DNA of 64,000 nucleotides from Methanothrix harundinacea 6Ac (GTDB lineage: Archaea; Halobacteriota; Methanosarcinia; Methanotrichales; Methanotrichaceae): assembly GCF_000235565.1 (NCBI RefSeq), contig NC_017527.1:1054001-1118000 (forward strand), read 5' to 3'. Positions 1-64,000 of this stretch are shown piece after piece. The notes under the pieces were generated by a model. That model was not told the origin of the DNA. It ran no database searches and was given only the letters and a program-made list of their open reading frames with translations. Both the position numbers and the translations under genes were made by a program. Every line of letters starts with the position of its first letter. The first letter of the stretch is position 1.

Positions 1-50
1 GATCTCGGTTTGAGGCAATACTTAATAATGTTTGTGATTCAGGCAAGCTC

Positions 51-686
51 ATGATCGACCTTCACACCCATACCGTCTTCAGCGACGGCGAGCTGATCCC
101 TTCCGAGCTGGTCCGGCGGGCCGAGATGAAGGGGTGCCGCGCCCTGGGGATCACCGATCACGTCGACTTCACCAACGTCGAGTTCGTCATCAGCCAGGTC
201 TCGAAGGTCAAGGCGCTGGAGGATGTCCTGGAGATGAGGATCCTCGCCGGGGTCGAGCTGACCCACGTCCCCCCGGCGAAGATGGAGCGGCTGGCGACCC
301 TGGCCCGGAGGATCGGAGCCGACCTCGTCGTCGTCCACGGGGAGACGGCCGTCGAGCCGGTGGCCCCCGGGACTAACCGGAGAGCGATAGAGATCGGGGT
401 CGATATCCTCGCCCACCCCGGCTTCATCACCCCCGAGGAGGTGGACCTGGCGAGGGATAACGGCGTCTGCCTCGAGCTGACCGCCCGCCGCGGCCACAAC
501 ATGACGAACGGCCACGTCGCCCGCCTCGCCCTGGAGGCGGGGGCGAGGATCGTCGTCGACACCGACGCCCACGCCCCCGAGGACCTGATCGACCGCGAGA
601 GGGCGATCGAGATCGCCCGGGGGGCGGGGCTCACCCTGGAGCGGGCGACGGCTGTCGTCGACAAACACGCCATAATCGACCTCTGA
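51..686 (+). CDS. PHP-domain phosphoesterase, histidinol-phosphatase family
   Basis: A 211-aa PHP metallohydrolase. The metal ligands of the family are visible: HTHT near residue 5, the GITDH motif near residue 36, E in GVELTH, H in VVHGE, H in AHPGF and D/H in the late DTDAH motif. The length fits the short archaeal PHP proteins. The substrate cannot be read from sequence; histidinol phosphate is one possibility, but no his genes lie nearby. A TATA-like ACTTAATAA about 30 bases before the ATG suggests a short leader or none. Confidence 0.8.
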   Translation: MIDLHTHTVFSDGELIPSELVRRAEMKGCRALGITDHVDFTNVEFVISQVSKVKALEDVLEMRILAGVELTHVPPAKMERLATLARRIGADLVVVHGETAVEPVAPGTNRRAIEIGVDILAHPGFITPEEVDLARDNGVCLELTARRGHNMTNGHVARLALEAGARIVVDTDAHAPEDLIDRERAIEIARGAGLTLERATAVVDKHAIIDL

Positions 687-701
687 CGAAGAGATGGTAC
701 C

Positions 702-1100
702 TTGGACGTGGTGGCCGTCGACATATCGGGGAGGCACGCCGTGGCCGGAAGATACATCATGGTCTCCGCCTCGGTGGCGGCGAGGATATCCCCCGAGGGG
801 GTCGAGAGGACGAGGAGGATGAGGCTCGTCCCCCGGGTGGCGGAGTCGGTGGATATGGAGGTGGTGATCGGCCTCATGGAGGAGTCGGTCCGGGGGCTCT
901 CCGGCGTCGTCCTCGCCGAGAGGGGCGACCTCTACAACCTCGAGCGGTGGAGGGTCGAGAGCATCCTGGGACGGGAGTTCAAGTACCCCGAGTCCCGGGG
1001 GGAGAGGAGGGCGGTGGAGCTCGCCCACCACGCCTCCTTCGCCGGCCGGAGGCTGGCCCTGAGGCTGATGGATGAGGGGTGGGATTCGGTTGAGGGATGA
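702..1100 (+). CDS. DUF2209-like methanogen protein
   Basis: A 132-aa protein starting at TTG, 15 bases after the PHP gene. The opening VVAVDISGRH, followed by a predicted beta-rich fold, resembles the archaeal DUF2209 family found mainly in methanogens; this is recognition from memory. Its start of the form VAVD is reminiscent of RNase H-like folds, which is speculative. It overlaps no confirmed gene and probably shares a transcript with the PHP and hflX genes. No signal peptide or membrane segment is visible. Confidence 0.6.
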   Translation: MDVVAVDISGRHAVAGRYIMVSASVAARISPEGVERTRRMRLVPRVAESVDMEVVIGLMEESVRGLSGVVLAERGDLYNLERWRVESILGREFKYPESRGERRAVELAHHASFAGRRLALRLMDEGWDSVEG

Positions 1101-1113
1101 GGGTGGGAGGTCC

Positions 1114-2445
1114 ATGAGACGGGAGAAGACGGCGGTCCTCCTCTTCCGGGAGGACCCGAGGGAAGACCTCCGCCCGGAGGAGGTGACCGAGCTCCGGGGG
1201 CTCGCCGAGGCGGCGGGATACACCGTCCTCGCCGAGGTATTCCAGAGGAGGGGGAGGGACCGGAGGTTTCAGCTCGGGAGGGGGAAGGTCGTCGAGGCCG
1301 CCTCCCTCGGTCCTGATAAGCTGATCTTCAACGAGCCCCTCAGCCCCGGCCAGATCTTCAACATAGGAAAGGAGTTCGAGATTCCTCCCATGGACAGGTT
1401 CAACCTGATCCTGGAGATCTTCGCCTCCCGGGCCTCCACCCGGGAGGCGAAGCTCCAGGTGGAGCTCGCCCGCCTCTCCTATGAGGCCCCCTTCGTCCGG
1501 ACGATCGAGTCCCTCAAGAAGCTGAGCGAGCGGCCCGGCTACCGGGGCTCGGGGAGCTACGACGTCTCGATGTACCGGGACATCAAGGGGAGGATGGCGA
1601 AGATCAGGGCCGAGCTGAGGGCGGTGGAGGAGACGGGCGTCCGCCGGCGGGAGCGGAGGAGGAAGCTCGGCTTCGATCTGGTGGCCCTGGCCGGCTACAC
1701 CAACGCCGGAAAGAGCACCCTATTCAACCGCCTCGCCGAGGAGGCGGTGGCCGCCAAAGACCAGCCCTTCACCACCCTCTCGCCGACGACCCGGGCGGTG
1801 GCGGCGCGGGATCGGCGATTCCTCCTCACCGACACGGTGGGGTTCATCGACGACCTCCCCCTCTTCCTGATCAAGGCCTTCCGGTCCACCCTGGCGGAGA
1901 TCGTCGAGGCGGACCTCGTCCTGCTGGTGGTGGACCTCTCCGATCCCCCCGAGGTTCTGAGGGAGAGGGTCGCCTCCTGCCACGGGGCCCTCTGGGACTG
2001 TGGCTGCTACGCACCCCTCGTCTCGGTCCTGAACAAGGTCGATCTGATAACCCCGGAGGAGGCCGAGGAGAGGTGCAGGCTCCTGGAGGACCTCGCCCCC
2101 ACCCCCGTCCTCGTCTCCGCCCGGGAGGGGCTCGGCCTGGAGGCCCTCCTCGACGCCATCCTGGAGAAGCTCCCTCCCCTGGAGGAGTTCCTCGTCCGCC
2201 TCCCGGCGTCGGAGGCGGGGATGGGGCAGCTCTCCCGCCTCTACGAGGTGGCGGAGCCGCTGGAGGTGAGGTACGGGGAGGAGGTCGAGGTCCTCCTCCG
2301 GGGGAGGAGAGAGATCGTCGCCAAGGCCCTGAGGGGGGCGGAGAGGCCGGAGGCGGATCAGGATATGGACGATCGGTCCGGGGCGGCAACGGCGCCGGAG
2401 GCGCGGCCGCCGAAACCGGGAGATCCGCCCCCGGATGGGGAATGA
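1114..2445 (+). CDS. hflX: HflX-type ribosome-associated GTPase
   Basis: A 443-aa GTPase. The N-terminal HflX domain has the glycine-rich GRGK turn followed by the NEPLSP and STREAKLQVELA motifs. The G domain carries G1 GYTNAGKST, G3 DTVGF and G4 NKVD. HflX proteins bind the large ribosomal subunit and split stalled ribosomes. I chose the ATG at 1114 because GGAGGT lies just before it; an in-frame ATG at 1072 would overlap the previous gene. The C-terminal 30 residues are rich in Pro, Gly and Asp and probably disordered. Confidence 0.93.
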   Translation: MRREKTAVLLFREDPREDLRPEEVTELRGLAEAAGYTVLAEVFQRRGRDRRFQLGRGKVVEAASLGPDKLIFNEPLSPGQIFNIGKEFEIPPMDRFNLILEIFASRASTREAKLQVELARLSYEAPFVRTIESLKKLSERPGYRGSGSYDVSMYRDIKGRMAKIRAELRAVEETGVRRRERRRKLGFDLVALAGYTNAGKSTLFNRLAEEAVAAKDQPFTTLSPTTRAVAARDRRFLLTDTVGFIDDLPLFLIKAFRSTLAEIVEADLVLLVVDLSDPPEVLRERVASCHGALWDCGCYAPLVSVLNKVDLITPEEAEERCRLLEDLAPTPVLVSAREGLGLEALLDAILEKLPPLEEFLVRLPASEAGMGQLSRLYEVAEPLEVRYGEEVEVLLRGRREIVAKALRGAERPEADQDMDDRSGAATAPEARPPKPGDPPPDGE

Positions 2446-2478
2446 CGGGGATCGGCCCCTCGAAGGGATGATGGAGAG

Positions 2479-3210
2479 ATGACCGATAAGACGGTCCTTC
2501 TGAGGGAGAGGTTCCAGCTGAAGGAGACGATCGTCACCATCACCTTCCAGGAGCGGTCCCACCTCGAGGCGGCGAAGGAGGAGATAGCGATCCAGCGAGC
2601 CCTCCTCGAGGAGTTCATCCGGGCCGACCCCTTCTTCCTCGTAACCCTGGAGCCCTACGACCTTTCGATCGGCGAGGCGCCCGAGATCGTCCGGGAGATG
2701 GCGAGGGCTGGCCGGGCCGTCGGGATCGGCCCCATGAGCGCCGTCGCCGGGACGATAGCGAGGTTCGCCCTGGGGGCGATGATGGAGGCGGGGGCGACCT
2801 ACGCCATCGTCGACAACGGCGGGGACGTCGCCCTCATCGCCGACCGGCCCGTCCTGATGGGGATCTACGCCGGGCCATCCCCCCTGAAAGACCTAGCTTT
2901 CGAGATCGCCCCCCGGACGGAGCCGCTGGGGATCTGCACCAGCAGCGGGACCGTCGGCCCCTCCATCAGCTTCGGATCCGCCGACGCGGCCGTCGCCATC
3001 TCCGACGACGTCTCTCTCGCGGACGCCGCGGCAACGGCCCTCGGGAACGCCGTCGGATCGGCATCACAACTGGCCGACTCCTTCGGTGCGGTGGCGGTCC
3101 CGGGGGTGGCGGGGGCCCTGGTCATCCGGGGGGAGGAGATGGCTCTCTGGGGGGAGGTTCCGCCGCTCCGGCGGGCGAGCCTCCGGCCCGAGCTGATCAC
3201 GAGGGCTTAA
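2479..3210 (+). CDS. UPF0280 (COG2122) ApbE-like protein
   Basis: A 243-aa protein with the UPF0280 pattern: an early RERFQLKET segment, GIGPMSAVAGTIA, the IVDNGGDVAL motif and a CTSSGTVGPS stretch. The family is ApbE-like but lacks the full flavin-transferase motif set. In Methanosarcina acetivorans a COG2122 protein (MA1715) has been linked to sulfide assimilation into homocysteine, so a role in sulfur metabolism is plausible here. No DUF39 or NIL-ferredoxin partner lies beside it. Stop codon is followed by a short AT-rich convergent gap. Confidence 0.85.
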   Translation: MTDKTVLLRERFQLKETIVTITFQERSHLEAAKEEIAIQRALLEEFIRADPFFLVTLEPYDLSIGEAPEIVREMARAGRAVGIGPMSAVAGTIARFALGAMMEAGATYAIVDNGGDVALIADRPVLMGIYAGPSPLKDLAFEIAPRTEPLGICTSSGTVGPSISFGSADAAVAISDDVSLADAAATALGNAVGSASQLADSFGAVAVPGVAGALVIRGEEMALWGEVPPLRRASLRPELITRA

Positions 3211-3269
3211 AATAGAAATCAAACGATGAGCTTTCTCGCGTGAACGTCCATCAAACGCTGATAATTGAT

Positions 3270-3707
3270 CTACTTCGCGATGCGTTCTCGGACTTCTTCG
3301 AATTCGTCGAGGAGGTAGTATACTTCGACTCCGGACCTCCTGGCACTTTCAACCTGATGTTTATCGTTTGAGACGAGAAATGCTTCTTCAAGCTTTGCAG
3401 CAGCTACGTAAAAAGAATCGATCGCCCTTGATCCGGTCAGAACGGCAACACTATAGGCCATATCAAAAAGTTCCGATGCTTCGATGAAGTTAATGTTGGA
3501 GAAGATCTCCTCGGCCAGAGCTGTCGCCTCTTCCTTCGTGAGCCTTCTGACGAGCTGCCCGATCATCTCAATCTTGAATGCGTCAGGCTCGAAGATTGGA
3601 ACGCCATCTTCCTCCATCAAGGTGAAGAGGCCGTCGGCGATGGCAGTCCTATCGGAGCGATAATCGAAGATCAGATCCAGGAAGACCGACGCATCGACGA
3701 CGATCAT
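3270..3707 (-). CDS. vapC: PIN-domain toxin, VapC family
   Basis: A 145-aa PIN ribonuclease. The acidic active-site residues are visible: D5 in VVDAS, E in the IEMIGQ helix, D in AIDSFY and a late D in SNDKH. Its start overlaps the end of the upstream antitoxin gene by 4 bases, the usual translational coupling of vapBC pairs. VapC toxins cleave tRNA or rRNA when the antitoxin is degraded; the target here is unknown. Base composition is lower in GC than the housekeeping genes on its left. Confidence 0.88.
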   Translation of the reverse strand: MIVVDASVFLDLIFDYRSDRTAIADGLFTLMEEDGVPIFEPDAFKIEMIGQLVRRLTKEEATALAEEIFSNINFIEASELFDMAYSVAVLTGSRAIDSFYVAAAKLEEAFLVSNDKHQVESARRSGVEVYYLLDEFEEVRERIAK

Positions 3708-3913
3708 CGTCTCTCCTCGACGAACTCTTTGAGCAGGTCCTCTTCGACCTTCTTCCTGTGCCTCCTGGCAGCCTCCAGGATCCCTCCCGGCTTTATCACC
3801 ACGAAGGCCTCCGTTCCCTCCTTCAGCTTCACATCTCCCAGCGGTCTGAAGACACCTCCCTCATAGACGACCTCAATCTTCTTATCGGCCTTAGCGGTGT
3901 AGACTGCGCCCAT
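3704..3913 (-). CDS. vapB: AF2212/DUF104-like antitoxin (VapB)
   Basis: A 69-aa protein with the pattern IEVVYEGGVFRPLGDVKL followed by a glutamate-rich helical tail, typical of the AF2212-like (DUF104) antitoxins paired with PIN toxins in archaea. The beta-rich N-terminus would form the DNA-binding or dimer part and the charged C-terminal helix would wrap the toxin. It is the first gene of the vapBC operon. An AT-rich ATATATCC about 35 bases upstream is a likely TATA box. Confidence 0.85.
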   Translation of the reverse strand: MGAVYTAKADKKIEVVYEGGVFRPLGDVKLKEGTEAFVVIKPGGILEAARRHRKKVEEDLLKEFVEERR

Positions 3914-4133
3914 CGTTCAGACCCCAGGTTATATGGGAAGTTGAAGGATATATAGCCCTCTCTTATTCATGTCGGATAGAGGTCGATCTCAATATTTTCT
4001 CTTCGTACGGCCCTGGGGTGGCAGTGGATCGACCACGGCGCAGTATCCGGAGCGCTTTCCTCCTCTCCAGGAGGGGCGATTCTTTCCCCGTCGCCAGAAT
4101 CCTTTTAACATATTAAACCATAATCGACGCAAT

Positions 4134-4463
4134 ATGGCTGCAACAAAATCGAAGGGGCACGTTATGGGCTCGAAGATACCCGCCACCGAGTTTGAGCAGA
4201 TCCAGCGATTGGTGGAGGCTGGGGTCTATCTAAATACATCCGATTTTGTGAGAGATGCAATAAGAGATAAGCTCGCATCCATCAAGGTGATCAAATATCG
4301 GGATGTGGATTACAATACCGCAAAGAAAGAGGTTTCTGGGTACTTCCAGTCCAGGGGTGAAGCTTACCCCTCCGACGCCAGCGAAGATCTGGAGCTGGAC
4401 TACGACCTCGTCGCGGAGATCACCGAAGAGCTCCGACGGGAGGGGCGGCTGGAGGTCATCTGA
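4134..4463 (+). CDS. Ribbon-helix-helix antitoxin-like protein
   Basis: A 109-aa protein. Residues 15-50 (SKIPATEF, then NTSDFVRDAIRDKL) have the strand-helix-helix pattern of ribbon-helix-helix regulators. The acidic C-terminal half, ending ELRREGRLEVI, resembles a toxin-binding tail. I chose the ATG at 4134: an AT-rich box CTTTTAACATATTAAA ends about 18 bases before it, so the mRNA is probably leaderless. The next, 57-codon gene overlaps its stop by one base. Antitoxin function is an inference. Confidence 0.7.
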   Translation: MAATKSKGHVMGSKIPATEFEQIQRLVEAGVYLNTSDFVRDAIRDKLASIKVIKYRDVDYNTAKKEVSGYFQSRGEAYPSDASEDLELDYDLVAEITEELRREGRLEVI

Positions 4464-4636
4464 TGGAAGGCCGCGAGGTGGGAGACGCCATCAGAGGGGC
4501 GAGGATATATGCTGAGGCGAGGAAGATCAGCGATCCGGTCGTCATAGTAAAAACAGGGCGGCACAAGGCCCAGCGAGTCATCTTATCAGAGAAAGCCGTG
4601 GCGAGGGTCGAGAAGAAGCTCAGGTGGATTGCGTGA
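4463..4636 (+). CDS. 57-aa basic protein coupled to the RHH gene
   Basis: The ATG at 4463 shares its first base with the stop of the ribbon-helix-helix gene (TGATG), a strong sign of translational coupling. The 57-aa product is basic, with the segments VGDAIRGARIYAEARK and VVIVKTGRHKAQRVILSE. I do not recognise the family. The context suggests a toxin or a cofactor of the RHH protein, but it is shorter than known RelE or PIN toxins. It ends 21 bases before the convergent mcrC stop. Confidence 0.55.
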   Translation: MEGREVGDAIRGARIYAEARKISDPVVIVKTGRHKAQRVILSEKAVARVEKKLRWIA

Positions 4637-4657
4637 CCGAAGGCGCAGGGCACCGGC

Positions 4658-5857
4658 TCACCGATCGCCGCCAGAAAGTAGATCTTGAAGAAACCTCTGA
4701 CCTGCCTCTTCGAGATCGCCATCCAAGGAAAATCCCAGGCTCCGAACCCTAATTTTGCCGATCGTCACGTCCAAGTCTAGGGGCTTGGGATAGATCAGCA
4801 CCGCCTCATCGCAGTCTTTGGCGGCTGCGTAGGTCACCACCTGGCTGATGTCGTCGTTTCCTGGATGGTCCGGGGCTTTGTATTTGGTGTCGAGGACGAA
4901 GAGCGCCTTCTGCGAGTCTCTATCGTAGACCACAAGATCGATGTCGAACCTGACCCTTCCCCCTCGGCCGATGACGACCTCCTCATGGGGTCTGACCACA
5001 AAATCCGGCGGCATCTTCGCTTTCAGCCATTCGGCGACGAAGAGCTCGTAGAGTCGGGCCATATCCACCAGGAAGGGGATCATCGTCCGGCCTCCGATCC
5101 GGTGAGAAGGTCCGCTCTGCTCCAAAAAGAAGCGGCATAGGGCGTGCATCGGTTGATAATCCTCGTTCAGGCGGCTGTAAAGCCGGCCAGCGCAATCCTG
5201 GGGGTCGCACGGAATCGGGGTTGTCAGGCCCCTAAGTGACTGATATGCCCTCCGGACCTGGGGGAGGGATCGCTCGGTGCAGACGCCGCTCTGGAGGATC
5301 CGCCGGAGGGTCCAGGCGAGGATCTGGTTATCTTCGACGTCGGAGGTGTGCTCCTCGTAGCAGCATTCTGGTTTCACCATCCATGGTTTCTGGCAGCTCT
5401 TCCGGACGTCGAAACGGCCGCGGACGTAGGGGATTCGATCTTTCCGGGGTTGATAAGATCTGAAGAAGCCCTTGCGACCCCGGTCGAGGACCCGCAGGGC
5501 GAAGAGCCTGGCCAGGGTCTCATAAAACTCCTCCAACGAATCGCAGTCGGTTAAGCCCTCGGGAAACTTGAGGCTCTCGAGCCGGTAGGCGTACTCCAGC
5601 ATCCCAAATAAGTTTCTTATCTCCACTTTTGGCAGGAGGGCGATCTGAAACTCTGGAGTCAGGGGTATGTGACCTGCCCAGCCGTTTGCAGTCAGAGACC
5701 ACTGGTTGCCGTTCTTGAAGGACGGCTCGTCTATCGAGATATGGTTCCCGTAGTTCTGCCATATCTTCATGCCAAGCTCTTCGGAGATCTCGGATTCGAG
5801 AAACCTTCGTGTCTCGTACTCCACCAGCTCGATCCGCTGAATTTCCCTGGAGTTCAT
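4658..5857 (-). CDS. mcrC: McrC subunit of McrBC restriction endonuclease
   Basis: A 399-aa McrC nuclease. The N-terminal half has the beta-rich segment ending HIPLTPEFQIALLPKVEIRN that docks on the McrB ring. The C-terminal half carries the PD-(D/E)XK signature: RFDIDLVVYD followed by ALFVLDTKYK. McrC supplies DNA cleavage while the McrB GTPase hexamer translocates on DNA with modified cytosines. The gene starts inside the last codons of mcrB (4-base ATGA overlap), so the two are co-translated. It is the last gene of the operon and converges on the RHH operon. Confidence 0.93.
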   Translation of the reverse strand: MNSREIQRIELVEYETRRFLESEISEELGMKIWQNYGNHISIDEPSFKNGNQWSLTANGWAGHIPLTPEFQIALLPKVEIRNLFGMLEYAYRLESLKFPEGLTDCDSLEEFYETLARLFALRVLDRGRKGFFRSYQPRKDRIPYVRGRFDVRKSCQKPWMVKPECCYEEHTSDVEDNQILAWTLRRILQSGVCTERSLPQVRRAYQSLRGLTTPIPCDPQDCAGRLYSRLNEDYQPMHALCRFFLEQSGPSHRIGGRTMIPFLVDMARLYELFVAEWLKAKMPPDFVVRPHEEVVIGRGGRVRFDIDLVVYDRDSQKALFVLDTKYKAPDHPGNDDISQVVTYAAAKDCDEAVLIYPKPLDLDVTIGKIRVRSLGFSLDGDLEEAGQRFLQDLLSGGDR

Positions 5858-8403
5858 GGCATGATCTCTCTTACGACTCTCTCCCAGCGGAAGTCATCGA
5901 CCTTCTCGGGCCGGTCGAAGAAGTACTCGTCGAGGTAGGGCTCGATCTCCATCTTCCAGATGTCCTCGATCTCCTCGGCGAGTTTTTCCCGGAGGAAGAA
6001 GGATATCCCGACTTCGAAGTGGCTGTCGTTGATCTGAGTATTCAGTCGGCGCAAAACCCCGATCAGCCCCTCGATTGGAAAGTCCTTATTCCAACTTTGG
6101 TGATACTTGCGCAGCACCTCGTGATTGGGCAGGAGCCGGAGGAAGGCGAAGCGCCGCCGGAGGGCGTGATCCACCAATGCGATGGAACGGTCGGCGGTGT
6201 TCATCGTCCCGATGATGAGGACGTTCTCGGGGATCCTGAGCCTTCTGCCTCCGGCTAGGGGGATCGAACGGCTCCGGTATTCGAGGAGGTACATCAGCTC
6301 CCCGAAGACCTGGGAGAGGTTCGCCCGGTTGATCTCGTCGATGATCAGAACGCAGGTCCCATGCCGAGATTCGGCCCGCTCGCAGAACTCGAGGAACCGC
6401 CCTGGGACGATGGGGTACCTCAGGCCGCCGTCGTCGTCCGACTGGGGCCTTATCCCCTGGATGAAGTCCTCGTAGGCGTAGGCGGGATGAAACTGGACGA
6501 GGTCAGAGAAGCCATCTGTCCCGCCGATGAGGTGCTTTGCGAGATGCTCGGCGACGTAGGTCTTCCCCGTCCCCGGCGGGCCGTAGAGGACGGCCTGCCG
6601 TTTTCGTCTGATGGCGCGGACCCAGCGCTCTAAGGTTTCGAGATCGAAGCCGGTATCTTCGGCAAGTTTGTAAAGGGGATACTCAGAGGGTGGTGTCGGT
6701 CCCAAGAAATCGGGCCAATCGGTCTCAGGCTGAGATCGTCGAATTATATCAAGCCCCTCCGAATTTAGGCGAAATAGGTATCCCTGTTTTACACCACCAT
6801 TGTTGTTCAGAGGGCCTTGATTTATATCGAGTTTCGAGAGCGATTGTGAGAATTTGTTCAATGGGATGGGGGGCTTTAGCTCATGATAATCGACTCGAAC
6901 AAGGTTTCCTTCTTGCGGCCAATTTCCTCCGTTTATGGCGTGCGGATCGTTTGTCTTTCTTGCAGGTTCGATAACTCGGCTTGCATAACGCAAGTAGCCG
7001 TTGGCGTAATGAATTATGATGTCATCTTTGCAAACATCTGACAAGTTGTCCCAGTGATAAATAGAACGGCCTGTTTTGGACTTTATTGGCGCCCATATAT
7101 AGCCGCCATTTAATTCTACGTCTAGCGTTGATCCCTGGTTGACCCACCAAATGTTCTTCGTCATAATCCCGGCGCTAAGTGAGCCCGCAAATAATTCTTG
7201 CCTTCTTTTCGAATCAAATACTGCTTGTGCAAATCGTTCTTGGTGTTTATTCCGCCATGGAGATCTTTTCCAGTCTTTGAATTTGTTCGCAATATAATTG
7301 AGCGCATCCTCGTAGGCATCAAAGATCTCGTCTCCAGAGGACATGGCCATTTCTATTGGTATCCGGTAATTTCGTATTTCTGGGTCATCCTCATCTTTGG
7401 CAAAGACGAATGATACAAAACTATCGTCCAAAATCGTCTGATTCGCTAATAGTGTTATAGTAACGCTATCCGAAGCGTGATCTTTTGAGCCATCGAATCC
7501 CAATACCAACCACGGACCAAAACTCAGATGCAGAGTTCTTCCACCAGATCTTATCGGGATTGTGATTGAAAAACGCTCATCATCGAGGCTCTCGATCCCC
7601 AGACGCTCAAGGGTAGTCTTAAACAGATCAAAAGCCCATTCTGCCTCAAGTTGGTTTCCGAATATCTTTTTACATATTTTAGCAAAGGGTTTTGAGTTCC
7701 CGTTGAGGCCGTCTCTTTTGATCGCCACCAACCAATGAGTGAACATATCGAAGAGATCATCTGATCTAATTCCTGAAATCCCAAAATCGCTAATGTCGTC
7801 TGAGACGTCATTAACCAGTGAACGTGCCGTCTCGTTGATCGAGGGGTAATCTGCCAAATTTGACGAGTAAGACGTGCCGGAAAAGTAGTTCACGACGCTC
7901 CTCGATTTGTTGTTGATCAAGATGAAATCTTCCGGCCTTAGGGCGTGAAGGATCGGCGTCAGAGTACCAGATTGGAACCCCTTGGAGTATGGCGAATCCG
8001 AGAACTCATCACATGCGGCCTTCAGCTCCTCGGGTCGATCGTAGCAGCGGCGGACAAAACGGAGGATCTCGTCTGCGACTTGAGGCCATGATTCTTGATC
8101 GGTCCATCCGGCGGATTCGAACTTCTTCCTCACGTCACCATTGAAGGCAGGGGCGATGGATATCCAATAGCCCCTCTCTCGATTGGGCTTTGAGCCTGCA
8201 TAGGGGAGAAGCTTCATGAGGACTTCATCGGTTACATCCTCGCCCTGCCTTTCCGCTTCGAGGATCGTCTCAAAATTCCTGCGGCCTTCTTCTCTCTCCT
8301 CTTCGTAATGCCTGAGATGATCCTCGCCTTGAGGTGTGGGCGGATAGCTGTCTATGAATTCGCGAAATAGCTCAATGAACAAAGCCCTCTTCTCCGCCAG
8401 CAC
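5854..8403 (-). CDS. mcrB: McrB-type AAA+ GTPase with a long recognition region
   Basis: An 849-aa motor subunit starting at GTG. Residues about 1-230 form a helical region with the TLTPILHALRPEDFILINN motif seen in McrB relatives. Residues about 240-400 look like an MrcB N-terminal (DUF3578-like) domain. Residues about 415-540 contain GDIIIHY-like text (DDIIIHYANGYLRYASRV) suggesting an EVE/YTH-type base-flipping domain. The AAA+ module has Walker A GPPGTGKT near residue 607, Walker B LIIDEINRAN and the McrB signature MNTADRSI near 732. The first two domain calls are tentative; the motor is certain. GC is lower than in flanking housekeeping genes. Confidence 0.9.
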   Translation of the reverse strand: MLAEKRALFIELFREFIDSYPPTPQGEDHLRHYEEEREEGRRNFETILEAERQGEDVTDEVLMKLLPYAGSKPNRERGYWISIAPAFNGDVRKKFESAGWTDQESWPQVADEILRFVRRCYDRPEELKAACDEFSDSPYSKGFQSGTLTPILHALRPEDFILINNKSRSVVNYFSGTSYSSNLADYPSINETARSLVNDVSDDISDFGISGIRSDDLFDMFTHWLVAIKRDGLNGNSKPFAKICKKIFGNQLEAEWAFDLFKTTLERLGIESLDDERFSITIPIRSGGRTLHLSFGPWLVLGFDGSKDHASDSVTITLLANQTILDDSFVSFVFAKDEDDPEIRNYRIPIEMAMSSGDEIFDAYEDALNYIANKFKDWKRSPWRNKHQERFAQAVFDSKRRQELFAGSLSAGIMTKNIWWVNQGSTLDVELNGGYIWAPIKSKTGRSIYHWDNLSDVCKDDIIIHYANGYLRYASRVIEPARKTNDPHAINGGNWPQEGNLVRVDYHELKPPIPLNKFSQSLSKLDINQGPLNNNGGVKQGYLFRLNSEGLDIIRRSQPETDWPDFLGPTPPSEYPLYKLAEDTGFDLETLERWVRAIRRKRQAVLYGPPGTGKTYVAEHLAKHLIGGTDGFSDLVQFHPAYAYEDFIQGIRPQSDDDGGLRYPIVPGRFLEFCERAESRHGTCVLIIDEINRANLSQVFGELMYLLEYRSRSIPLAGGRRLRIPENVLIIGTMNTADRSIALVDHALRRRFAFLRLLPNHEVLRKYHQSWNKDFPIEGLIGVLRRLNTQINDSHFEVGISFFLREKLAEEIEDIWKMEIEPYLDEYFFDRPEKVDDFRWERVVREIMP

Positions 8404-8404
8404 G

Positions 8405-8628
8405 TCAAATCTCCTCCACGTTTATATCTGAAATCAAGACCATAACCTCGAAGTACGACTTGCAGGACATGATGATGGCATCTGCGAAAAATGTTTTCCT
8501 GAATCCGACGGATTCAAGTCTTTCAAAGGCACGGGTGCGATAGCGGTCTATGGCGCATTTTGCCTTGACTGGAATCGATTCTGGGCAAATTTGGGGCCCT
8601 GACGACCTTTTTCTGATTTCTCAGTCAT
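8405..8628 (-). pseudogene. Small frameshifted gene upstream of mcrB
   Basis: Two overlapping minus-strand frames together read like one protein of about 74 residues. A 26-codon frame opens at an ATG at 8628 and stops at 8548; the other frame carries VKAKCAIDRYRTRAFERLES and then a hydrophobic helix ending in ISDINVEEI, with its stop at 8405-8407, two bases before the mcrB GTG. The second frame has no good start of its own before its last 22 codons. A single one-base slip near 8570 would join them. It may be a pseudogene, a sequencing error or a programmed frameshift. I do not recognise the product. Confidence 0.45.
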
Positions 8629-8642
8629 CCTTCCGGCTGGTA

Positions 8643-8653
8643 GATATTTAAAT
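8643..8653 (-). promoter_or_regulatory. TATA box of the mcrBC operon
   Basis: ATTTAAATATC on the minus strand lies about 20-25 bases before the ATG at 8628, at the spacing expected for an archaeal TATA box serving the small upstream gene and mcrBC. Assigned by position and base composition only. Confidence 0.5.
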
Positions 8654-8828
8654 CATAAGAAACCAATAAAGCCCGGGGTCATATAGCAGACGATCACCAC
8701 CGCTCTTCCGGGAGGGGATCTGCGGTCGAGGATCAGAGATGAAAAGAAGATGAAAAGAGATGGCCGCCTCCTCAGGATAGGGGGCGCATCCCACCCGGGG
8801 TTTATAGTCAGATCAGGAGAGGGCTCAC

Positions 8829-11630
8829 ATGGATATCGATGAAAAGAACCGCTGGTATTCTCTCAGCATTGAAGATGTCTTCGAGCGGCTGGGATCGGGG
8901 GAGGGGGGCCTCACCACCCCCGAGGCGACGAGGAGGCTCCAGGATCACGGCCCAAACGAGCTCGAAGAGGGGAAGGGGGCGACCTGGCCTGAGATCCTCA
9001 TCTCCCAGATAAAAAACCCCATCATCATCGTCCTGGGGATAGCGGCAGTGATCTCCCTCCTCGCCGAGAAGAGGATAGACGCCGCCGTCATCTTCGCCGT
9101 CATCGTCCTCAACACCGCCCTGGGCTTCCTGAAGGAGTTCAAGGCCGAGGAGGCGATATCCGCCCTCATGTCCCACGCGGCCCCCGAGGCCGACGTCCTC
9201 CGGATCTTCGGCGGGGGCGGAGAGGGAGGAGAGGGAGGAGAGGGAGCCGGGGAAGGGTCCCGGGGGGAGAGCAGAAAGGTCAGGGTCAAGGCGAGGGAGA
9301 TCGTCGTCGGCGACATAATCCTGGTGGAGGCGGGCTCGAAGGTCCCCGCCGACGCGCGGATAATCGAGGCCGCAAACCTCGAGATCGACGAGTCGATGCT
9401 CACCGGCGAGTCGGTCCCCGCGAAGAAGTGCGTCGACTCGGAGATCTGTCGCAACCCCCCGGCTATGGGGACCCTGTCGGAGATGGAGATCGACAACACC
9501 ATCTTCGCGGGGACGATCGTCACCCGGGGGAGGGCGAAGGCCGTTGTCTTCGCGACGGGGATGGCGACGGATATGGGAAAGATCGCCGATATGCTGACCA
9601 AGACCAAGAAATCGGCGACGCCCTTGAAGAAGCGGACCCTGGACCTCGGCAGAAAGATCATGTTCCTCGCCATCCTCGCCGGCGGCCTCACCTTTGCCGT
9701 AGGGCTGTACCGGGGCTTTGATCTCATCGACGCCTTCCTCTTCACCCTGGCCATGACCGTCTCGGCGATCCCCGCCGCCCTTCCTGCGGCGATAACGGTG
9801 GCCCTGGCGGTGGGGGTCAGCCGGATGGCAAAGCGCCACGCCATCATGAGGAAGCTCGACGCCGTCGAGACCCTCGGCTCCGTCACCGCCATATGCACCG
9901 ACAAGACGGGGACCCTCACCACCAACCAGATGACGGTCCAGAGGATCTACCTCCCGGACCGGATCGTCTCGGTGACCGGGGCAGGGTTCAAGCCCGAGGG
10001 GAGCTTCGAGGTCGAAGGCTCGGAGCTGGACCCGAAGGAGGACGGGAGCCTTGCGACCTTCCTGCGGATCGCAGCCCTCTGCAACGACTCCAGCCTCAGT
10101 TCCAAGGAGGGGGACGACGGCGAGCGGTGGGAGATCCAGGGGGACCCGACGGAAGGGGCCCTCGTCGTCGCCGCCGCCAAGGCGGGGCTCGCCAAAGAGG
10201 ATCTGGAGGCGTCCTTCCCGAGGATCGACGAGATACCCTTCGATCCGGACAAAAGGTACATGGCCACGTTCAACGAGCGGGATGGCCGCGTCGAGGTCTG
10301 CCTGAAGGGGGCGCCGGAGACGGTCCTGGGGATCTCCTCGGCGATCGCCGTCGACGGCGAACCGAGAGATCTGACGGAGGCGGATAAGGAGAGGATCCTG
10401 GATATGAGCTCCCAGATGGCGGCCGACGCCCTGAGGGTCCTGGGGTTCGCCACCAAGACGATTGGGAAGGAGGAGGTGGCCGGTTTCAAAGAGGCCGGAC
10501 CCTCCGGCCTGATCTTTTCGGGGCTCTCCGGAATGATGGACCCCCCCAGGCCCGAGGCGATAGAGGCGATCGCCCTGGCGAAGAAGGCGGGGATCAAGGT
10601 CGTCATGGCCACCGGAGACCACAAGATAACGGCGGAGGCGATCGCCCGGGAGATGGGGATCGTCGAAGGCGATTCGAGAGCTTTTGCCGGCTCCGACCTC
10701 GACGGTATGGACGATTCCGAGCTGGACGCGGCGATGGAGGATGCCGCCGTCTTCGCCCGGGTCTCCCCCGAGCATAAGCACAGGATCGTCGAGTCCCTGA
10801 GGCGGAAAGGGCACATCGTCGCCATGACCGGGGACGGCGTCAACGACGCTCCGGCCCTGAAGGTCGCCGAGATCGGGATCGCCATGGGGATCACGGGGAC
10901 CGACGTCACCAAGGAGACGGCCGACATGATCCTCACCGACGACAACTTCCAGAGCATCGTCAACGCCGTCGAGGAGGGGCGGGTGATCTTCCAGAACATA
11001 AGGAAGGTCGTCCGGTATCTGATCAACACCAGCGCCGGGGAGGTCCTCGCCATAACGGCCTCCCTCCTCTTCCTCGCCTTGAACGTCCTCATCTTCACCC
11101 CCGTTCAGATCCTCTGGGTGAACCTGGTGACCGACGGGATCCTCGTCGTGAACCTCGCCATGGAGCCGAAGGAGAGGGACGTGATGGACCAGCCCCCCAG
11201 GGACCCCGCAGAGAAGATCATCAACCGGGATATCGTCCTAAATACCCTCTTCATCGCCCTCATCATGGCGGTGGGGACCCTCTTTGTATTCACCCGGGAG
11301 TGGAACAACGGAGACCTGATCCGGGCCCAGACGATGGGTTTCATCACCATGGCGATGTTCCAGGTCTTCAACGCCCTCAACTGCAGGTCCAGGACCCAGT
11401 CGGTCTTCAGCCTGGGGCTATTCAGCAACAGAAACCTGATGGTGGCGATATTCGCCTCCGTGGTGCTCCAGCTCCTGGCAACAGAGCTCTCCTTCTTCAA
11501 CGCGGCCCTGGGGTCTGTCTCCCTCTCGCTGACGGACTGGATCACCATGGTGGCGGTCGCCGCCACCGTCCTCATCGGAGAGGAGATCAGAAAGATGGTG
11601 GCGAAGAGGAGGGCGGGGGGTCCGTCTTAG
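8829..11630 (+). CDS. P-type cation-transporting ATPase (P2-like)
   Basis: A 933-aa membrane pump. It has the N-terminal cation-ATPase domain, the A-domain motif LTGES, phosphorylation motif DKTGTLT (Asp near residue 358), KGAPE in the N domain, hinge GDGVNDAP and a C-terminal block of hydrophobic segments. Layout matches SERCA/PMR1-type calcium pumps. M5 keeps N and E (YLINTSAGEV) and M6 keeps N and D (WVNLVTDG), but M4 reads IPAALP where calcium pumps have IPEGLP, so the acidic M4 ligand is missing and the ion is uncertain. A Gly/Glu-rich insert of about 20 residues sits near residues 126-146. A TATA-like TTTATAG lies about 25 bases upstream. Confidence 0.88.
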   Translation: MDIDEKNRWYSLSIEDVFERLGSGEGGLTTPEATRRLQDHGPNELEEGKGATWPEILISQIKNPIIIVLGIAAVISLLAEKRIDAAVIFAVIVLNTALGFLKEFKAEEAISALMSHAAPEADVLRIFGGGGEGGEGGEGAGEGSRGESRKVRVKAREIVVGDIILVEAGSKVPADARIIEAANLEIDESMLTGESVPAKKCVDSEICRNPPAMGTLSEMEIDNTIFAGTIVTRGRAKAVVFATGMATDMGKIADMLTKTKKSATPLKKRTLDLGRKIMFLAILAGGLTFAVGLYRGFDLIDAFLFTLAMTVSAIPAALPAAITVALAVGVSRMAKRHAIMRKLDAVETLGSVTAICTDKTGTLTTNQMTVQRIYLPDRIVSVTGAGFKPEGSFEVEGSELDPKEDGSLATFLRIAALCNDSSLSSKEGDDGERWEIQGDPTEGALVVAAAKAGLAKEDLEASFPRIDEIPFDPDKRYMATFNERDGRVEVCLKGAPETVLGISSAIAVDGEPRDLTEADKERILDMSSQMAADALRVLGFATKTIGKEEVAGFKEAGPSGLIFSGLSGMMDPPRPEAIEAIALAKKAGIKVVMATGDHKITAEAIAREMGIVEGDSRAFAGSDLDGMDDSELDAAMEDAAVFARVSPEHKHRIVESLRRKGHIVAMTGDGVNDAPALKVAEIGIAMGITGTDVTKETADMILTDDNFQSIVNAVEEGRVIFQNIRKVVRYLINTSAGEVLAITASLLFLALNVLIFTPVQILWVNLVTDGILVVNLAMEPKERDVMDQPPRDPAEKIINRDIVLNTLFIALIMAVGTLFVFTREWNNGDLIRAQTMGFITMAMFQVFNALNCRSRTQSVFSLGLFSNRNLMVAIFASVVLQLLATELSFFNAALGSVSLSLTDWITMVAVAATVLIGEEIRKMVAKRRAGGPS

Positions 11631-11782
11631 GCCCCCTCCCGTCCGGGGCTGGAAAGGCGGGGGAGACGTGGATCTGTAAGATCTCGGGGATCTATAGAAA
11701 AATATTTTTCCCTATGGCGACGGCATAGGGGGGTCAGCTATTTATCCTCTCCCCCCCTAAGCGCCCCTGACATGGAGGGAGT

Positions 11783-12763
11783 TTGACGGAAGATGGGATC
11801 TTCGGGGACCTGGGGATAACCCCCTTTCGGAGGCGTGTCAGCAGCGGTAGGCCCGCGCCGCACCTATCCCTCAGGTTCGACTCCCACCTCTTCTCGATAG
11901 ACACCAGCCGCTCTCCGAAGGGCTCCGTCCAGCCCGACGCCTACCTCATAACCCACGCCCACAGCGACCACTACGGCAAGTCGGCGATGATCTCGCCGGA
12001 GGCGGTGGCGTCCCGGGAGACGGCCCGAGCCCTGGAGATCAGGCACGGCCGGAGGTACGAGGGGAGGACCTTTCCGGTCGGAGGAAGCATCCTCGTCGAC
12101 GACCTGGAGGTTGTAACCTACTCCACCGGCCACACCATCGGCTCCGTCGCCTTCGGGTGGGAGACGGATCTGGGGGTTCGGGTTCTCGTCACCGGGGACG
12201 TCAAGAACTACGAGAACCTCCCCAAATGCGACCTCCTGGTGACGGAGGCGAACTACGGCGACCCCTGGGACCCTGCCTGCCGGTTCGAGGACGACATCGT
12301 CGGCTTCGGCGACGCCGTCGATGCCGGCTCCACCTTCGGAGCCTACGCCTTCGGCAAGGCCCAGAGGGCCGTATCCCTCATCCGGGCCCTCGGCTGCAAG
12401 GACCCCATCGGGATGGACGGAAAGAGCCTCGCCCTCACCCGGGAGCTCCTCCCCGGCTTCGGCCCCTTCTCGCCGGCGGAGGAGAACGGGACGGACCTGA
12501 ACGTCGTAACCCCCTGGGAGCTCTCCACCATCAGGTCGAAGAGGAAGTACGTCCTCACCGGGAGGAGCGACCTCCCCTTCGCCCAGATCCGGATCAGCGA
12601 TCATCTCGACTTCAAGGGGCTGATGAGGATGGTGGAGCGGATCTCCCCGAAGGCAGCCCTAGTTTACCACCCCGAGGGGAGGAGGGCGAACATGATGGCC
12701 CACCACCTCCGGGAGCTGGGGATGGCCTCGATCTCCGTCAGCGAGATCGAGGACTCTTTTTAG
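11783..12763 (+). CDS. Metallo-beta-lactamase-fold exonuclease-like protein
   Basis: A 326-aa protein with the MBL zinc motif THAHSDHYG near residue 57, the later TGHTIGS histidine, and TGDVK. A segment QRAVSLIRALG followed by VLTGRSD and HLDFKGL matches the beta-CASP-like arrangement of archaeal mRNA 3'-processing-like MBL proteins. The likely start is TTG at 11783, with GGAGGG at 11774; an ATG at 11772 meets a stop after four codons. Nuclease activity is inferred from fold only. Confidence 0.8.
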   Translation: MTEDGIFGDLGITPFRRRVSSGRPAPHLSLRFDSHLFSIDTSRSPKGSVQPDAYLITHAHSDHYGKSAMISPEAVASRETARALEIRHGRRYEGRTFPVGGSILVDDLEVVTYSTGHTIGSVAFGWETDLGVRVLVTGDVKNYENLPKCDLLVTEANYGDPWDPACRFEDDIVGFGDAVDAGSTFGAYAFGKAQRAVSLIRALGCKDPIGMDGKSLALTRELLPGFGPFSPAEENGTDLNVVTPWELSTIRSKRKYVLTGRSDLPFAQIRISDHLDFKGLMRMVERISPKAALVYHPEGRRANMMAHHLRELGMASISVSEIEDSF

Positions 12764-12842
12764 GCCGTCCCGAGGCGCAGGATCGCGGCTTTCATCAGAC
12801 ATCTAGAGAATGTGCCGGTTCATAGTCAGCTCCTTCGAGAGA

Positions 12843-14105
12843 TCACAGGTAGTAAATCAAAAGCGGCACCATCAGAACCCCCATGGCGTGGGTCTTCCTC
12901 ACCCCCGCGAAGGGGGCGACGAGGCCGACGACCGTCGAGACGAGGTAGATGAAGAGGCCGAAGGGGCCGGTGAAGGCGTAGGTGAGGGCGGTGAGGAGGG
13001 CGAGGATGGCGATGCAGAGCCTCCCGTAGTCGAGCCTTCTCACGACCTTCGCCGCCGCCCTCCCCGCCGCGAGGGTGGCGAGGTATGAGAGGATCGATAC
13101 GAAGACCGCGACCGTCACCATGAAGAGGAGGAGCCTGCGGTCCAGCTCCACCAGCTCCTGGATGGCGACGGCGGCCCCGGACCGGGGCCGCCCCACCACC
13201 AGGAGCGCCACCATGGTGAGGAGGGCGTTCGCGGTGTTCACCCCCGATACGGAGACGAGAAACTCCCGGCCGGACCAGTCCGACCCGAACCTGGTGGCGA
13301 CGGTCGCCACCGCGGGGGTCACCCCCGGAACCCAGGCCACCACCGACCCCGCGAGCCCCCCGAAGAAGGCGGCCTTGGTGATCGTCCTCGCCGGCATCCC
13401 AAACCCCGTCTCCCTCTGGTCGGGGACCTCCGCCCGGGATCCGAGGCTGATCAGGAGGATCGAGGCGCCGAAGAGCCCTCCCAGCAGGGGCATCAGGACC
13501 TCCGGCCGGAACCCCAGGGGCGACTGGGCGAGGTCCTGGTGGGCGAAGGCGAAGGTTCCGAGGAGGCCGCTCGTCAGGAAGAGGACGAGGGCGATGAGCT
13601 TGTACTTGAGGGGGGCGAGGGACCCCTGCCCCTCGATCACCTCTCCCCGCTCCGTCAGGATCGTGACGGCGGCTATCGCCAGGAGGACGAGGCCGACGTG
13701 GTCCATGAAGGTCTCGTAGAACCTGCCGAAGAGGAGGGATAGGGGGACGATCAGAAGCAGGGCCACCAGGATCGAGGAGGCGCTCCCGAGGGCCGAGAGG
13801 CGGATCGCCTCGATCCCCTTCCCCTCGAGCATCATCTCGTGGCCGGGAAGGACGGCCAGGGCGGTATCGGCGTCGGGAGCACCAATGAATATCGATGGCA
13901 CTATGTCGAGGAAGGTGTGGGCGACGGACGCCGCCAGAATCGCCGTCGCGAGGTCGAGGGGTTCCAGCCCCAGGCTGAGGAAGGCGGGAGAGAGGGCCAG
14001 GAGAAGTGCTGCAAAGTTATTTGAATGAATGCCCGGGGTAAGGCCGCTGAAGATCCCGAATAGAAGGCCGAAAAAGACCGATGAGATGAGGATAATATCT
14101 ACCAT
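12843..14105 (-). CDS. TctA-like membrane permease
   Basis: A 420-aa, strongly hydrophobic protein with about ten membrane segments. The opening GIFSGLTPGIHSNNFAALL and the VPSIFIGAPDADTALAVLPGHEM stretch match the tripartite tricarboxylate transporter large subunit (TctA/DUF112) in its archaeal form. No periplasmic binding TctC or small TctB gene accompanies it, which is usual in archaea; the substrate is unknown. On the minus strand a TATA-like TTTTTATAT about 30 bases before the ATG suggests a leaderless mRNA. Confidence 0.82.
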   Translation of the reverse strand: MVDIILISSVFFGLLFGIFSGLTPGIHSNNFAALLLALSPAFLSLGLEPLDLATAILAASVAHTFLDIVPSIFIGAPDADTALAVLPGHEMMLEGKGIEAIRLSALGSASSILVALLLIVPLSLLFGRFYETFMDHVGLVLLAIAAVTILTERGEVIEGQGSLAPLKYKLIALVLFLTSGLLGTFAFAHQDLAQSPLGFRPEVLMPLLGGLFGASILLISLGSRAEVPDQRETGFGMPARTITKAAFFGGLAGSVVAWVPGVTPAVATVATRFGSDWSGREFLVSVSGVNTANALLTMVALLVVGRPRSGAAVAIQELVELDRRLLLFMVTVAVFVSILSYLATLAAGRAAAKVVRRLDYGRLCIAILALLTALTYAFTGPFGLFIYLVSTVVGLVAPFAGVRKTHAMGVLMVPLLIYYL

Positions 14106-14208
14106 TTTATTAGGGAGTAGTTGCTGCCTGAATATAAAAAAGTTTCTGTTAAGCCCCGAAAGATGGCCCGATCGGCGGAGGGGCCGGGCCGCCGGGGTCG
14201 TGAAAACC

Positions 14209-14218
14209 CTTAAATACT
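14209..14218 (+). promoter_or_regulatory. TATA box of the L18e ribosomal operon
   Basis: CTTAAATACT lies about 26 bases before the first base of the leader's outer stem (14241). The transcript is therefore predicted to begin almost exactly at the start of the folded leader described next. Confidence 0.55.
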
Positions 14219-14238
14219 CTTAATCAGGTGGTTGTAGC

Positions 14239-14346
14239 GATCCGCAGAGGGAGCGGAAGCCCGCCCCTCTCTGGCGCAGGGACCCGAAGGTCCGAACGCG
14301 CCCCAGGGCGCGTGAGTCGGCCCCCGGCGAGGGGGCTATGCGGAGG
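14239..14346 (+). ncRNA. Multi-hairpin structured leader of the L18e operon
   Basis: The untranslated leader folds by eye into a closed multibranch structure. An outer stem pairs TCCGCA (14241-14246) with TGCGGA (14339-14344), which overlaps the GGAGG ribosome-binding site of rpl18e. Inside lie four hairpins: GAGGG/CCCTC with inner GCGG/CCGC (14247-14269), GGACC/GGTCC with a CGAA loop (14280-14293), CGCGCC/GGCGCG (14297-14312) and GCCCCC/GGGGGC (14320-14336). It is not a tRNA. Such a leader could bind a ribosomal protein of the operon and sequester the start region. I know no described family matching it. Confidence 0.6.
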
Positions 14347-14352
14347 ATTGAT

Positions 14353-14715
14353 ATGAAGAAGGTCAAGAAGACAAACCCGGGATTGGTCACCCTCATCGAC
14401 GATCTCAAGGCCGCCACCCGGAACGACGGGTCGGCGATCTGGCGCGACGTGGCCAAGAGGCTGGAGAAGCCGAGGCGGAACTACGCCGCAGTAAACGTCA
14501 GCAAGATAAACAGGCATACCGCCCCCGACGACCTGGTCCTCGTGGCGGGGAAGGTCCTGGGGACCGGCGATCTCGATCACAAGGTGACGGTGGCCGCCCT
14601 CCAGTTCAGCGAGCAGGCCGCGTCGAAGATAAAGTCGGCCGGTGGCGAATGTCTCAGGATAGATGAGCTGGCCGATAAACACCCGAAGGGTTCCGGCATA
14701 ATTATTTTAAGGTGA
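14353..14715 (+). CDS. rpl18e: 50S ribosomal protein L18e
   Basis: A 120-aa protein with the L18e pattern: an N-terminal helix with NPGLVTLI, then [16 protein letters not shown] and the late DHKVTVAAL strand. It is the archaeal/eukaryotic relative of bacterial L15. I chose ATG 14353, preceded by GGAGG at 14342-14346; the in-frame ATG at 14338 lies inside the leader stem. First gene of the operon L18e-L13-S9-RpoN-(tRNA-Pro)-RpoK-S2, a conserved archaeal order. Confidence 0.95.
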
Positions 14716-14719
14716 TCTG

Positions 14720-15136
14720 ATGATTATTGACGCATCTGGGATGATCCTGGGACGTCTGGCCAGCCTCGCCGCTTCAGAGCTCCTCGCAGGAGAGGAGATA
14801 GCGATCGTCAACGCCGAGAAGGCCATAATCTCAGGTCGGCGAGAGACCATCTACCGGGAGTACGAGGAGATGAAGAACAAGGGCTCCACCGAGAAGGGGC
14901 CTCACTATCCCAAGCGGCCCGAGAGGATCCTGAAGAGGACGGTCCGCGGCATGCTCCCCCACAAGACGAAGCGCGGCCGGGACGCCATGTCCAGGCTCAG
15001 GATTTATGTAGGAGTCCCTCCCGAGCTGAAGGGGATGGAGATGGAGCGGCCGGAGGCTGCGAAGATGACGCGCCTGGGCACCGGGAAGTATGTGGAACTT
15101 GGCGACGTAAGCCGGATGTTCGGATCAAAATTCTGA
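14720..15136 (+). CDS. rpl13: 50S ribosomal protein L13
   Basis: A 138-aa archaeal L13. Motifs: [14 protein letters not shown] at the start, the ISGRRE turn, then [12 protein letters not shown] and the [15 protein letters not shown] stretch that contacts 23S rRNA. It starts 4 bases after the L18e stop, so translation is coupled. Confidence 0.96.
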
Positions 15137-15145
15137 GGGTTCAGC

Positions 15146-15544
15146 ATGAAGATAACCAACTCATCGGGTAAAAACAGAACGGCGATCGCCAGGGCCACCC
15201 TGACGGAGGGGAAGGGCAGAGTCAGGATCAACAGCAAACCCCTGGAGATCTTTGAGCCCGAGCTCGTCAGGCAGAAGATCATGGAGCCCGTGATGATCGC
15301 CCAGGAGAAGGCCTCGGGGCTCGACATCGACGTCAAGGTCCGCGGAGGCGGGTTCATGGGTCAGGCTGCTGCCGTCCGGACCGCCATCGCCCGCGGGATC
15401 GTGGAGTGGACCGGAGACACCGCCCTCAAGGAGGCCTACATGGAGTACGACAGGTCTCTTCTGGTCAACGACCACCGGCAGAAGGAGCGGAAGAAGGTCG
15501 GCGGCCCCGGTGCAAGAGCCAAGTATCAGAAGTCTTACAGGTGA
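15146..15544 (+). CDS. rps9: 30S ribosomal protein S9
   Basis: A 132-aa S9. It has the [13 protein letters not shown] opening, [18 protein letters not shown] and the basic C-terminal tail [14 protein letters not shown] that reaches the P-site tRNA. It starts 9 bases after rpl13 in the same operon. Confidence 0.96.
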
Positions 15545-15550
15545 GCTAGC

Positions 15551-15736
15551 TTGATCCCTGTACGATGTTTCACCTGTGGAAACGTCATCTCTGATGTATG
15601 GGAGGAGTACAAGGAGCGCACCAAGTCTGAGCCACCGGGGAAGGTGATGGACGATCTGGGCATCGAAAGCTACTGCTGTCGTCGCATGCTCCTGACCCAC
15701 GTGGAGATCGTTGACGTGCTTCGGCGGTATCAGTAA
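15551..15736 (+). CDS. rpoN: DNA-directed RNA polymerase subunit N
   Basis: A 61-aa subunit, the homologue of eukaryotic Rpb10. The zinc ligands are visible as CFTCG near the start and CCRRM near residue 44. It begins at TTG 6 bases after the S9 stop. This small protein helps hold the RpoD/RpoL platform of the archaeal polymerase. The tRNA-Pro gene follows directly. Confidence 0.95.
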
Positions 15737-15743
15737 AAGGCGT

Positions 15744-15821
15744 GGGGTTGTGGGGTAGCCTGGTCCATCCCTCGGCGTTCGGGACGCCGTAACCTGAGTT
15801 CGAATCTCAGCAACCCCACCA
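15744..15821 (+). tRNA. tRNA-Pro (CGG anticodon)
   Basis: A full cloverleaf: acceptor GGGGTTG/CAACCCC, anticodon stem CGGCG/CGCCG around loop TTCGGGA (anticodon CGG), T arm CTGAG-TTCGAAT-CTCAG, discriminator A and an encoded CCA end. No intron. It sits between rpoN and rpoK on the same strand, so it is probably cut out of the operon transcript. Confidence 0.95.
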
Positions 15822-15846
15822 CTTGCCTTTCTTTTGAGGTGGCCAC

Positions 15847-16044
15847 TTGACGGATTCGATGGATGAAGAATATACGCGATACGAACGCGCGAGAATTGTG
15901 GGGGCTCGAGCTTTACAGATCCTGATGGGCGCCCCGGTATTGATCAAGACCGAGTCCATAGACCCCCTCGAAATCGCCCTGGAAGAGATGAGATTGGGAT
16001 TTGTTCCCATCACCGTTAAACGGGATCGCAGAACCTCTAGGTAG
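15847..16044 (+). CDS. rpoK: DNA-directed RNA polymerase subunit K
   Basis: A 65-aa subunit, homologue of Rpb6/omega. The core [16 protein letters not shown] and the following PLEIALEEM helix are diagnostic. The start is TTG at 15847; an ATG 12 bases later (15859) is an alternative. It follows tRNA-Pro and abuts rps2. Confidence 0.93.
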
Positions 16045-16053
16045 GTGACATTT

Positions 16054-16671
16054 TTGGAAGATGAAGTCATAACACCAGCTGAAGATTATGAGACCCTCAT
16101 CCCCATAGACGAGTATCTAGCCGCGGGGATCCACATAGGGACTCAGCAGAAGACCAAGAGCATGATGGACTACATATACAGAGTCAGGACCGACGGCCTC
16201 TACGTCCTCGACGTCCAGGCGACGGACAAGAGGATCAGGCTTGCGGCCAAGTTCCTGGCCAAGTACGACCCCTCCAAGATCCTGGTCGTCTCGGCGAGGC
16301 AGTACGGCCAGAGGCCGGCCACCATGTTCTCCAAGGCCGTAGGCTCCAAGGCCATCGTCGGAAGGTTCATACCCAACACCATGACCAACCCCACCTTCTA
16401 CGACTACGTCGAGCCGGACGTGGTGGTGGTGACCGACCCCGCCGGCGACAGCCAGGCGATCAACGAGGCGATCGACGTGGGGATTCCGGTCGTTGCCTTA
16501 TGCGACACCAACAACCTCACCTCCAACGTCGATCTGGTGATCCCCACCAACAACAAAGGCCGGAAGGCCCTGACCCTCATCTACTGGCTCCTGGCCAAAG
16601 AGGTCCTCAAGGAGAGGGGAGAGGAAGATAGGTTCAGGTACTCGGTCTCGGACTTCGAGATGGAGTTCTGA
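16054..16671 (+). CDS. rps2: 30S ribosomal protein S2
   Basis: A 205-aa archaeal S2. Motifs: [28 protein letters not shown], the [11 protein letters not shown] stretch and late VALCDTNN. I prefer TTG at 16054, which has AGGTGA 6 bases upstream; an in-frame GTG at 16045 directly follows the rpoK stop and would add three residues. Confidence 0.95.
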
Positions 16672-16674
16672 TCG

Positions 16675-17472
16675 ATGAGACGCCCCGCAGTGGCAGGCCA
16701 GTTCTACCCCCTTCAGCCCCAGAAGCTGCTGGAGGAGCTGAAGGCCGCCTTCAGCGGAGCCTCCGGCGGAGAGCCCCTCCCCATCCGGGGCGCCGTCGTA
16801 CCCCATGCCGGCTACATCTATTCAGGAGCCGTGGCCGCTGAGGTCTATGGGAGGCTCCCCGAGAGGGAGACCTTCGTCCTGATAGGCCCGAACCACCACG
16901 GCCTCGGCCTTCCCGTAGCCATCTCTCGGGATTCGTGGATGACCCCCCTTGGGACCGTCGAATCCGACGTCGAGCTGGCGGACGCCCTGGCTGGGAGCAT
17001 CCTCGAGGTGGACGAGTCCGCCCACCTCTATGAGCACTCCCTCGAGGTCCAGATACCGTTCCTCCAGGCGAGGTTCTCGGGGTTCAAGATCCTCCCGATA
17101 GCCATGGGGCTCCAGGACGAGGAGACGGCGGTCGAAGTCGGGGAGGCGGTCGGCGAGGCGGCGAAGTCCCTCGGCCGGGACTGCACCATCATCGCCAGCA
17201 GCGACTTCACCCATTACGAGCCCCAGGAGGAGGCGAGGAGGAAGGACGCTCAGGCGATCGAGGCGATCCTGAGGATGGACGTCCCCTCCGTCTATAGGGC
17301 CGTCTACGGCCAAAACCTCACCGCCTGCGGCTACGGCCCGATATCGGCTACCATCACCGCTGCGAGGATCCTGGGCGCCGAGACCGGCAAGCTTCTCCGC
17401 TACTCCACCAGCGGCGACGTCCTCGGGGATTATAGCCAGGTGGTGGGCTACGGGGCGATAGCCTTCGTCTAG
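16675..17472 (+). CDS. MEMO1 family protein
   Basis: A 265-aa MEMO protein: RRPAVAGQFYP at the start, the VPHAGYIYSG motif, GPNHHG, EHSLEVQIPF and SSDFTHYE, which carry the conserved metal-site histidines of the class III extradiol dioxygenase-like fold. Its biochemical role in archaea is unknown. It lies 3 bases after rps2 and directly before the mevalonate genes, a recurrent archaeal arrangement. Confidence 0.93.
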   Translation: MRRPAVAGQFYPLQPQKLLEELKAAFSGASGGEPLPIRGAVVPHAGYIYSGAVAAEVYGRLPERETFVLIGPNHHGLGLPVAISRDSWMTPLGTVESDVELADALAGSILEVDESAHLYEHSLEVQIPFLQARFSGFKILPIAMGLQDEETAVEVGEAVGEAAKSLGRDCTIIASSDFTHYEPQEEARRKDAQAIEAILRMDVPSVYRAVYGQNLTACGYGPISATITAARILGAETGKLLRYSTSGDVLGDYSQVVGYGAIAFV

Positions 17473-17483
17473 GAGGCGATGAA

Positions 17484-18470
17484 CTGACCTTTGCCTCCGC
17501 TCCCGGCAAGGTGATCCTCTTCGGGGAGCACGCCGTCGTCTCGGGGGCTGCCGCCCTGGGCGCCGCCGTGGACCTGAGGGTTGGGGCCAGGATCGAAGAC
17601 CTGCCGGGGAGGCTCGAGATCTCCGCCCCCGACCTCCGGATGGATCTGAAGGGTATAGCCCTGGACCCCCTCACCGGCGAGGTCCTGACGAAGGCGGGGG
17701 AGGAGGCGGCCCACGCAGCTAGGTACATCACCGCCGTTTTGAAGGAGTTTGGGGCGAGGGACCTCCGGGTCACCGTCGAGTCGGAGATCCCTCCGGCCTC
17801 GGGGCTCGGATCGTCGGCCTCCGTCGTCGTCGCCACCCTGGGAGCCCTCAGCCGCCATCTCGCCCTGGATATGTCGACGGAAGAGATAGCGATGGAGGCT
17901 TTCAGGATCGAGAGGACCGTCCAGGAGGGGCTGGGCTCGCCGACGGACACCGCCCTCGCCGCCTTCGGCGGCTACCGGCTCGTCGAGGGGTCAGCGAGGG
18001 CCGTCGACCTGCCGGAGATGAAGCTGGTGGTGGGGTTCACGGGGCTGCCCCACGACACCAGGGCGGAGGTATCCAAGGTCCAGAGCTTCAGGGCGAGGCG
18101 GCCGGAGATCGTCGACCCCATATTCCGGGCCATCGGTGAGATCTCGAGGCTGGCGCCGGAGCTCATCAGGGAAGGCCGGCTTGAGGAGCTGGGGGAGCTG
18201 ATGAACACAAACCACGGCCTTTTGGAGGCGGTAGGTGTCGGGACCCGGGAGCTCTCCGAGCTCGTCTACGCCTCCCGGGGGGGCGGGCAGGCCTTCGGAG
18301 CAAAGCTGACGGGGGCCGGCGGCGGCGGATGCATGATCGCCCTGCCCCGCCCCGGCCCCGGGGGGGTTTTGAGGGCCATGACCGCCATCGACCAGGCGAG
18401 GGGGGAGCCCTTCTCGGTGGTCACCGGCTGTCAGGGGCTGAGGATCGAGGATCCCGGAGAGGTGAGATGA
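17484..18470 (+). CDS. mvk: Mevalonate kinase, probable CTG start
   Basis: A GHMP kinase that phosphorylates mevalonate. It has SAPGKVILFGEHAVV at the start, the ATP loop PPASGLGSSASV and the C-terminal KLTGAGGGGCM. The frame has no ATG, GTG or TTG before the GTG at 17511, and starting there would remove most of the conserved first strand. AGGAGG at 17471-17476 sits 7 bases before a CTG at 17484, so I annotate CTG as start (328 aa). The gene overlaps the next by ATGA. It heads the isoprenoid genes of this operon. Confidence 0.88.
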   Translation: MTFASAPGKVILFGEHAVVSGAAALGAAVDLRVGARIEDLPGRLEISAPDLRMDLKGIALDPLTGEVLTKAGEEAAHAARYITAVLKEFGARDLRVTVESEIPPASGLGSSASVVVATLGALSRHLALDMSTEEIAMEAFRIERTVQEGLGSPTDTALAAFGGYRLVEGSARAVDLPEMKLVVGFTGLPHDTRAEVSKVQSFRARRPEIVDPIFRAIGEISRLAPELIREGRLEELGELMNTNHGLLEAVGVGTRELSELVYASRGGGQAFGAKLTGAGGGGCMIALPRPGPGGVLRAMTAIDQARGEPFSVVTGCQGLRIEDPGEVR

Positions 18471-19225
18471 CCGAGATCAGGATTCTGAAGGTCGGCGGGA
18501 GCGTCCTGACCGATAAGACCCGCCTCGAATCCGCCAGGACCGAGGAGATCGAGAGGATCGCCGCCGAGGTCGCTGGGTGCGGGGAGGGCCTCATCCTCGT
18601 CCACGGCGCCGGCTCCTTCGGCCACTTCCATGCCGAGCGGTACCGCCTTGCGGAGAGGTTCGACGCCGAGGGGGTGCTGGAGACCCATCGGTCCGTCGTC
18701 AGGCTTAACGACCTCGTCGTCGAGGGGCTGAGGAGGGCGGGCTCTTCCCCCGTACCGGTACACCCCCTCGGCTCTTCCCTCCTCAAAGATGGTAGGATCG
18801 TGGGGATGGAGGTGGGGCCGATCCTGGAGATGGTGAGGAGGGGCCTCGTCCCCGTCCTCCACGGCGACGTCGCCATGGACCTGGTCCGGGGAGCTGCGAT
18901 CGTCTCCGGTGACCAGCTCGTCTCCCATCTGGCGAGGTTGGTGAAGCCCACGATCGTCGCCCTGGGGACGGCGGCAGACGGGGTGATCTCCGACGGCGAG
19001 GTCCTCCCGCAGCTGAGGCGGGCCGGGGTCTCCGGCATCTGGTCAGAGCTGGGCCCCTCCGCGGGGGTGGACGTCACCGGCGGTATGAGGGGGAAGGTGG
19101 AGGAGCTCCTCGACCTGGCCGACGAGGGGGTATCTTCGGTGATATTCAACGCATCCAAGCCAGGGATGATCGAGAGGGTCCTCCGGGGCGAGAGGGTGGG
19201 GACCCTGGTGGAGGGGAGAAGGTGA
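18467..19225 (+). CDS. ipk: Isopentenyl phosphate kinase
   Basis: A 252-aa amino-acid-kinase-fold protein: LKVGGSVLTDK, the VHGAGSFGH motif with the catalytic histidine, VLHGDVAMD and VTGGMRGKV. It makes isopentenyl diphosphate from isopentenyl phosphate, the last step of the archaeal mevalonate route. It overlaps mevalonate kinase by 4 bases and the isomerase by 4 bases, so the three are translated as a unit. Confidence 0.95.
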   Translation: MTEIRILKVGGSVLTDKTRLESARTEEIERIAAEVAGCGEGLILVHGAGSFGHFHAERYRLAERFDAEGVLETHRSVVRLNDLVVEGLRRAGSSPVPVHPLGSSLLKDGRIVGMEVGPILEMVRRGLVPVLHGDVAMDLVRGAAIVSGDQLVSHLARLVKPTIVALGTAADGVISDGEVLPQLRRAGVSGIWSELGPSAGVDVTGGMRGKVEELLDLADEGVSSVIFNASKPGMIERVLRGERVGTLVEGRR

Positions 19226-20310
19226 CCACAGCCAAGAGGAAGCTCGACCACATCAGGATCTGCCTCGATAGGGGGGTGGAGGGGGGCTGGCAGCCCTTCG
19301 AGGACGTGGCCCTCGTCCACAGGGCCCTCCCGGAGATCGACGCCGCCGAGATTGATTCGAGGTGCAGGTTTCTGGGAAAGGAGCTGGCCTTCCCCTTCAT
19401 GATCACGGGGATGACGGGCGGGCACCCCGAGACGAAGGAGATCAACGTCAACCTGGCCCTGGCGGCCCAGGAGGTGGGGGTGGCGATGGGGGTCGGATCC
19501 CAGAGGGCCGCCCTCGAGAACTCCGAGGTGGAGGAGACCTTCTCGGCGGTGAGGGACGCGGCGCCGACGATCCCGATCATCGGGAACATCGGGGCGGTCC
19601 AGCTGGTGAGGGAGGGGCCCGAGGTGATCGATAGGCTCGCGGAGATGATCGAGGCCGATGCCGTGGCCGTCCACCTCAACTTCCTCCAGGAGAGCGTCCA
19701 GCCGGAGGGGGAGACCGAGGCCCGAGGGGCGATGGCGGCGATCCGGGCCGCCTCCGACGGGAGGGTCCCCATCATCGCCAAGGAGACGGGGGCGGGGATA
19801 TGCAGAGAGGACGCCCTGGCCCTCCTGGAGGCGGGGGTCGAGGTCATAGACGTGGCCGGCATGGGCGGGACCAGCTGGTCCGGGGTGGAGGCCTATAGGG
19901 CCGAGGAGCGGGGGGATGGCGAGTCCGCGGTGATGGGGCGGCTCTTCTGGAGCTGGGGGGTCCCAACCCCGGTGAGCGTCGTCGAGTGCGCCTCGGCAGG
20001 GGCGGAGGTGATCTCCTCCGGAGGGGTCAGGAGCGGGATCGACGTCGCCAAGAGCATAGCTCTGGGGGCGAGGCTCGGGGGGGCCGCCCTCCCCTTCCTC
20101 CGGCCGGCGACGGAGGGGTCGTCGGAGGTGGTCGGGGCCCTCCGGGCCTATGAGAGGGCCTTCCGGACCGCCATGTTCCTCACCGCCTCCCGGGACCTCT
20201 CGGCCCTGGAATCGGCGCCGTTCATCGTCGTCGGCAGGACGAGGGAGATCCTGGAAGAGAGAGGGTTTGATTCAAAGAAGCTTTCCATTTATAGAGAGAT
20301 GTCGAGATGA
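19222..20310 (+). CDS. fni: Type 2 isopentenyl-diphosphate isomerase
   Basis: A 362-aa FMN-dependent isomerase that interconverts IPP and DMAPP. Visible motifs: the RKLDHIRICL opening, MITGMTGGH, GSQRAAL, the HLNFLQE stretch and GGTSW, with SSGGVRSGID near the phosphate site. It starts at GTG overlapping ipk and ends overlapping the RNase J gene (ATGA). Confidence 0.95.
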   Translation: MTTAKRKLDHIRICLDRGVEGGWQPFEDVALVHRALPEIDAAEIDSRCRFLGKELAFPFMITGMTGGHPETKEINVNLALAAQEVGVAMGVGSQRAALENSEVEETFSAVRDAAPTIPIIGNIGAVQLVREGPEVIDRLAEMIEADAVAVHLNFLQESVQPEGETEARGAMAAIRAASDGRVPIIAKETGAGICREDALALLEAGVEVIDVAGMGGTSWSGVEAYRAEERGDGESAVMGRLFWSWGVPTPVSVVECASAGAEVISSGGVRSGIDVAKSIALGARLGGAALPFLRPATEGSSEVVGALRAYERAFRTAMFLTASRDLSALESAPFIVVGRTREILEERGFDSKKLSIYREMSR

Positions 20311-21647
20311 AGGAGATTGGAATTGTAGCCATCGGAGGCTACGAAGAGATTGGAAGGAACATGACCGCCATCAGAATCGGTCATGACATAGTGATTATGG
20401 ACATGGGCCTCCGGCTGGACAGGGTCCAGATCCACGAGGATACGGACGTAGAGCGGCTCCGCCCCTCCGAGCTGATATCCATGGGGGCCATCCCCAACGA
20501 CAGCGTCATGAAGGACGTGGACGGGAAGGTGAAGACGATAGCCTGCACCCACGGCCACCTAGACCACATCGGAGCGATATCCAAGCTCGCCCACAAGTAC
20601 AAGGCTCCCATCGTAGGGACCCCTTTCACCGCGGACCTGATAAAGCAGGAGATAGAGGCTGAGAAGCTCCAGGGGACGAAGAACGAGGTGGTGACGATGA
20701 ACGCCGGCAAGAAGATGCAGGTCTCCTCTGACGTCGAGCTGGAGTTCATCAGGGTCCAGCACAGCATCGTCGACTGCGTCTTCGCCGCCATTCACACCCC
20801 CCGGGGCGTGATCCTCTACGCCAACGACTTCAAGATGGACCGAAGCCCCACCCTCGGCCAGCCTCCCGACTTCGCCAGGCTGAAGAAGCTGGAGAACGAG
20901 GGGGTTTTGGCCCTGATCACCGAGACGACGAACGCCGGGATATCGGGGAAGACCCCCTCGGAGCAGATAGCAAAAGACCTGGTCTGGGACGTCCTGATGG
21001 GGACGGAGGAGACGAAGTCCGGGGTCCTTTTGACGACCTTCTCATCCCACATAGCGAGGATCCGGGCGATCATCGAGGCGGCCCACGAGATGGGGCGAAA
21101 GCCGGTGTTGCTGGGCAGATCGATGGAGAAGTACTGGGGGACGGCGAAGAGGGTGGGGTACGCCCCCAAGTCCAACGACCTCCCCGTCTACGGTAGGAGA
21201 AAGAGCGTCGACAAGTTCTTCAAGAGGATGATGCAGGAGGGGAAGGATAAGTACCTCCCGATCATGACCGGCCACCAGGGGGAGCCGGGGGCGGTCCTCA
21301 GCAGGGTCGCCAGCGGCGAGACCGATTACATGATCGAGTCCGGGGACAAGGTGATATTCAGCGCCGGGATCATACCCCAGCCCCTGAACAAGTCCAACCG
21401 GCACATCGTGGAGACGAAGCTGAAGATGAGGGGGGCGAGGGTCTACGACAACGTCCACGTCTCGGGCCACGCCTGCGTCGAGGACCACTGGGAGCTCTTG
21501 AGGATGATAAATCCCGAGCACGTCATCCCCAGCCACGGGACCTTCGAGACCCACGGCAAGTACCTCTCCATGGCGGAGGACACCGGCTACGAGCTGGGAT
21601 ACACCTTCCACATCATGAGGAATGGCCAGGAGCTGCTCCTCCCCTGA
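20307..21647 (+). CDS. rnj: Ribonuclease J (archaeal 5'-3' exonuclease)
   Basis: A 446-aa beta-CASP metallo-beta-lactamase. The zinc motif THGHLDHIG, the later ANDFKMD and TTFSSHIARI stretches, and SGHACVEDH plus the PSHGTFE end are typical of archaeal RNase J. It degrades RNA from 5' monophosphate ends. It lies inside the isoprenoid operon, overlapping fni by 4 bases, an arrangement seen in other euryarchaea. Confidence 0.93.
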   Translation: MKEIGIVAIGGYEEIGRNMTAIRIGHDIVIMDMGLRLDRVQIHEDTDVERLRPSELISMGAIPNDSVMKDVDGKVKTIACTHGHLDHIGAISKLAHKYKAPIVGTPFTADLIKQEIEAEKLQGTKNEVVTMNAGKKMQVSSDVELEFIRVQHSIVDCVFAAIHTPRGVILYANDFKMDRSPTLGQPPDFARLKKLENEGVLALITETTNAGISGKTPSEQIAKDLVWDVLMGTEETKSGVLLTTFSSHIARIRAIIEAAHEMGRKPVLLGRSMEKYWGTAKRVGYAPKSNDLPVYGRRKSVDKFFKRMMQEGKDKYLPIMTGHQGEPGAVLSRVASGETDYMIESGDKVIFSAGIIPQPLNKSNRHIVETKLKMRGARVYDNVHVSGHACVEDHWELLRMINPEHVIPSHGTFETHGKYLSMAEDTGYELGYTFHIMRNGQELLLP

Positions 21648-21770
21648 AGGGGATGAGGAGGAAGGGACGGTGACGGCGGAACTGGGAAGCTGGAACGGAA
21701 GGGGGGAGATTTTGGATCGGAGGGGCTGGAAGGGCATCGGGGGACCGGAGAGCGAGGAGGTGCAGAAGGC

Positions 21771-22739
21771 GTGCTGATCCTTGAGGAGGAGCTTTTGAGG
21801 CGGGCCGGGATGATCTCCGGGGCGATCGAAGAGCTTCTGCCGGTCGTCCCCCCGAGGGAGCTCTACGCCGCCGGCAGGCACCTGGTCGACGCGGGGGGAA
21901 AGAGGCTCCGGCCGAGCATGCTCCTTATGGCCGCGGAGGCTGTAGGCGGCGATCTCCGGGCCGTCGTCCCCGCCGCCGTCTCCATCGAGCTCGTCCACAA
22001 CTTCACCCTCATCCACGACGACATCATGGACAACGCCGAGACCCGGCGGGGTAGGCCCGCGGTCCACGTCAAGTGGGACGAGGCGGGGGCGATCCTGGCC
22101 GGCGATACCCTCTACTCCAAGGCCTTCGAGATTCTGACGGTCGCCGAGGCGAGGCCCGAGGAGATGGTGGCTTCGGTGAAGATGCTCGCCAAGACCTGCG
22201 CCGCCATCTGCGAGGGGCAGTGGCTGGACATGGAGTTTGAGAGGCGAGACGAGGTGACCGAGGCCGAGTATCTGGAGATGATCGAGAAGAAGACCGGGGT
22301 CCTCTACGGCGCTGCCGCTTGGATGGGGGCCCGCCTCTCCGGGGCGGCTGAGAAGGAGGCCGATGGTCTGGAGAGGTTCGGCCGTCTGGTGGGGATGGCC
22401 TTCCAGATCCAAGACGACGTCCTGGATCTGACGGCCCCTGCCAAGGTCCTAGGAAAGCCCCGGGGCGGGGACCTCGCCGAGGGGAAGAAGACCCTGATCA
22501 TGATCCACGCCATGGCCAGGGGCGCGAGGATCGAGATCTTCGGGAAGAAGAACGCCTCCCAGGAAGAGATCGAGGCGGCTCTCGACGCCCTCCGGGGCAG
22601 CGGCTCGATAGATTATGCGAGGAGGAAGGCGGTGGGGCTGGTGGAGGAGGGCAAAGCGGCCCTGGCACCCCTCCCGGAGTCGGAGGCGAAGGCGCTGCTG
22701 CTGGAGCTCGCCGACTACATGATAAGCAGAAGTTATTAA
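21771..22739 (+). CDS. idsA: Polyprenyl (geranylgeranyl/farnesyl) diphosphate synthase
   Basis: A 322-aa trans-prenyltransferase. The first aspartate motif is in LIHDDIMDNAETRRG, the second in FQIQDDVLDL; GGKRLRP binds the homoallylic substrate. In archaea this enzyme makes the C15-C20 chains for ether lipids. It starts at GTG with AGGAGGTG upstream, after a purine-rich gap of 123 bases, so it may still belong to the operon. Confidence 0.93.
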   Translation: MLILEEELLRRAGMISGAIEELLPVVPPRELYAAGRHLVDAGGKRLRPSMLLMAAEAVGGDLRAVVPAAVSIELVHNFTLIHDDIMDNAETRRGRPAVHVKWDEAGAILAGDTLYSKAFEILTVAEARPEEMVASVKMLAKTCAAICEGQWLDMEFERRDEVTEAEYLEMIEKKTGVLYGAAAWMGARLSGAAEKEADGLERFGRLVGMAFQIQDDVLDLTAPAKVLGKPRGGDLAEGKKTLIMIHAMARGARIEIFGKKNASQEEIEAALDALRGSGSIDYARRKAVGLVEEGKAALAPLPESEAKALLLELADYMISRSY

Positions 22740-22842
22740 TCCATATAACGACCAAAAGGATTCGTAGCCGGGCGCTGTCGGGGTCGGGTCAGGCCAGCGG
22801 CTGGAGCGCCGTCGCGGCTTTATTAGAGAGGAGGCGTTCAAA

Positions 22843-23085
22843 TTGCACGAGCATAAGCACGGGTCGGATACGCACGGGTCGCATGAGCACGAGCTGAATG
22901 CGCACGAGATCGAGCACCTTCTGGATCACTGGATCGAGCACAACAAGAGCCACAGCGAGAGCTTCCGGGCGAGGGCGAGGGAGATGGAGGCGGCAAGCCC
23001 GAAGGCGGCGGCGAGGGTGAGGGAGGCGGCGGAGCTGATGGACGCGTGCACCGCGAAGCTTGAGGAGGCGGCGGGAGAGCTTTGA
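22843..23085 (+). CDS. Histidine-rich N-terminal small protein
   Basis: An 80-aa protein starting at TTG. The first 30 residues carry about ten histidines in HxH and HEH patterns, a likely metal-binding tail. The rest is helical (IEHLLDHWIEHNKSH, then Ala/Glu-rich coiled coil). Similar His-rich helical proteins occur in methanogens and other anaerobes near nickel or cobalt genes, but none is adjacent here. Function unknown; metal storage or delivery is a guess. Confidence 0.65.
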   Translation: MHEHKHGSDTHGSHEHELNAHEIEHLLDHWIEHNKSHSESFRARAREMEAASPKAAARVREAAELMDACTAKLEEAAGEL

Positions 23086-23144
23086 GCGCCAGAGGGAGGA
23101 GGAGAGGGCCTCTGGTGATCGATGCTCGGGGCATCCCTAATAGA

Positions 23145-23879
23145 TCAGGCCAGATGCTCCAAAACCCCCCTCTGAAGGGCCGAGACGACCGGCAGCTTCA
23201 CCACCACCGCCAGCCTCTCGTCTCCTATCCTGGTGATCACGATCGACTCCTTCCCGTCGGCGATCATCATGCAATCGAGGCTGTAGTTTACGCCGTCCAC
23301 CCTAATATCTTTGTATATCTCCGCAGCTCCCCCCCATATCTCCCGGAGATCTAACCCCAGATCCTCGAATTTATCCTTTCTATCGACTATCATCACGAGC
23401 TTGCACCCCTCTTTCAGCTCGGATGAGAGATCGGATCTGTGCTCCCTCAAGAAATCCGGGCTTCTGCAGAATATCAAGAGCTCTCCATCCGCCCTTTTCA
23501 TCAGGTCTCGGACCCTGTTTTTGATCCCCCACTCGTTCCGAACGCACCAGACGGGGGTGGCTCCGGGAGAGTCCAGGGTGAGGTTCTTCAGCTCATAGGC
23601 CGATCGGTCTGCTGCCTCCAGGAGCTCGACCTTCAGCCTCTCAATCACCCTCTCCGGCTCGATGGCCCTGTAGTACGTCGGCGATCCCTGAACGAACTCG
23701 GCAAAGCCCTTCTCCGTCAGGTCTTTTAGTATATCATATACCCTGGTCCTCGGGACCCCGCTCATCTCGTGGACCTCCCTCGCCGTCGCCTCACCGAGCC
23801 CCACCAGGGCGGTGTAGCTCCTCGCCTCGTACTCCGTCAGGCCGAGCTTTCTCAGGCCATCCACTATTTCAAAGTTCAT
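23145..23879 (-). CDS. TrmB-family transcriptional regulator
   Basis: A 244-aa regulator. Residues 8-70 form the TrmB winged helix (LGLTEYEARSYTAL, then SGVPRTRVYDILKDL). A coiled segment follows, then a PLD-like effector domain. It is divergent from a surface-protein/ABC-exporter operon. A perfect palindrome overlaps its own start codon (23879-23899), so it probably represses itself and perhaps the divergent operon. The effector is unknown. Confidence 0.85.
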   Translation of the reverse strand: MNFEIVDGLRKLGLTEYEARSYTALVGLGEATAREVHEMSGVPRTRVYDILKDLTEKGFAEFVQGSPTYYRAIEPERVIERLKVELLEAADRSAYELKNLTLDSPGATPVWCVRNEWGIKNRVRDLMKRADGELLIFCRSPDFLREHRSDLSSELKEGCKLVMIVDRKDKFEDLGLDLREIWGGAAEIYKDIRVDGVNYSLDCMMIADGKESIVITRIGDERLAVVVKLPVVSALQRGVLEHLA

Positions 23880-23899
23880 TGTAACTCAGTTAGTTACAA
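23879..23899. promoter_or_regulatory. Palindromic operator between TrmB gene and exporter operon
   Basis: TTGTAACT and AGTTACAA are perfect 8-base inverted arms separated by CAGTT. The site covers the A of the TrmB start codon and ends just before the AT-rich box of the divergent promoter. Placement and symmetry indicate a dimeric regulator, most simply TrmB itself. Confidence 0.65.
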
Positions 23900-23902
23900 C
23901 AA

Positions 23903-23913
23903 ACTTAAATATG
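23903..23913. promoter_or_regulatory. Shared TATA-like box of the divergent promoters
   Basis: ACTTAAATATG reads as a TATA box on both strands. On the minus strand it lies about 27 bases before the TrmB ATG (leaderless mRNA); on the plus strand it predicts a start near 23934 for the surface-protein gene. Position-based assignment. Confidence 0.45.
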
Positions 23914-23957
23914 CCGCTGGTCCCTCTACGACCCAACGGTATTGAGAGGATTACAAA

Positions 23958-25049
23958 ATGAGCTCCGATAGATCGCTTTGCCTCAAATATGTCTCACCTT
24001 TGCGCCCCGTTCTGCTTCTCCTGTCCCTGCTCCTCATTCATCCTACGGCATCGGCGGCGGCTTTTATGGGGTCTCCGAACGCCCTCGAGATCTTTCCTGG
24101 AGACTTCTACAAGGTGGAGGGGTCTCCCGAGGTCGCCGTCTCATTAGACCGGGAGATGGTCTATCAAGGCGAGGAGACGAGCCTCTACCTGACTCTCACG
24201 AACCGGGGGCGGGTCACATCGATCAGAGTGAACGATCCCCCCTCGACCTCCCCCGAAGAGAGGTATGCCGCCAGGGTCGAGCTGGAGCTGGAGAACGCCA
24301 GGACCGCGGCCCAAGACGTCTCGGTCAGCCTCTTGGTACCCCAAACCGGGGAGGAGGTTCCCCTGGAGGTGAAGAGGCAGGTCGCCTATGCCGGAACTCT
24401 GCGCGAGGGTCAGGTCTCTTCTAGGCTGGAATTTCCGATAGAGGTCTATGAGAGGACGCCCCCCGGAGATTACGACCTTCTGGCCGTCGTCAACTACACC
24501 TACCAGTGGGACGTGGCGGCGAAGCCGAAATCGAGCCGGCCAGAGAACCCCGATATATTCTACCTATACGAGAGCAAGAGCGAGACCGTCCCCCTGACCC
24601 TCCGGGTGGTGCGGGAGAGCGGCGCGGAGTTCAGGGTTAAGGAGGTCGCCCCATCGGACCTGATCGTCGGATCGAGGGATAACGTAGTCAAGATGACGAT
24701 CGAGAACGTAGGCGACGACTATGCTCGCGACCTCGTGGCGAGGCTGCGGCCCGAGAGCGGGATCTACGTCAGCGTCGACGAGTCTCCCATCCCCCTCCTC
24801 CGGCCCGGCGAGACCGCCGAGCTGGTCTACAAGCTCGACGTCTCCAAGGACGCCGTGCCGGAGAAGACCTACTCGCTCAAGGTCCTCTTCGAGTTCTCCG
24901 ACTCTCGCAAAGACGACATCTCAGAGACGGAGAACGCCTACCTGCGGATCGAGGAGGACGGACCCTGGGGCCTCATCTCCGGAGCCGTTCTGGCGGCCCT
25001 GGCGGCGGCAGGCCTTCTGATCCACCGCCGGCGAAGGGGCTCGGTCTGA
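23958..25049 (+). CDS. Secreted membrane-anchored protein, COG1361-like
   Basis: A 363-aa envelope protein. Residues about 15-36 form a signal peptide (PVLLLLSLLLIHPTASA). The body has two beta-sandwich units, each with the EVAVSLDRE- or MTIENVGDD-type strands of CARDB/NEW3-like domains. A C-terminal helix (LISGAVLAALAAAGLLI) is followed by RRRR, so it is anchored with a short cytoplasmic tail. Three bases separate it from the ABC ATPase, a common archaeal pairing. The exact role in export is unknown. Confidence 0.8.
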   Translation: MSSDRSLCLKYVSPLRPVLLLLSLLLIHPTASAAAFMGSPNALEIFPGDFYKVEGSPEVAVSLDREMVYQGEETSLYLTLTNRGRVTSIRVNDPPSTSPEERYAARVELELENARTAAQDVSVSLLVPQTGEEVPLEVKRQVAYAGTLREGQVSSRLEFPIEVYERTPPGDYDLLAVVNYTYQWDVAAKPKSSRPENPDIFYLYESKSETVPLTLRVVRESGAEFRVKEVAPSDLIVGSRDNVVKMTIENVGDDYARDLVARLRPESGIYVSVDESPIPLLRPGETAELVYKLDVSKDAVPEKTYSLKVLFEFSDSRKDDISETENAYLRIEEDGPWGLISGAVLAALAAAGLLIHRRRRGSV

Positions 25050-25051
25050 TC

Positions 25052-26008
25052 ATGCCGGAGGATGGGCTAATGGTGGGCGAAGAATCTCCGGCCGCCGATC
25101 CGTCCCAGGATTACAGCATCGTCGCCCGGGGCCTTTTGAAGAGCTTCGGCAGGCTTAGGGTATTGAACGACCTTTCGGTGAGGATACCCCGGGGGACTAC
25201 CTACTGCCTTTTGGGACCGAACGGGTCGGGGAAGACGACCTTCATCCGGGCCGTCGCAGGCCTTCTCCGGCTCGACGGGGGGTACCTCTCGGTTCTGGGG
25301 GAGCCGGTCCATACCGTCGATAGGGTCTATCCCAGGATCGGGTACATGACCCAGCACAAGGCGCTATACCCGGACCTCACCTTGAGAGAGAATATGGAGT
25401 TTTATGCCGGCCTCTACGGGATCGAGGGGGGGGAGAGGGACGAGAGGATATCGGAGCTCCTGGAGATGGTCGACCTCGCGGATCATATCGATAGGATCAC
25501 GGGAGATCTCAGCGGCGGGATGTATCAGAGGCTATCTCTCGCCTGCACCCTGATCCACGACCCCGATCTCCTCCTCCTCGACGAGCCGACGGTGGGGGTC
25601 GACCCGATCCTCCGGGAGGCCTTCTGGCGGTTCTTCGACGGCCTCGCCGAGGGGGGCGCGACGATCCTCATCACCACCCATCTTATGGACGAGGCCGAGA
25701 GGTGCAAGACCGTCGGCTACATGAGGGGCGGGCGGATGCTGGCGGAGGGGAGCCCCGAGGAGCTGAAGAGGCTGGCGGGGCTCCGGCCTATCTTGAGGCT
25801 CTGGGTGAAGGACCCCCGGGCCTCTGCTTCCAGCCTGGCAGCCGAGGGCCTTCCGGTCGAAGTCGTCGGTGGCGTCCTTCAGGTGAGGATCGAGGATACC
25901 CGGAGGCTGAAAGAGATCCTGGAGCGGGTCGAGCCCTCGGACCTCAGGCTCGTCGAGCCCTCCCTCGCCGCCGCCTTTCTGAGGCTTTCTGAGGGGGGGT
26001 CGAGATGA
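25052..26008 (+). CDS. ABC transporter ATP-binding protein
   Basis: A 318-aa ATPase of the ABC-2 export type. Walker A GPNGSGKTT, Q-loop MTQHK, signature LSGGMYQR, Walker B LLLLDEPT and the switch histidine in TTHLMDE are all present. An accessory domain follows residue 230. It overlaps the permease gene by 4 bases. An ATG at 25070 is an alternative start that would shorten the tail. Confidence 0.93.
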   Translation: MPEDGLMVGEESPAADPSQDYSIVARGLLKSFGRLRVLNDLSVRIPRGTTYCLLGPNGSGKTTFIRAVAGLLRLDGGYLSVLGEPVHTVDRVYPRIGYMTQHKALYPDLTLRENMEFYAGLYGIEGGERDERISELLEMVDLADHIDRITGDLSGGMYQRLSLACTLIHDPDLLLLDEPTVGVDPILREAFWRFFDGLAEGGATILITTHLMDEAERCKTVGYMRGGRMLAEGSPEELKRLAGLRPILRLWVKDPRASASSLAAEGLPVEVVGGVLQVRIEDTRRLKEILERVEPSDLRLVEPSLAAAFLRLSEGGSR

Positions 26009-27147
26009 TAGGTCCAAAGATCAATTCGAAGCGGGTGCTGGTGGTGGCGCGGCGGGTCGTCCGCCAGCTGAAGCGGGATCGGAGGACGATCGGCCTCATC
26101 ACCTTCGCCCCCGTATTCCTGATGATCCTCTTCGGCTACGCCCTCTCGGGGGAGATGGCCGGCATAAACCTGGGGGTGGTGGACCTCGGAGGCCAGGACG
26201 CCCTGAGGGAGCACCTCGCCTCCGTCGACGACTTCGACCTCCTCCACCTCGGGTCAGAGTCGGACGCCGAGAGGCTGATCGTCGAGGGGAGGCTCCACGG
26301 GGCGGTGGTGATCGGGGAGGAGGTCCGGGTCCTGCTGGACGGGTCGAGCCCCCAGATCACAGCTTCGATCATGACCGAGGTGAAGAACGGCCTTCTCCCC
26401 CGGGAGGGGCTCCAGAACGGCGGAAGGATGGGGGTTGGAGGAGAGCTGGGAGCTTTAAACGGGGGGTGGCCTGGGGGCGACGGCATCCTCGGAGGGGTCG
26501 GAGGCCCAGAGGTCGTCCAGCGCTACATTCGCGGCTACGATCTGGAGATGATGGACTCCGTCGGCCCCGCGGTCCTCGGCCTCGTCGTCTTCTTCTTCAC
26601 CTTCATCACCGCCGCGATCTCGTTTCTCCGGGAGAGGACTCAGGGGTCCCTGGAGAAGTTCATGGTATCGCCCCTCAGCAGGCCCGAGATGGTGGCCGGC
26701 TACCTTTTGGGGTTCAGCCTCTTCGCCCTCCTCCAGTCGGCGACGACCCTCCTCGTCGTCGTCCTCGCCTTCGGCGTTCCCATGAACGGAAACCCCCTGA
26801 CGGCCTTCGGCGTCATCCTCCTCCTGGGGGCGGGAGGGCTCGTCCTAGGCGGCTTCTTATCGAACTTCGCCAAGACGGAGTTTCAGGTCGTCCAGTTCAT
26901 ACCGATAGTCATCCTCCCCCAGGTCGTCCTTTCAGGGGTCTGGTGGCCCCTCGAATCGATCCCCGACTTCATAAGGCCGATCTCCTACATCCTCCCCCTC
27001 ACCTACTCCAGCGACGCCCTCCGGGCGGTGATGCTGAAGGGGGCGGGGGTATCAGAGATCCTGGTGCCGGACCTGCTGTTCCTGGTCGGGTTCTTCGTCA
27101 TCGCCTTCGGGGCGGCGACGCTGATGCTGAAGCGGGAGGTGGGTTAG
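26005..27147 (+). CDS. ABC-2 type permease
   Basis: A 380-aa permease with one N-terminal membrane helix (TFAPVFLMILFGYAL), an external loop of about 150 residues with a Gly-rich stretch, and five C-terminal helices including the ABC-2 motif region FLRERTQGSLEKFMVSPL. Partner of the ATPase before it. Substrate unknown; such systems export drugs, lipids or polymers. Confidence 0.9.
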   Translation: MIGPKINSKRVLVVARRVVRQLKRDRRTIGLITFAPVFLMILFGYALSGEMAGINLGVVDLGGQDALREHLASVDDFDLLHLGSESDAERLIVEGRLHGAVVIGEEVRVLLDGSSPQITASIMTEVKNGLLPREGLQNGGRMGVGGELGALNGGWPGGDGILGGVGGPEVVQRYIRGYDLEMMDSVGPAVLGLVVFFFTFITAAISFLRERTQGSLEKFMVSPLSRPEMVAGYLLGFSLFALLQSATTLLVVVLAFGVPMNGNPLTAFGVILLLGAGGLVLGGFLSNFAKTEFQVVQFIPIVILPQVVLSGVWWPLESIPDFIRPISYILPLTYSSDALRAVMLKGAGVSEILVPDLLFLVGFFVIAFGAATLMLKREVG

Positions 27148-27195
27148 TCAAAACTGTCTCGACTCGGATGGGGTCCGGAGCCGAGATCGGAGAGA

Positions 27196-28068
27196 TCAAG
27201 TTCGGATCCCCCCCTCCAGCCTCTCCCTCGCCGCCTTCTTCACGCTCTGATCCCCATCCCCCACCAGAGCTCTCACGACCTCTTCGGGGGTGGACGGATT
27301 TTGGGCCACCTTCTCCCTCACCTTCCAGGCCCAGTCCCCGGAGAGGGCCACCAGGGTAGCGGGATCGGCGATCGGATTCGACGCCACCGCCGCCCGGATC
27401 TCGACATCCCGGTCAGCGGCGAGGCTCGCGAGGGTGGAGGCCGACGTCTTTTTGTTCATCGCGACGGCGGCCCGGACGTCCTGGATCCGGTCGGCGGCGA
27501 GGTAGGCCAGGAGCTCGACGGTCGCCTGCGGGCTCCTCGCCGCCGCCGTCCTGACGGACCAGGAGGGGTCGATCCTCCTATCGAAGAGGACGTCCTCGGG
27601 GACCGTCGGGTTTGAGACGACGGCGGCCCGGACCCCCTCGTCTCCGTCGTCGGCGAGGGCCCTGATAACCTCTTCAGGGGTCTTCGGGTTCTTGGCCGCA
27701 GCCTCCATGACGATGTAGCGGTTCTTCGAGAGGGAATAGTCAAAGTCCATCGTCTCGTCCTCGGCGAGGTCCGAGAGGACCTCGGGGGATGTCCTGGGAT
27801 TGAGGGCGACGGCGGCCCGGACGAAGCCGTCTCCGTCCTCGGCGAGGAGATCGAGGATCTCGCCGTCTGCCTGAGGGCTTGCGGCCACCGCCTCCCGGAC
27901 CCACTGGACCCTATCTCTCGCCAGCTCCCCCAGGATCTCCATGGGCGCGGCGGGGTTGTTGGCCACGGCCCGGCGGACGTGCCAGTCCCAGTCCCTCGCG
28001 AGCCTCTCCAGCTCCTCCCCATCTATCTCTGGGTCTGATGCCTCCCTCTCCTTCTTCCAGTCCCTCAT
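27196..28068 (-). CDS. Leucine-rich-repeat-variant (LRV) protein
   Basis: A 290-aa solenoid made of about nine repeats of 24-26 residues plus a partial one, each of the form VRxAVAxNPxTPxxxLxxLAxDxD. This is the LRV pattern. The N-terminal iron-sulfur segment of the Azotobacter LRV protein is absent. Repeat three carries an insertion of about ten residues. It probably binds proteins; partners are unknown. Cytoplasmic, no signal peptide. It converges on the ABC permease gene. Confidence 0.8.
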   Translation of the reverse strand: MRDWKKEREASDPEIDGEELERLARDWDWHVRRAVANNPAAPMEILGELARDRVQWVREAVAASPQADGEILDLLAEDGDGFVRAAVALNPRTSPEVLSDLAEDETMDFDYSLSKNRYIVMEAAAKNPKTPEEVIRALADDGDEGVRAAVVSNPTVPEDVLFDRRIDPSWSVRTAAARSPQATVELLAYLAADRIQDVRAAVAMNKKTSASTLASLAADRDVEIRAAVASNPIADPATLVALSGDWAWKVREKVAQNPSTPEEVVRALVGDGDQSVKKAARERLEGGIRT

Positions 28069-28193
28069 GGCCAGATCCTCCCTCCTTCGTAACCGGTCGG
28101 CTCTTCATCCTCCTTTATAGGTATCCACCTTCTCCTCCCCCCCCGCGAGCCGCTCCATCTCCCCCGTCTTCGATCCGACGGGAGGGCGTCGGC

Positions 28194-29132
28194 TCATCCC
28201 CGGAGGCAAGAGAAGGCGTAGACCTCCTCCAGGACCTCGGCCGGGTCCTTCCGGTCGATCCGGCCGAACTTCGCCTCCAGGATCGGCATCTCGATGGCAG
28301 GGCGGATCATCCGCACGAGGGCGCTCTCGCCGCCGACGACGGCGTAGACGGGGATCGACCTCCGCCCCTCCAGGAGGCTCTCCAGCCTCTCCGCGACGAG
28401 GGCTGCATGCTGGCGGATATCTTCCTCCCTCAGCCGCTCGAACCTCCTCTGGGACCAGCCGCCCTTGGTGTGCTTCTCCTTGACGGTGCTCTTCACCACC
28501 GCCTCCTCGATGAAGCCCTCCCTCCCCAGGGCCAGCCCCAGGAGGGTCTCTCCGGCGTGGGCCGCCACCACCAGGACCGGTGTATCCAGCATCTCCCGGA
28601 GGGGCCCCGTCCTGAAGGTGGAGGCGAAGGCCGTCACCTCCTTTTTTATGGGGAAGGGGGGTACAAGGCCGATGGTGAAGAGGAGGGGGTCGGAGAAGAC
28701 GGCCACCCCCCGGTCTGAACCCGCCCGCCGGATCATCTCCTCCGCTCCGGGATGAAGGTCGGAGCCCATCGATCCGGCGGGGACTAAGGCGGAAAGGAGG
28801 TCGTCATCTTTGGAGCGGATCTCGTCCAGCCGGTCCAGGAGCCTCGCCACCTCCCTCGGCTTCAGGGTCCAGCTCTTCTCTTCCGGCTTCGGTCTCCCTT
28901 TCTCTTCGCCTCCATCCTCAGACCCCCCCTCCTGGAGAGCGGCGATCCTCTGCTCGGCGGCCTTGAGGGCGAGGCTCGCCTCCTGCTGGGCTGCCGTCAT
29001 CTTTCGGATCTTCTCATCTCGCCTCTCGATCTGGAGGGCTAGGGAGTCCCTCTCCTCCTCCAGGAGAGCCACCTTCGAGCGGAGCTCCCCTATCTCCTCC
29101 TCTCGCCTCTTTCTTCCCAGAAGGTCGACCAA
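28194..29132 (-). CDS. Vms1/ANKZF1-like release factor (VLRF1 family)
   Basis: A 312-aa protein. Residues about 5-80 form a coiled coil; a charged linker follows; the C-terminal 200 residues match the eRF1-like domain of Vms1 with the motif KHTKGGWSQRRFER, where the GGxSQ loop is the counterpart of the release-factor GGQ. Vms1 proteins free nascent chains from tRNA on stalled large subunits, so a ribosome rescue role is likely. I chose TTG at 29132 with AGGTGA upstream; reading further upstream would run through tRNA-Arg. Confidence 0.78.
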   Translation of the reverse strand: MVDLLGRKRREEEIGELRSKVALLEEERDSLALQIERRDEKIRKMTAAQQEASLALKAAEQRIAALQEGGSEDGGEEKGRPKPEEKSWTLKPREVARLLDRLDEIRSKDDDLLSALVPAGSMGSDLHPGAEEMIRRAGSDRGVAVFSDPLLFTIGLVPPFPIKKEVTAFASTFRTGPLREMLDTPVLVVAAHAGETLLGLALGREGFIEEAVVKSTVKEKHTKGGWSQRRFERLREEDIRQHAALVAERLESLLEGRRSIPVYAVVGGESALVRMIRPAIEMPILEAKFGRIDRKDPAEVLEEVYAFSCLRG

Positions 29133-29231
29133 ACCCTCACCTGCGCCCCTCTTATGGGCCCATGGGCAAAAAGGGTTTTCTACCTGCTTCGAATCGGGGG
29201 TCTCCGCCGAAATATCGGTATAAAAGGAGGA

Positions 29232-29320
29232 CGGACCCGCTGGGATTCGAACCCAGGTCAGCGGGTTTCTTCGAGGAGCCTCTCCGAAGCCCGCTAGGAT
29301 ATCCTCTACCCTACGAGTCC
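29232..29320 (-). tRNA. tRNA-Arg (TCG anticodon) with 17-nt intron
   Basis: Acceptor GGACTCG pairs with CGGGTCC (one G-T), T arm CTGGG-TTCGAAT-CCCAG, anticodon stem GCGGG/CCCGC. The loop is interrupted: CTTC pairs with GAAG as the 4-bp helix of a bulge-helix-bulge, with 3-nt bulges GGA and AAA. Cutting after the second base of each bulge removes 29267-29283 (17 nt) and leaves the 7-base loop CTTCGGA, anticodon TCG. The intron is at the usual position 37/38. CCA is not encoded. Confidence 0.93.
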
Positions 29321-29647
29321 TCGCGCGAGCCTTAACCCTCAAACGCTATTAACCTTTTCCAGGGCTTCGCGGCTCCATCGCCCCGGGACCCCTCCGATTC
29401 TGGGGGCGGATCCTCGAAGCTCCCTATTTAAATTTAACAGAAAGCCATCTAGAAAGGGTCTAATTGCAGTTCAAGGTCGCAGGATATCTCCGGATTCGAA
29501 TAGAGGGTTAAGGTGGCGGGGAAAGTATTTCAACCCACAGGCGGATCTCGTAGCTATCGGATAAAGTCCCTGCTAGCTCCGGGGTGAGTTGATGAGCCTT
29601 CCGAAGGCTCGGAAGGGTCCCGGGAGCTCTTAGGCGGGTGAATCCTC
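29321..29647 (+). promoter_or_regulatory. Non-coding gap with structured leader before the flavoprotein
   Basis: No gene is visible in these 327 bases. An AT-rich CTATTTAAATTTAAC near 29424-29438 is the likely promoter. Just before the coding start the RNA can fold: AGCTCC (about 29575) pairs with GGAGCT (about 29625), enclosing the hairpin GAGCCTT-CCG-AAGGCTC. This could be a regulatory leader. It does not match a riboswitch I know. Confidence 0.4.
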
Positions 29648-30580
29648 ATGGAAGAGACGATATGCGAAAGGTCCGTCGGCTCCATCGCCAACGAGATCGT
29701 CCGGAAGGAGACGGTCGCCCCAGGCTTCACCCTGATGGAGATCAGGGCGCCTGATATAGCCGAGAAGATCCAGGCGGGGCAGTTCATGATCCTCCGGGTC
29801 GACGAGGCGGGGGAGAGGATACCTATGAGCGTAGCCGACTGGGACCGGGAGAGGGGGACGGTCACCCTCGTCTTCCAGGAGCTGGGGCTCTCTACAAAGA
29901 AGCTCGGCCTGATGGAGCCGGGGCAGAGGCTCGCAAACCTGGCCGGCCCCCTGGGGAAGGCCGCAGAGGTGGGGCACTTCGGGACGGTCGCAATCGTCAG
30001 CGGCTGCTTTGGGACGGGGCCGGGGTATGCCCTCGCAAAGGCCTTGAAGGGGGCGGGGAACCGGGTGATCTACATCGCCGAGGCCTTCAGGGGAGAATTT
30101 CACTTCTGGCTCGATAGGCTCGCGGAGGTAGCCGATCGGCTGATCGTCGCCTCTGGAGATATGACGGTGGGCTCTGCCCGATGGGCGAAGGACCCCCTGA
30201 GGGACCTCCTCGAATCCGAGGAGATCGGGAGGGTTTACCTCATCGGCTGCACCTTCATGATGGCGACCTGCTCGAGGGCGTCGGAGCCCTTCGGCGTCGA
30301 GACGAGGGCGAGCTTGATGCCGATCATGATCGATGGTACGGGGATGTGCGGCGCCTGCCGCGTCAACGTCGCCGGGGAGACGAAGCTCGCCTGCGTCGAG
30401 GGGCCGGAGTTCGCCGGCCGCGACGTCGACTGGTCCGAGCTGATGGAGAGGGCGCGGGGGTACCTCAAGGAGGAGGAGCGGGCCCTCGACCTCTGGGAGA
30501 TCGACAACTGGCACCTGGTCAGGTTCAGAGACCGCGGTCCCGAGGAGAGACGAAAGAGGGGCGGGCCCCGGCGGTGCTGA
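29648..30580 (+). CDS. SudB/NfnA-like FAD and [2Fe-2S] oxidoreductase subunit
   Basis: A 310-aa flavoprotein. The N-terminal ferredoxin-reductase barrel has RIPMSVADWD for FAD; the middle domain has SGCFGTGPG and LIGCTFMM for NAD(P); the C-terminal DGTGMCGACR plus a later Cys binds a [2Fe-2S] cluster, as in sulfide dehydrogenase subunit B and NfnA. The usual partner, the GltA/NfnB-like subunit, is normally adjacent but is missing here. GGGTGA lies 7 bases before the ATG. The C-terminal 40 residues are basic and atypical. Confidence 0.85.
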   Translation: MEETICERSVGSIANEIVRKETVAPGFTLMEIRAPDIAEKIQAGQFMILRVDEAGERIPMSVADWDRERGTVTLVFQELGLSTKKLGLMEPGQRLANLAGPLGKAAEVGHFGTVAIVSGCFGTGPGYALAKALKGAGNRVIYIAEAFRGEFHFWLDRLAEVADRLIVASGDMTVGSARWAKDPLRDLLESEEIGRVYLIGCTFMMATCSRASEPFGVETRASLMPIMIDGTGMCGACRVNVAGETKLACVEGPEFAGRDVDWSELMERARGYLKEEERALDLWEIDNWHLVRFRDRGPEERRKRGGPRRC

Positions 30581-30950
30581 TGAGGGCGGCCAGGCTTCCT
30601 CCAGGATGCCGATCCCGAACTCTAAGAGATCATCAGCGTCCGCGGATTTGGGGCGGAGGACTCGACCTGAGGCGCCGTGAGGTGCGGGCGGCGCTCGGGG
30701 GCGGGGGCCTGGTCGGGATGGTTAGGGCGCCAATTCTGCCGGCTGAAGGGTCCTGCGGCGAGGGTCCGGGAGGCGGCGGGGGAGCAGTAAGCTGAAGGAT
30801 TTCATCCCTTAATTCCAACCTCAAGGTCGAAAAGGCACCAGAGTAGGAAGTAGAGGATTGCAGTCGCCACCGGAATCTCCCCTCTCCTACAATCACTTGA
30901 TCTACTTGCGGGGTTCGCAACTCCTCCAGGTGACGTTGACGTTATCGACG
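30581..30950. other. Gap without a recognised gene; GC boundary
   Basis: About 370 bases. The first 200 are very GC-rich and open in several frames but show no homologous motif; I looked for a GltA/NfnB remnant and did not find one. Near 30790 the composition drops sharply, marking the start of the AT-rich surface-protein island. Confidence 0.4.
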
Positions 30951-32558
30951 TTATCGTTTTGCCGCCTTCTTCTTTAAGCTCTCCTGAATTGTTCCGTCTT
31001 CTGCCTTCCAAGATGCGTATACCATGTTATCCAATAATCTAGTCTTCGTGTCCGCGCTATTTTCTATGGAGAACGCTACATTAATATAAAGGGTTTCATC
31101 ATGTTCAAGCCTCGTAATAGTCCAAGTCAAGCTGCTAGAGGTTTTGTTTGTTGGCTCGAATATCTCACCATCCATCTTCGTCGAATTACCTCTGGTGTAG
31201 CCGAATCCCTTCGGAAGAAGGTCCGTGACGTTAACGTTGGTCAGGTTTCCCTTCCTATCTGCCGGTGCATAAGTGACCCCGATTTGGTACACTGCCCTTT
31301 CAGAGGTGCTATTACGATCTATATAGAACTTTTCGACTGTGACGTTGTAATTTACGGACATTTCCGGGGGCTGAGTCTCCTCTCTATAAGGCTGGCCACC
31401 TCCAGCTCCGTCAGATTTTGTAGCGTTGTTTGTATCTTCGCCTAAATTTCCAAACTGGTATATACACTCGAAGCTGGGGCAGTAGGAATAATTGCACTGC
31501 AATTTTTCATACTTTGGAGGTGCTGTACATCTGAGGGCGCCTGTTATTGGATCAATGATGCACTCCTGATTGCGTATCAAGTTGGCGGTTACCTGATTCG
31601 GCTTCAACGTATTGTAAACACCAGTATCGGGCCATTTATTATCATCGCGACCGATGTAGCATTTATCATCATCGTCACAATAAAAGCCTGCCAGTGGTAC
31701 AAGACTCTTTTCATAGTCTTGCTTGTAAGCTTCTCCACCGCCGATGCAGCAGGAGAGCCAGCCTTCGTCGATGCCTGCACCAGGATACGACATATTTTCT
31801 GCAATCAGATCGTTCGTTATATGGATGTTGTCTCCTCTGATCAGAGCGTCCTGTTCCCAGTCTATATTACGGGAGACGGTTCTGTTCGTCCAGGCGGTGG
31901 CATCCTTGATCTCTATGATTCCATCGGTGACATTGGCGGTGTATCTAAATTCGTAATCATTATCCGTTTTCGCAGGGGGTTTTGCACCCATATCCGCTTC
32001 TGCTGTTACGTTAATACGGCTTGATCTTCGGCTCTCCCCAAGATCGTATGTCCCGGCATAGCTGGGGGATCTGCCATTGCCCTGAATGCGGGACGCTCCG
32101 CTCAGATGCATAACTCCAGAATATTTTACATAATTTAGATCATCGTATCGTATCTTCTTCCACGCAGATACCGCCCGATTGTTGGGATAAAAACCCTTTG
32201 CGTAGAACTCTGATATCCCTTTCTCGCCTGTGAAGTTTACATACTGATGATGATATACGCTAGAGTTATGATCTGCGTAAGGTGGATGGGCTGCGTCTAT
32301 CTGGCCATCGTAATATCCAAATTCATCAGTGAAATCGATTTCACCATTTACCAGGTAGTTCGTCGAGCCCGTCTTGTAGCCCTTGGAATAACTGCTCTCT
32401 TCGAGTCTAGGCTCTTTAAAATAGCTGTAGTGCGTCATTGTGCCGTTGTCGCTGGTACAACTAAAAGTGCTGGTAACTACTCCAGCTGATGCAGCGGTAA
32501 TCAGCACCCCCATCAGCACAGATACAAGGACTACATTTCTAATGAGCCATCCCTCCAC
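30951..32558 (-). CDS. Secreted surface protein with C-terminal DUF11-like domain
   Basis: A 535-aa protein starting at GTG. A signal peptide spans about residues 5-25 (LVSVLMGVLITAASAG). There are many N-glycosylation sites (NxS/T) and several cysteine pairs in the middle. Residues about 400-520 resemble the DUF11/conserved-repeat fold found in archaeal and bacterial surface proteins, with LTNVNVTDLLPKGFGYT. No C-terminal membrane helix is visible; the end is lysine-rich. GC is well below the window average. Confidence 0.7.
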   Translation of the reverse strand: MEGWLIRNVVLVSVLMGVLITAASAGVVTSTFSCTSDNGTMTHYSYFKEPRLEESSYSKGYKTGSTNYLVNGEIDFTDEFGYYDGQIDAAHPPYADHNSSVYHHQYVNFTGEKGISEFYAKGFYPNNRAVSAWKKIRYDDLNYVKYSGVMHLSGASRIQGNGRSPSYAGTYDLGESRRSSRINVTAEADMGAKPPAKTDNDYEFRYTANVTDGIIEIKDATAWTNRTVSRNIDWEQDALIRGDNIHITNDLIAENMSYPGAGIDEGWLSCCIGGGEAYKQDYEKSLVPLAGFYCDDDDKCYIGRDDNKWPDTGVYNTLKPNQVTANLIRNQECIIDPITGALRCTAPPKYEKLQCNYSYCPSFECIYQFGNLGEDTNNATKSDGAGGGQPYREETQPPEMSVNYNVTVEKFYIDRNSTSERAVYQIGVTYAPADRKGNLTNVNVTDLLPKGFGYTRGNSTKMDGEIFEPTNKTSSSLTWTITRLEHDETLYINVAFSIENSADTKTRLLDNMVYASWKAEDGTIQESLKKKAAKR

Positions 32559-32606
32559 CTAAGACGAATATTTCAGATTGATCATCCCTGGATATGATAA
32601 AAAAAT

Positions 32607-33596
32607 CTAAATAAAGACCGTATTCAAACTGATCGGGCCGGATATAAACTTGCCGGAATATTCGCCCGATTTGTCGTCGTGTTCAAAGGCGGGATTCCAA
32701 TATTTATGAATGATGTGCCCCGACCCGTCTGCGCCCCATATAATGTTCTCGTAGACATCATTCCCATCTCTTGTTCCGATAGCCACGCCGATAGGACATC
32801 CTGGATAAGCTCGTCGAACATGGACAAAAGTCCAAAGGGCCTCATCATATCTTTTCCACCTATTCAGAAAATTGGGATGCTTTTTGTCTTCTGTAGAGAT
32901 ATGGGGATCTTTGCATTCTCCAGGGTTCTCGTAGATTTTGTTCTCTAGATACTCCGATACCCCACCGTTCCCATCAAGTGGATAGATGAGCCTTTTTTCA
33001 TCGAACGCTATGAGGGTATTGTCAAGGGGATCGATATTATTTGGTATGGGATGGTACCTTCCCGCACCTAATGGAAACCCTATGACGGCCTTTTTTTGAT
33101 TAATGCCCTTGACGAATCTATCAAGTATGGGATCCCAGTATGAACAAACAAAATTATTTACTGACGTGTCATACCACCATAATACGTTCAATGCGTGCCT
33201 TTCTCCTGTCAAGCCCGGTCCGCCCTCTGCCGCAACGCCACTGATCATGCCTATGGGGAAGCCAGGGAATCTGTGGCGCACATGTGCCATCGTCCAAAAG
33301 GCTCTATCTTCACAGTCATAATACACGTTTACGTGGTTTTTATGGTTGAGACCATACATGTAGGAAAATACACTATCTTGGCCCTTGTCTCTTTCGTACG
33401 GATTTGTAATACCTTTTTTTATTGCTGCTTGAATCTTAATATCATCTACGTCCATACCTATGAATCCCGAGTCTCTTTTAAATCTTAAGCCCAGTCTCTC
33501 TGGGACATCCCCAGGGAAAATCTTGATCGGCTCGATGCGCGGCTTCAATCCAGAATTTTCCAGCAATTTATAAGCATCCTTAGTTTCCTGATCCAT
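32607..33596 (-). CDS. Unrecognised protein with two copies of one module
   Basis: A 329-aa protein with no signal peptide. Residues about 93-160 and 250-305 repeat the same pattern: (Y)D-E-x-A-x-W-T-x-x-H-V-R-x-x-x-P-G-x-P-I-G, then N-x-x-W and finally Y-W-(D/N)-P. The first copy has Cys95 and His134, with Asn137, which could form a papain- or transglutaminase-like triad; the second copy lacks the Cys and His. I do not recognise the family. It lies in the AT-rich surface-protein island. Confidence 0.6.
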   Translation of the reverse strand: MDQETKDAYKLLENSGLKPRIEPIKIFPGDVPERLGLRFKRDSGFIGMDVDDIKIQAAIKKGITNPYERDKGQDSVFSYMYGLNHKNHVNVYYDCEDRAFWTMAHVRHRFPGFPIGMISGVAAEGGPGLTGERHALNVLWWYDTSVNNFVCSYWDPILDRFVKGINQKKAVIGFPLGAGRYHPIPNNIDPLDNTLIAFDEKRLIYPLDGNGGVSEYLENKIYENPGECKDPHISTEDKKHPNFLNRWKRYDEALWTFVHVRRAYPGCPIGVAIGTRDGNDVYENIIWGADGSGHIIHKYWNPAFEHDDKSGEYSGKFISGPISLNTVFI

Positions 33597-34187
33597 GGGT
33601 CTTTATCTTCTTTTCTTCATATTTTAACTTTTCTCTTTTGTAATCTTAAATAACTATGTCCATCACATATATAAAAATAACATTTAACCTATTCGTCAAA
33701 GACACGATATTAAAAATTCATATAATATTATTTAAATTTTAAAATATATAAATAAATAATTATGATAAATCTTATGATCTTCTACTTAAATTTAAATAAT
33801 GTATATATGTTGAATTTCCATAGAATAAATAATTGGTATAAATTATAAAAATAAAAAACGATTACAATTGGCATTATAATCTTCCAATATGTGCGATCAG
33901 AGTTAATTCTATTAAACCATAAAAGCTAATTTTCATCAAAAAAATAATTTTAATTATTATGGCCGAAAATGCATAAGACGTGATGCTCTGATCTTTGGCC
34001 TTTTATTGTTCCAACGGATCAGCTAGCAGATCAGGCTGGTTAATTCTACGGTTCATCTCTAATCTTTATCCGATAAGTACAAACCAATAGATTTAAATTA
34101 GTTTAACGAGAATGAGTTTAATAATTAGTCGCCTCTTCAGACTGAGAGAGACGCGAAGAGGTTTCATTTATCAGGGTGGTGAGCGAG
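33597..34187. other. AT-rich intergenic region between divergent genes
   Basis: About 590 bases with very low GC and no credible gene. It contains many TATA-like runs and ends in an untranslated leader hairpin: CCTCTTC at 34132-34138 pairs with GAAGAGG at 34155-34161. It separates divergently read surface-island genes and probably holds both promoters. I see no iteron or origin-type repeats. Confidence 0.5.
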
Positions 34188-35282
34188 ATGAAGCTAAGAT
34201 ATCTGGCGGTGTTGGCAGCGATCATCTTACTGGTGACGATATCTGCAAGTTGCTCAAATTACGAGATGATAGGTAAGGGAGGGCCAGACAGGATACCCAT
34301 AACTATGAAAACCAACGAAACTAATCAGAGCCTTTATCAGATCCGCCTTGGTCATCCAGACCCCGACGATTTCAGCCTTGAACAGCTCGCCCTTAAGGAT
34401 CAAAATACGTCCCGGAGCTATCTGATCAATGAGACGTTGAAGGGTCATATATTCGAGTTCCAGGGTCAGATCAAGGTCGGAGATTGTGATTATTGCACCC
34501 TCTGGCTCGATAAGCCGGCGAAGCTCTTCGTGGAGTGCCCAGATGATGTGACATGCGAACAGAAATACAGGGAACCGCTTACATGTATTGTCTCCCGGGG
34601 ATACATCGTTGATCATGACGGCAACTTGCACCGCGTTGAGGGCGTGGCATTGAAGCCGGATGCAAATAAATCCGGTTGGCGTTATTTTGGGTTTGGATAC
34701 CTGGTTAGAGTACAGAGGATGACTGAACGATTAAACACGTCGTACATTCCTGATCAGGGCCAATATGACATAAAGTGGTCTTTCGTACAACAATCTTTCG
34801 TACAACAGTGTCCTGTAACCGATAAGGCGCCTGCTGTAACGGTGGGGACGTCACCCTTCGCCAATATCTCGTCTATGAAGGTCGTTCAATTTTATCAGAG
34901 ACCAGTTACTGCAGATGGTGCAACTATAGTGGTATACAAAATTACCGCCAGTAACACTGGTGAAACTAGGCTGAAGAACGTAACCCTGGATGATACTTTG
35001 CCCCTGGGCATGGATTTCGACAACGTTTATTACTCCGAAGGAGGCAGCCCTGACTTTCTGCTCGGAGAGGAGGCGGGCAAGCCTTGTGATGTCACTATGA
35101 GCCTCGGATATCTGGATACGGGAGAGAGCAGGTCGATTATCCTGAAAGCCAAACATGATGGTGACGAAAGAGCCGGAGATAGCTACGGCAAAAACAGCGT
35201 CATAGTCTACGGGGAGGCCCCAGATAAATTTAAAGTATCGGCAAATAACGACACGTCTATGCCCTCTTACGACATCGAGTAA
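34188..35282 (+). CDS. Secreted protein with DUF11-like C-terminal domain
   Basis: A 364-aa protein. I chose ATG 34188, with GGTGAG just upstream; GTG codons at 34176 and 34179 are alternatives. A signal peptide spans residues 3-23 (YLAVLAAIILLVTISAS) and may be lipidated or cut near SCSN. The C-terminal 120 residues have DUF11-like text, TRLKNVTLDDTLPLGMDF and GYLDTGESRSI, similar to the surface gene at 30951. No C-terminal membrane anchor. Lower GC than flanks. Function unknown. Confidence 0.68.
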   Translation: MKLRYLAVLAAIILLVTISASCSNYEMIGKGGPDRIPITMKTNETNQSLYQIRLGHPDPDDFSLEQLALKDQNTSRSYLINETLKGHIFEFQGQIKVGDCDYCTLWLDKPAKLFVECPDDVTCEQKYREPLTCIVSRGYIVDHDGNLHRVEGVALKPDANKSGWRYFGFGYLVRVQRMTERLNTSYIPDQGQYDIKWSFVQQSFVQQCPVTDKAPAVTVGTSPFANISSMKVVQFYQRPVTADGATIVVYKITASNTGETRLKNVTLDDTLPLGMDFDNVYYSEGGSPDFLLGEEAGKPCDVTMSLGYLDTGESRSIILKAKHDGDERAGDSYGKNSVIVYGEAPDKFKVSANNDTSMPSYDIE

Positions 35283-35551
35283 GAAGGTGCCGTCGAAGAG
35301 GGCAACGACGGATCGTCGGGTAGTGACCCAACGGCCGGCGATCCCAAACCCTAATATGAGGTGCCTTAAACGACAGCTATGCATGACCGAATCCATCGCC
35401 TTCAATAGCTCAAATTTGGGTCCTAGAATCGGGGAATTCTCAGATGCCCCTCTTCCTATTAGAGGGTGCAGAAAATTTTTTTTACCTATTACCACACCAA
35501 TCCCCCCCTTCCAAAAGACAAATAAGCCTTCCCACCACTCCCGGAGACCTG

Positions 35552-37033
35552 ATGACGCGATTCATCGTGGTCCTGGGGACCTGCTCCCACTCCGGAAAGA
35601 GCACCATCGTCGCCGCCCTCTGTAGAATCCTCCGAAATCGGGGCCTCAAAGTAGCCCCCTTCAAGTCCCAGAACATGTCCCTCAACTCCTGGGTCACCTC
35701 TGAGGGAAAGGAGATGGGGATAGCCCAGGCGGTCCAGGCCTGGGCGGCGGGGGTGGAGCCCTCCGAGCTGATGAACCCCATCCTCCTCAAGCCCAAGGGG
35801 GACAGAACGAGCCAGGTGATCGTCTTCGGGGTGCCGGTCGCCGATAGGTCGGCGGAGGAGTACTACCGGGAGATCGATGGGCTGAAAGGGGTCGTGGACC
35901 GGGCCATCGATGAGCTGTCGCAGGAGTACGACTACATCGTCGTGGAGGGGGCGGGAGGGGCGGCGGAGATCAACCTCTTCGACCGGGACATCGCCAACAT
36001 CTACGTCGCAAGAAAGCTCGGCGCCCCCATCATCCTGGTGGGGGACATCGAGAGGGGCGGGGTCTTCGCCAGCCTCTACGGGACGGCGGCGCTTCTGCCC
36101 CCCGAGATCCGGCCCCTGGTCAAAGGGCTCGTCATCAACAAGTTCCGGGGCGACCCCGCCATCCTGGAGCCGGGGCTTGGGATGCTGGAGGAACTGACGG
36201 GCGTGCCCGTCCTGGGGGTGATGCCCTACCTCGACCTGGACCTCCCCTCCGAGGACTCCGTCTCCCTGGGGGACAAGAGGAGGGGCGGCGGGGGCGAAAA
36301 GGTGGAGATCGCCGTCGTCAGGCTCCCGAGGATCTCGAACTTCACCGACTTTGAGCCCCTGGAGCGGGAGGCTAGGGTCCGGTACGTCGCCCCCGGCGAG
36401 CCCCTGGGAAGCCCCGACGCCGTCATCATCCCCGGTACGAAGAACACCGTCGCAGACCTGGAGGAGATGAGGGTGAGGGGTACCGACCGGGAGATCCTGG
36501 CCCTCCGCAGGGCCGGGGTCCCGATCCTCGGGATCTGTGGCGGCTACCAGATCCTGGGGAAGAGGATCGTCGACCTCGGGATCGAGAACGCCACCGTCGA
36601 GATGCCCGGCCTCGGCCTCCTGGACCTCGTGACCCGGTTCGACCGGTACGAGAAGAGGACCGTCCAGGTGGAGAAGCCGGTCACCGGAGGCGGCCCGATC
36701 CTGGGGCGGATTATGGGGGAGAGGGTGTGGGGCTACGAGATCCACATGGGAGTGACCGCCTCCAGGGACCCCCCGGCCTTCGGGGACGACGGCGCCGTGG
36801 CCGACGACGGCCTTGTCATAGGAACCTACCTCCACGGGATCTTCAACAACCAGAACTTCAGGGACGCCTTCTTGGACTACCTCTATTCGAGGAAGAACCT
36901 GGTCCGGGGATCCGCCCTCCGGGGCGACGGCTACGACGAGCTCGCCTCCGCCGCGGAGAAGTTCCTGGATCTGGAGCGGATATGGGGTATGATCGGCCTC
37001 GAGCCGGAGGCGGGGAGCATCCCCAGGGAATAA
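35552..37033 (+). CDS. cbiP: Cobyric acid synthase
   Basis: A 493-aa amidotransferase that amidates four carboxyl groups of adenosyl-cobyrinate a,c-diamide. N-terminal dethiobiotin-synthase-like domain: GTCSHSGKST and KSQNMSLNSWVT, VVEGAGGAAEINL and DIERGGVFAS. C-terminal class I glutaminase: Cys in GICGGYQ, with His in YEIHMG and GTYLHG. I chose ATG 35552, preceded by GGAG; frame is open further upstream but that part lacks homology. A TATA-like AAATAAGC lies about 27 bases upstream. No other cobalamin genes are nearby. Confidence 0.93.
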   Translation: MTRFIVVLGTCSHSGKSTIVAALCRILRNRGLKVAPFKSQNMSLNSWVTSEGKEMGIAQAVQAWAAGVEPSELMNPILLKPKGDRTSQVIVFGVPVADRSAEEYYREIDGLKGVVDRAIDELSQEYDYIVVEGAGGAAEINLFDRDIANIYVARKLGAPIILVGDIERGGVFASLYGTAALLPPEIRPLVKGLVINKFRGDPAILEPGLGMLEELTGVPVLGVMPYLDLDLPSEDSVSLGDKRRGGGGEKVEIAVVRLPRISNFTDFEPLEREARVRYVAPGEPLGSPDAVIIPGTKNTVADLEEMRVRGTDREILALRRAGVPILGICGGYQILGKRIVDLGIENATVEMPGLGLLDLVTRFDRYEKRTVQVEKPVTGGGPILGRIMGERVWGYEIHMGVTASRDPPAFGDDGAVADDGLVIGTYLHGIFNNQNFRDAFLDYLYSRKNLVRGSALRGDGYDELASAAEKFLDLERIWGMIGLEPEAGSIPRE

Positions 37034-37268
37034 TGGGGATCCTTGCAGCCTCGACTTTGGAGCTCCCGGACTAAGGAGGGCTGGAGATGGATAGAGGCCC
37101 CTTCCGCCCATGGCCTTCAGCCGTCGGCGAAGAAGACCTATCCCGCCCCTCGGGGGAGCTACCGGCCGGGAGGCGCGGCGGCTCTGGATCCCTTCAACCG
37201 GGCCGCCAAATCATATCGGAAGAGATGAAGCAGGAAGAGGAGGGGGCAGGGAGCGGCGTCTCCCTGCC

Positions 37269-38132
37269 TCAGGCCCCGGCCTCGAGGGAGTGCTGAATCA
37301 AGGCCCAGAGGAGGTCGGAGTCCTTAAGCATCCCCGCCAGCTTCTGATGGGCCGTCACCACCGGCAGCTGGTCGATCCCCTTTCTCATCATCACCCTTGC
37401 GCACTCCGAGACCTCGCTCGTCTTGATGGCGGTGACGGCGGGGACCATCGCCTGCTTGACGGGGATCTTCCGGAGGGATATCCTCGATACCCCGTAGTAG
37501 AAGTTGAGGGTGTCCCGGGTGCTCTCCCAGGTCCACTCGTCCTCGTCGTTCGCCGAGGACATATCCGACATCTCGACGGAGTCCTCGATGACGGAGGCGT
37601 TTATCAGATCCCGGTCGGAGACGATCCCCACCAGCTTCAGCTCCGAGTCGATCACCGGCGAGGCCTGGACGTTCGCGTACTCCATCACGGCTCCGGCCAC
37701 GGGGAGGGGCATCTCGTCCCAGAGGGCGACGGTCATCTTCTCAAAGTACCGCTCTATAGGCCTCTTTATCTCCAGGTCTGCCACCACCCGGATGACGTCG
37801 GCGACGCTGACGATCCCCACCAGGGCTCCATCCTCCACCACGGGAAGCCGTCTTATGTCGTTCTCCGCCAGATGCCTCGCCGCCTCGACGACGTCGTCGT
37901 CGGGGTGGACGACCAGGGGATCCCGGGTCATCAGGAGGGCGGTCTGGTCCTCTTCGGGGTTTCGGAGAAGGTCGGTCCTGGTCACCATCCCCACCAGCTC
38001 CCCGCCCTTCACCACCGGCACCCCCGAGACGTGCCTCTCCTGGAGGGCCTTCAATACCATGTCCCTGGAGCCGGGGACCGTCACGTAGGCTACGTCTCTG
38101 ACCATCACCTCTTTTACCAGAACATCAATCAC
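37269..38132 (-). CDS. Four-CBS-domain protein
   Basis: A 287-aa protein of four CBS motifs in tandem, seen as repeated blocks of the form V(R)D-x-A-x-x-M followed by LPVV-G-x-LVG-x-V-T-D. CBS pairs bind adenine nucleotides and sense energy state. The gene starts at GTG, 8 bases inside the end of the universal-stress gene upstream, so both are made together. Target unknown. Confidence 0.88.
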   Translation of the reverse strand: MIDVLVKEVMVRDVAYVTVPGSRDMVLKALQERHVSGVPVVKGGELVGMVTRTDLLRNPEEDQTALLMTRDPLVVHPDDDVVEAARHLAENDIRRLPVVEDGALVGIVSVADVIRVVADLEIKRPIERYFEKMTVALWDEMPLPVAGAVMEYANVQASPVIDSELKLVGIVSDRDLINASVIEDSVEMSDMSSANDEDEWTWESTRDTLNFYYGVSRISLRKIPVKQAMVPAVTAIKTSEVSECARVMMRKGIDQLPVVTAHQKLAGMLKDSDLLWALIQHSLEAGA

Positions 38133-38568
38133 AAACCTTCTCCCCCGGAACCGTGATGACGGGAACTGTGGAGGTGCGGACCACCTTCTCGGCTACGCTT
38201 CCGAGGAGGAACTTCTCGAGGCCGGATCGCCCGCAGCTCCCGATGACTATGGCGTTCACCCCGACCTCCTCCGCCACCCGGACCAGCTCCTCGCCGGGGT
38301 TCCCCTCCACCACCATCTTGGTGGAGGCGACCCCAGACCTCTCGGCCATCTCACCGATGAAGGCGGTGGCGTTCTCCCCCTCCTTTATCAAGAGATCCCT
38401 TATGCTCGCAAGAGCCATGTCCTCGGGGAGGTGGCTCAGCCTTCCCGTATCGGCGACGTAGACTATGGTGACGGAGCCCCCAGAGAGCCTGGCTAGCTCT
38501 ATCCCCACCGCTGCCGCCCGTTCGCTATGCTTTGACCCGTCGGTTGCTATCATTATCCTCTCAAACAT
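38125..38568 (-). CDS. Universal stress protein (UspA family)
   Basis: A 147-aa protein: IMIATDGSKHSERA at the start and the ATP-binding GSCGRSGLEKFLLGSVAEKV near the end (G2xG9xG(S/T) pattern). It probably binds ATP. It overlaps the CBS gene by 8 bases; Usp and CBS partners are common in archaea. Confidence 0.92.
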   Translation of the reverse strand: MFERIMIATDGSKHSERAAAVGIELARLSGGSVTIVYVADTGRLSHLPEDMALASIRDLLIKEGENATAFIGEMAERSGVASTKMVVEGNPGEELVRVAEEVGVNAIVIGSCGRSGLEKFLLGSVAEKVVRTSTVPVITVPGEKVCD

Positions 38569-38578
38569 GGAAAAACCC

Positions 38579-39637
38579 CTAGATGACGGCCAGAACGTCG
38601 GAGGGTTCCGCCCTCCTCACCAGGCTTGCCAGAGGGTCCCTCGACCCCGCCATATTCTCCGACCGTCTGTCGATGACCATTATCCTGCACTCCTTTCCGA
38701 CTCGGATGGCGCCGGCCTCATCATCTGCGCCCAGGATCCGTGCACCGTTTAGCGTGCACATCATAAATACCTGTCTATCGTTATGCAGCAGGGCCTTGGA
38801 TGCCAGCTCCATCTCGGAGAAGAGGTTTGGCGAGTTGAGCATGACGTTGTCGGTCCCCAGGCCGACGGTGATCCCCATCTCCAGCATCCGGGCGACGTCT
38901 GGAAGGCCGACGCCGGTGACGAGGTTCGACCGGGGGCAGACGACGACCGGCACCCCCGCCTCCGCCACCATCCTCAGGTCCCGGGGCTCGGCCCTGGTGA
39001 GGTGGACGAGGAGGTCGGGCTCGAGGCTCAGCGCATCTTCGATGTCGTCTCGGTCCGCCTCCCCGGCGTGGAGGGCGACCTTCTTTCCCTCCCGCCTCGC
39101 CGCCTCGGCCACCTCCTCGACCCAGGACCGGGGATGATCTTTGGTGCTGCTGATCCCGACCCCCCAGCACTTCTCGTGAATCCTCACCGATCCGGGATCG
39201 GGCCGCCCGAAGATCCTCCCGGCCAGCCCCGTCCCCTCCATCGCCTCCAGAAGCATCTCGACCCCGTCGGACCCTCCCTCCCGAAAGTCGGCGAAGGCCG
39301 CGGTTCCAGACCGGGCCATGTAGAGGAGGGAACGCCTCATCCCCTCCACCACCTCCCGGCGGGGGGCGGAGGCGAGGGCCCGATGCTTCAGGCCCCCCGG
39401 GCCCACCAGGTCCCTGAGGGGGAGGTAGGGGGGGTCTTTAAAGAAGGAGTCGCCGAGGTGGACGTGGCCGTTGACGAGGGCCGGGGCGATGATCCCCAGC
39501 AGGTCCGACTCCACCTCCTCGGGCCCGATCTCAGCGACGACCCCTCCCCGGAGGCAGAGGTGCCCCTCGAAGGGCTCGAGCTCCTCGCCGAGGAGGATCG
39601 TCCCCGAAAGGACTACCTCGTCATCCTGCCTCATCAT
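38579..39637 (-). CDS. Amidohydrolase (cytosine/adenosine deaminase-like)
   Basis: A 352-aa metal-dependent amidohydrolase: NGHVHLGD near residue 57, LHAGE near 195, a histidine in LVHLTRAEP and the TDN motif near 280. Family members deaminate purine or pyrimidine compounds such as S-adenosylhomocysteine or methylthioadenosine; the sequence is shorter than typical SAH deaminases, so the substrate is open. Divergent from the pyrimidine reductase gene, with which it shares an AT-rich promoter box. Confidence 0.8.
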   Translation of the reverse strand: MMRQDDEVVLSGTILLGEELEPFEGHLCLRGGVVAEIGPEEVESDLLGIIAPALVNGHVHLGDSFFKDPPYLPLRDLVGPGGLKHRALASAPRREVVEGMRRSLLYMARSGTAAFADFREGGSDGVEMLLEAMEGTGLAGRIFGRPDPGSVRIHEKCWGVGISSTKDHPRSWVEEVAEAARREGKKVALHAGEADRDDIEDALSLEPDLLVHLTRAEPRDLRMVAEAGVPVVVCPRSNLVTGVGLPDVARMLEMGITVGLGTDNVMLNSPNLFSEMELASKALLHNDRQVFMMCTLNGARILGADDEAGAIRVGKECRIMVIDRRSENMAGSRDPLASLVRRAEPSDVLAVI

Positions 39638-39657
39638 GAAAGAGAGATCGGGGAGGG

Positions 39658-39669
39658 AAAATATTTAGC
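39658..39669. promoter_or_regulatory. Shared AT-rich promoter box of divergent genes
   Basis: AAAATATTTAGC sits about 26 bases before both predicted transcript starts: near the ATG of the amidohydrolase on the minus strand and near 39689 for the reductase on the plus strand. It can act as a TATA box in both directions. Confidence 0.4.
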
Positions 39670-39694
39670 TTTCCTCTCCGTCGTCAAGACCCTC

Positions 39695-40360
39695 ATGGAG
39701 AGGCCCTTCGTATTCATCAACAGCGCCATGAGCGCCGACGGGAAGATCAGCTCCTTCCTTCGCCAGCAGGTGAGGATATCGGGGCCGGAGGATATGGGGC
39801 GGGTCGGCCTCCTCCGGGCCGAGAGCGACGCGGTGATGGTGGGGGTGGGGACGGTCCTCGCCGACGATCCGGGGCTGAGGGTGAAGTCTCCGGACCATAG
39901 AGGCATGAGGTCGAAGCTGGGGAAACCCGAGGACCCCCTTCGGGTCGTCGTCGACAGCCAGGGCAAAACCCCGCCTTCGGCGAAGGTGCTGGGGGACGGG
40001 TGCATCCTAGCCGTATCGAGGGCCGCCCCCGAGGAGCGGCTCCGCCTTCTGGGGGATAGGTGCGAGGTCGTAGCCTTCGGGGAGGAGAGGGTCGATCTTC
40101 CGGAGCTCCTCTCTTTCCTCTATAAAAGAGGGGTAAGAAGGCTGATGGTGGAGGGGGGGGCCACCCTCAACTGGTCCCTCGTCGAGGGGGGGCTCGTCGA
40201 CGAGATCTCGACTTACATCGGCCCCATCATCATCGGAGGGGCGAGGGCCCCCACCCTCGTCGACGGCCCCGGCTTCTCCGGCGGCTATCCGGAGCTCGAG
40301 CTATCGGCCGCCGAGGCTCTGGACGGAGGCGTCCTCCTCCGGTGGCGCCTTCTCCGGTGA
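39695..40360 (+). CDS. 2,5-diamino-6-ribosylaminopyrimidinone phosphate reductase
   Basis: A 221-aa protein of the RibD C-terminal/Rib7 reductase family: FVFINSAMSADGKI at the start, the GVGTVLADDP stretch, then LMVEGGATLNWSL and IGGARAPTL. It performs the NAD(P)H-dependent reduction of the ribose in archaeal riboflavin and F420 chromophore synthesis (arfC). I chose ATG 39695; the long open frame before it is antisense to the amidohydrolase. Length matches the archaeal family. Confidence 0.9.
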   Translation: MERPFVFINSAMSADGKISSFLRQQVRISGPEDMGRVGLLRAESDAVMVGVGTVLADDPGLRVKSPDHRGMRSKLGKPEDPLRVVVDSQGKTPPSAKVLGDGCILAVSRAAPEERLRLLGDRCEVVAFGEERVDLPELLSFLYKRGVRRLMVEGGATLNWSLVEGGLVDEISTYIGPIIIGGARAPTLVDGPGFSGGYPELELSAAEALDGGVLLRWRLLR

Positions 40361-40364
40361 GCCT

Positions 40365-41066
40365 TCAGGACCTCATCCAGTCGTCCCAGACCTTCCCCCG
40401 GGCGGCCAGGATGGGGACGACCTTCTCGGCCATATCGAAGGGGATCCCCACCACCACGAAGTCGTCCTCCAATCCGGCGTTCTTGGCGGCGCCGTCGCAG
40501 CCGAGGGAGACGTTCACGTCCCCCTTCAGGATCGGCGAGGAGGTGGCGTCGACGCAGAAGGACTGGATCCCGGAGGTGTCGAAGTCCACCCTGCCCCCCT
40601 CAGCGAAGAGGGCTGCCTGGACGACCCTCCTCGCCTGGAAGGGCTTTCCGACGAAGATGACGACGTCCGGCTTCAACTTCATCTTCTCCAGGGGCGCCAC
40701 CAGGGTCGCGACGGTGCTCCCCGCCTTCTGGGCCGGGAAGGAGGAGACGATCTTCGAGCCCGCCTCCTTCGTTTCGACCTTGTTCAGCTTCGAGAAGTAG
40801 AGGTTTCCTGAGGAGATGTTCTCGGGAAACTCCATCAGGCCGAGCCCCGCCGCCCCGCCCTTGCAGGAGTGGAGATCGGAGTTGGCGAGGGTCGTCTCGC
40901 CCCGGAGCCTCGCCGCCTGGACCATCTCGCAGTAGCGGAGGGGCCCTGGGATCATCTTCATCTCCGGGGGGATCTCCTCCTCGCCTCTGATCAATTTCAC
41001 GCCCACAGGGTTTGTTTCCAGGTGGAGTGTCGCAACCAGCGTCTTTGCCATCTCATCAAGTTCCAT
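40365..41066 (-). CDS. DUF169 family protein
   Basis: A 233-aa protein with the DUF169 pattern: ETNPVGVKLIR near the start, the cysteine motif YCEMVQAAR, then HSCKGGAAGLGL and DVVIFVGKPFQA. Conserved cysteines suggest metal or cofactor binding. The family is widespread in methanogens and anaerobes without an assigned reaction. It converges on the reductase gene with a 4-base gap. Confidence 0.88.
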   Translation of the reverse strand: MELDEMAKTLVATLHLETNPVGVKLIRGEEEIPPEMKMIPGPLRYCEMVQAARLRGETTLANSDLHSCKGGAAGLGLMEFPENISSGNLYFSKLNKVETKEAGSKIVSSFPAQKAGSTVATLVAPLEKMKLKPDVVIFVGKPFQARRVVQAALFAEGGRVDFDTSGIQSFCVDATSSPILKGDVNVSLGCDGAAKNAGLEDDFVVVGIPFDMAEKVVPILAARGKVWDDWMRS

Positions 41067-41286
41067 AGAGAATACCTCTCAGTTTATGCCTGGAGACGGG
41101 TTTTGCGCCGGGGCTACATCTCTCTTGCGCTTCGATGGCATGATCGATTTGGGTATTTCAGATCCGCACCCTCTCGGAGGGTACAGTCCCAAAAAAGAAT
41201 ACGTTTTGCCGGGCCAGCCCCGACGGGGCGGGAGCTTTCATATTCTATATCACACGATAGCTCAGTATACGGCTGAGACGACGACG

Positions 41287-41433
41287 ATGACCGATCGGCT
41301 GGTCAGCATGGAAACGGACGATGAGCCCCTCAGCGAGGAGACCTTCAAGAGGATAGAAGAGGCGCTGGAGGACTTGAAACGGGGCCGATACTACACCGAG
41401 GAAGAGATCGAAGCTGAGCTGGAGCTTGGTTAA
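41287..41433 (+). CDS. 48-aa antitoxin-like protein
   Basis: A short acidic protein with LSEETFKRIEEALEDLKRGRYYTEEEIEAEL, resembling the archaeal antitoxins that pair with RelE-like toxins. No toxin gene follows, so it is an orphan. A TATA-like TTCTATATC lies about 40 bases upstream. The frame is open upstream to 41086, but that part lacks a conserved look. Confidence 0.55.
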   Translation: MTDRLVSMETDDEPLSEETFKRIEEALEDLKRGRYYTEEEIEAELELG

Positions 41434-41471
41434 TGTACTCTGTCATCTAGCCAGAGCCCTTATTCGCATGT

Positions 41472-41975
41472 CTAGAGCACTTCCAGGTAGCACCCCCTCG
41501 CCTCCTCGCTGAAGCAGACTAGCACCACCCTCTCGATCGAGCTTCCGCCCTCCAGAAACCTACTGATCTCGGCTACGGCGATCTTTGATGCCCGCTCCAT
41601 GGGAAACCCGTAGGCTCCAGCGCTTATGGCCGGAAAGGCGATCGTCTTGATCCCGTTCTCCCCGGCGAGCTCCAAAGAACTGCGATAGGCCTTAGCCAGA
41701 AGATCCTCCTCGCCCCGGCCTCCCCCATGCCAGATCGGCCCCACGGTGTGGATCACGAACTTCGCGGGAAGGTCGTACCCCTTTGTTATCCTCGCCTCGC
41801 CGGTCGGGCAGCCGCCGAGGGTTCGGCACTCTTCGAGAAGGCGGGGGCCCGCCGCCCGGTGGATCGCGCCGTCGACCCCCCCGCCGCCGAGGAGGGTGGG
41901 GTTTGCGGCGTTGACGATCGCCTCCGCCTCCACCCGCGTTATGTCCCCGAGGATGACCTCGATCCGACCTTTCAT
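41472..41975 (-). CDS. Macro-domain protein (ADP-ribose phosphatase-like)
   Basis: A 167-aa macro domain: [30 protein letters not shown] at the start holds the ADP-ribose loop, and [12 protein letters not shown] the second loop. Members hydrolyse O-acetyl-ADP-ribose or ADP-ribose-1''-phosphate, or remove ADP-ribose from proteins. A TATA-like GGATATAAG about 35 bases upstream on the minus strand fits its promoter. Confidence 0.93.
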
Positions 41976-42032
41976 CTCCGACCACCTCTCTCAGATCGGA
42001 TGGAAGGTCATCTTATATCCGGATTTTGCGGG

Positions 42033-42051
42033 GAAGAAAGAAGCTTTCTTC
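42033..42051 (-). terminator. Hairpin after the aminomutase/ATP-grasp operon
   Basis: GAAGAAAG and CTTTCTTC form perfect 8-base arms around an AAG loop, directly after the last stop of the operon. No long T-run follows, so it may be an mRNA-end stabiliser instead of a terminator. Confidence 0.4.
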
Positions 42052-42057
42052 TCCCGG

Positions 42058-43626
42058 TCAAGCTCCCGATCCCGCCCCTCCGGAGAGGTACTCCTCCCTC
42101 GTGACGTCGAAGAGGAGGTCGTCGAGGCAGCGGTCCCCCAGGAGGGAGGAGGCCCGTCGGGTCCCGATCCTCCGAAAGCCCGCCGCCTCCAGGGCCCTGA
42201 TCGAGGAGATGTTCTCGACGGTGGCGGAGGCGTATATCGAATTCAAGCCCAGCCTGGAGAAGCCGTGCTCTACGATAGCCTCGACGATGGCGTTGCCGAG
42301 GCCGACGCCCCTATGATCGGGGTCGCCGATCAGGTACGAGATCTCGCCGGTGCAGGGGGTCCTCTCGTAGAGGGAGGCGAAGCCTATAGGCAGATCGCCT
42401 TCAAAAATGACGAAGTCCTCGTCCTTTGAGCACAGGATGCTCGCCACGAGCTGGTCTATGGTGAGGGACATAGACGGCTCCATGTACTTCGTCAGCTCCT
42501 GGTCCTCAAACCAGCGGAAGAGGAGGGGGGCGTCCTCCGCCCTCACCCGCCGGAAGTCGAGCCCGCCCGCCGAGAAGACGACTTCTCCCTCCAGTGCCGC
42601 CATTCCGCCATTGGACCTAGCATCGGTCCAGAGGCGGCCCCGCCCGAACCGGTCCAGGGCAATCCTCGCTATCCTCAAAATCAGCTCCGGGTACTCCATT
42701 CCGGCGGCGGCCGCCGCCCGGGCGAAGCCGCTCCCCGTCGGGTTTATGCAGGGGTTGGGGTTCACCTCGATGACGAAGGGCTCGCCATCCTCCTCCCTGA
42801 TCCGGAAGTCGACCCGAGCGTACCCCTCGACCCCCAGGGCGGAGCAGGCCCTCTTTGCGAGATCTTCGATCCTTTCCCTCAGCTCCGGCTCCAGGGGGGC
42901 GGGGCAGAGGGGAATGGTGTTCTGGTAGAGGGGGCTCTCCTCGATCCACTTCGCCTCAAAGCCGAGGATCTTCGGCGTTCCATCGGGGAGGTCGAAGACG
43001 ATCTCCGAGATGGGGAGGACCTCGAAGCCTCCGGGGCCGATGAAGAGGGCGGCGTTCACCTCTCGCCCCCCGATGTACTCCTCCGCCAGGGCGGCCTGGC
43101 AGTAAGTCTCTATGACTTGCGAGACCTTGGCCCTCAGCTCCACCTCGTCTTTTGCGATGGAGTCGAAGGTTATGCCGATGGACGCATCCTCCAGGGCGGG
43201 CTTGATTATCACCGGAAAGTCGAGGCTGAACGGCTCCTCGCCGTTCCGAAATATCGAGAACCGCGGGGTGGGTATCCCCTCCCTCTCCAGGACCAGCTTG
43301 GAGAGGCCCTTGTCCCTCGCCACCTCCAGGGCTGTGGAGGGGGAGCCGGTGAAGGGGATGCCGAGGAGCTCGATGAACCCGGCGACGTTCGCCTCGGCCC
43401 GGAGGTCGTCGCCGAAACCCTCGGCCAGGTTGAATACGAGATCGAAGTTCTTCAGGGAGAAGAGAGCCTCCAGGCTGCACCGGAGGGGGACGGCCTCGTG
43501 GCCCGCGGCTTCCAGGCTCCGTTTCGCCACCTCCACCGTCTCCAGCACCTCGAGCTCCGCCGCCATCTCGGTCTCGCTCCGGCAGGAGCCGTCTCCTGGG
43601 ACGTTATAGAGGATCGCGACCTTCAT
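42058..43626 (-). CDS. ATP-grasp ligase fused to a GNAT acetyltransferase
   Basis: A 522-aa fusion. Residues 1-330 are a D-Ala-D-Ala-ligase-like ATP-grasp enzyme: VFNLAEG near 65, PFTGSP near 91, the KP of VIIKPALEDASIG near 140, EEYIGGREVN near 182 and the metal motif EVNPNPCINP near 287. Residues about 356-510 are a GNAT domain with the acetyl-CoA loop RGVGLGNA. Start is ATG 43626, overlapping the previous stop (ATGA). With lysine 2,3-aminomutase upstream, ligation and N-acetylation of a beta-lysine product is the likely theme. The exact product is unknown. Confidence 0.85.
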   Translation of the reverse strand: MKVAILYNVPGDGSCRSETEMAAELEVLETVEVAKRSLEAAGHEAVPLRCSLEALFSLKNFDLVFNLAEGFGDDLRAEANVAGFIELLGIPFTGSPSTALEVARDKGLSKLVLEREGIPTPRFSIFRNGEEPFSLDFPVIIKPALEDASIGITFDSIAKDEVELRAKVSQVIETYCQAALAEEYIGGREVNAALFIGPGGFEVLPISEIVFDLPDGTPKILGFEAKWIEESPLYQNTIPLCPAPLEPELRERIEDLAKRACSALGVEGYARVDFRIREEDGEPFVIEVNPNPCINPTGSGFARAAAAAGMEYPELILRIARIALDRFGRGRLWTDARSNGGMAALEGEVVFSAGGLDFRRVRAEDAPLLFRWFEDQELTKYMEPSMSLTIDQLVASILCSKDEDFVIFEGDLPIGFASLYERTPCTGEISYLIGDPDHRGVGLGNAIVEAIVEHGFSRLGLNSIYASATVENISSIRALEAAGFRRIGTRRASSLLGDRCLDDLLFDVTREEYLSGGAGSGA

Positions 43627-44630
43627 ATCGAGATCCCCTGGCGGCTCAGGGCGGAGGAGAAGATCTTCCCTATCAGCCCCTCGTAAGAGTAGCCGGCAGC
43701 ATAGGCGGCCTTGGGGAAGCGGGAGTTCTCGGCGGGGTCGGGGATGAGGCCGGGGAGGGCGTTGACGTCGAAGACGGAAGGCTCGCCGTCGGCGTCGAGG
43801 CGGAGGTCGAGCCTGCAGAGGTCCCTCACCTCCAGGGCCTCGAAGCTCTCCGTCGCCGCCCTCTCGATCCTGGATCGGAGGTCCTCGTCCAAGTCGGCGG
43901 GGCAGACGGTGGTGTCGAACCCGGCCTCCAGGGAGTCGTAGATCCACTTCACCTCGTAGCAGTCGAACCTCGGCGCTCCCGCGGGGAGGCCCTCAAAGCC
44001 GACCTCGACGACGGGAAGGACCTCGGGCGGGTTTCCGAGGAGCCCCACCGTGAACTCCCTTCCGGTCAGGTACTCCTCGACGAGGACGGGCTGGCGGTAC
44101 TTCGCCATCATCTCGCCAGCCACCGCCTCCAGCTCCTCCACCTCCCTCACCAGGGACCTGGCGGTGATCCCCCGGCTCGACCCCTCACCGTTCGGCTTCA
44201 AGAAGAGGGGAAAATCGAGGTCTGGCCTCAGCTCATCGGCTCTCCTCAAAAGCTGGAACCGCGGGGTCCGGATCCCGTTGGCCAGGAGGACCTCCTTCGT
44301 CCTCCTCTTGTCCAGGGTGATGGCGAGGGTGGTGACCCCGGAGCCGGAGTAGGGGATCCCCAGCATCTCCAGCATCGCCGGGATCTGGGCCTCCCTCGCC
44401 TCCCCCCGGATCCCCTCGGCGATGTTGAAGGCGAAGTCGAAATCGCCGCGGCGGAGCCTCTCGTACGCCTCCTCGTCCGCCTCGACGACCTCGACGGAGT
44501 CGCAGTAGTTCAGCAGGGCCGACCTGATCGCCTCCACCGTCGAGGGGGCGTCGAACTCGGCGAAGGTGTCGTCCCCCGACTCCCGGCTGTAGTCAGATGG
44601 GAGGATGTTGCAGGTGAGGGCGACCTTCAT
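43623..44630 (-). CDS. D-Ala-D-Ala-ligase-like ATP-grasp enzyme
   Basis: A 335-aa ATP-grasp ligase: FNIAEGIRGEAREAQIP, the IPYSGSGVTTLAITLDK stretch, FPLFLKPNGEGSSRGI for ATP, EEYLTGREFTVGL and FDVNALPGL for metal, and the late FPKAAYAAGYSYEGLI tail of the Ddl fold. Archaea of this kind lack peptidoglycan, so the role is not cell-wall D-Ala-D-Ala. It starts one base after the aminomutase gene and overlaps the next ligase, so all three are co-translated. Confidence 0.87.
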   Translation of the reverse strand: MKVALTCNILPSDYSRESGDDTFAEFDAPSTVEAIRSALLNYCDSVEVVEADEEAYERLRRGDFDFAFNIAEGIRGEAREAQIPAMLEMLGIPYSGSGVTTLAITLDKRRTKEVLLANGIRTPRFQLLRRADELRPDLDFPLFLKPNGEGSSRGITARSLVREVEELEAVAGEMMAKYRQPVLVEEYLTGREFTVGLLGNPPEVLPVVEVGFEGLPAGAPRFDCYEVKWIYDSLEAGFDTTVCPADLDEDLRSRIERAATESFEALEVRDLCRLDLRLDADGEPSVFDVNALPGLIPDPAENSRFPKAAYAAGYSYEGLIGKIFSSALSRQGISI

Positions 44631-44631
44631 C

Positions 44632-45720
44632 TCAGATCCTCGGGTTGGGGTACTCGTAGACCTCGCCCTTGTAGTTGGATATGACCGCCTTCTCCTCATC
44701 GGTGGCCAGGAGGTAGTCCGGCGGCAGTATCGGGATCTTGCCGCCGCCCGGCGAGTCGATGATCAGGTGGGGGACGCAGAGGCCGGAGGTGTGGCCCTGG
44801 AGGTGACAGATGACGTCGAAGCCCGCCTGGAGGGTGGTCCTGAAGTGCTCGACCCCCTTCACCAGATCGCAGAGGTAGATGTAGTAGGGCCTCACCCGGT
44901 TCTTGACGAGCTTCTGCATCAGCTCCTTCATCACCTCGGGGTCGTCGTTGATCCCCCGGAGGAGGACGGTCTGGGACCCCAGGGGGATTCCGGCGTCCGC
45001 CAGGAGCTTTAGGGCCCGCTCGCTATCGGGGTTGATCTCCCTGGGGTGCTCGAAGTGGAGGTTCATGTAGAGGGGGTGGTACTTCTTGAGGACCTTGACG
45101 AGCCTCGGAGTCACCCGCTCCGGCATCACCGAGGGGACCCGGCTCCCAATTCTGATGATCTCGACGTGGGGTATCGACCTCAGCTCCCGGAGGATGATAT
45201 CCAGCTCCCGGTTGGACCGGAGGAGAGGATCGCCGCCGCTGAGGAGGACGTCCCTAACTTCGGGGTGGCCCCGGATGTAATCGATCCCCTGGAAGATCTG
45301 CTGCATCGGGGTCTGTTCGACCCTTCCGACGGACCGCTTTCGCGTACAGAACCTGCAGTACATGGCGCACTTGGAGCTGACCATCAGGAGGACCCGGTCG
45401 GGGTACCGGTGGATGAGGCCGGGGACCTTGGTGTCCCTCCCCTCGGAGAGGGGGTCTGCCACGTTCCGGAAGTCGGAGAGCTCCTCCGCGGACGGGACCG
45501 CCTGCTTCCAGATGGGGTCGCCCTTCTCCTGGATGAGGGCGAGGAAGTGGCTGCTGATCTTCATCGGGTAGACCTTTTTCACCCGGTCGATCTCCTCCAT
45601 GTCGCCTCCGAGGCGGGCCAGGAGCTCGTGGACGGTCTCGGCCCGTTGTGGAGGCTTATCGTCGGAGGATTCGGCTATAAAATCGGTTTTGCCGCTGGAA
45701 ATGGAGGCTGAATCAAACAT
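44632..45720 (-). CDS. ablA: Lysine 2,3-aminomutase
   Basis: A 362-aa radical-SAM, PLP-dependent mutase. The cluster motif is C118-x3-C122-x2-C125 (KCAMYCRFC). The PLP lysine lies in PGGGKIPI. The two aspartates that hold the substrate epsilon-amino group in the Clostridium enzyme are kept (YLCDL and IIDSPGG), which favours lysine over glutamate as substrate. It makes L-beta-lysine. I chose ATG 45720, with AGGTGA upstream; GTG 45729 is in frame. In Methanosarcina ablA is paired with acetyltransferase ablB; here ATP-grasp genes follow. Confidence 0.9.
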   Translation of the reverse strand: MFDSASISSGKTDFIAESSDDKPPQRAETVHELLARLGGDMEEIDRVKKVYPMKISSHFLALIQEKGDPIWKQAVPSAEELSDFRNVADPLSEGRDTKVPGLIHRYPDRVLLMVSSKCAMYCRFCTRKRSVGRVEQTPMQQIFQGIDYIRGHPEVRDVLLSGGDPLLRSNRELDIILRELRSIPHVEIIRIGSRVPSVMPERVTPRLVKVLKKYHPLYMNLHFEHPREINPDSERALKLLADAGIPLGSQTVLLRGINDDPEVMKELMQKLVKNRVRPYYIYLCDLVKGVEHFRTTLQAGFDVICHLQGHTSGLCVPHLIIDSPGGGKIPILPPDYLLATDEEKAVISNYKGEVYEYPNPRI

Positions 45721-45901
45721 TTGCCTCACCTCTCCTGAAGAGAGGTGTGATCATGGATATGACCGGCTTCATCGGATCTAATGCTCCGAATTCGTCTATT
45801 TTCTGGCTCAAGCTGGATAATACCTGCTTTGATGGTCTGAATCCAGATAATACCCTTGAAACATAACTATCAAGGTGGTTTGCGAAGTCATTCGCGGTCA
45901 T
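45713..45901 (-). CDS. Possible 62-aa protein before ablA
   Basis: A frame of 62 codons opens at ATG 45901 and stops inside the first codons of ablA, whose ribosome-binding site lies within it. The product would be amphipathic with no recognised motif. Coupled translation makes it plausible, but it could be a chance frame in a long leader. Confidence 0.3.
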   Translation of the reverse strand: MTANDFANHLDSYVSRVLSGFRPSKQVLSSLSQKIDEFGALDPMKPVISMITPLFRRGEANV

Positions 45902-46282
45902 GTGTTTACCAACCCGCTGATATCTATATCAGGTAGATAAACCTGTTGATCCGAGGGTTTGAGCCTCGAAAAAAGCCATATTATCCCTGGTTATCTTATC
46001 AAAATCCGAATTACTCTTTTTATTTGGCTTTTAGGCAGAAAATCCCGGAAATGCTCTTTCCCCGTCCTATGACGCTGTAATCGGGCGTTTAATGGACTGA
46101 AGCCATGATCCAGGGGAATAAAATCTCAGATCGTCCTTAAATAGAAAGATCTGCCCTCCCCTTCCCCGGTCCGGGAGGGGGATTACATTCGCGAAATAAG
46201 AGCTATGATTCCCTCCCCTGGCGGGCTCCGCCGGCCCCCTCCATCTCCTCCCCTTCGATCGCCCCCCTGCCCCTGGATAATG
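45902..46282 (-). promoter_or_regulatory. Promoter region of the ablA operon with palindrome
   Basis: No gene is visible in these 381 bases. At 45917-45932 the arms CTGATAT and ATATCAG form a perfect 7-base inverted repeat around CT, next to a TATA-like GTTTATCT read toward ablA. This is a candidate operator. The stretch near 46155-46181 has a C-rich/G-rich hairpin that may end the channel gene transcript. Confidence 0.45.
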
Positions 46283-47191
46283 TCAGAACTCGCCTTCTTC
46301 GCCGGCCTCGGAGATCTGCTGGTGGTAGAGGCGATGGCCGCACCGCCTGCAGTAGGAGGCGTCGACCTCGTGCTCCTCAAGGCCGCAGAGGGGGCAGAGG
46401 GTGCTCGTCTTCCTGGTGATCAGGACCCACTCCTTGACGATCTTGCTCGCCTCCCAGGGGATGAGGATGATCCCGGAGAGGATCATCAGGATCGTCACCA
46501 GTCTTCCTGCATCGGTGGAGGGAGTGACGTCCCCGAAGCCGACGGTCGTCAGGGCCACCACTGTGAAGTAGAAGGCGTCCCCGAAGTTTGTGACCCCGGG
46601 GTTCGCGGGGCTTTCGACGTGGAAGAAGATCCCCGAGCCGATGAAGAAGAGGATCAAAATCGTCGTCACCAGCCGGACCAGCTTCACCAGCTCCAGGGAG
46701 ATGCTCCCGAAGAAGAGGTGGGGGGCGGCGATGAAACGGAGGAACCTGAAGATCCTCAAGACCTTGAAGACCCGGATCGTCTTGACGAATGCGATGTTGA
46801 GGGTGAGGCCGAAGAGGGGGAGGACCGCCTGGAAGAGGGTCGGTAGGATCGCCACTAGGTCTATGACGCTGTATATCCCCGAAATCTGCCTTCGCCGATC
46901 GGGGGCGGCGTAGAGGCGGGCGAGGTACTCGAGGACGAAGAGGCCGACGACTGCGACCTCCAGCCTCCAGAGGAAGGACCTCGTCGCTTCGGATATCTCG
47001 TAGGTGTCGAGGACGAAGATGGCGCAGACGAGGAGGTTCAGGAAGATGATGGAGACGTCGATCCCCTTGCCCAGGGGGGTCTGGTAGTCGATGAGGTAGA
47101 ACTCCACCAGCTCTCGGAAGGTGTCTGGGCGTCTTTGGCCATCAATTTTGGTCATCGTGTACTTTAATTCACTCCATCCGGAGATAAACAA
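46283..47191 (-). CDS. Voltage-gated-type K+ channel with C-terminal zinc ribbon
   Basis: A 302-aa six-helix channel. S4 carries the charged pattern TIRVFKVLRIFRFLRF; the selectivity filter is TTVGFGD in the pore loop near residue 217. After S6 the tail holds a zinc ribbon, CPLCG and YCRRCGH, unusual for such channels. It probably passes K+ across the cytoplasmic membrane. An ATG 12 codons later (MTKIDG) is an alternative start. Neighbour to TrkH. Confidence 0.87.
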   Translation of the reverse strand: MFISGWSELKYTMTKIDGQRRPDTFRELVEFYLIDYQTPLGKGIDVSIIFLNLLVCAIFVLDTYEISEATRSFLWRLEVAVVGLFVLEYLARLYAAPDRRRQISGIYSVIDLVAILPTLFQAVLPLFGLTLNIAFVKTIRVFKVLRIFRFLRFIAAPHLFFGSISLELVKLVRLVTTILILFFIGSGIFFHVESPANPGVTNFGDAFYFTVVALTTVGFGDVTPSTDAGRLVTILMILSGIILIPWEASKIVKEWVLITRKTSTLCPLCGLEEHEVDASYCRRCGHRLYHQQISEAGEEGEF

Positions 47192-47378
47192 CTTCTGGTG
47201 GGCTTCTTTCCTCAGAAGGCGGGTCTGTGATGATCTTCAATCTTTCAACCGCCACCAAACCGCAGACGAGGCCTAAGACGCCAAATGTGCAGGCGGAGGC
47301 TGGAACTGCTAATGTGACATCGAAGCTCAGGTCTATCTTCTCGATTGTGGCGAAGGAGGAAGAAGAAAATCCAGACGA

Positions 47379-48959
47379 CTATTTCCTCCAGAAATTAGGC
47401 ATGAATAGCACCATCACCGGAAGTATCTCCATCCTTCCTACGAACATGCAGATCACGCCGATCATCTTGCCGGCGGCGGTTACGCCGCTGAAGTCATAAG
47501 CGACAGCACCAAGACCAGGACCCACCGCCCCCATGCAGGTTGCGATCGCTGAAACCGTCGAGATCAGGTCGAATACCGGATTTCCCGCCTCCGTCAGGGC
47601 CATCGCCAGGGAAGCGACGAAAAATACCAGCAGATAGAGAAGGGCAAAGAAGAGTATCGATCGAAGGACCTCTTCCTGGACCGTGGCTCCGGTAATCTTT
47701 ATCGGCTTTACGGCTCGGGGGTGGATCAGCTCGATCAGCTCACGTCTGCCGTACTTTAATATCAGCAGTATGCGCGCGACCTTTATCCCCCCACCCGTTG
47801 AGCCGACGCAACCGCCGATCAGCATCAGAGCCACAATAATCATGCTGGAGGCGACCGGCCAGGTATTATATTCGAAGTTATTCGTAAATCCGGTGGTCGT
47901 CATGGTGGTGACTACCTGAAAGCCGACGATTCTGAGCCTGTGGAGAAGGTTTCCCTCCCCTCCACCGGCCAAGAGGATCATAACGATCGCTGACGCCATT
48001 ATCAACAGGTAGAACCTGAACTCTGAGTCTCTCACATAAACCGAGATCGAGCCTTTGTAGAGGAGGATGTAGTGGAGGTTGTAGCTCGTCGCTCCAAGGA
48101 TCATGAAGAAGACCACGATCGCCTCAATCGGAAGGCTAGAGTAGGCGACGATGCCGGAGGCTTGGGGAGAATAGCCCGCCGTCGAGAGGGTTGCAAAGGC
48201 GGTCAAGATCGAATCGTATATCGGCATTCCCGCCAAATACAGCATGAAGGTCTCCAACCCCACCATGAGGAGGTATATGCCCCAGAATATCTTTGCCGTA
48301 TCCTTCACCCGAGGGGTCAGGGTCTCTTTTTTAAGCCTGGCGGAGTCGACGTAATATAGCTGCCTTCCAGCAACACCGAGATGGGGAAAGATCGCTATGA
48401 AGAGCAAGATTATGCCGAGGCCGCCGAGGAGCTGGGTGAAAGACCTCCAGAAAAGGAGGCCGTAATAAGTTGGATCAGCGATATCGCCTCCGATGAGGGC
48501 GGCGTTTGTCGTCGGCCCTCCAGCAAGCTGATGGCTCAAGCCTGTGACTATACCCGATGCGAGGCAACCGCTTGAGGCGGTGGAGTTTATGATCCAGTAA
48601 CCGTTAGCGTCGTATTCGGTGAGGATCGTCGCCCCCGTGGTTGTAAACCCGGACATCGACTCGAAGAGGGAGTCAATGAAGCCCACGCCCATAAGAACGA
48701 AGGGAAGGGCCCCAAAGACTGCCGCCAGGAGCCAGCCGAAGGTGACGATCAGGAAGGCGTCTTTATGTCCCACATCTCCTCCGGATCCGAGGCGTCTCAT
48801 GGAATAACCGACGGCCAGGGTCGCCAAAGAGGATAAAACGAATGCCACGACCCCCGAGGGCTCTGAATAAATTATCGAGACTGCTAATGGCACAAGCATC
48901 AAAGCCCCGAGAACGATCATTAGAAAACCCAGGGTATGAAGAGCTATCCTCGCGCTCAT
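47379..48959 (-). CDS. trkH: TrkH-family K+ uptake protein
   Basis: A 526-aa membrane protein with about 10-12 helices and four pore-like segments, for example SMSGFTTTGAT near residue 104, the later ATLSTAGYS, TMTTTGFTN and ATCMGAVGPGLG, the pattern of Trk/Ktr channels. It imports K+ driven by ion gradients. The regulatory TrkA subunit is not in the window. Confidence 0.9.
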   Translation of the reverse strand: MSARIALHTLGFLMIVLGALMLVPLAVSIIYSEPSGVVAFVLSSLATLAVGYSMRRLGSGGDVGHKDAFLIVTFGWLLAAVFGALPFVLMGVGFIDSLFESMSGFTTTGATILTEYDANGYWIINSTASSGCLASGIVTGLSHQLAGGPTTNAALIGGDIADPTYYGLLFWRSFTQLLGGLGIILLFIAIFPHLGVAGRQLYYVDSARLKKETLTPRVKDTAKIFWGIYLLMVGLETFMLYLAGMPIYDSILTAFATLSTAGYSPQASGIVAYSSLPIEAIVVFFMILGATSYNLHYILLYKGSISVYVRDSEFRFYLLIMASAIVMILLAGGGEGNLLHRLRIVGFQVVTTMTTTGFTNNFEYNTWPVASSMIIVALMLIGGCVGSTGGGIKVARILLILKYGRRELIELIHPRAVKPIKITGATVQEEVLRSILFFALLYLLVFFVASLAMALTEAGNPVFDLISTVSAIATCMGAVGPGLGAVAYDFSGVTAAGKMIGVICMFVGRMEILPVMVLFMPNFWRK

Positions 48960-49079
48960 AGGCCTCGGGGCGGCATATGACGTTCAAGGATATAAATATA
49001 ATGTAACTGAATCCCTTCAGTCTATGCGATATCTGACGTAACACATTTATCGGATACGTTCAATACGACGAGGAATACG

Positions 49080-50360
49080 ATGAGCGGAAGAACGGAGCTT
49101 AAACGGGAGCTGGGGCTCTTCGAGGTGACCCTCTCCGGGGTCGGGATCATCCTCGGGGCCGGGATATACGCCTTGATCGGGAAGGCGGCGGAGCTTGCCG
49201 GAAACTCCGTATGGATCGCCTTCGCCCTGGCGGCGCTGATCGCCATCTTCACAGGCCTCAGCTACGCCGAGCTCTCCTCGATCTTTCCGAGGGCCAGCGC
49301 CGAGTACGAGTACACAGACCGCGCCTTCGGCAAAAGGCTCGCCTTCGTCGTCGGATGGCTGATCATCTTCAGCGGGGTCATCGGAGCCTCCACCGTCGCC
49401 CTCGGCTTCGGAGGCTACTTCGAGGCCCTGACGGGAGCGCCGATCCTACCATCGGCGGTCCTGCTGATCCTCCTCCTCTCCGTCGTCCTCCTCTGGGGGG
49501 TGAAGCTCTCGGCCTGGTTTGCCATCGTATTCACCCTCATCGAGACGGCGGGGCTTTTGATCGTCATCTACGTCGGGATCCCGCATCTCGGGAGCGTCGA
49601 CTACCTCCAGATGCCCGGCGGCCTCACCGGGGTCTTCGAGGCGGCGGCCCTCATCTTCTTCGCCTACATGGGATTTGAGGAGATGGTGAAGCTCTCGGAG
49701 GAGACGAGGGACCCCGAGAGGAATATGCCCCTAGCCCTGATCGCTGCCCTCGCCATCACCATCATCCTCTACATCCTGGTGGCCCTCAGCGTCGTCTCCG
49801 TCGTCCCCTGGGAGGTTTTGGCCGCCTCATCCGCCCCCTTCGCCGAGGTGGCGGCCGAGGCCCTCGGGCCGGAGGCCTTCGTCGTCATCTCGGCCATCGC
49901 CTTATTCGCCACCGCCAACACCGTCCTCCTGATGCTCCTCGCCGCATCCAGGATAGCCTACGGGATGGCCGAGGCCGCGTCGTTACCGACCGTCCTCGGC
50001 CGGGTCCATCCGGGGAGGAGGACGCCGATGGCGGCGATCGTCGCCGTGACGCTCCTCTCGATCGCCTTCGCCTTCTCCGGGGAGATCGCCTTCGTCGCCA
50101 GCGCCAACGACTTCATCCTCTTTCTGACCTTCATCGTCATCAACGGAAGCCTGATAGCCCTGAGGCGGAGAGATCCCGACCGGCCCCGCCCCTTCCGGGT
50201 CCCTCTGGCCGTCGGCTGGGTCCCCGTCCTCCCGGTCCTGGGGATCCTGACCTGCCTCTTCCTCATCCTCCACCTGGACGGGGCGGCGATCCTCCTGGGG
50301 TCTGGCCTTGCCGCCGCCGGTGGGGTCATAGCCCTGGCCCGCCGCCGAAGAGCCGGCTGA
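49080..50360 (+). CDS. APC-family amino-acid permease
   Basis: A 426-aa, twelve-helix transporter: the opening TLSGVGIILGAGIYALIG is the APC helix 1 motif with the broken GxG segment, and FFAYMGFEEMVKLSEETRDP is the helix 6-7 signature. Substrate amino acid unknown. It lies next to K+ transport and beta-lysine genes. An AT-rich ATATAAATATAATG about 90 bases upstream is a possible promoter. Confidence 0.88.
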   Translation: MSGRTELKRELGLFEVTLSGVGIILGAGIYALIGKAAELAGNSVWIAFALAALIAIFTGLSYAELSSIFPRASAEYEYTDRAFGKRLAFVVGWLIIFSGVIGASTVALGFGGYFEALTGAPILPSAVLLILLLSVVLLWGVKLSAWFAIVFTLIETAGLLIVIYVGIPHLGSVDYLQMPGGLTGVFEAAALIFFAYMGFEEMVKLSEETRDPERNMPLALIAALAITIILYILVALSVVSVVPWEVLAASSAPFAEVAAEALGPEAFVVISAIALFATANTVLLMLLAASRIAYGMAEAASLPTVLGRVHPGRRTPMAAIVAVTLLSIAFAFSGEIAFVASANDFILFLTFIVINGSLIALRRRDPDRPRPFRVPLAVGWVPVLPVLGILTCLFLILHLDGAAILLGSGLAAAGGVIALARRRRAG

Positions 50361-50867
50361 CCCTTCGTCCAGGCGGCCCGACCTCGGGGGAGCCCCAGGC
50401 CCCCGCCCGCGGAAGATCTCGCCGAGGCCTAGCCTCTCGGCGGTCGGCTCGATGGCGCAGCGGATCCACTTGGGGCCGACGGGCTTTCCGCACCTCCCCT
50501 CGAAGATGTAGTTTTTTCCCGGATTCTTCTCGCCATATTCGGACGCTGCCGCCAGAAGCTCTGGGGATAGGGGGACCTCCTCGAACTCCGAATCGATAAC
50601 CTCCCCCACCGATCCCGCCATCCCTCCTCCGGCCCCCTCGCCAGACCTCCCCCGAAGATCCCTGCTCCCGCGCCTGCCGAGCCGGAGGGCCCCTCGGCGG
50701 GGGTCGAGGTCGGAGAACCTCGCCCCCAGGAGATCTTCGAGGGGGCGGCCCGTCTCCAGGAGGATCCGGAGCATGATCCTGTCCCCCTCGGAGCTGAGGG
50801 AGGAGAGGAGCCGATCCCGCTCCTCGGGGGTCAGACGACGGCGGTCAGTGGTTTCGGCGGAGGTCAC
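49983..50867 (-). CDS. Integrase-like remnant running antisense into the permease
   Basis: The first 165 residues look like part of a tyrosine recombinase core (LTPEERDRLLSSL, IMLRILLETGRPLEDLLGARFSDLDP, PLSPELL, then KNYIFEGRCGKPVGPKWIR). The catalytic R near LLGARF-like helix is not clear, and no H-x-x-R or final Tyr is present. From about 50360 the frame lies antisense to the permease and loses any family look, so the gene is probably truncated. Starts at GTG with GGAGA upstream. Confidence 0.4.
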   Translation of the reverse strand: MTSAETTDRRRLTPEERDRLLSSLSSEGDRIMLRILLETGRPLEDLLGARFSDLDPRRGALRLGRRGSRDLRGRSGEGAGGGMAGSVGEVIDSEFEEVPLSPELLAAASEYGEKNPGKNYIFEGRCGKPVGPKWIRCAIEPTAERLGLGEIFRGRGPGAPPRSGRLDEGSAGSSAAGQGYDPTGGGKARPQEDRRPVQVEDEEEAGQDPQDREDGDPADGQRDPEGAGPVGISPPQGYQASVDDDEGQKEDEVVGAGDEGDLPGEGEGDREERHGDDRRHRRPPPRMDPAEDGR

Positions 50868-50913
50868 GATCTCTCCGTAGGGGCTGCCAGGCGGTTAAAG
50901 ATATGGGGGATCA

Positions 50914-52542
50914 TCAGGGGGCCGGCGTCTTGACGGCCCCCGGATCGATGGCGAGCCCCTCTCCCGGGTGGAGGCAGGAGTACTGGAGGCTCGTCTCGTA
51001 GCCGACCCCATGGAACCACTCTGCCCCTGACACGATCTCCCCCAGCCCCCGATCCCCGGCGGCCCCCGGGTCCACCGCCACGTGCCCCGACCCCGGATGG
51101 CGGACGATCACCCACATCCGGGGGTGGAGGGGATGGCCCTCACAACCCCTCATCAGGAGGGCGTCGTGCCCCTCCCTTTCGAGGAGCGCCCAGCAGACCT
51201 GGGCCTTCGCGAAGGAACCTGGGTCTGCCCCATCGGAGGAGTAGCTGTACCGGTCGAGGAGCCCCTCCAGCCCCAGGATCCAGGTGAGGTTCACCTCGGC
51301 CCTGGGATCGAGGCGGAGGAGCCGGGGCGGGTCGCAGTCCTGGACGACGAGGGCCTCGCTTCTTTCGACGGCCTCCGGCAGGGCGACCACCAGCCCCCTG
51401 TACCATCCGAGATCCTCGGGGCCGACGAGGCTTCCCACCCCGCGACCCCCCGCCCCGGAGGAGGAGATCGCCTGCCATCCCCCGTCGGGCCCCAGGACCA
51501 CCACCCAGAAGGAGCCGCCCCCCCGGAGGACGGCGGCCTGGTACCCCCGATCGAGGAGGAGGCTTTCGAGGGCCGCCTCCCTTGCCGGGAGGGCTGCCCG
51601 GGTCGATGAGACGATCTCCTCGGAGGCGAGGTGGTCGACCCTGTCGGCCACCCGATGGGCGGTCAACGTCACCTTCACCTCCACCTCCGGGGTGGGGGCG
51701 GCCTCCACCCCCTCGAAGTGATGGGATCGGAGGGTCTCCGAGAGGACCGACCCCCAGCCGTCGAAGGTGGCGTTTCTAGGCTCCAGCTCAACATACCCCT
51801 CGGACCCCTCGTCCCGGAAGCTCTCGAGGAACGCCTCGAACGCCCCCAGGTTCTCCTCCCACCCCTCGGTGCAGGACCAGAAGGAGGCGAAGAAGAACCG
51901 CCCCGACCTTGGCGAAGGCCAGGCTACGATCCGCTTCTGGGAATCCCGGCCGCCGTACATGTAGAAGACGTTCAGGGCCGAGGCCCTCTGGCCGTCGACG
52001 ACGATCGGCCTTCCCGGCTCCACCTCGAGGACGGAGAACCGAAGGGCGTCGCTCCTATAGGCCCTCCCCACCTGCCGGAGAAGGACCTCGGGGTCGATCC
52101 CCGGATCCTCGAACCAGCCGACCGTCGCGAAGGAGCAGCCCCCCTCCAGGGTGAGGTTTCCGCCATCCTGGTCCCCCCGGGGGGTCGCCGTCCATCCGGG
52201 GGGGAGGACGAAGGAGAAGCCTGGAGCTTCGGTCCGGCCGTCGGCTCCGCCCTCCGGGCGCCCTGAGGCGGTAAAGAGGGCTTCGATGGCCGCAGAAAGC
52301 TCTGAGGTGGGCACCCTCCCCCCGTCGGCTCCGTCGGAGAGGTTTGCGGCCGGGGCGGGCTCCGGCCCAACCGCGACCCCGCTCGTCTGGATGGGGGGGA
52401 TCTCCAGGAGCCCCCCAAAGTCACGATCCCAGACGAACCCCTCCCCCCCCGATGGGACCGAGAGGAGGAGGAGGGCGCCAAATACGGCCGATAGGCTTCC
52501 AGAAGCGGAGATACCCCCCATGATAGCATCGCGGGGATCCAA
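50914..52542 (-). CDS. Secreted protein with a PsbP/DcrB-like segment
   Basis: A 542-aa protein with a signal peptide near residues 9-33 (GSLSAVFGALLLLSVPSGG). Residues about 105-235 have FSFVLPPGWTAT and FFFASFWSC, like the PsbP/DcrB fold. The C-terminal part has ALLMRGCEGHPLHPRMWVIVRHP and HVAVDPGAAG, which may be a transglutaminase-like or carbohydrate-contact domain. No membrane anchor. Function unknown. Very GC-rich, like the housekeeping genes. Confidence 0.65.
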   Translation of the reverse strand: MDPRDAIMGGISASGSLSAVFGALLLLSVPSGGEGFVWDRDFGGLLEIPPIQTSGVAVGPEPAPAANLSDGADGGRVPTSELSAAIEALFTASGRPEGGADGRTEAPGFSFVLPPGWTATPRGDQDGGNLTLEGGCSFATVGWFEDPGIDPEVLLRQVGRAYRSDALRFSVLEVEPGRPIVVDGQRASALNVFYMYGGRDSQKRIVAWPSPRSGRFFFASFWSCTEGWEENLGAFEAFLESFRDEGSEGYVELEPRNATFDGWGSVLSETLRSHHFEGVEAAPTPEVEVKVTLTAHRVADRVDHLASEEIVSSTRAALPAREAALESLLLDRGYQAAVLRGGGSFWVVVLGPDGGWQAISSSGAGGRGVGSLVGPEDLGWYRGLVVALPEAVERSEALVVQDCDPPRLLRLDPRAEVNLTWILGLEGLLDRYSYSSDGADPGSFAKAQVCWALLEREGHDALLMRGCEGHPLHPRMWVIVRHPGSGHVAVDPGAAGDRGLGEIVSGAEWFHGVGYETSLQYSCLHPGEGLAIDPGAVKTPAP

Positions 52543-52561
52543 AAGATAAACAACTTTCGAT

Positions 52562-53302
52562 TCAGAGCTCTATCGCCATCATGTCGTAGCCGAGGGGCCA
52601 CCTCTTGGCGGCGATCTCGTGGGGGGGGAAGAGGTGGCTGATGTGGGTCAGAACCACCTCTTTCGCCGCGAGCTCCCGGCCCAGGCCCACCGCCTCCTCC
52701 GAGTTCATGTGCTTGGTGAGGGCGTATCCCGGGGGGGTTATGGCGTCGGCGACCAGGAGGTCGGCGTTCCTCATCAGGTCGAGGCTCGCCTCGGGGATCT
52801 GGAGGGTCGTATCTCCCGTCACCACCAGCTTCTTATTCCCCTCCCGGACGACGACCCCCGCCGCCTCGCAGATGGGGGGGTGGTTCACCTCGAAGAGGGT
52901 GAACTCCATCCCGGCGACCTCGAAGGGGACCCCCATCTCGACGACGTTCCGCCTCGGCCTCATGAAGTACAGGTAGTTCAGAATGTAGTCCATCGTCTCC
53001 TTCAGGCCGTAGGCGGGAACCCTGTTCTGGACCCGGTGGAAGTCGCCGAATCCGGCGTAGTGGTCGTAGTGGGCGTGGGTCCAGATCACCCCGTCCACCC
53101 GGCTGATCCCGGTCCGGATCAGCTGCCACCGGAGGTCGGGGCTCGTGTCGATCAGGACCTTGCCGCTGCCGTTCTCCACCAGGATCGAGAACCTGAGCCT
53201 TCTGCTTTTACCGCCGCAGAGGGCGTCGGTGCAGGCCGGGCACCGGCACCCTATCTTCGGGGTGCCTATGGCGTCTCCGGTCCCCAGGAGGGTTACTCTC
53301 AT
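52562..53302 (-). CDS. PhnP-like metallo-beta-lactamase hydrolase
   Basis: A 246-aa MBL hydrolase. GCRCPACTDALCGG near residue 18 is the structural zinc site of PhnP-type enzymes; THAHYDHYAG near 75 and VTGDTT, with HISH late, form the dinuclear active site. PhnP proteins are cyclic phosphodiesterases. It overlaps the AAA gene by 4 bases, so both are probably made together. Confidence 0.88.
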   Translation of the reverse strand: MRVTLLGTGDAIGTPKIGCRCPACTDALCGGKSRRLRFSILVENGSGKVLIDTSPDLRWQLIRTGISRVDGVIWTHAHYDHYAGFGDFHRVQNRVPAYGLKETMDYILNYLYFMRPRRNVVEMGVPFEVAGMEFTLFEVNHPPICEAAGVVVREGNKKLVVTGDTTLQIPEASLDLMRNADLLVADAITPPGYALTKHMNSEEAVGLGRELAAKEVVLTHISHLFPPHEIAAKRWPLGYDMMAIEL

Positions 53303-54618
53303 GGGGCGGCGCTCCCCCGGTGTTCGGTGATCCGACGATCGAACTCGGTGATCGCCCGGAGCATATCCTCCTGGTCGATGGACCTCCTGTCCGCGAGGAG
53401 GGCGTTGAGGACCGCCTCCCTCACCACCAGCCGGATGTCGGAGCCGGAGTACCCCTCCGTCCTCTCGGCCAGGACCTCGGGGTCGACCCGGGCGTCCATC
53501 CTCCCCAGGACCTTCCCGAAGATCCTCCGCCTCATCTCCTCGTCGGGGAGGGGGAAGCTCACCACCTTGTCAAACCTCCTCCATGCGGCGTAGTCGAGGA
53601 GCTGGGGGTGGTTTGTGGCGGCGATGAGGAGGACCCCGTCCTCCACCAGGCTGACGTCGTCGATCGCCTTGAGGAGGGTGTTGACAGCCCTCTTGATGGC
53701 GCCGTGCTCATCGGAGGTCCTGGTCTTGGCTACGAAGTCGAACTCGTCGATGAAGAGGATACAGGGGCTGAGGGTCTTCGCGAGGTCGAAGACCTTGTCG
53801 ATGTTCTTGCTGGTCTCCCCGAGGTACTGGCTCGTCACCATCGAGAGGCGGACCTCCACCAGGGGGAGGCCGAACTTCCCTGAGAGGGCCATGGCGGTGG
53901 AGGTCTTCCCCGTCCCCGGAGGCCCGACGAAGAGGAGCTTTCCGATGTCGTAGAGCCCCACCTCTCTCAGGTAATCGCGGTGCTCCAGGGCCTTGGCCGC
54001 CTTCTCGATCTCCGTCACCTGGTCCTTCGTTAATACCAGGTCCTCGATCCGGTCCCGGACGTCTTCGGGGGCCTTGATCCTGACGAGCTTCAGGATCTCG
54101 TCCGCCTCTTCGACCTTCGCCTCCATCTCCCGGATCTTCGACTGGATCCACTCCCGATCAGTCAGTAGAGGCTGGTTTCTCTTCCTCGCCTCGGCGTAGC
54201 TGACGTCGAGGGAGTCGTAGTTCTCGTAGAAGTAGGCGAGGGTGGGGTTGGACCTGATCCTCTCCAGGGAGTCGCGCTTGACGAACCACCTCGCCCCCAG
54301 GTCGAAGACGGTGAGCCTCAGCTGGTCGCGGATCCCCTCCCGGTCGACGAAGGGCAGGCTCCTCGCCGCTTCCCGGACGCTGCCGAGGCCGAAGATCTCC
54401 TGGACGTCCCCCTCGGTGACGTAGATCGGCCGCTTCACCTTTCTCGTCACGGGATCGAAGTAGTGTTTCCTGATCTTCGGCGGGAGGTCGTCCTCGGTCA
54501 GGTTCTCGGATCGGTTGTATATCTCCGCCGTGAGGAGGAGCTCCGCGACCTCCAGCTCCCCCGACGTCTCCGCACCCCTCAGCTCCGCCTCTGATCCTGT
54601 CTTTGCGCTTGACCCCAT
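53299..54618 (-). CDS. AAA+ ATPase, archaeal type
   Basis: A 439-aa ATPase. The N-terminal 200 residues hold a winged-helix-like segment (VTEGDVQEIFGLGSVREAA) and a coiled coil. The AAA module has Walker A GPPGTGKTS near residue 233, Walker B CILFIDEFD, sensor 1 ATNHP and arginine fingers in AAWRRFDK. It resembles cytoplasmic unfoldase-like AAA proteins of methanogens. The partner is the PhnP-like hydrolase. Substrate unknown. Confidence 0.85.
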   Translation of the reverse strand: MGSSAKTGSEAELRGAETSGELEVAELLLTAEIYNRSENLTEDDLPPKIRKHYFDPVTRKVKRPIYVTEGDVQEIFGLGSVREAARSLPFVDREGIRDQLRLTVFDLGARWFVKRDSLERIRSNPTLAYFYENYDSLDVSYAEARKRNQPLLTDREWIQSKIREMEAKVEEADEILKLVRIKAPEDVRDRIEDLVLTKDQVTEIEKAAKALEHRDYLREVGLYDIGKLLFVGPPGTGKTSTAMALSGKFGLPLVEVRLSMVTSQYLGETSKNIDKVFDLAKTLSPCILFIDEFDFVAKTRTSDEHGAIKRAVNTLLKAIDDVSLVEDGVLLIAATNHPQLLDYAAWRRFDKVVSFPLPDEEMRRRIFGKVLGRMDARVDPEVLAERTEGYSGSDIRLVVREAVLNALLADRRSIDQEDMLRAITEFDRRITEHRGSAAP

Positions 54619-54848
54619 TTTTGCACCCGACCCCGACCTTTGAACCCCTATCTATCGAGCTGTCCTATGGCTGAAGGCGATTAATGGCCCCCCGGGAGTG
54701 ATAAATCTTTCCTTCCATCGGCGTCCGGTTACAGGAAGATCCCGGCCGACGTCGGCGGTCTTCCGTCGTCAGCTTTATCAACTATAAAAAACCCCTTGGT
54801 GGGAGATCGACCATATTTTTGTGGTCTCAGTTTGGTGATGGAATATGA

Positions 54849-56351
54849 ATGCGTGGGATCGCTTTATTTGGTAGAGTTCGTCTCCTGGACACGACGCTTC
54901 GGGACGGTGAACAGACCCCCGGGGTCTCCCTGACCCTGGAGGAGAAGGTGAGCATCGCCCGGCAACTGGACGCCCTCGGCCTCGACGTCATCGAGGCGGG
55001 CTCCGCCGTCACCTCCGAAGGCGAGAGGAGGGCCATGAAGGCGGTGGCCGAGGAGGGGCTCCGGGCCGAGGTCTGCAGCTACGTCCGGGCGCGGACCGGC
55101 GACGTGGACCTCGCCCTCAATTGTGATGTCGACTCCATCCACCTGGTGGTGCCGGTCTCGGACCTTCACATCCGGTGCAAGCTCCGGTCCGACCGGGAGG
55201 GGGTTATGAGGGCGGCGGTGGAGGTGACCGAGTACGCCAAGGGCCACGGCCTAATCGTCGAACTATCCGGCGAGGACGCAAGCCGCGCCGACGAGGGGTA
55301 TCTAACTGCCCTCTATCGGGCGGGGATCGACGCCGGAGCCGATCGGCTCTGCTACTGCGACACCGTGGGGGTTTTAGTCGCGGAGAAGGCCTTCGAGGTC
55401 TTCTCGCGGCTATCAAAGCTTCCAGTGCCGGTGAGCGTCCACTGTCACGACGACTTCGGCCTCGCTACGGCGAATACCGTCGCCGCCTTGCGGGGCGGGG
55501 CCTCCATGGCCCACGTCACCGTCAACGGCATCGGAGAGCGGGGCGGGAACACCAGCCTCGAAGAGGTGGTGATGACCCTGGAGTCCCTCTACGGCATAAA
55601 GACGGAGATCCAGTGTCAGGAGCTCTACTCCCTCTCCCGCCTCGTCAGCAGGCTGACGGGGATTCCGGTCGCCCCCAACAAGGCCATCGTCGGGGAGAAC
55701 GCCTTCACCCACGAGGCGGGGATCCACGTCCACGGCCTCCTCGCCGACACCTCGACCTACGAGCCGATCCACCCCGAGGCGGTGGGGAGGAAGAGGAGGA
55801 TCGTCCTCGGAAAGCACGCCGGCCGAAGCTCCGTCGAGCTCGCCCTGAGGGAGCTGGGGATCGAGTCCACCGAGGGCGAGCTCGCCGAGATCCTCTCCCG
55901 GGTCAAGGAGCTGGGGGACAAGGGGAAACGGGTCACAGACGCCGACCTTCAGACGATCGCGGAGATCGTCCTATCGATCCAGAAGGAGCCGAAGGTGAAG
56001 CTGAACGAGTTCACCATCGTCAGCGGAAACCATGCCATTCCGACCGCCAGCGTCAGGATCATAGTCAACGGGTCGGAGATCCTGGAGGCGGGGACGGGGG
56101 TCGGGCCGGTGGACGCGGCGATCAACGCCATCCGCCGGGCCATCTCCGGGGTGAGGGACGTGAGGCTCGAGGAGTACCACGTCGACGCCGTCACCGGCGG
56201 TACGAACGCCCTCGTCGAGGTCTGGGTTACGATGGCGATGGGCGACCGGACCATAACGGCCCGGGGGGCGGGAGCGGACATCATCATGGCCTCCGTGGAG
56301 GCCGTCTTGGAAGGGATCAACAGGCTGATGCAACTTGAGGAGGACGGATAG
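54849..56351 (+). CDS. cimA: (R)-citramalate synthase / 2-isopropylmalate synthase family
   Basis: A 500-aa DRE-TIM metallolyase: LLDTTLRDGEQTPGV, the VIEAGSAVTSEGE stretch, HCHDDFGLATANT metal histidines and NGIGERGGNTSLEE, then a C-terminal regulatory domain. The EAGSA and DSIHLVVP wording is closer to what I recall of Methanocaldococcus CimA (MJ1392) than to LeuA, and it heads the ilvBNC genes, fitting isoleucine synthesis from pyruvate. LeuA remains possible. A TATA-like CTATAAAAAA lies about 65 bases upstream. Confidence 0.85.
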   Translation: MRGIALFGRVRLLDTTLRDGEQTPGVSLTLEEKVSIARQLDALGLDVIEAGSAVTSEGERRAMKAVAEEGLRAEVCSYVRARTGDVDLALNCDVDSIHLVVPVSDLHIRCKLRSDREGVMRAAVEVTEYAKGHGLIVELSGEDASRADEGYLTALYRAGIDAGADRLCYCDTVGVLVAEKAFEVFSRLSKLPVPVSVHCHDDFGLATANTVAALRGGASMAHVTVNGIGERGGNTSLEEVVMTLESLYGIKTEIQCQELYSLSRLVSRLTGIPVAPNKAIVGENAFTHEAGIHVHGLLADTSTYEPIHPEAVGRKRRIVLGKHAGRSSVELALRELGIESTEGELAEILSRVKELGDKGKRVTDADLQTIAEIVLSIQKEPKVKLNEFTIVSGNHAIPTASVRIIVNGSEILEAGTGVGPVDAAINAIRRAISGVRDVRLEEYHVDAVTGGTNALVEVWVTMAMGDRTITARGAGADIIMASVEAVLEGINRLMQLEEDG

Positions 56352-58094
56352 ATGGGTAAGATGAGCGGGGCCGAAGCCATCCTGGAGTGCCTGAAGCTCG
56401 AGGGGGTCGAGATCATCTTCGGGCTTCCGGGCGGGGTGCTTCTGCCCCTCTATGACGCCATTTACGATTCGGATATCAGGCACATTCTCGTCAGGCATGA
56501 GCAGGCGGCGGCCCACGCCGCCGACGGATACGCGAGGGCGACGGGCCGCGTCGGGGTATGCCTTGCGACCTCGGGGCCCGGCGCCACGAACCTGGTGACG
56601 GGGATAGCCACCGCCTACATGGACTCGGTGCCGATGGTGGCGATGACCGGCCAGGTCCCGACGAACCTCATCGGGAAGGACGCCTTCCAGGAGGCGGACA
56701 TCACCGGGATCACTATGCCGGTGACCAAGCACAGCTACCTCGTCAAGGATGCGAAGGAGATCCCCCGGGTCTTCAGGGAGGCGTTCTACATCGCCCGGAC
56801 CGGGAGGCCCGGCCCCGTCCTCATCGACCTTCCCCGGGACGTCACCGCCGACGAGGTGGAGTTCAAGTATCCGGAGATCAACCTTCCGGGCTACAGCCCG
56901 AACCTGAAGGTCCACCACCTCCAGATCAGGAAGGCGGCGAAAGCCCTGATGGAGGCGGAGAGGCCCGTCATCTACGTCGGAGGCGGCGTCAAGTACTCCG
57001 ACGGCCACCGGGAGCTCCTCCGGCTCGCAGAGAGGATCAAGGCCCCGGTGACGACGACCCTGATGGGGATCGGCTGCTTCCCCGAGGACCATCCCCTCTC
57101 CCTGGGGATGCTGGGGATGCACGGGACGAAGTACGCCAACTACGCCGTCCAGGAGGCGGACCTGATCCTGGCCGTGGGGGCGCGCTTCGACGACCGGGTC
57201 ACAGGAAAGGTGGCGAGCTTCGCCCCCCAGGCGAGGGTGATCCACGTCGACGTCGACCCCGCCGAGATCGGCAAGAACGTCCGGGTGGACATACCGGTCG
57301 TCGGGGACGCCAAGTCCGCCCTAACGGAGCTGGCCAAGGCCGTCGAGGATAAGCCCTGGAGCCCCTGGAACGACAAGATCTCCGGCTGGAAGGGCGAACA
57401 TCCCCTCGGCTATGCCAAGGACTCCGAGACGATCAAGCCCCAGGCGGTCCTGGAGACCCTCTACGAGCTCTGCCCCGAGGCGGTCATCGTGACGGAGGTC
57501 GGCCAGAACCAGATGTGGGCAGCTCAGTTCTTCACCCACAAGGATCCCCGGAGGTTCATATCCTCCGGGGGGCTGGGGACGATGGGGTACGGATTTCCGG
57601 CGGCGATCGGGGCGAAGCTCGGCTGCCCCGATGCAGATGTATTCGACATAGCCGGGGACGGGAGCTTCCAGATGAACATCCAGGAGCTGGCGACGGCCGT
57701 CGTCAACGAGGTCGCCGTCAAGGTGATCATCCTCAACAACGGCGTCCTGGGGATGGTCCGGCAGTGGCAGGACCTCTTCTACGAGAAGAGGTTCTCCAGC
57801 ACCACCCTCCACCGGGTCCCCGACTTCGTCAAGGTCGCCGAGGCGTACGGGGCCTTGGGCCTGCGGGCGACGAAGCCCTCGGAGCTGGAGGGTGTGCTGA
57901 AGGAGGCGATCGATTCAGAGGTGGTTACCGTCGTCGACGTCATCATATCCCCCGACGAGAAGGTCTCGCCGATGGTCCCGGCGGGGGCCTCCCTATCCGA
58001 GATCCTGGAGCTGGAGAGGGCGGACGAGCCTGGCACGACCAGGAAGGCGTATGCAGGATCGGCTGCCGCGGAGATTCTGGAGCTGGAGGGGTGA
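56352..58094 (+). CDS. ilvB: Acetolactate synthase large subunit
   Basis: A 580-aa thiamine-diphosphate enzyme joining two pyruvates, or pyruvate and 2-oxobutyrate. The activating Glu lies in VRHEQAAAHAADGYA; the TPP motif is GDGSFQMN through IILNN. It begins directly at the stop of the previous gene and shares a GTGA overlap with ilvN. Confidence 0.96.
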   Translation: MGKMSGAEAILECLKLEGVEIIFGLPGGVLLPLYDAIYDSDIRHILVRHEQAAAHAADGYARATGRVGVCLATSGPGATNLVTGIATAYMDSVPMVAMTGQVPTNLIGKDAFQEADITGITMPVTKHSYLVKDAKEIPRVFREAFYIARTGRPGPVLIDLPRDVTADEVEFKYPEINLPGYSPNLKVHHLQIRKAAKALMEAERPVIYVGGGVKYSDGHRELLRLAERIKAPVTTTLMGIGCFPEDHPLSLGMLGMHGTKYANYAVQEADLILAVGARFDDRVTGKVASFAPQARVIHVDVDPAEIGKNVRVDIPVVGDAKSALTELAKAVEDKPWSPWNDKISGWKGEHPLGYAKDSETIKPQAVLETLYELCPEAVIVTEVGQNQMWAAQFFTHKDPRRFISSGGLGTMGYGFPAAIGAKLGCPDADVFDIAGDGSFQMNIQELATAVVNEVAVKVIILNNGVLGMVRQWQDLFYEKRFSSTTLHRVPDFVKVAEAYGALGLRATKPSELEGVLKEAIDSEVVTVVDVIISPDEKVSPMVPAGASLSEILELERADEPGTTRKAYAGSAAAEILELEG

Positions 58095-58588
58095 AGGTGC
58101 TCCATACCATAGCCCTCATCGTCGAGAACAGGCCCGGCGTCCTGGTGAGGATAGCGGGGCTCTTCAGCAGGCGCGGCTTCAACATCGACAGCCTCACCGT
58201 CGGGGCGACGGACAACCCCGACTACTCCAGGATGACGATCACCGTCGACGGAGACGAGGTCGTCCTCGAGCAGGTGACAAAGCAGCTGAACAAGCTGATA
58301 AACGTCATCCGGGTCAGCGAGCTCGACCCTGCGGAGTCGGTGGAGCGAGAGCTGGCGATGATAAAGGTCGCGGCGAAGAAGGAGGACAGAAGCGAGATCA
58401 TGCAGATCGTCAGCGTCTTCCGGGCGAAGATCATCGACGTATCTCCCCGATCGATGATAATCGAGGTGACGGGGAGCCAGGACAAGGTCGAGGCGATGGT
58501 CCGGCTCCTCCGCCAGTTCGGGATCAAGGAGATGGCCCGGACCGGGAAGGTCTCGATGATCAGGGGTGCGAAGGTGGTGAACCCCTGA
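58091..58588 (+). CDS. ilvN: Acetolactate synthase small subunit
   Basis: A 165-aa regulatory subunit with an N-terminal ACT domain (HTIALIVENRPGVLVRIAGLF and RRGFNIDSLTVG) and the C-terminal domain ending near VRLLRQFGIKEMARTG. It confers valine feedback in characterised enzymes. Start GTG 58091 overlaps the ilvB stop. Confidence 0.95.
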   Translation: MKVLHTIALIVENRPGVLVRIAGLFSRRGFNIDSLTVGATDNPDYSRMTITVDGDEVVLEQVTKQLNKLINVIRVSELDPAESVERELAMIKVAAKKEDRSEIMQIVSVFRAKIIDVSPRSMIIEVTGSQDKVEAMVRLLRQFGIKEMARTGKVSMIRGAKVVNP

Positions 58589-58685
58589 TCGGTTCGGCCC
58601 GGCCCTCATCGGACCCGGGCCGAACGAAGGGTCTCCCCCAGGGGACCGGACGGATCATCGAACATCAATCACGAACCAGATCAAG

Positions 58686-58695
58686 TTTATATTTA
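58686..58695 (+). promoter_or_regulatory. TATA box of ilvC
   Basis: TTTATATTTA, 64 bases before the ilvC ATG, predicts a start near 58716 and a 34-base leader with GGAGG at 58736-58740. ilvC may thus have its own promoter besides read-through from ilvBN. Confidence 0.5.
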
Positions 58696-58749
58696 ATGCG
58701 TAATGGATTCTCAGAAGAGGACTTCTCAAGATAGGGAGGACTACAGAAA

Positions 58750-59745
58750 ATGGCAAAGATATACCACGACGGGGACGCCGACCTGGGCGTCCTGAAGGGG
58801 AAGACGATCGCCATCATCGGGTACGGAAGCCAAGGGCACGCCCAGGCCCAGAACCTCCGGGACTCGGGGCTCGAGGTCGTCGCGGCGGACGTCCCCGGCT
58901 CGAAGGCCTGGAAGAGGGCGGAGGCGGACGGGATCAGGGTGACGACGACCCCCGAGGCGGCGAAGGAGGCGGACCTGATCCACATCCTCCTCCCCGACGA
59001 GCTCCACCCGAAGATCTACAAGAAGGACATCGAGCCTCACCTCGAAGAGGGGAACGCCCTCGGCTTCTCCCACGGCTTCAACATCCACTTCTCTCAGATC
59101 ATACCCCCCGAGAACGTCGACGTCTACATGGTGGCGCCGAAGGGGCCCGGCGACCTGGTCCGGAGGACCTACGTCGAGGGGATAGGAACGCCGTGCCTCG
59201 TCGCCATCCAGCAGGACTTCACCGGCACCGCCTTCGATAAGGCGATGGCCTACGCCAAGGGGATCGGCGGGACCCGGGCCGGGGTCCTGGAGACGACCTT
59301 CCAGGAGGAGACGGAGACCGACCTCTTCGGGGAGCAGGTCGACCTCTGCGGCGGCGTTACAGAGCTTATAAAGGCCTCCTTTGAGACCCTCATCCGGGCC
59401 GGCTACCAGCCCGAGATCGCCTACTTCGAGACCTGCCACGAGCTGAAGCTGATCGTCGACCTGATCTACGAGGGCGGCCTGATGCGGATGTGGGATAACG
59501 TCTCCAACACCGCCGAGTACGGCGGCCTCACCCGGGGCGACCGGATCATCAACGAGCAGTCGAGGGAGGCGATGTGGGAGATCCTGACGGAGATCCAGAC
59601 CGGCGAGTTCGCCCGGGAGTGGATCCTGGAGTCCCAGGCCGGCCTTCCCGTCAAGAGGGCCCTGGAGAGGATGGAGTCCGAGCACCTCATCGAAGAGGTG
59701 GGCGCGGAGCTCCGGGCCATGATGCCGTGGCTGAAGAAAGAGTGA
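58750..59745 (+). CDS. ilvC: Ketol-acid reductoisomerase
   Basis: A 331-aa class I enzyme: [19 protein letters not shown] is the NADPH Rossmann loop, [10 protein letters not shown] follows, and the C-terminal knot domain has QVDLCGG, E in [10 protein letters not shown] and NTAEYGG. It performs isomerisation and reduction in valine and isoleucine synthesis. Confidence 0.97.
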
Positions 59746-59783
59746 AGATCATCTCTTAAAGGAGGGATGCTAAGCCATCGGGA

Positions 59784-59809
59784 GGGCGGGCGCCAAGGCG
59801 CGTCCGCCC
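59784..59809 (+). terminator. Hairpin after ilvC
   Basis: GGGCGG pairs with CCGCCC around an inner GCGC/GCGC helix, 39 bases after the ilvC stop, followed within 25 bases by an ATATTTAT stretch. Likely 3' end of the ilv transcript. The rest of the gap to 60011 shows no gene. Confidence 0.4.
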
Positions 59810-60011
59810 GTCCGGAGGGCTCATATTTATCCCTTGATTTTCCTTGGGCTTAGAAATCGCCTTCTGGAAGTATCTCACTGACATTGACTGCGTGCTGGAC
59901 AAGCAGCCAATACCCCAGCTCCAAAAGCACAAAACTTCGGCGATTCCATAATTTAGCCATGGAGCTATATGGCATGCAAACTGTACCATCGGCGATTGAA
60001 GCGATCTTTGA

Positions 60012-60437
60012 TCAAGGTGGGTGCCCAATTCTCTGCCCTAAGGCGCATCCGTGACCAGCTAAGAAGTTAGGGTTCGCTGTGCAGGTGACTCCCACCCAAA
60101 TCTGGTCGACGGTTTCTGGCCGGGCCGCGCACGCATTCCATGCCATCGTATAGAGATCATCTGCGACCTCCTGCTGCCTGCCAGAAGCCACTATATCATC
60201 ATCTAGATATTGGATGACAAGCTCGACTCCAGGCTCGGGTACCCAAGGTCGATCGTATATCTTAACTTCCTGAGGGTAATATCCCGCCAAGGCCGCGTTG
60301 GTAAGAATCTCATCAACGATATCTTCTCTCACGCCAAGTGTCAGGGGGATGGAGCTATCGTCGCTGGCCGCCACTATCGTTGCCATCATCAATCCTATGG
60401 TAACCCAACCGAGTAGTTTAGTTTTCATTTCTACCAA
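60012..60437 (-). CDS. Small secreted protein of unknown function
   Basis: A 141-aa protein with a signal peptide (KLLGWVTIGLMMATIVAAS, about residues 7-25). The rest is beta/alpha mixed with three cysteines late (NACAARP, GVTCTANP, HGCALG). No family is recognised. An ATG three codons later (MKTK) may be the true start. Confidence 0.6.
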   Translation of the reverse strand: MVEMKTKLLGWVTIGLMMATIVAASDDSSIPLTLGVREDIVDEILTNAALAGYYPQEVKIYDRPWVPEPGVELVIQYLDDDIVASGRQQEVADDLYTMAWNACAARPETVDQIWVGVTCTANPNFLAGHGCALGQRIGHPP

Positions 60438-60850
60438 AATCCCTCCCTCTGAGCTCTCTCGGGAATAATATCAAGCCTTTTGCTGATCATCCTTCATCCT
60501 TTTGACATTTCTTTCAATTCCCTTTTCATCGAGGCGCTCGTTGCAGATACTTATTATAAAACCATAATATAAATAAGTTTCCCACTTAAATTATCATTTT
60601 TTATCAGGATGACCCTTGTCTCCGCAAGGAAGTTTTCCTTCCCAACCTCCACAAGTAATTCCCCGCCGCCCCTTCGAGAGACCGGCTTCTTGATGGCCGC
60701 CCTCCTTCGGTCCGATCCTCCGGGGCGAGGTGACCTGCGAGGGCGAAGGAGAGACGCCGGCGGAGCTTTCGGGTCGGATGAGCCCGACGGACCTTCCGGG
60801 CAGGCGAATCAAATGCGAGGCAGTGAGGGCCGCCATCATCGTCACCGGGA
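60438..60850. other. AT-rich gap followed by first copy of the 148-bp repeat
   Basis: The first 170 bases are AT-rich (CATAATATAAATAAG and similar) and probably hold the promoter of the secreted gene on the left. From 60661 the GC-rich direct repeat begins. Open frames on both strands in the repeat show no recognisable domain. Confidence 0.4.
60661..60808 (+). repeat. 148-bp direct repeat, copy 1
   Basis: Aligns without gaps to 62790-62937 with about 17 mismatches by eye. Both copies lie close to small stress or antitoxin-like genes. Changes fall in all codon positions of every frame, so the repeat does not look like a gene under selection. Confidence 0.75.
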
Positions 60851-61198
60851 TCAGGCCTTGCCTTTCGTCCCGAACCGCTTGGCGACGTTGAGGAAGGTCA
60901 TCCCCACCACCTCGCCCTTCTCGCGCCTGATGATGACGTCGTCGTCGGTCAGCTCGGAGTCGTCGGCACGGCTAGGCCTCTTGAAGTTCACATAGAGGAC
61001 GTCCGCCTCCTCGTCGTAATCGACCCAGATCTTCTTATGGGGGATGGTGAGCAGGTGGGGGACCAGCGCCGATACCTTCTCTACCTCTGCCGCGCCCATA
61101 TCTTCGACCTCCTTTCGAGCAGCTTCAACCTTCTCGTGAGAAACGCCGTGATTGCGAAGCCGTCCTCTATGCTCAATTATATAAGCCTCAATCCTCAC
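60851..61198 (-). CDS. DUF2283 family protein
   Basis: A 115-aa protein. The C-terminal 55 residues match DUF2283: WVDYDEEADVLYVNF, SELTDDDVIIRRE, then GEVVGMTFLNVAKRF. The N-terminal 55 residues are helical and may be a separate module. DUF2283 proteins are often found with toxin-like partners; none adjoins here. A nearly identical 3' part appears at 63885-64000. Confidence 0.8.
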   Translation of the reverse strand: MRIEAYIIEHRGRLRNHGVSHEKVEAARKEVEDMGAAEVEKVSALVPHLLTIPHKKIWVDYDEEADVLYVNFKRPSRADDSELTDDDVIIRREKGEVVGMTFLNVAKRFGTKGKA

Positions 61199-61344
61199 AT
61201 CTCGCCCAACTCACCGCGCCAGGCAGCGGCCTCCTCATCCGGCGCCGCCCCGGGCGCCTGCACTCCTGCGACGTCTTCCGGGCGGCGGTCGATCTCTGCT
61301 CAGAGCCCTGGTAATATTGGCGATCTTCCCTTGGATATCGCCTC

Positions 61345-62457
61345 CTAGACGCTGATCGGCGTCTCGGAGATCTGCCATATCCCGTCGATGGTGGCCAGGT
61401 CCTGATCGGCCCCCCGGAAGGATCGCTCGAAGTGGACCGCTATTGTGACCACATCCTCGGCTTCTCCCATATCCCTGGTGTAGGTGTAGGTCTTCTCCTC
61501 GGCGGCAGCTCCCAGCACTCCGGCATTGATAATTTCTGCATCAACAACCCTGCCATCCTTCAGAAGCTCGACGTAAACTTTGTTGCCGTCCAGGTCGATC
61601 GATTCGATTGCCAGTTCGTACCCCTCCTCCAGCTCCAGCGACGTGCCGCTGGTGAAGGTCCTCTCCTGGCCGTCGTCGTAGATGATCCGAGATAGCAGGT
61701 TGTGATTCACAAGGTCCGGCTCCTTGGAGACGTCGTACAGGCAGCCGTCGTCGGCGTAGGCGGCAAAGTAATCCTCTCCGTCCGATTCGAGGGTATAGAA
61801 GTGCCCCCAATCATCCCGCTCGAAATTTCTCCACTGAGGAACCCGGACCTCTCCCTCCCCAATCTCGATAGGGGTATCAGAGATCTGCCAGATCCCGTCG
61901 ACGGTGGCCAGGTCCCTGTCGGCTCCTCGGAAGGAGTTCTTGAAGTGGACGGCTATGATGACGACGTCCTCCTCAGCTCCGCCCAGATCCACCGAGTAGG
62001 TGTAGGTCCTGTCGTCTAAGTCTGCTCCTTCCCGAGAGGGCTCCACCACGGCAGAATCGACGACTGCACCGCCCCTCATCAGCTGGACGAAGACCTTGTT
62101 GCCGTCGAGGTCGATGGACTGGATCGCAAGCTCGTACCCCTCCTCCAGCTCCAGGGGCATGCCCGAAGTGAAGACGCGATCTTCGACTTCGTCGATCAGC
62201 ACCCGCGATAGTCGGCCGGATTTCGTCAGGTCGGTATCTATCGAGCTTTCCCAGAGATGGCCTACTTCAGCATAGGCGGCAAAGAGCCTCTCCCCTTGGA
62301 GGTCGACGGTCCAGAAGGAGCCCCACTCCTCCAGCTGAAAGGGCTCCATTGAGGCGATTTGTGTAACGTTGCTGGTCGATGAGTCCGCGCCGAAAGCTGT
62401 GCAGACAAACAGCACCCCAATGGCAAGAAAGGCCGGAATTACTTCTTTGGTGGCGAT
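61345..62457 (-). CDS. S-layer-type protein with two tandem domains
   Basis: Two copies of a roughly 165-residue module share ELEEGYELAI, SIDLDGNKV and DGIWQIS(E/D)TPI; this matches the Methanosarcinales S-layer domain (PF07752/DUF1608). A conventional start is GTG 62415, but that cuts the signal peptide. In-frame ATC 62457 or ATT 62463, just after AAAGGAGG, would restore it (IATKEVIPAFLAIGVLFVCTAFGA), so I extend the gene to 62457. No C-terminal anchor is seen, unlike full S-layer proteins. Confidence 0.72.
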   Translation of the reverse strand: MATKEVIPAFLAIGVLFVCTAFGADSSTSNVTQIASMEPFQLEEWGSFWTVDLQGERLFAAYAEVGHLWESSIDTDLTKSGRLSRVLIDEVEDRVFTSGMPLELEEGYELAIQSIDLDGNKVFVQLMRGGAVVDSAVVEPSREGADLDDRTYTYSVDLGGAEEDVVIIAVHFKNSFRGADRDLATVDGIWQISDTPIEIGEGEVRVPQWRNFERDDWGHFYTLESDGEDYFAAYADDGCLYDVSKEPDLVNHNLLSRIIYDDGQERTFTSGTSLELEEGYELAIESIDLDGNKVYVELLKDGRVVDAEIINAGVLGAAAEEKTYTYTRDMGEAEDVVTIAVHFERSFRGADQDLATIDGIWQISETPISV

Positions 62458-63143
62458 ATCAATTCCTCCTTTATCAACTGTTATATCTCTCGATTTAAAA
62501 GGCTTTTCATCTCCTGATTAAAAGATTGACTGTTTATGATCGATTATGCGATATGGTTCGGCATCCAGTTCGAAGAGAACCTTTGAGATGGCCTTCAGGC
62601 TGCTACCATATTATTTTAAGCCGTCCTGATAGCTGGACTGCGAACCGATTTTTGCTCCAACTCAAAAACGAATCATCCAGCAGCATCCCTTCCATCCGGC
62701 GCCGCCCGGGTGCCCGGCACCCGCGCCCCCAGGCCGCGACAGCGCCCTCCGCCGAGATCGCGCCATCGGTACCGCGGATGGGGAGAGGTCCCCGCCACCC
62801 CTTCGAGAGACCGGCTTCTTGATGGCCGCCCTCCTTCGGTCCGATCAACCGGGGCGTGGTGACCTGCGAGGGCGACGGAGAGATCCTGGCGAATTTTGCG
62901 GGGCGAATGAGCCCGACGGACCTTCTGGTCTGGCGAAACGCGGGCTTTCGGGGGGCGATCGAGCGGGAGAGCGGCCGCCCCTCATCCCGCGCCCCCCCCG
63001 CGCCCTTCGCCTCCAGGCTGCGACAGTGCCTCCGCCAAGACTGCCTCCATCCCCAAAAGGAGCGCGGCGGAAAAGGTGATATCATATCACCGCCCTCTTC
63101 TCAAAATTAGCCGGAGACCGGAGACAAATTTGAGGCGGAAGAT
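62458..63143. other. Long gap with second repeat copy
   Basis: About 690 bases. AT-rich promoter sequence for the S-layer gene lies near 62470-62530. The rest is GC-rich and contains the 148-bp repeat and shorter repeats of the motif CAGGC(C/T)GCGACAG(C/T)GCC near 62731 and 63014. Frames are open on both strands but show no domain. Confidence 0.4.
62790..62937 (+). repeat. 148-bp direct repeat, copy 2
   Basis: Second copy of the repeat at 60661-60808, about 88% identical by eye and exactly 2129 bases away, located 206 bases before the MNT gene. Confidence 0.75.
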
Positions 63144-63431
63144 ATGACCGACCAGATCGAAGAGCTGCGCGAGAAGGTCCTCGCCGTCCTGCGGAGAAAC
63201 GACGTTAAGAGGGCCGCCTTCTTCGGGTCGATCGTCCGAGGCGAGATGACCGAAGAAAGCGACGTGGACATCCTGGTGGAGTTTGAGGGGCGAAAGAGCC
63301 TGATGGACCTCTCGGGCCTCAAGATCGAGCTGGAGGAGGCGATCGACCGGGAGGTGGATGTCCTCACCTACGCTTCTCTTCACCCTCTCCTCAAAGAGAG
63401 AATCCTGAACGAGCAGGTCCCGATACTATGA
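63144..63431 (+). CDS. mntA: Minimal nucleotidyltransferase (MNT) antitoxin
   Basis: A 95-aa MNT protein: AAFFGSIVRGEMTEESDVDILVEF holds the GSxxRG and DxD motif of the pol-beta fold. In HEPN-MNT systems it adenylylates the HEPN toxin at a tyrosine. Its stop overlaps the HEPN gene start by 4 bases. Confidence 0.92.
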   Translation: MTDQIEELREKVLAVLRRNDVKRAAFFGSIVRGEMTEESDVDILVEFEGRKSLMDLSGLKIELEEAIDREVDVLTYASLHPLLKERILNEQVPIL

Positions 63432-63769
63432 GGAAAGATCCCGAAGTATTTCTCGCCCACATTCTGGAGTCGATAGACCTGATCGAGGGTTATTCAGCGG
63501 GCAAAACTCGAGAGGAGTTCGTAGAATCGCGCCAGCTCCAGGACGCCATAATTCGCAGAATCGAGATCATCGGCGAGGCCGTCAAAAACCTCCCCGAAGA
63601 TTTCAAAAGAAATCATCCTGAGATCGCATGGCAGAAGGTCGCCGGCATGAGGGACGTGCTGATTCATCAGTACTTCGGAGTCGATCTCGCCCTCACCTGG
63701 GACGTCATCCAGAGCGACATACCAGATCTGAAGAGGTACATCTCCAGGATAAGAGAGGGGAGGAAATAG
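63428..63769 (+). CDS. hepT: HEPN-domain toxin (DUF86 family)
   Basis: A 113-aa helical protein with the HEPN RNase motif R-x4-H in MRDVLIHQYFGV. The Y that follows is the residue modified by MNT partners in characterised systems. Together with the MNT gene it forms a toxin-antitoxin operon that probably cleaves tRNA or mRNA when unmodified. Confidence 0.92.
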   Translation: MRKDPEVFLAHILESIDLIEGYSAGKTREEFVESRQLQDAIIRRIEIIGEAVKNLPEDFKRNHPEIAWQKVAGMRDVLIHQYFGVDLALTWDVIQSDIPDLKRYISRIREGRK

Positions 63770-63884
63770 AAGATCTCTATTTTCATCGGAAGAACCTTTC
63801 AGCTCCGCCCCTGGCCAGTGATAGAGGGTTTTTCGAAGAGCTTCATCCTCGGTGCTATTGATATTTTTATTATTAGGCCAGACT

Positions 63885-64000
63885 TCATGCTCGATTCTTC
63901 GTCCCGAACCGCTTGGCAACGTTGAGGAAGGTCATCCCCACCACCTCGCCCTTCTCGCGCCGGATGATGATGTCGTCGTCGGTCAGCTCGGAGTCGTCGG
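63885..64000 (-). CDS. DUF2283 protein, second copy, cut by the window edge
   Basis: The last 37 codons of a DUF2283 gene (SELTDDDIIIRREKGEVV, then TFLNVAKRFGTKNRA). It differs from 60851-60965 at only a few bases, so it is a recent duplicate. The start lies outside the window. Confidence 0.8.
   Translation of the reverse strand, partial: DDSELTDDDIIIRREKGEVVGMTFLNVAKRFGTKNRA

Follow-up and report, generated by a model that had tools for sequence, protein, structure and literature searches.

To our knowledge, only a small number of cis-regulatory RNAs have been described in archaea. Autoregulation of an archaeal ribosomal protein has been demonstrated for the L1 operator of Methanococcus, which mimics the L1 site of 23S rRNA; unlike the leader described here, that operator lies within coding sequence, serves another protein and has another fold. 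A 2020 survey of ribosomal protein leaders (Eckert and Weinberg, PMC7247131) lists for the archaea only L4 (Archaeoglobi), eL15 (Euryarchaeota) and S15 (Halobacteria, Methanomicrobia). In Methanolobus psychrophilus, most ribosomal protein mRNAs carry long 5'UTRs, with a mean of 165 nt (PMC5378194). Among bacteria, the rplM-rpsI operon of E. coli is controlled by one of its own products, uL13, which acts as a repressor through a structured 5'UTR of 157 nt (PMC10931766); an L13 leader is also present in Bacteroidia (PMC7247131).

The RNA found upstream of rpl18e in Methanothrix harundinacea 6Ac appears, judging from its sequence, to be a putative ribosomal protein leader with its own, previously undescribed fold. 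It resembles the L13 leaders of E. coli (rplM-rpsI) and Bacteroidia in having a structured 5'UTR before an L13-S9 operon, with the Shine-Dalgarno (SD) sequence within reach, and control would likewise be exerted on translation. It differs from them in domain and anatomy, and in the first gene of the operon, which is rplM in the bacteria and rpl18e here. Like the archaeal L4, eL15 and S15 leaders it was predicted from covariation and gene context, but the genes, lineages and structures are different, and the rRNA mimicry proposed for eL15 and S15 was not found for the rpl18e leader. With the archaeal L7Ae leaders (PMC5539422) it shares its position in the 5'UTR of a ribosomal protein gene and, if our interpretation holds, autoregulation; those leaders are one short k-turn stem-loop each, upstream of l7ae, whereas rpl18e is preceded by a five-way junction. 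An earlier sequence-only reading of this DNA had known of no described archaeal leader of such shape, and none matching was found in Rfam 15 or in the literature searched, which lay largely outside the subscription journals. Rfam 15 gave no family at gathering thresholds for the leader region and, at E<=5, no hit that overlaps the leader, and the Gram-positive L13_leader family did not match it. For the L18e class, the same literature contained no ribosomal protein leader.

The window analyzed is a stretch of 64,000 nucleotides (contig NC_017527.1, positions 1,054,001 to 1,118,000), numbered from its first letter. The promoter, the leader and the genes that follow it are arranged as listed below, with the basis of each assignment.

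14203-14216, + strand: promoter, with BRE-like AAAACCC and TATA box TTAAATA (14210-14216); sequence
14241-14246, + strand: P1 5' arm, UCCGCA; fold and covariation
14247-14269, + strand: P2 hairpin, variable in length; fold, changes on both sides in 6/6 pairs
14273-14279, + strand: J2/3 linker, consensus GGCRYAU, unpaired and conserved; alignments A2, A3 and A4
14280-14293, + strand: P3 hairpin, GGACC/GGUCC; fold, 93% of cells paired, changes on both sides in 4/5 pairs
14294-14295, + strand: J3/4, GA, nearly invariant; alignments
14296-14313, + strand: P4 hairpin, ACGCGCC/GGCGCGU; 96% of cells paired, changes on both sides in 5/6 pairs
14314-14318, + strand: J4/5, GAGUC, unpaired and nearly invariant; alignments
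14319-14337, + strand: P5 hairpin; fold, 92% of cells paired, changes on both sides in 4/5 pairs
14339-14344, + strand: P1 3' arm, UGCGGA, overlapping the SD; fold and covariation
14342-14346, + strand: Shine-Dalgarno GGAGG, 6 nt 5' of the start codon; sequence
14353-14715, + strand: rpl18e (L18e/eL18), first gene of the operon; Pfam PF17135, E 7.7e-16
14720-15136, + strand: rpl13 (uL13); Pfam PF00572, E 8.8e-20
15146-15544, + strand: rps9 (uS9); Pfam PF00380, E 1.2e-39
15551-15736, + strand: rpoN (RNA polymerase subunit N); Pfam PF01194
15744-15821, + strand: tRNA-Pro(CGG) gene between rpoN and rpoK; 54.2 bits on a short stretch

The five-way junction formed by P1 to P5 occupies positions 14241-14344, between the promoter and rpl18e. 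Minimum free energy (MFE) folding of 14239-14346 (-65.6 kcal/mol) places an outer stem around P2, P3, P4 and P5, which is the layout of four hairpins inside UCCGCA/UGCGGA that the sequence-only reading had drawn, and none of 200 dinucleotide shuffles folded as well (z = -3.6). The MFE structure has in addition a 3-bp pseudo-hairpin in J2/3, which reads GGCGCAG in M. harundinacea; relatives do not retain it. The same reading had the outer stem covering GGAGG. The overlap is real, but it is partial: the P1 3' arm takes in the first three bases, so that only GGA is covered in Methanotrichaceae, and in the U-A version of P1 coverage is reduced to GG. The GGAGG itself is kept in every aligned relative. 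On both sides of P4, the GA of J3/4 and the GA of J4/5 could form tandem sheared G-A pairs.

Promoter and stem keep a fixed distance. The elements AAAACNCTTAAATAC / TTATATAC are kept upstream of rpl18e in Methanotrichaceae, where the same upstream layout recurs in 36/36 L18e loci, and the centre of the TATA box lies 28-30 nt from the CCGC of P1 in all 36. With this spacing the expected start falls a few bases 5' of P1. The transcript is therefore predicted to begin at the P1 stem, with the structure inside it, as the sequence-only reading had also expected from the TATA box.

Comparison with relatives, the check suggested together with that reading, revealed strong covariation in all five stems, the outer one included. 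The alignment comprises 84 distinct homologues from Methanotrichaceae, ANME-2, Methanoperedenaceae, Methanocella and one further Methanosarcinia family. Standard pairs occupy 91.1% of its cells, compared with 25-40% in controls with a slid partner strand, and 20 of the 28 pairs have changes on both sides (409 such cells; shuffling gives 154). The alignment had been fitted to the structure, and for this reason a ranking by weighted, APC-corrected G was also made of all 4,061 column pairs. The top seven are proposed base pairs, above every background pair, and 12 proposed pairs exceed the 99.9th percentile of the background, with all five stems represented. The secondary structure is conserved and supported by covariation. 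The strongest covarying pair is in P1 (columns 6-215 of alignment A4; U-A 47, C-G 35), whose compensatory forms are CCGCA/UGCGG and CCGUA/UACGG. In the locus from the ANME-2 cluster HMMV-459B1 (L210), P1 was rebuilt as UCCAA/UUGGA, and P2 and P5 were lost. The P1 signal is largely one clade-level change and thus counts as roughly two independent compensations instead of dozens. With the coding sequence included, the paired probability of P1 is 0.11 in M. harundinacea (median 0.71 over 44 species), and several species have a P1 that is weak in silico. Because P1 is only marginally stable in this setting, the case for it rests on covariation and not on energy. An alternative switch pairing between J2/3 (CGYA) and the P1 3' arm (URCG) was considered and discarded; it is possible in only 52 of the 84 sequences and is not maintained.

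L18e is present in 60/61 relatives. Two models were used for searching, a core model of P4 and its flanking conserved sequence (R1) and a full leader model (R2). With R1, almost all Methanosarcinia genomes sampled from the phylum gave a single site each, G411 being the exception listed, and Methanocella-like genomes gave weaker matches. All five stems are found upstream of L18e in ANME-2, Methanoperedenaceae and Methanocella loci, and R2 matches 21/21 complete Methanoperedenaceae, 7/7 complete ANME-2 and 4/4 Methanocella genomes. The leader is single-copy per genome, with rpl18e directly downstream at every locus inspected. R2 had no match at the L18e loci of Methanomassiliicoccales, Methanoregulaceae, ANME-1/Methanophagales, Methanothermococcus, Thermococcus, Methanobacteriaceae and one Bathyarchaeia genome. 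Three sites were rejected as false, two from R1 (G121 and G318) with no rpl18e downstream and one from R2 (G172) with a score near chance (E 0.044). The L18e locus of G411 (L153, Methanosarcinia family f6) has a divergent leader scoring 29.9 bits with R2; J2/3, P3, P4 and GAGUC are retained, P1 is unrecognisable and the SD reads GAGGG. In one Methanocellales and one Thermococcus genome, apparent tRNA genes are located upstream of rpl18e instead of a leader.

Methanosarcinaceae harbor a derived version, which retains UUCGAACGC-P4-GCGUGAGU-P5-UGCGGAGG and is without CCGYA and the GGCRYAU linker; P4 is the core common to both versions. In the consensus fold its closing stem is AUGUUC/GAACAU, whose GAACAU arm is located just 3' of GGAG, between it and the start codon. 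All six pairs form in 36/41 distinct Methanosarcinaceae sequences, and the four 3' arms observed (GAACAU, GGACAU, GAGCAU and GGGCAU) are all pairable. As these changes are one-sided and G-U compatible, the evidence for this stem is weaker than for P1. The structure thus reaches the expression platform in both versions, with the P1 arm on GGAGG and the Methanosarcinaceae stem near the SD. This suggests that enclosure of the SD region is the conserved property and that the closing helix is exchangeable.

With structure, conservation and GGAGG overlap observed, the leader is probably an autogenous translational operator of the L18e-L13-S9 operon, a regulatory role that we infer together with protein binding, repression, the identity of the protein and the start at the stem. 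The leader would be the 5' end of the rpl18e-rpl13-rps9-rpoN(-rpoK-rps2) mRNA. A ribosomal protein of the operon present in excess over free rRNA would bind the P3/P4/P5 junction core and stabilise the marginal closing stem, leaving GGAGG either paired or enclosed and sterically blocked, and rpl18e and the coupled cistrons would then be translated less. Plentiful rRNA would titrate the protein away, so that P1 could open and the 30S subunit bind. A ribosomal protein is the likely ligand because there is one copy per genome, placed before a ribosomal protein operon, and a short, marginal SD stem beside a junction whose unpaired nucleotides are invariant fits an operator stabilised by its ligand.

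The ligand is perhaps uL13, which we rank first by analogy with the bacterial leaders; L18e, the promoter-proximal product of the operon, may be the second candidate. A more specific proposal, that L18e (eL18) is the repressor and the leader a new archaeal RNA family, its five-way junction unlike the rRNA site of the protein, and that Methanosarcinaceae swapped the SD-closing helix and kept the binding core, is possible, though we regard it as doubtful. If it were true, this helix swap with a retained binding core would be a natural rewiring of a translational switch. The best score of R2 on the rRNA loci of M. harundinacea was 10.2 bits (E 0.41), for a site that is not within the rRNA genes. 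The 23S rRNA has one exact GAA...UGAGUC site only, and this GAA, 6-bp helix and UGAGUC (about 1772/1877) was rejected as mimicry since in the Rfam LSU structure its strands have other partners. Without resemblance to rRNA the ligand cannot be read from mimicry; three-dimensional mimicry is possible. S2 would become less likely as the ligand if the tRNA-Pro gene that lies ahead of rpoK were excised from the transcript. This gene occupies the corresponding position in 20/20 Methanotrichaceae loci scanned, and the lack of a hit at 15744-15818 in the whole-window Rfam tRNA scan at gathering thresholds is a filter effect. Excision would cut the operon mRNA in two, separating S2 from the leader and perhaps uncoupling rpoK-rps2 from it.

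A chance fold of GC-rich DNA, which the 75% GC of the leader in M. harundinacea might suggest, has a negligible probability, as it is refuted by covariation across elements whose GC content spans 42-75%. It is more conceivable, while still unlikely, that P1 is a by-product: P2-P5 would bind the ligand, a steric block alone would act on translation, and P1 would reflect the need for GGAGG plus a chance 5' complement. P1 is indeed short and marginal, the Gs on its SD side cannot vary, and Methanosarcinaceae are without it. However, pair 6-215 tops the covariation ranking, the stem was rebuilt as a new helix in L210, and Methanosarcinaceae have a substitute stem, all of which argue against a by-product.

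Two further explanations also start from a structured RNA. In one, a cis element without feedback by an operon-encoded ribosomal protein, the reader could be something else, such as an L7Ae-type k-turn binder, or the element could serve in exosome/RNase processing, in mRNA stability or as a translation enhancer. The sequence evidence does not fix the identity of the ligand, GA/GA beside P4 permits tandem sheared pairs, and L7Ae regulates several archaeal mRNAs, including its own (PMC5539422). Against such a reader, the 3-nt stretch GUC is found 3' of the GA step, whereas a k-turn has its bulge on the 5' side, and the element is part of a multi-way junction; a canonical k-turn at P4 was rejected on these two grounds. 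The element is also tied to a single ribosomal protein operon, and its GGAGG-covering stem is preserved, so we give this explanation a small probability. Smaller still is that of a riboswitch or thermosensor, in which the junction would sense a small molecule, an ion or temperature and gate the SD. A multi-way junction whose unpaired nucleotides are conserved, with a marginal stem over the SD, would suit it, but the leader occurs only before a ribosomal protein/RNA polymerase operon, once per genome, and not before metabolic genes. The host genera extend from thermophiles to cold-adapted organisms, and this speaks against a thermometer. 

The operator reading would place feedback, if true, on an operon joining ribosomal proteins to RNA polymerase subunits, in hosts responsible for making or oxidising a large share of the world's methane, and the leader is backed by covariation across two classes. 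As the derived version is found in the genetically tractable Methanosarcina, the ligand, the mechanism and the stem exchange are directly testable.

The genes 3' of the leader encode L18e, L13, S9, RpoN, RpoK and S2, according to Pfam. The AUG of rpl18e was placed at 14353, a position indicated both by the distance from the SD and by the alignment of relatives. Within the leader, an in-frame ATG at 14338 leads ORF callers to start rpl18e 15 nt early. In Methanosarcina, rpl18e has an apparent TTG start, GGAGGAACATACATTG (L037-L039, L041-L043 and L188-L195). Elsewhere the start codon is mostly ATG, with TTG or GTG in some ANME-2 genomes.
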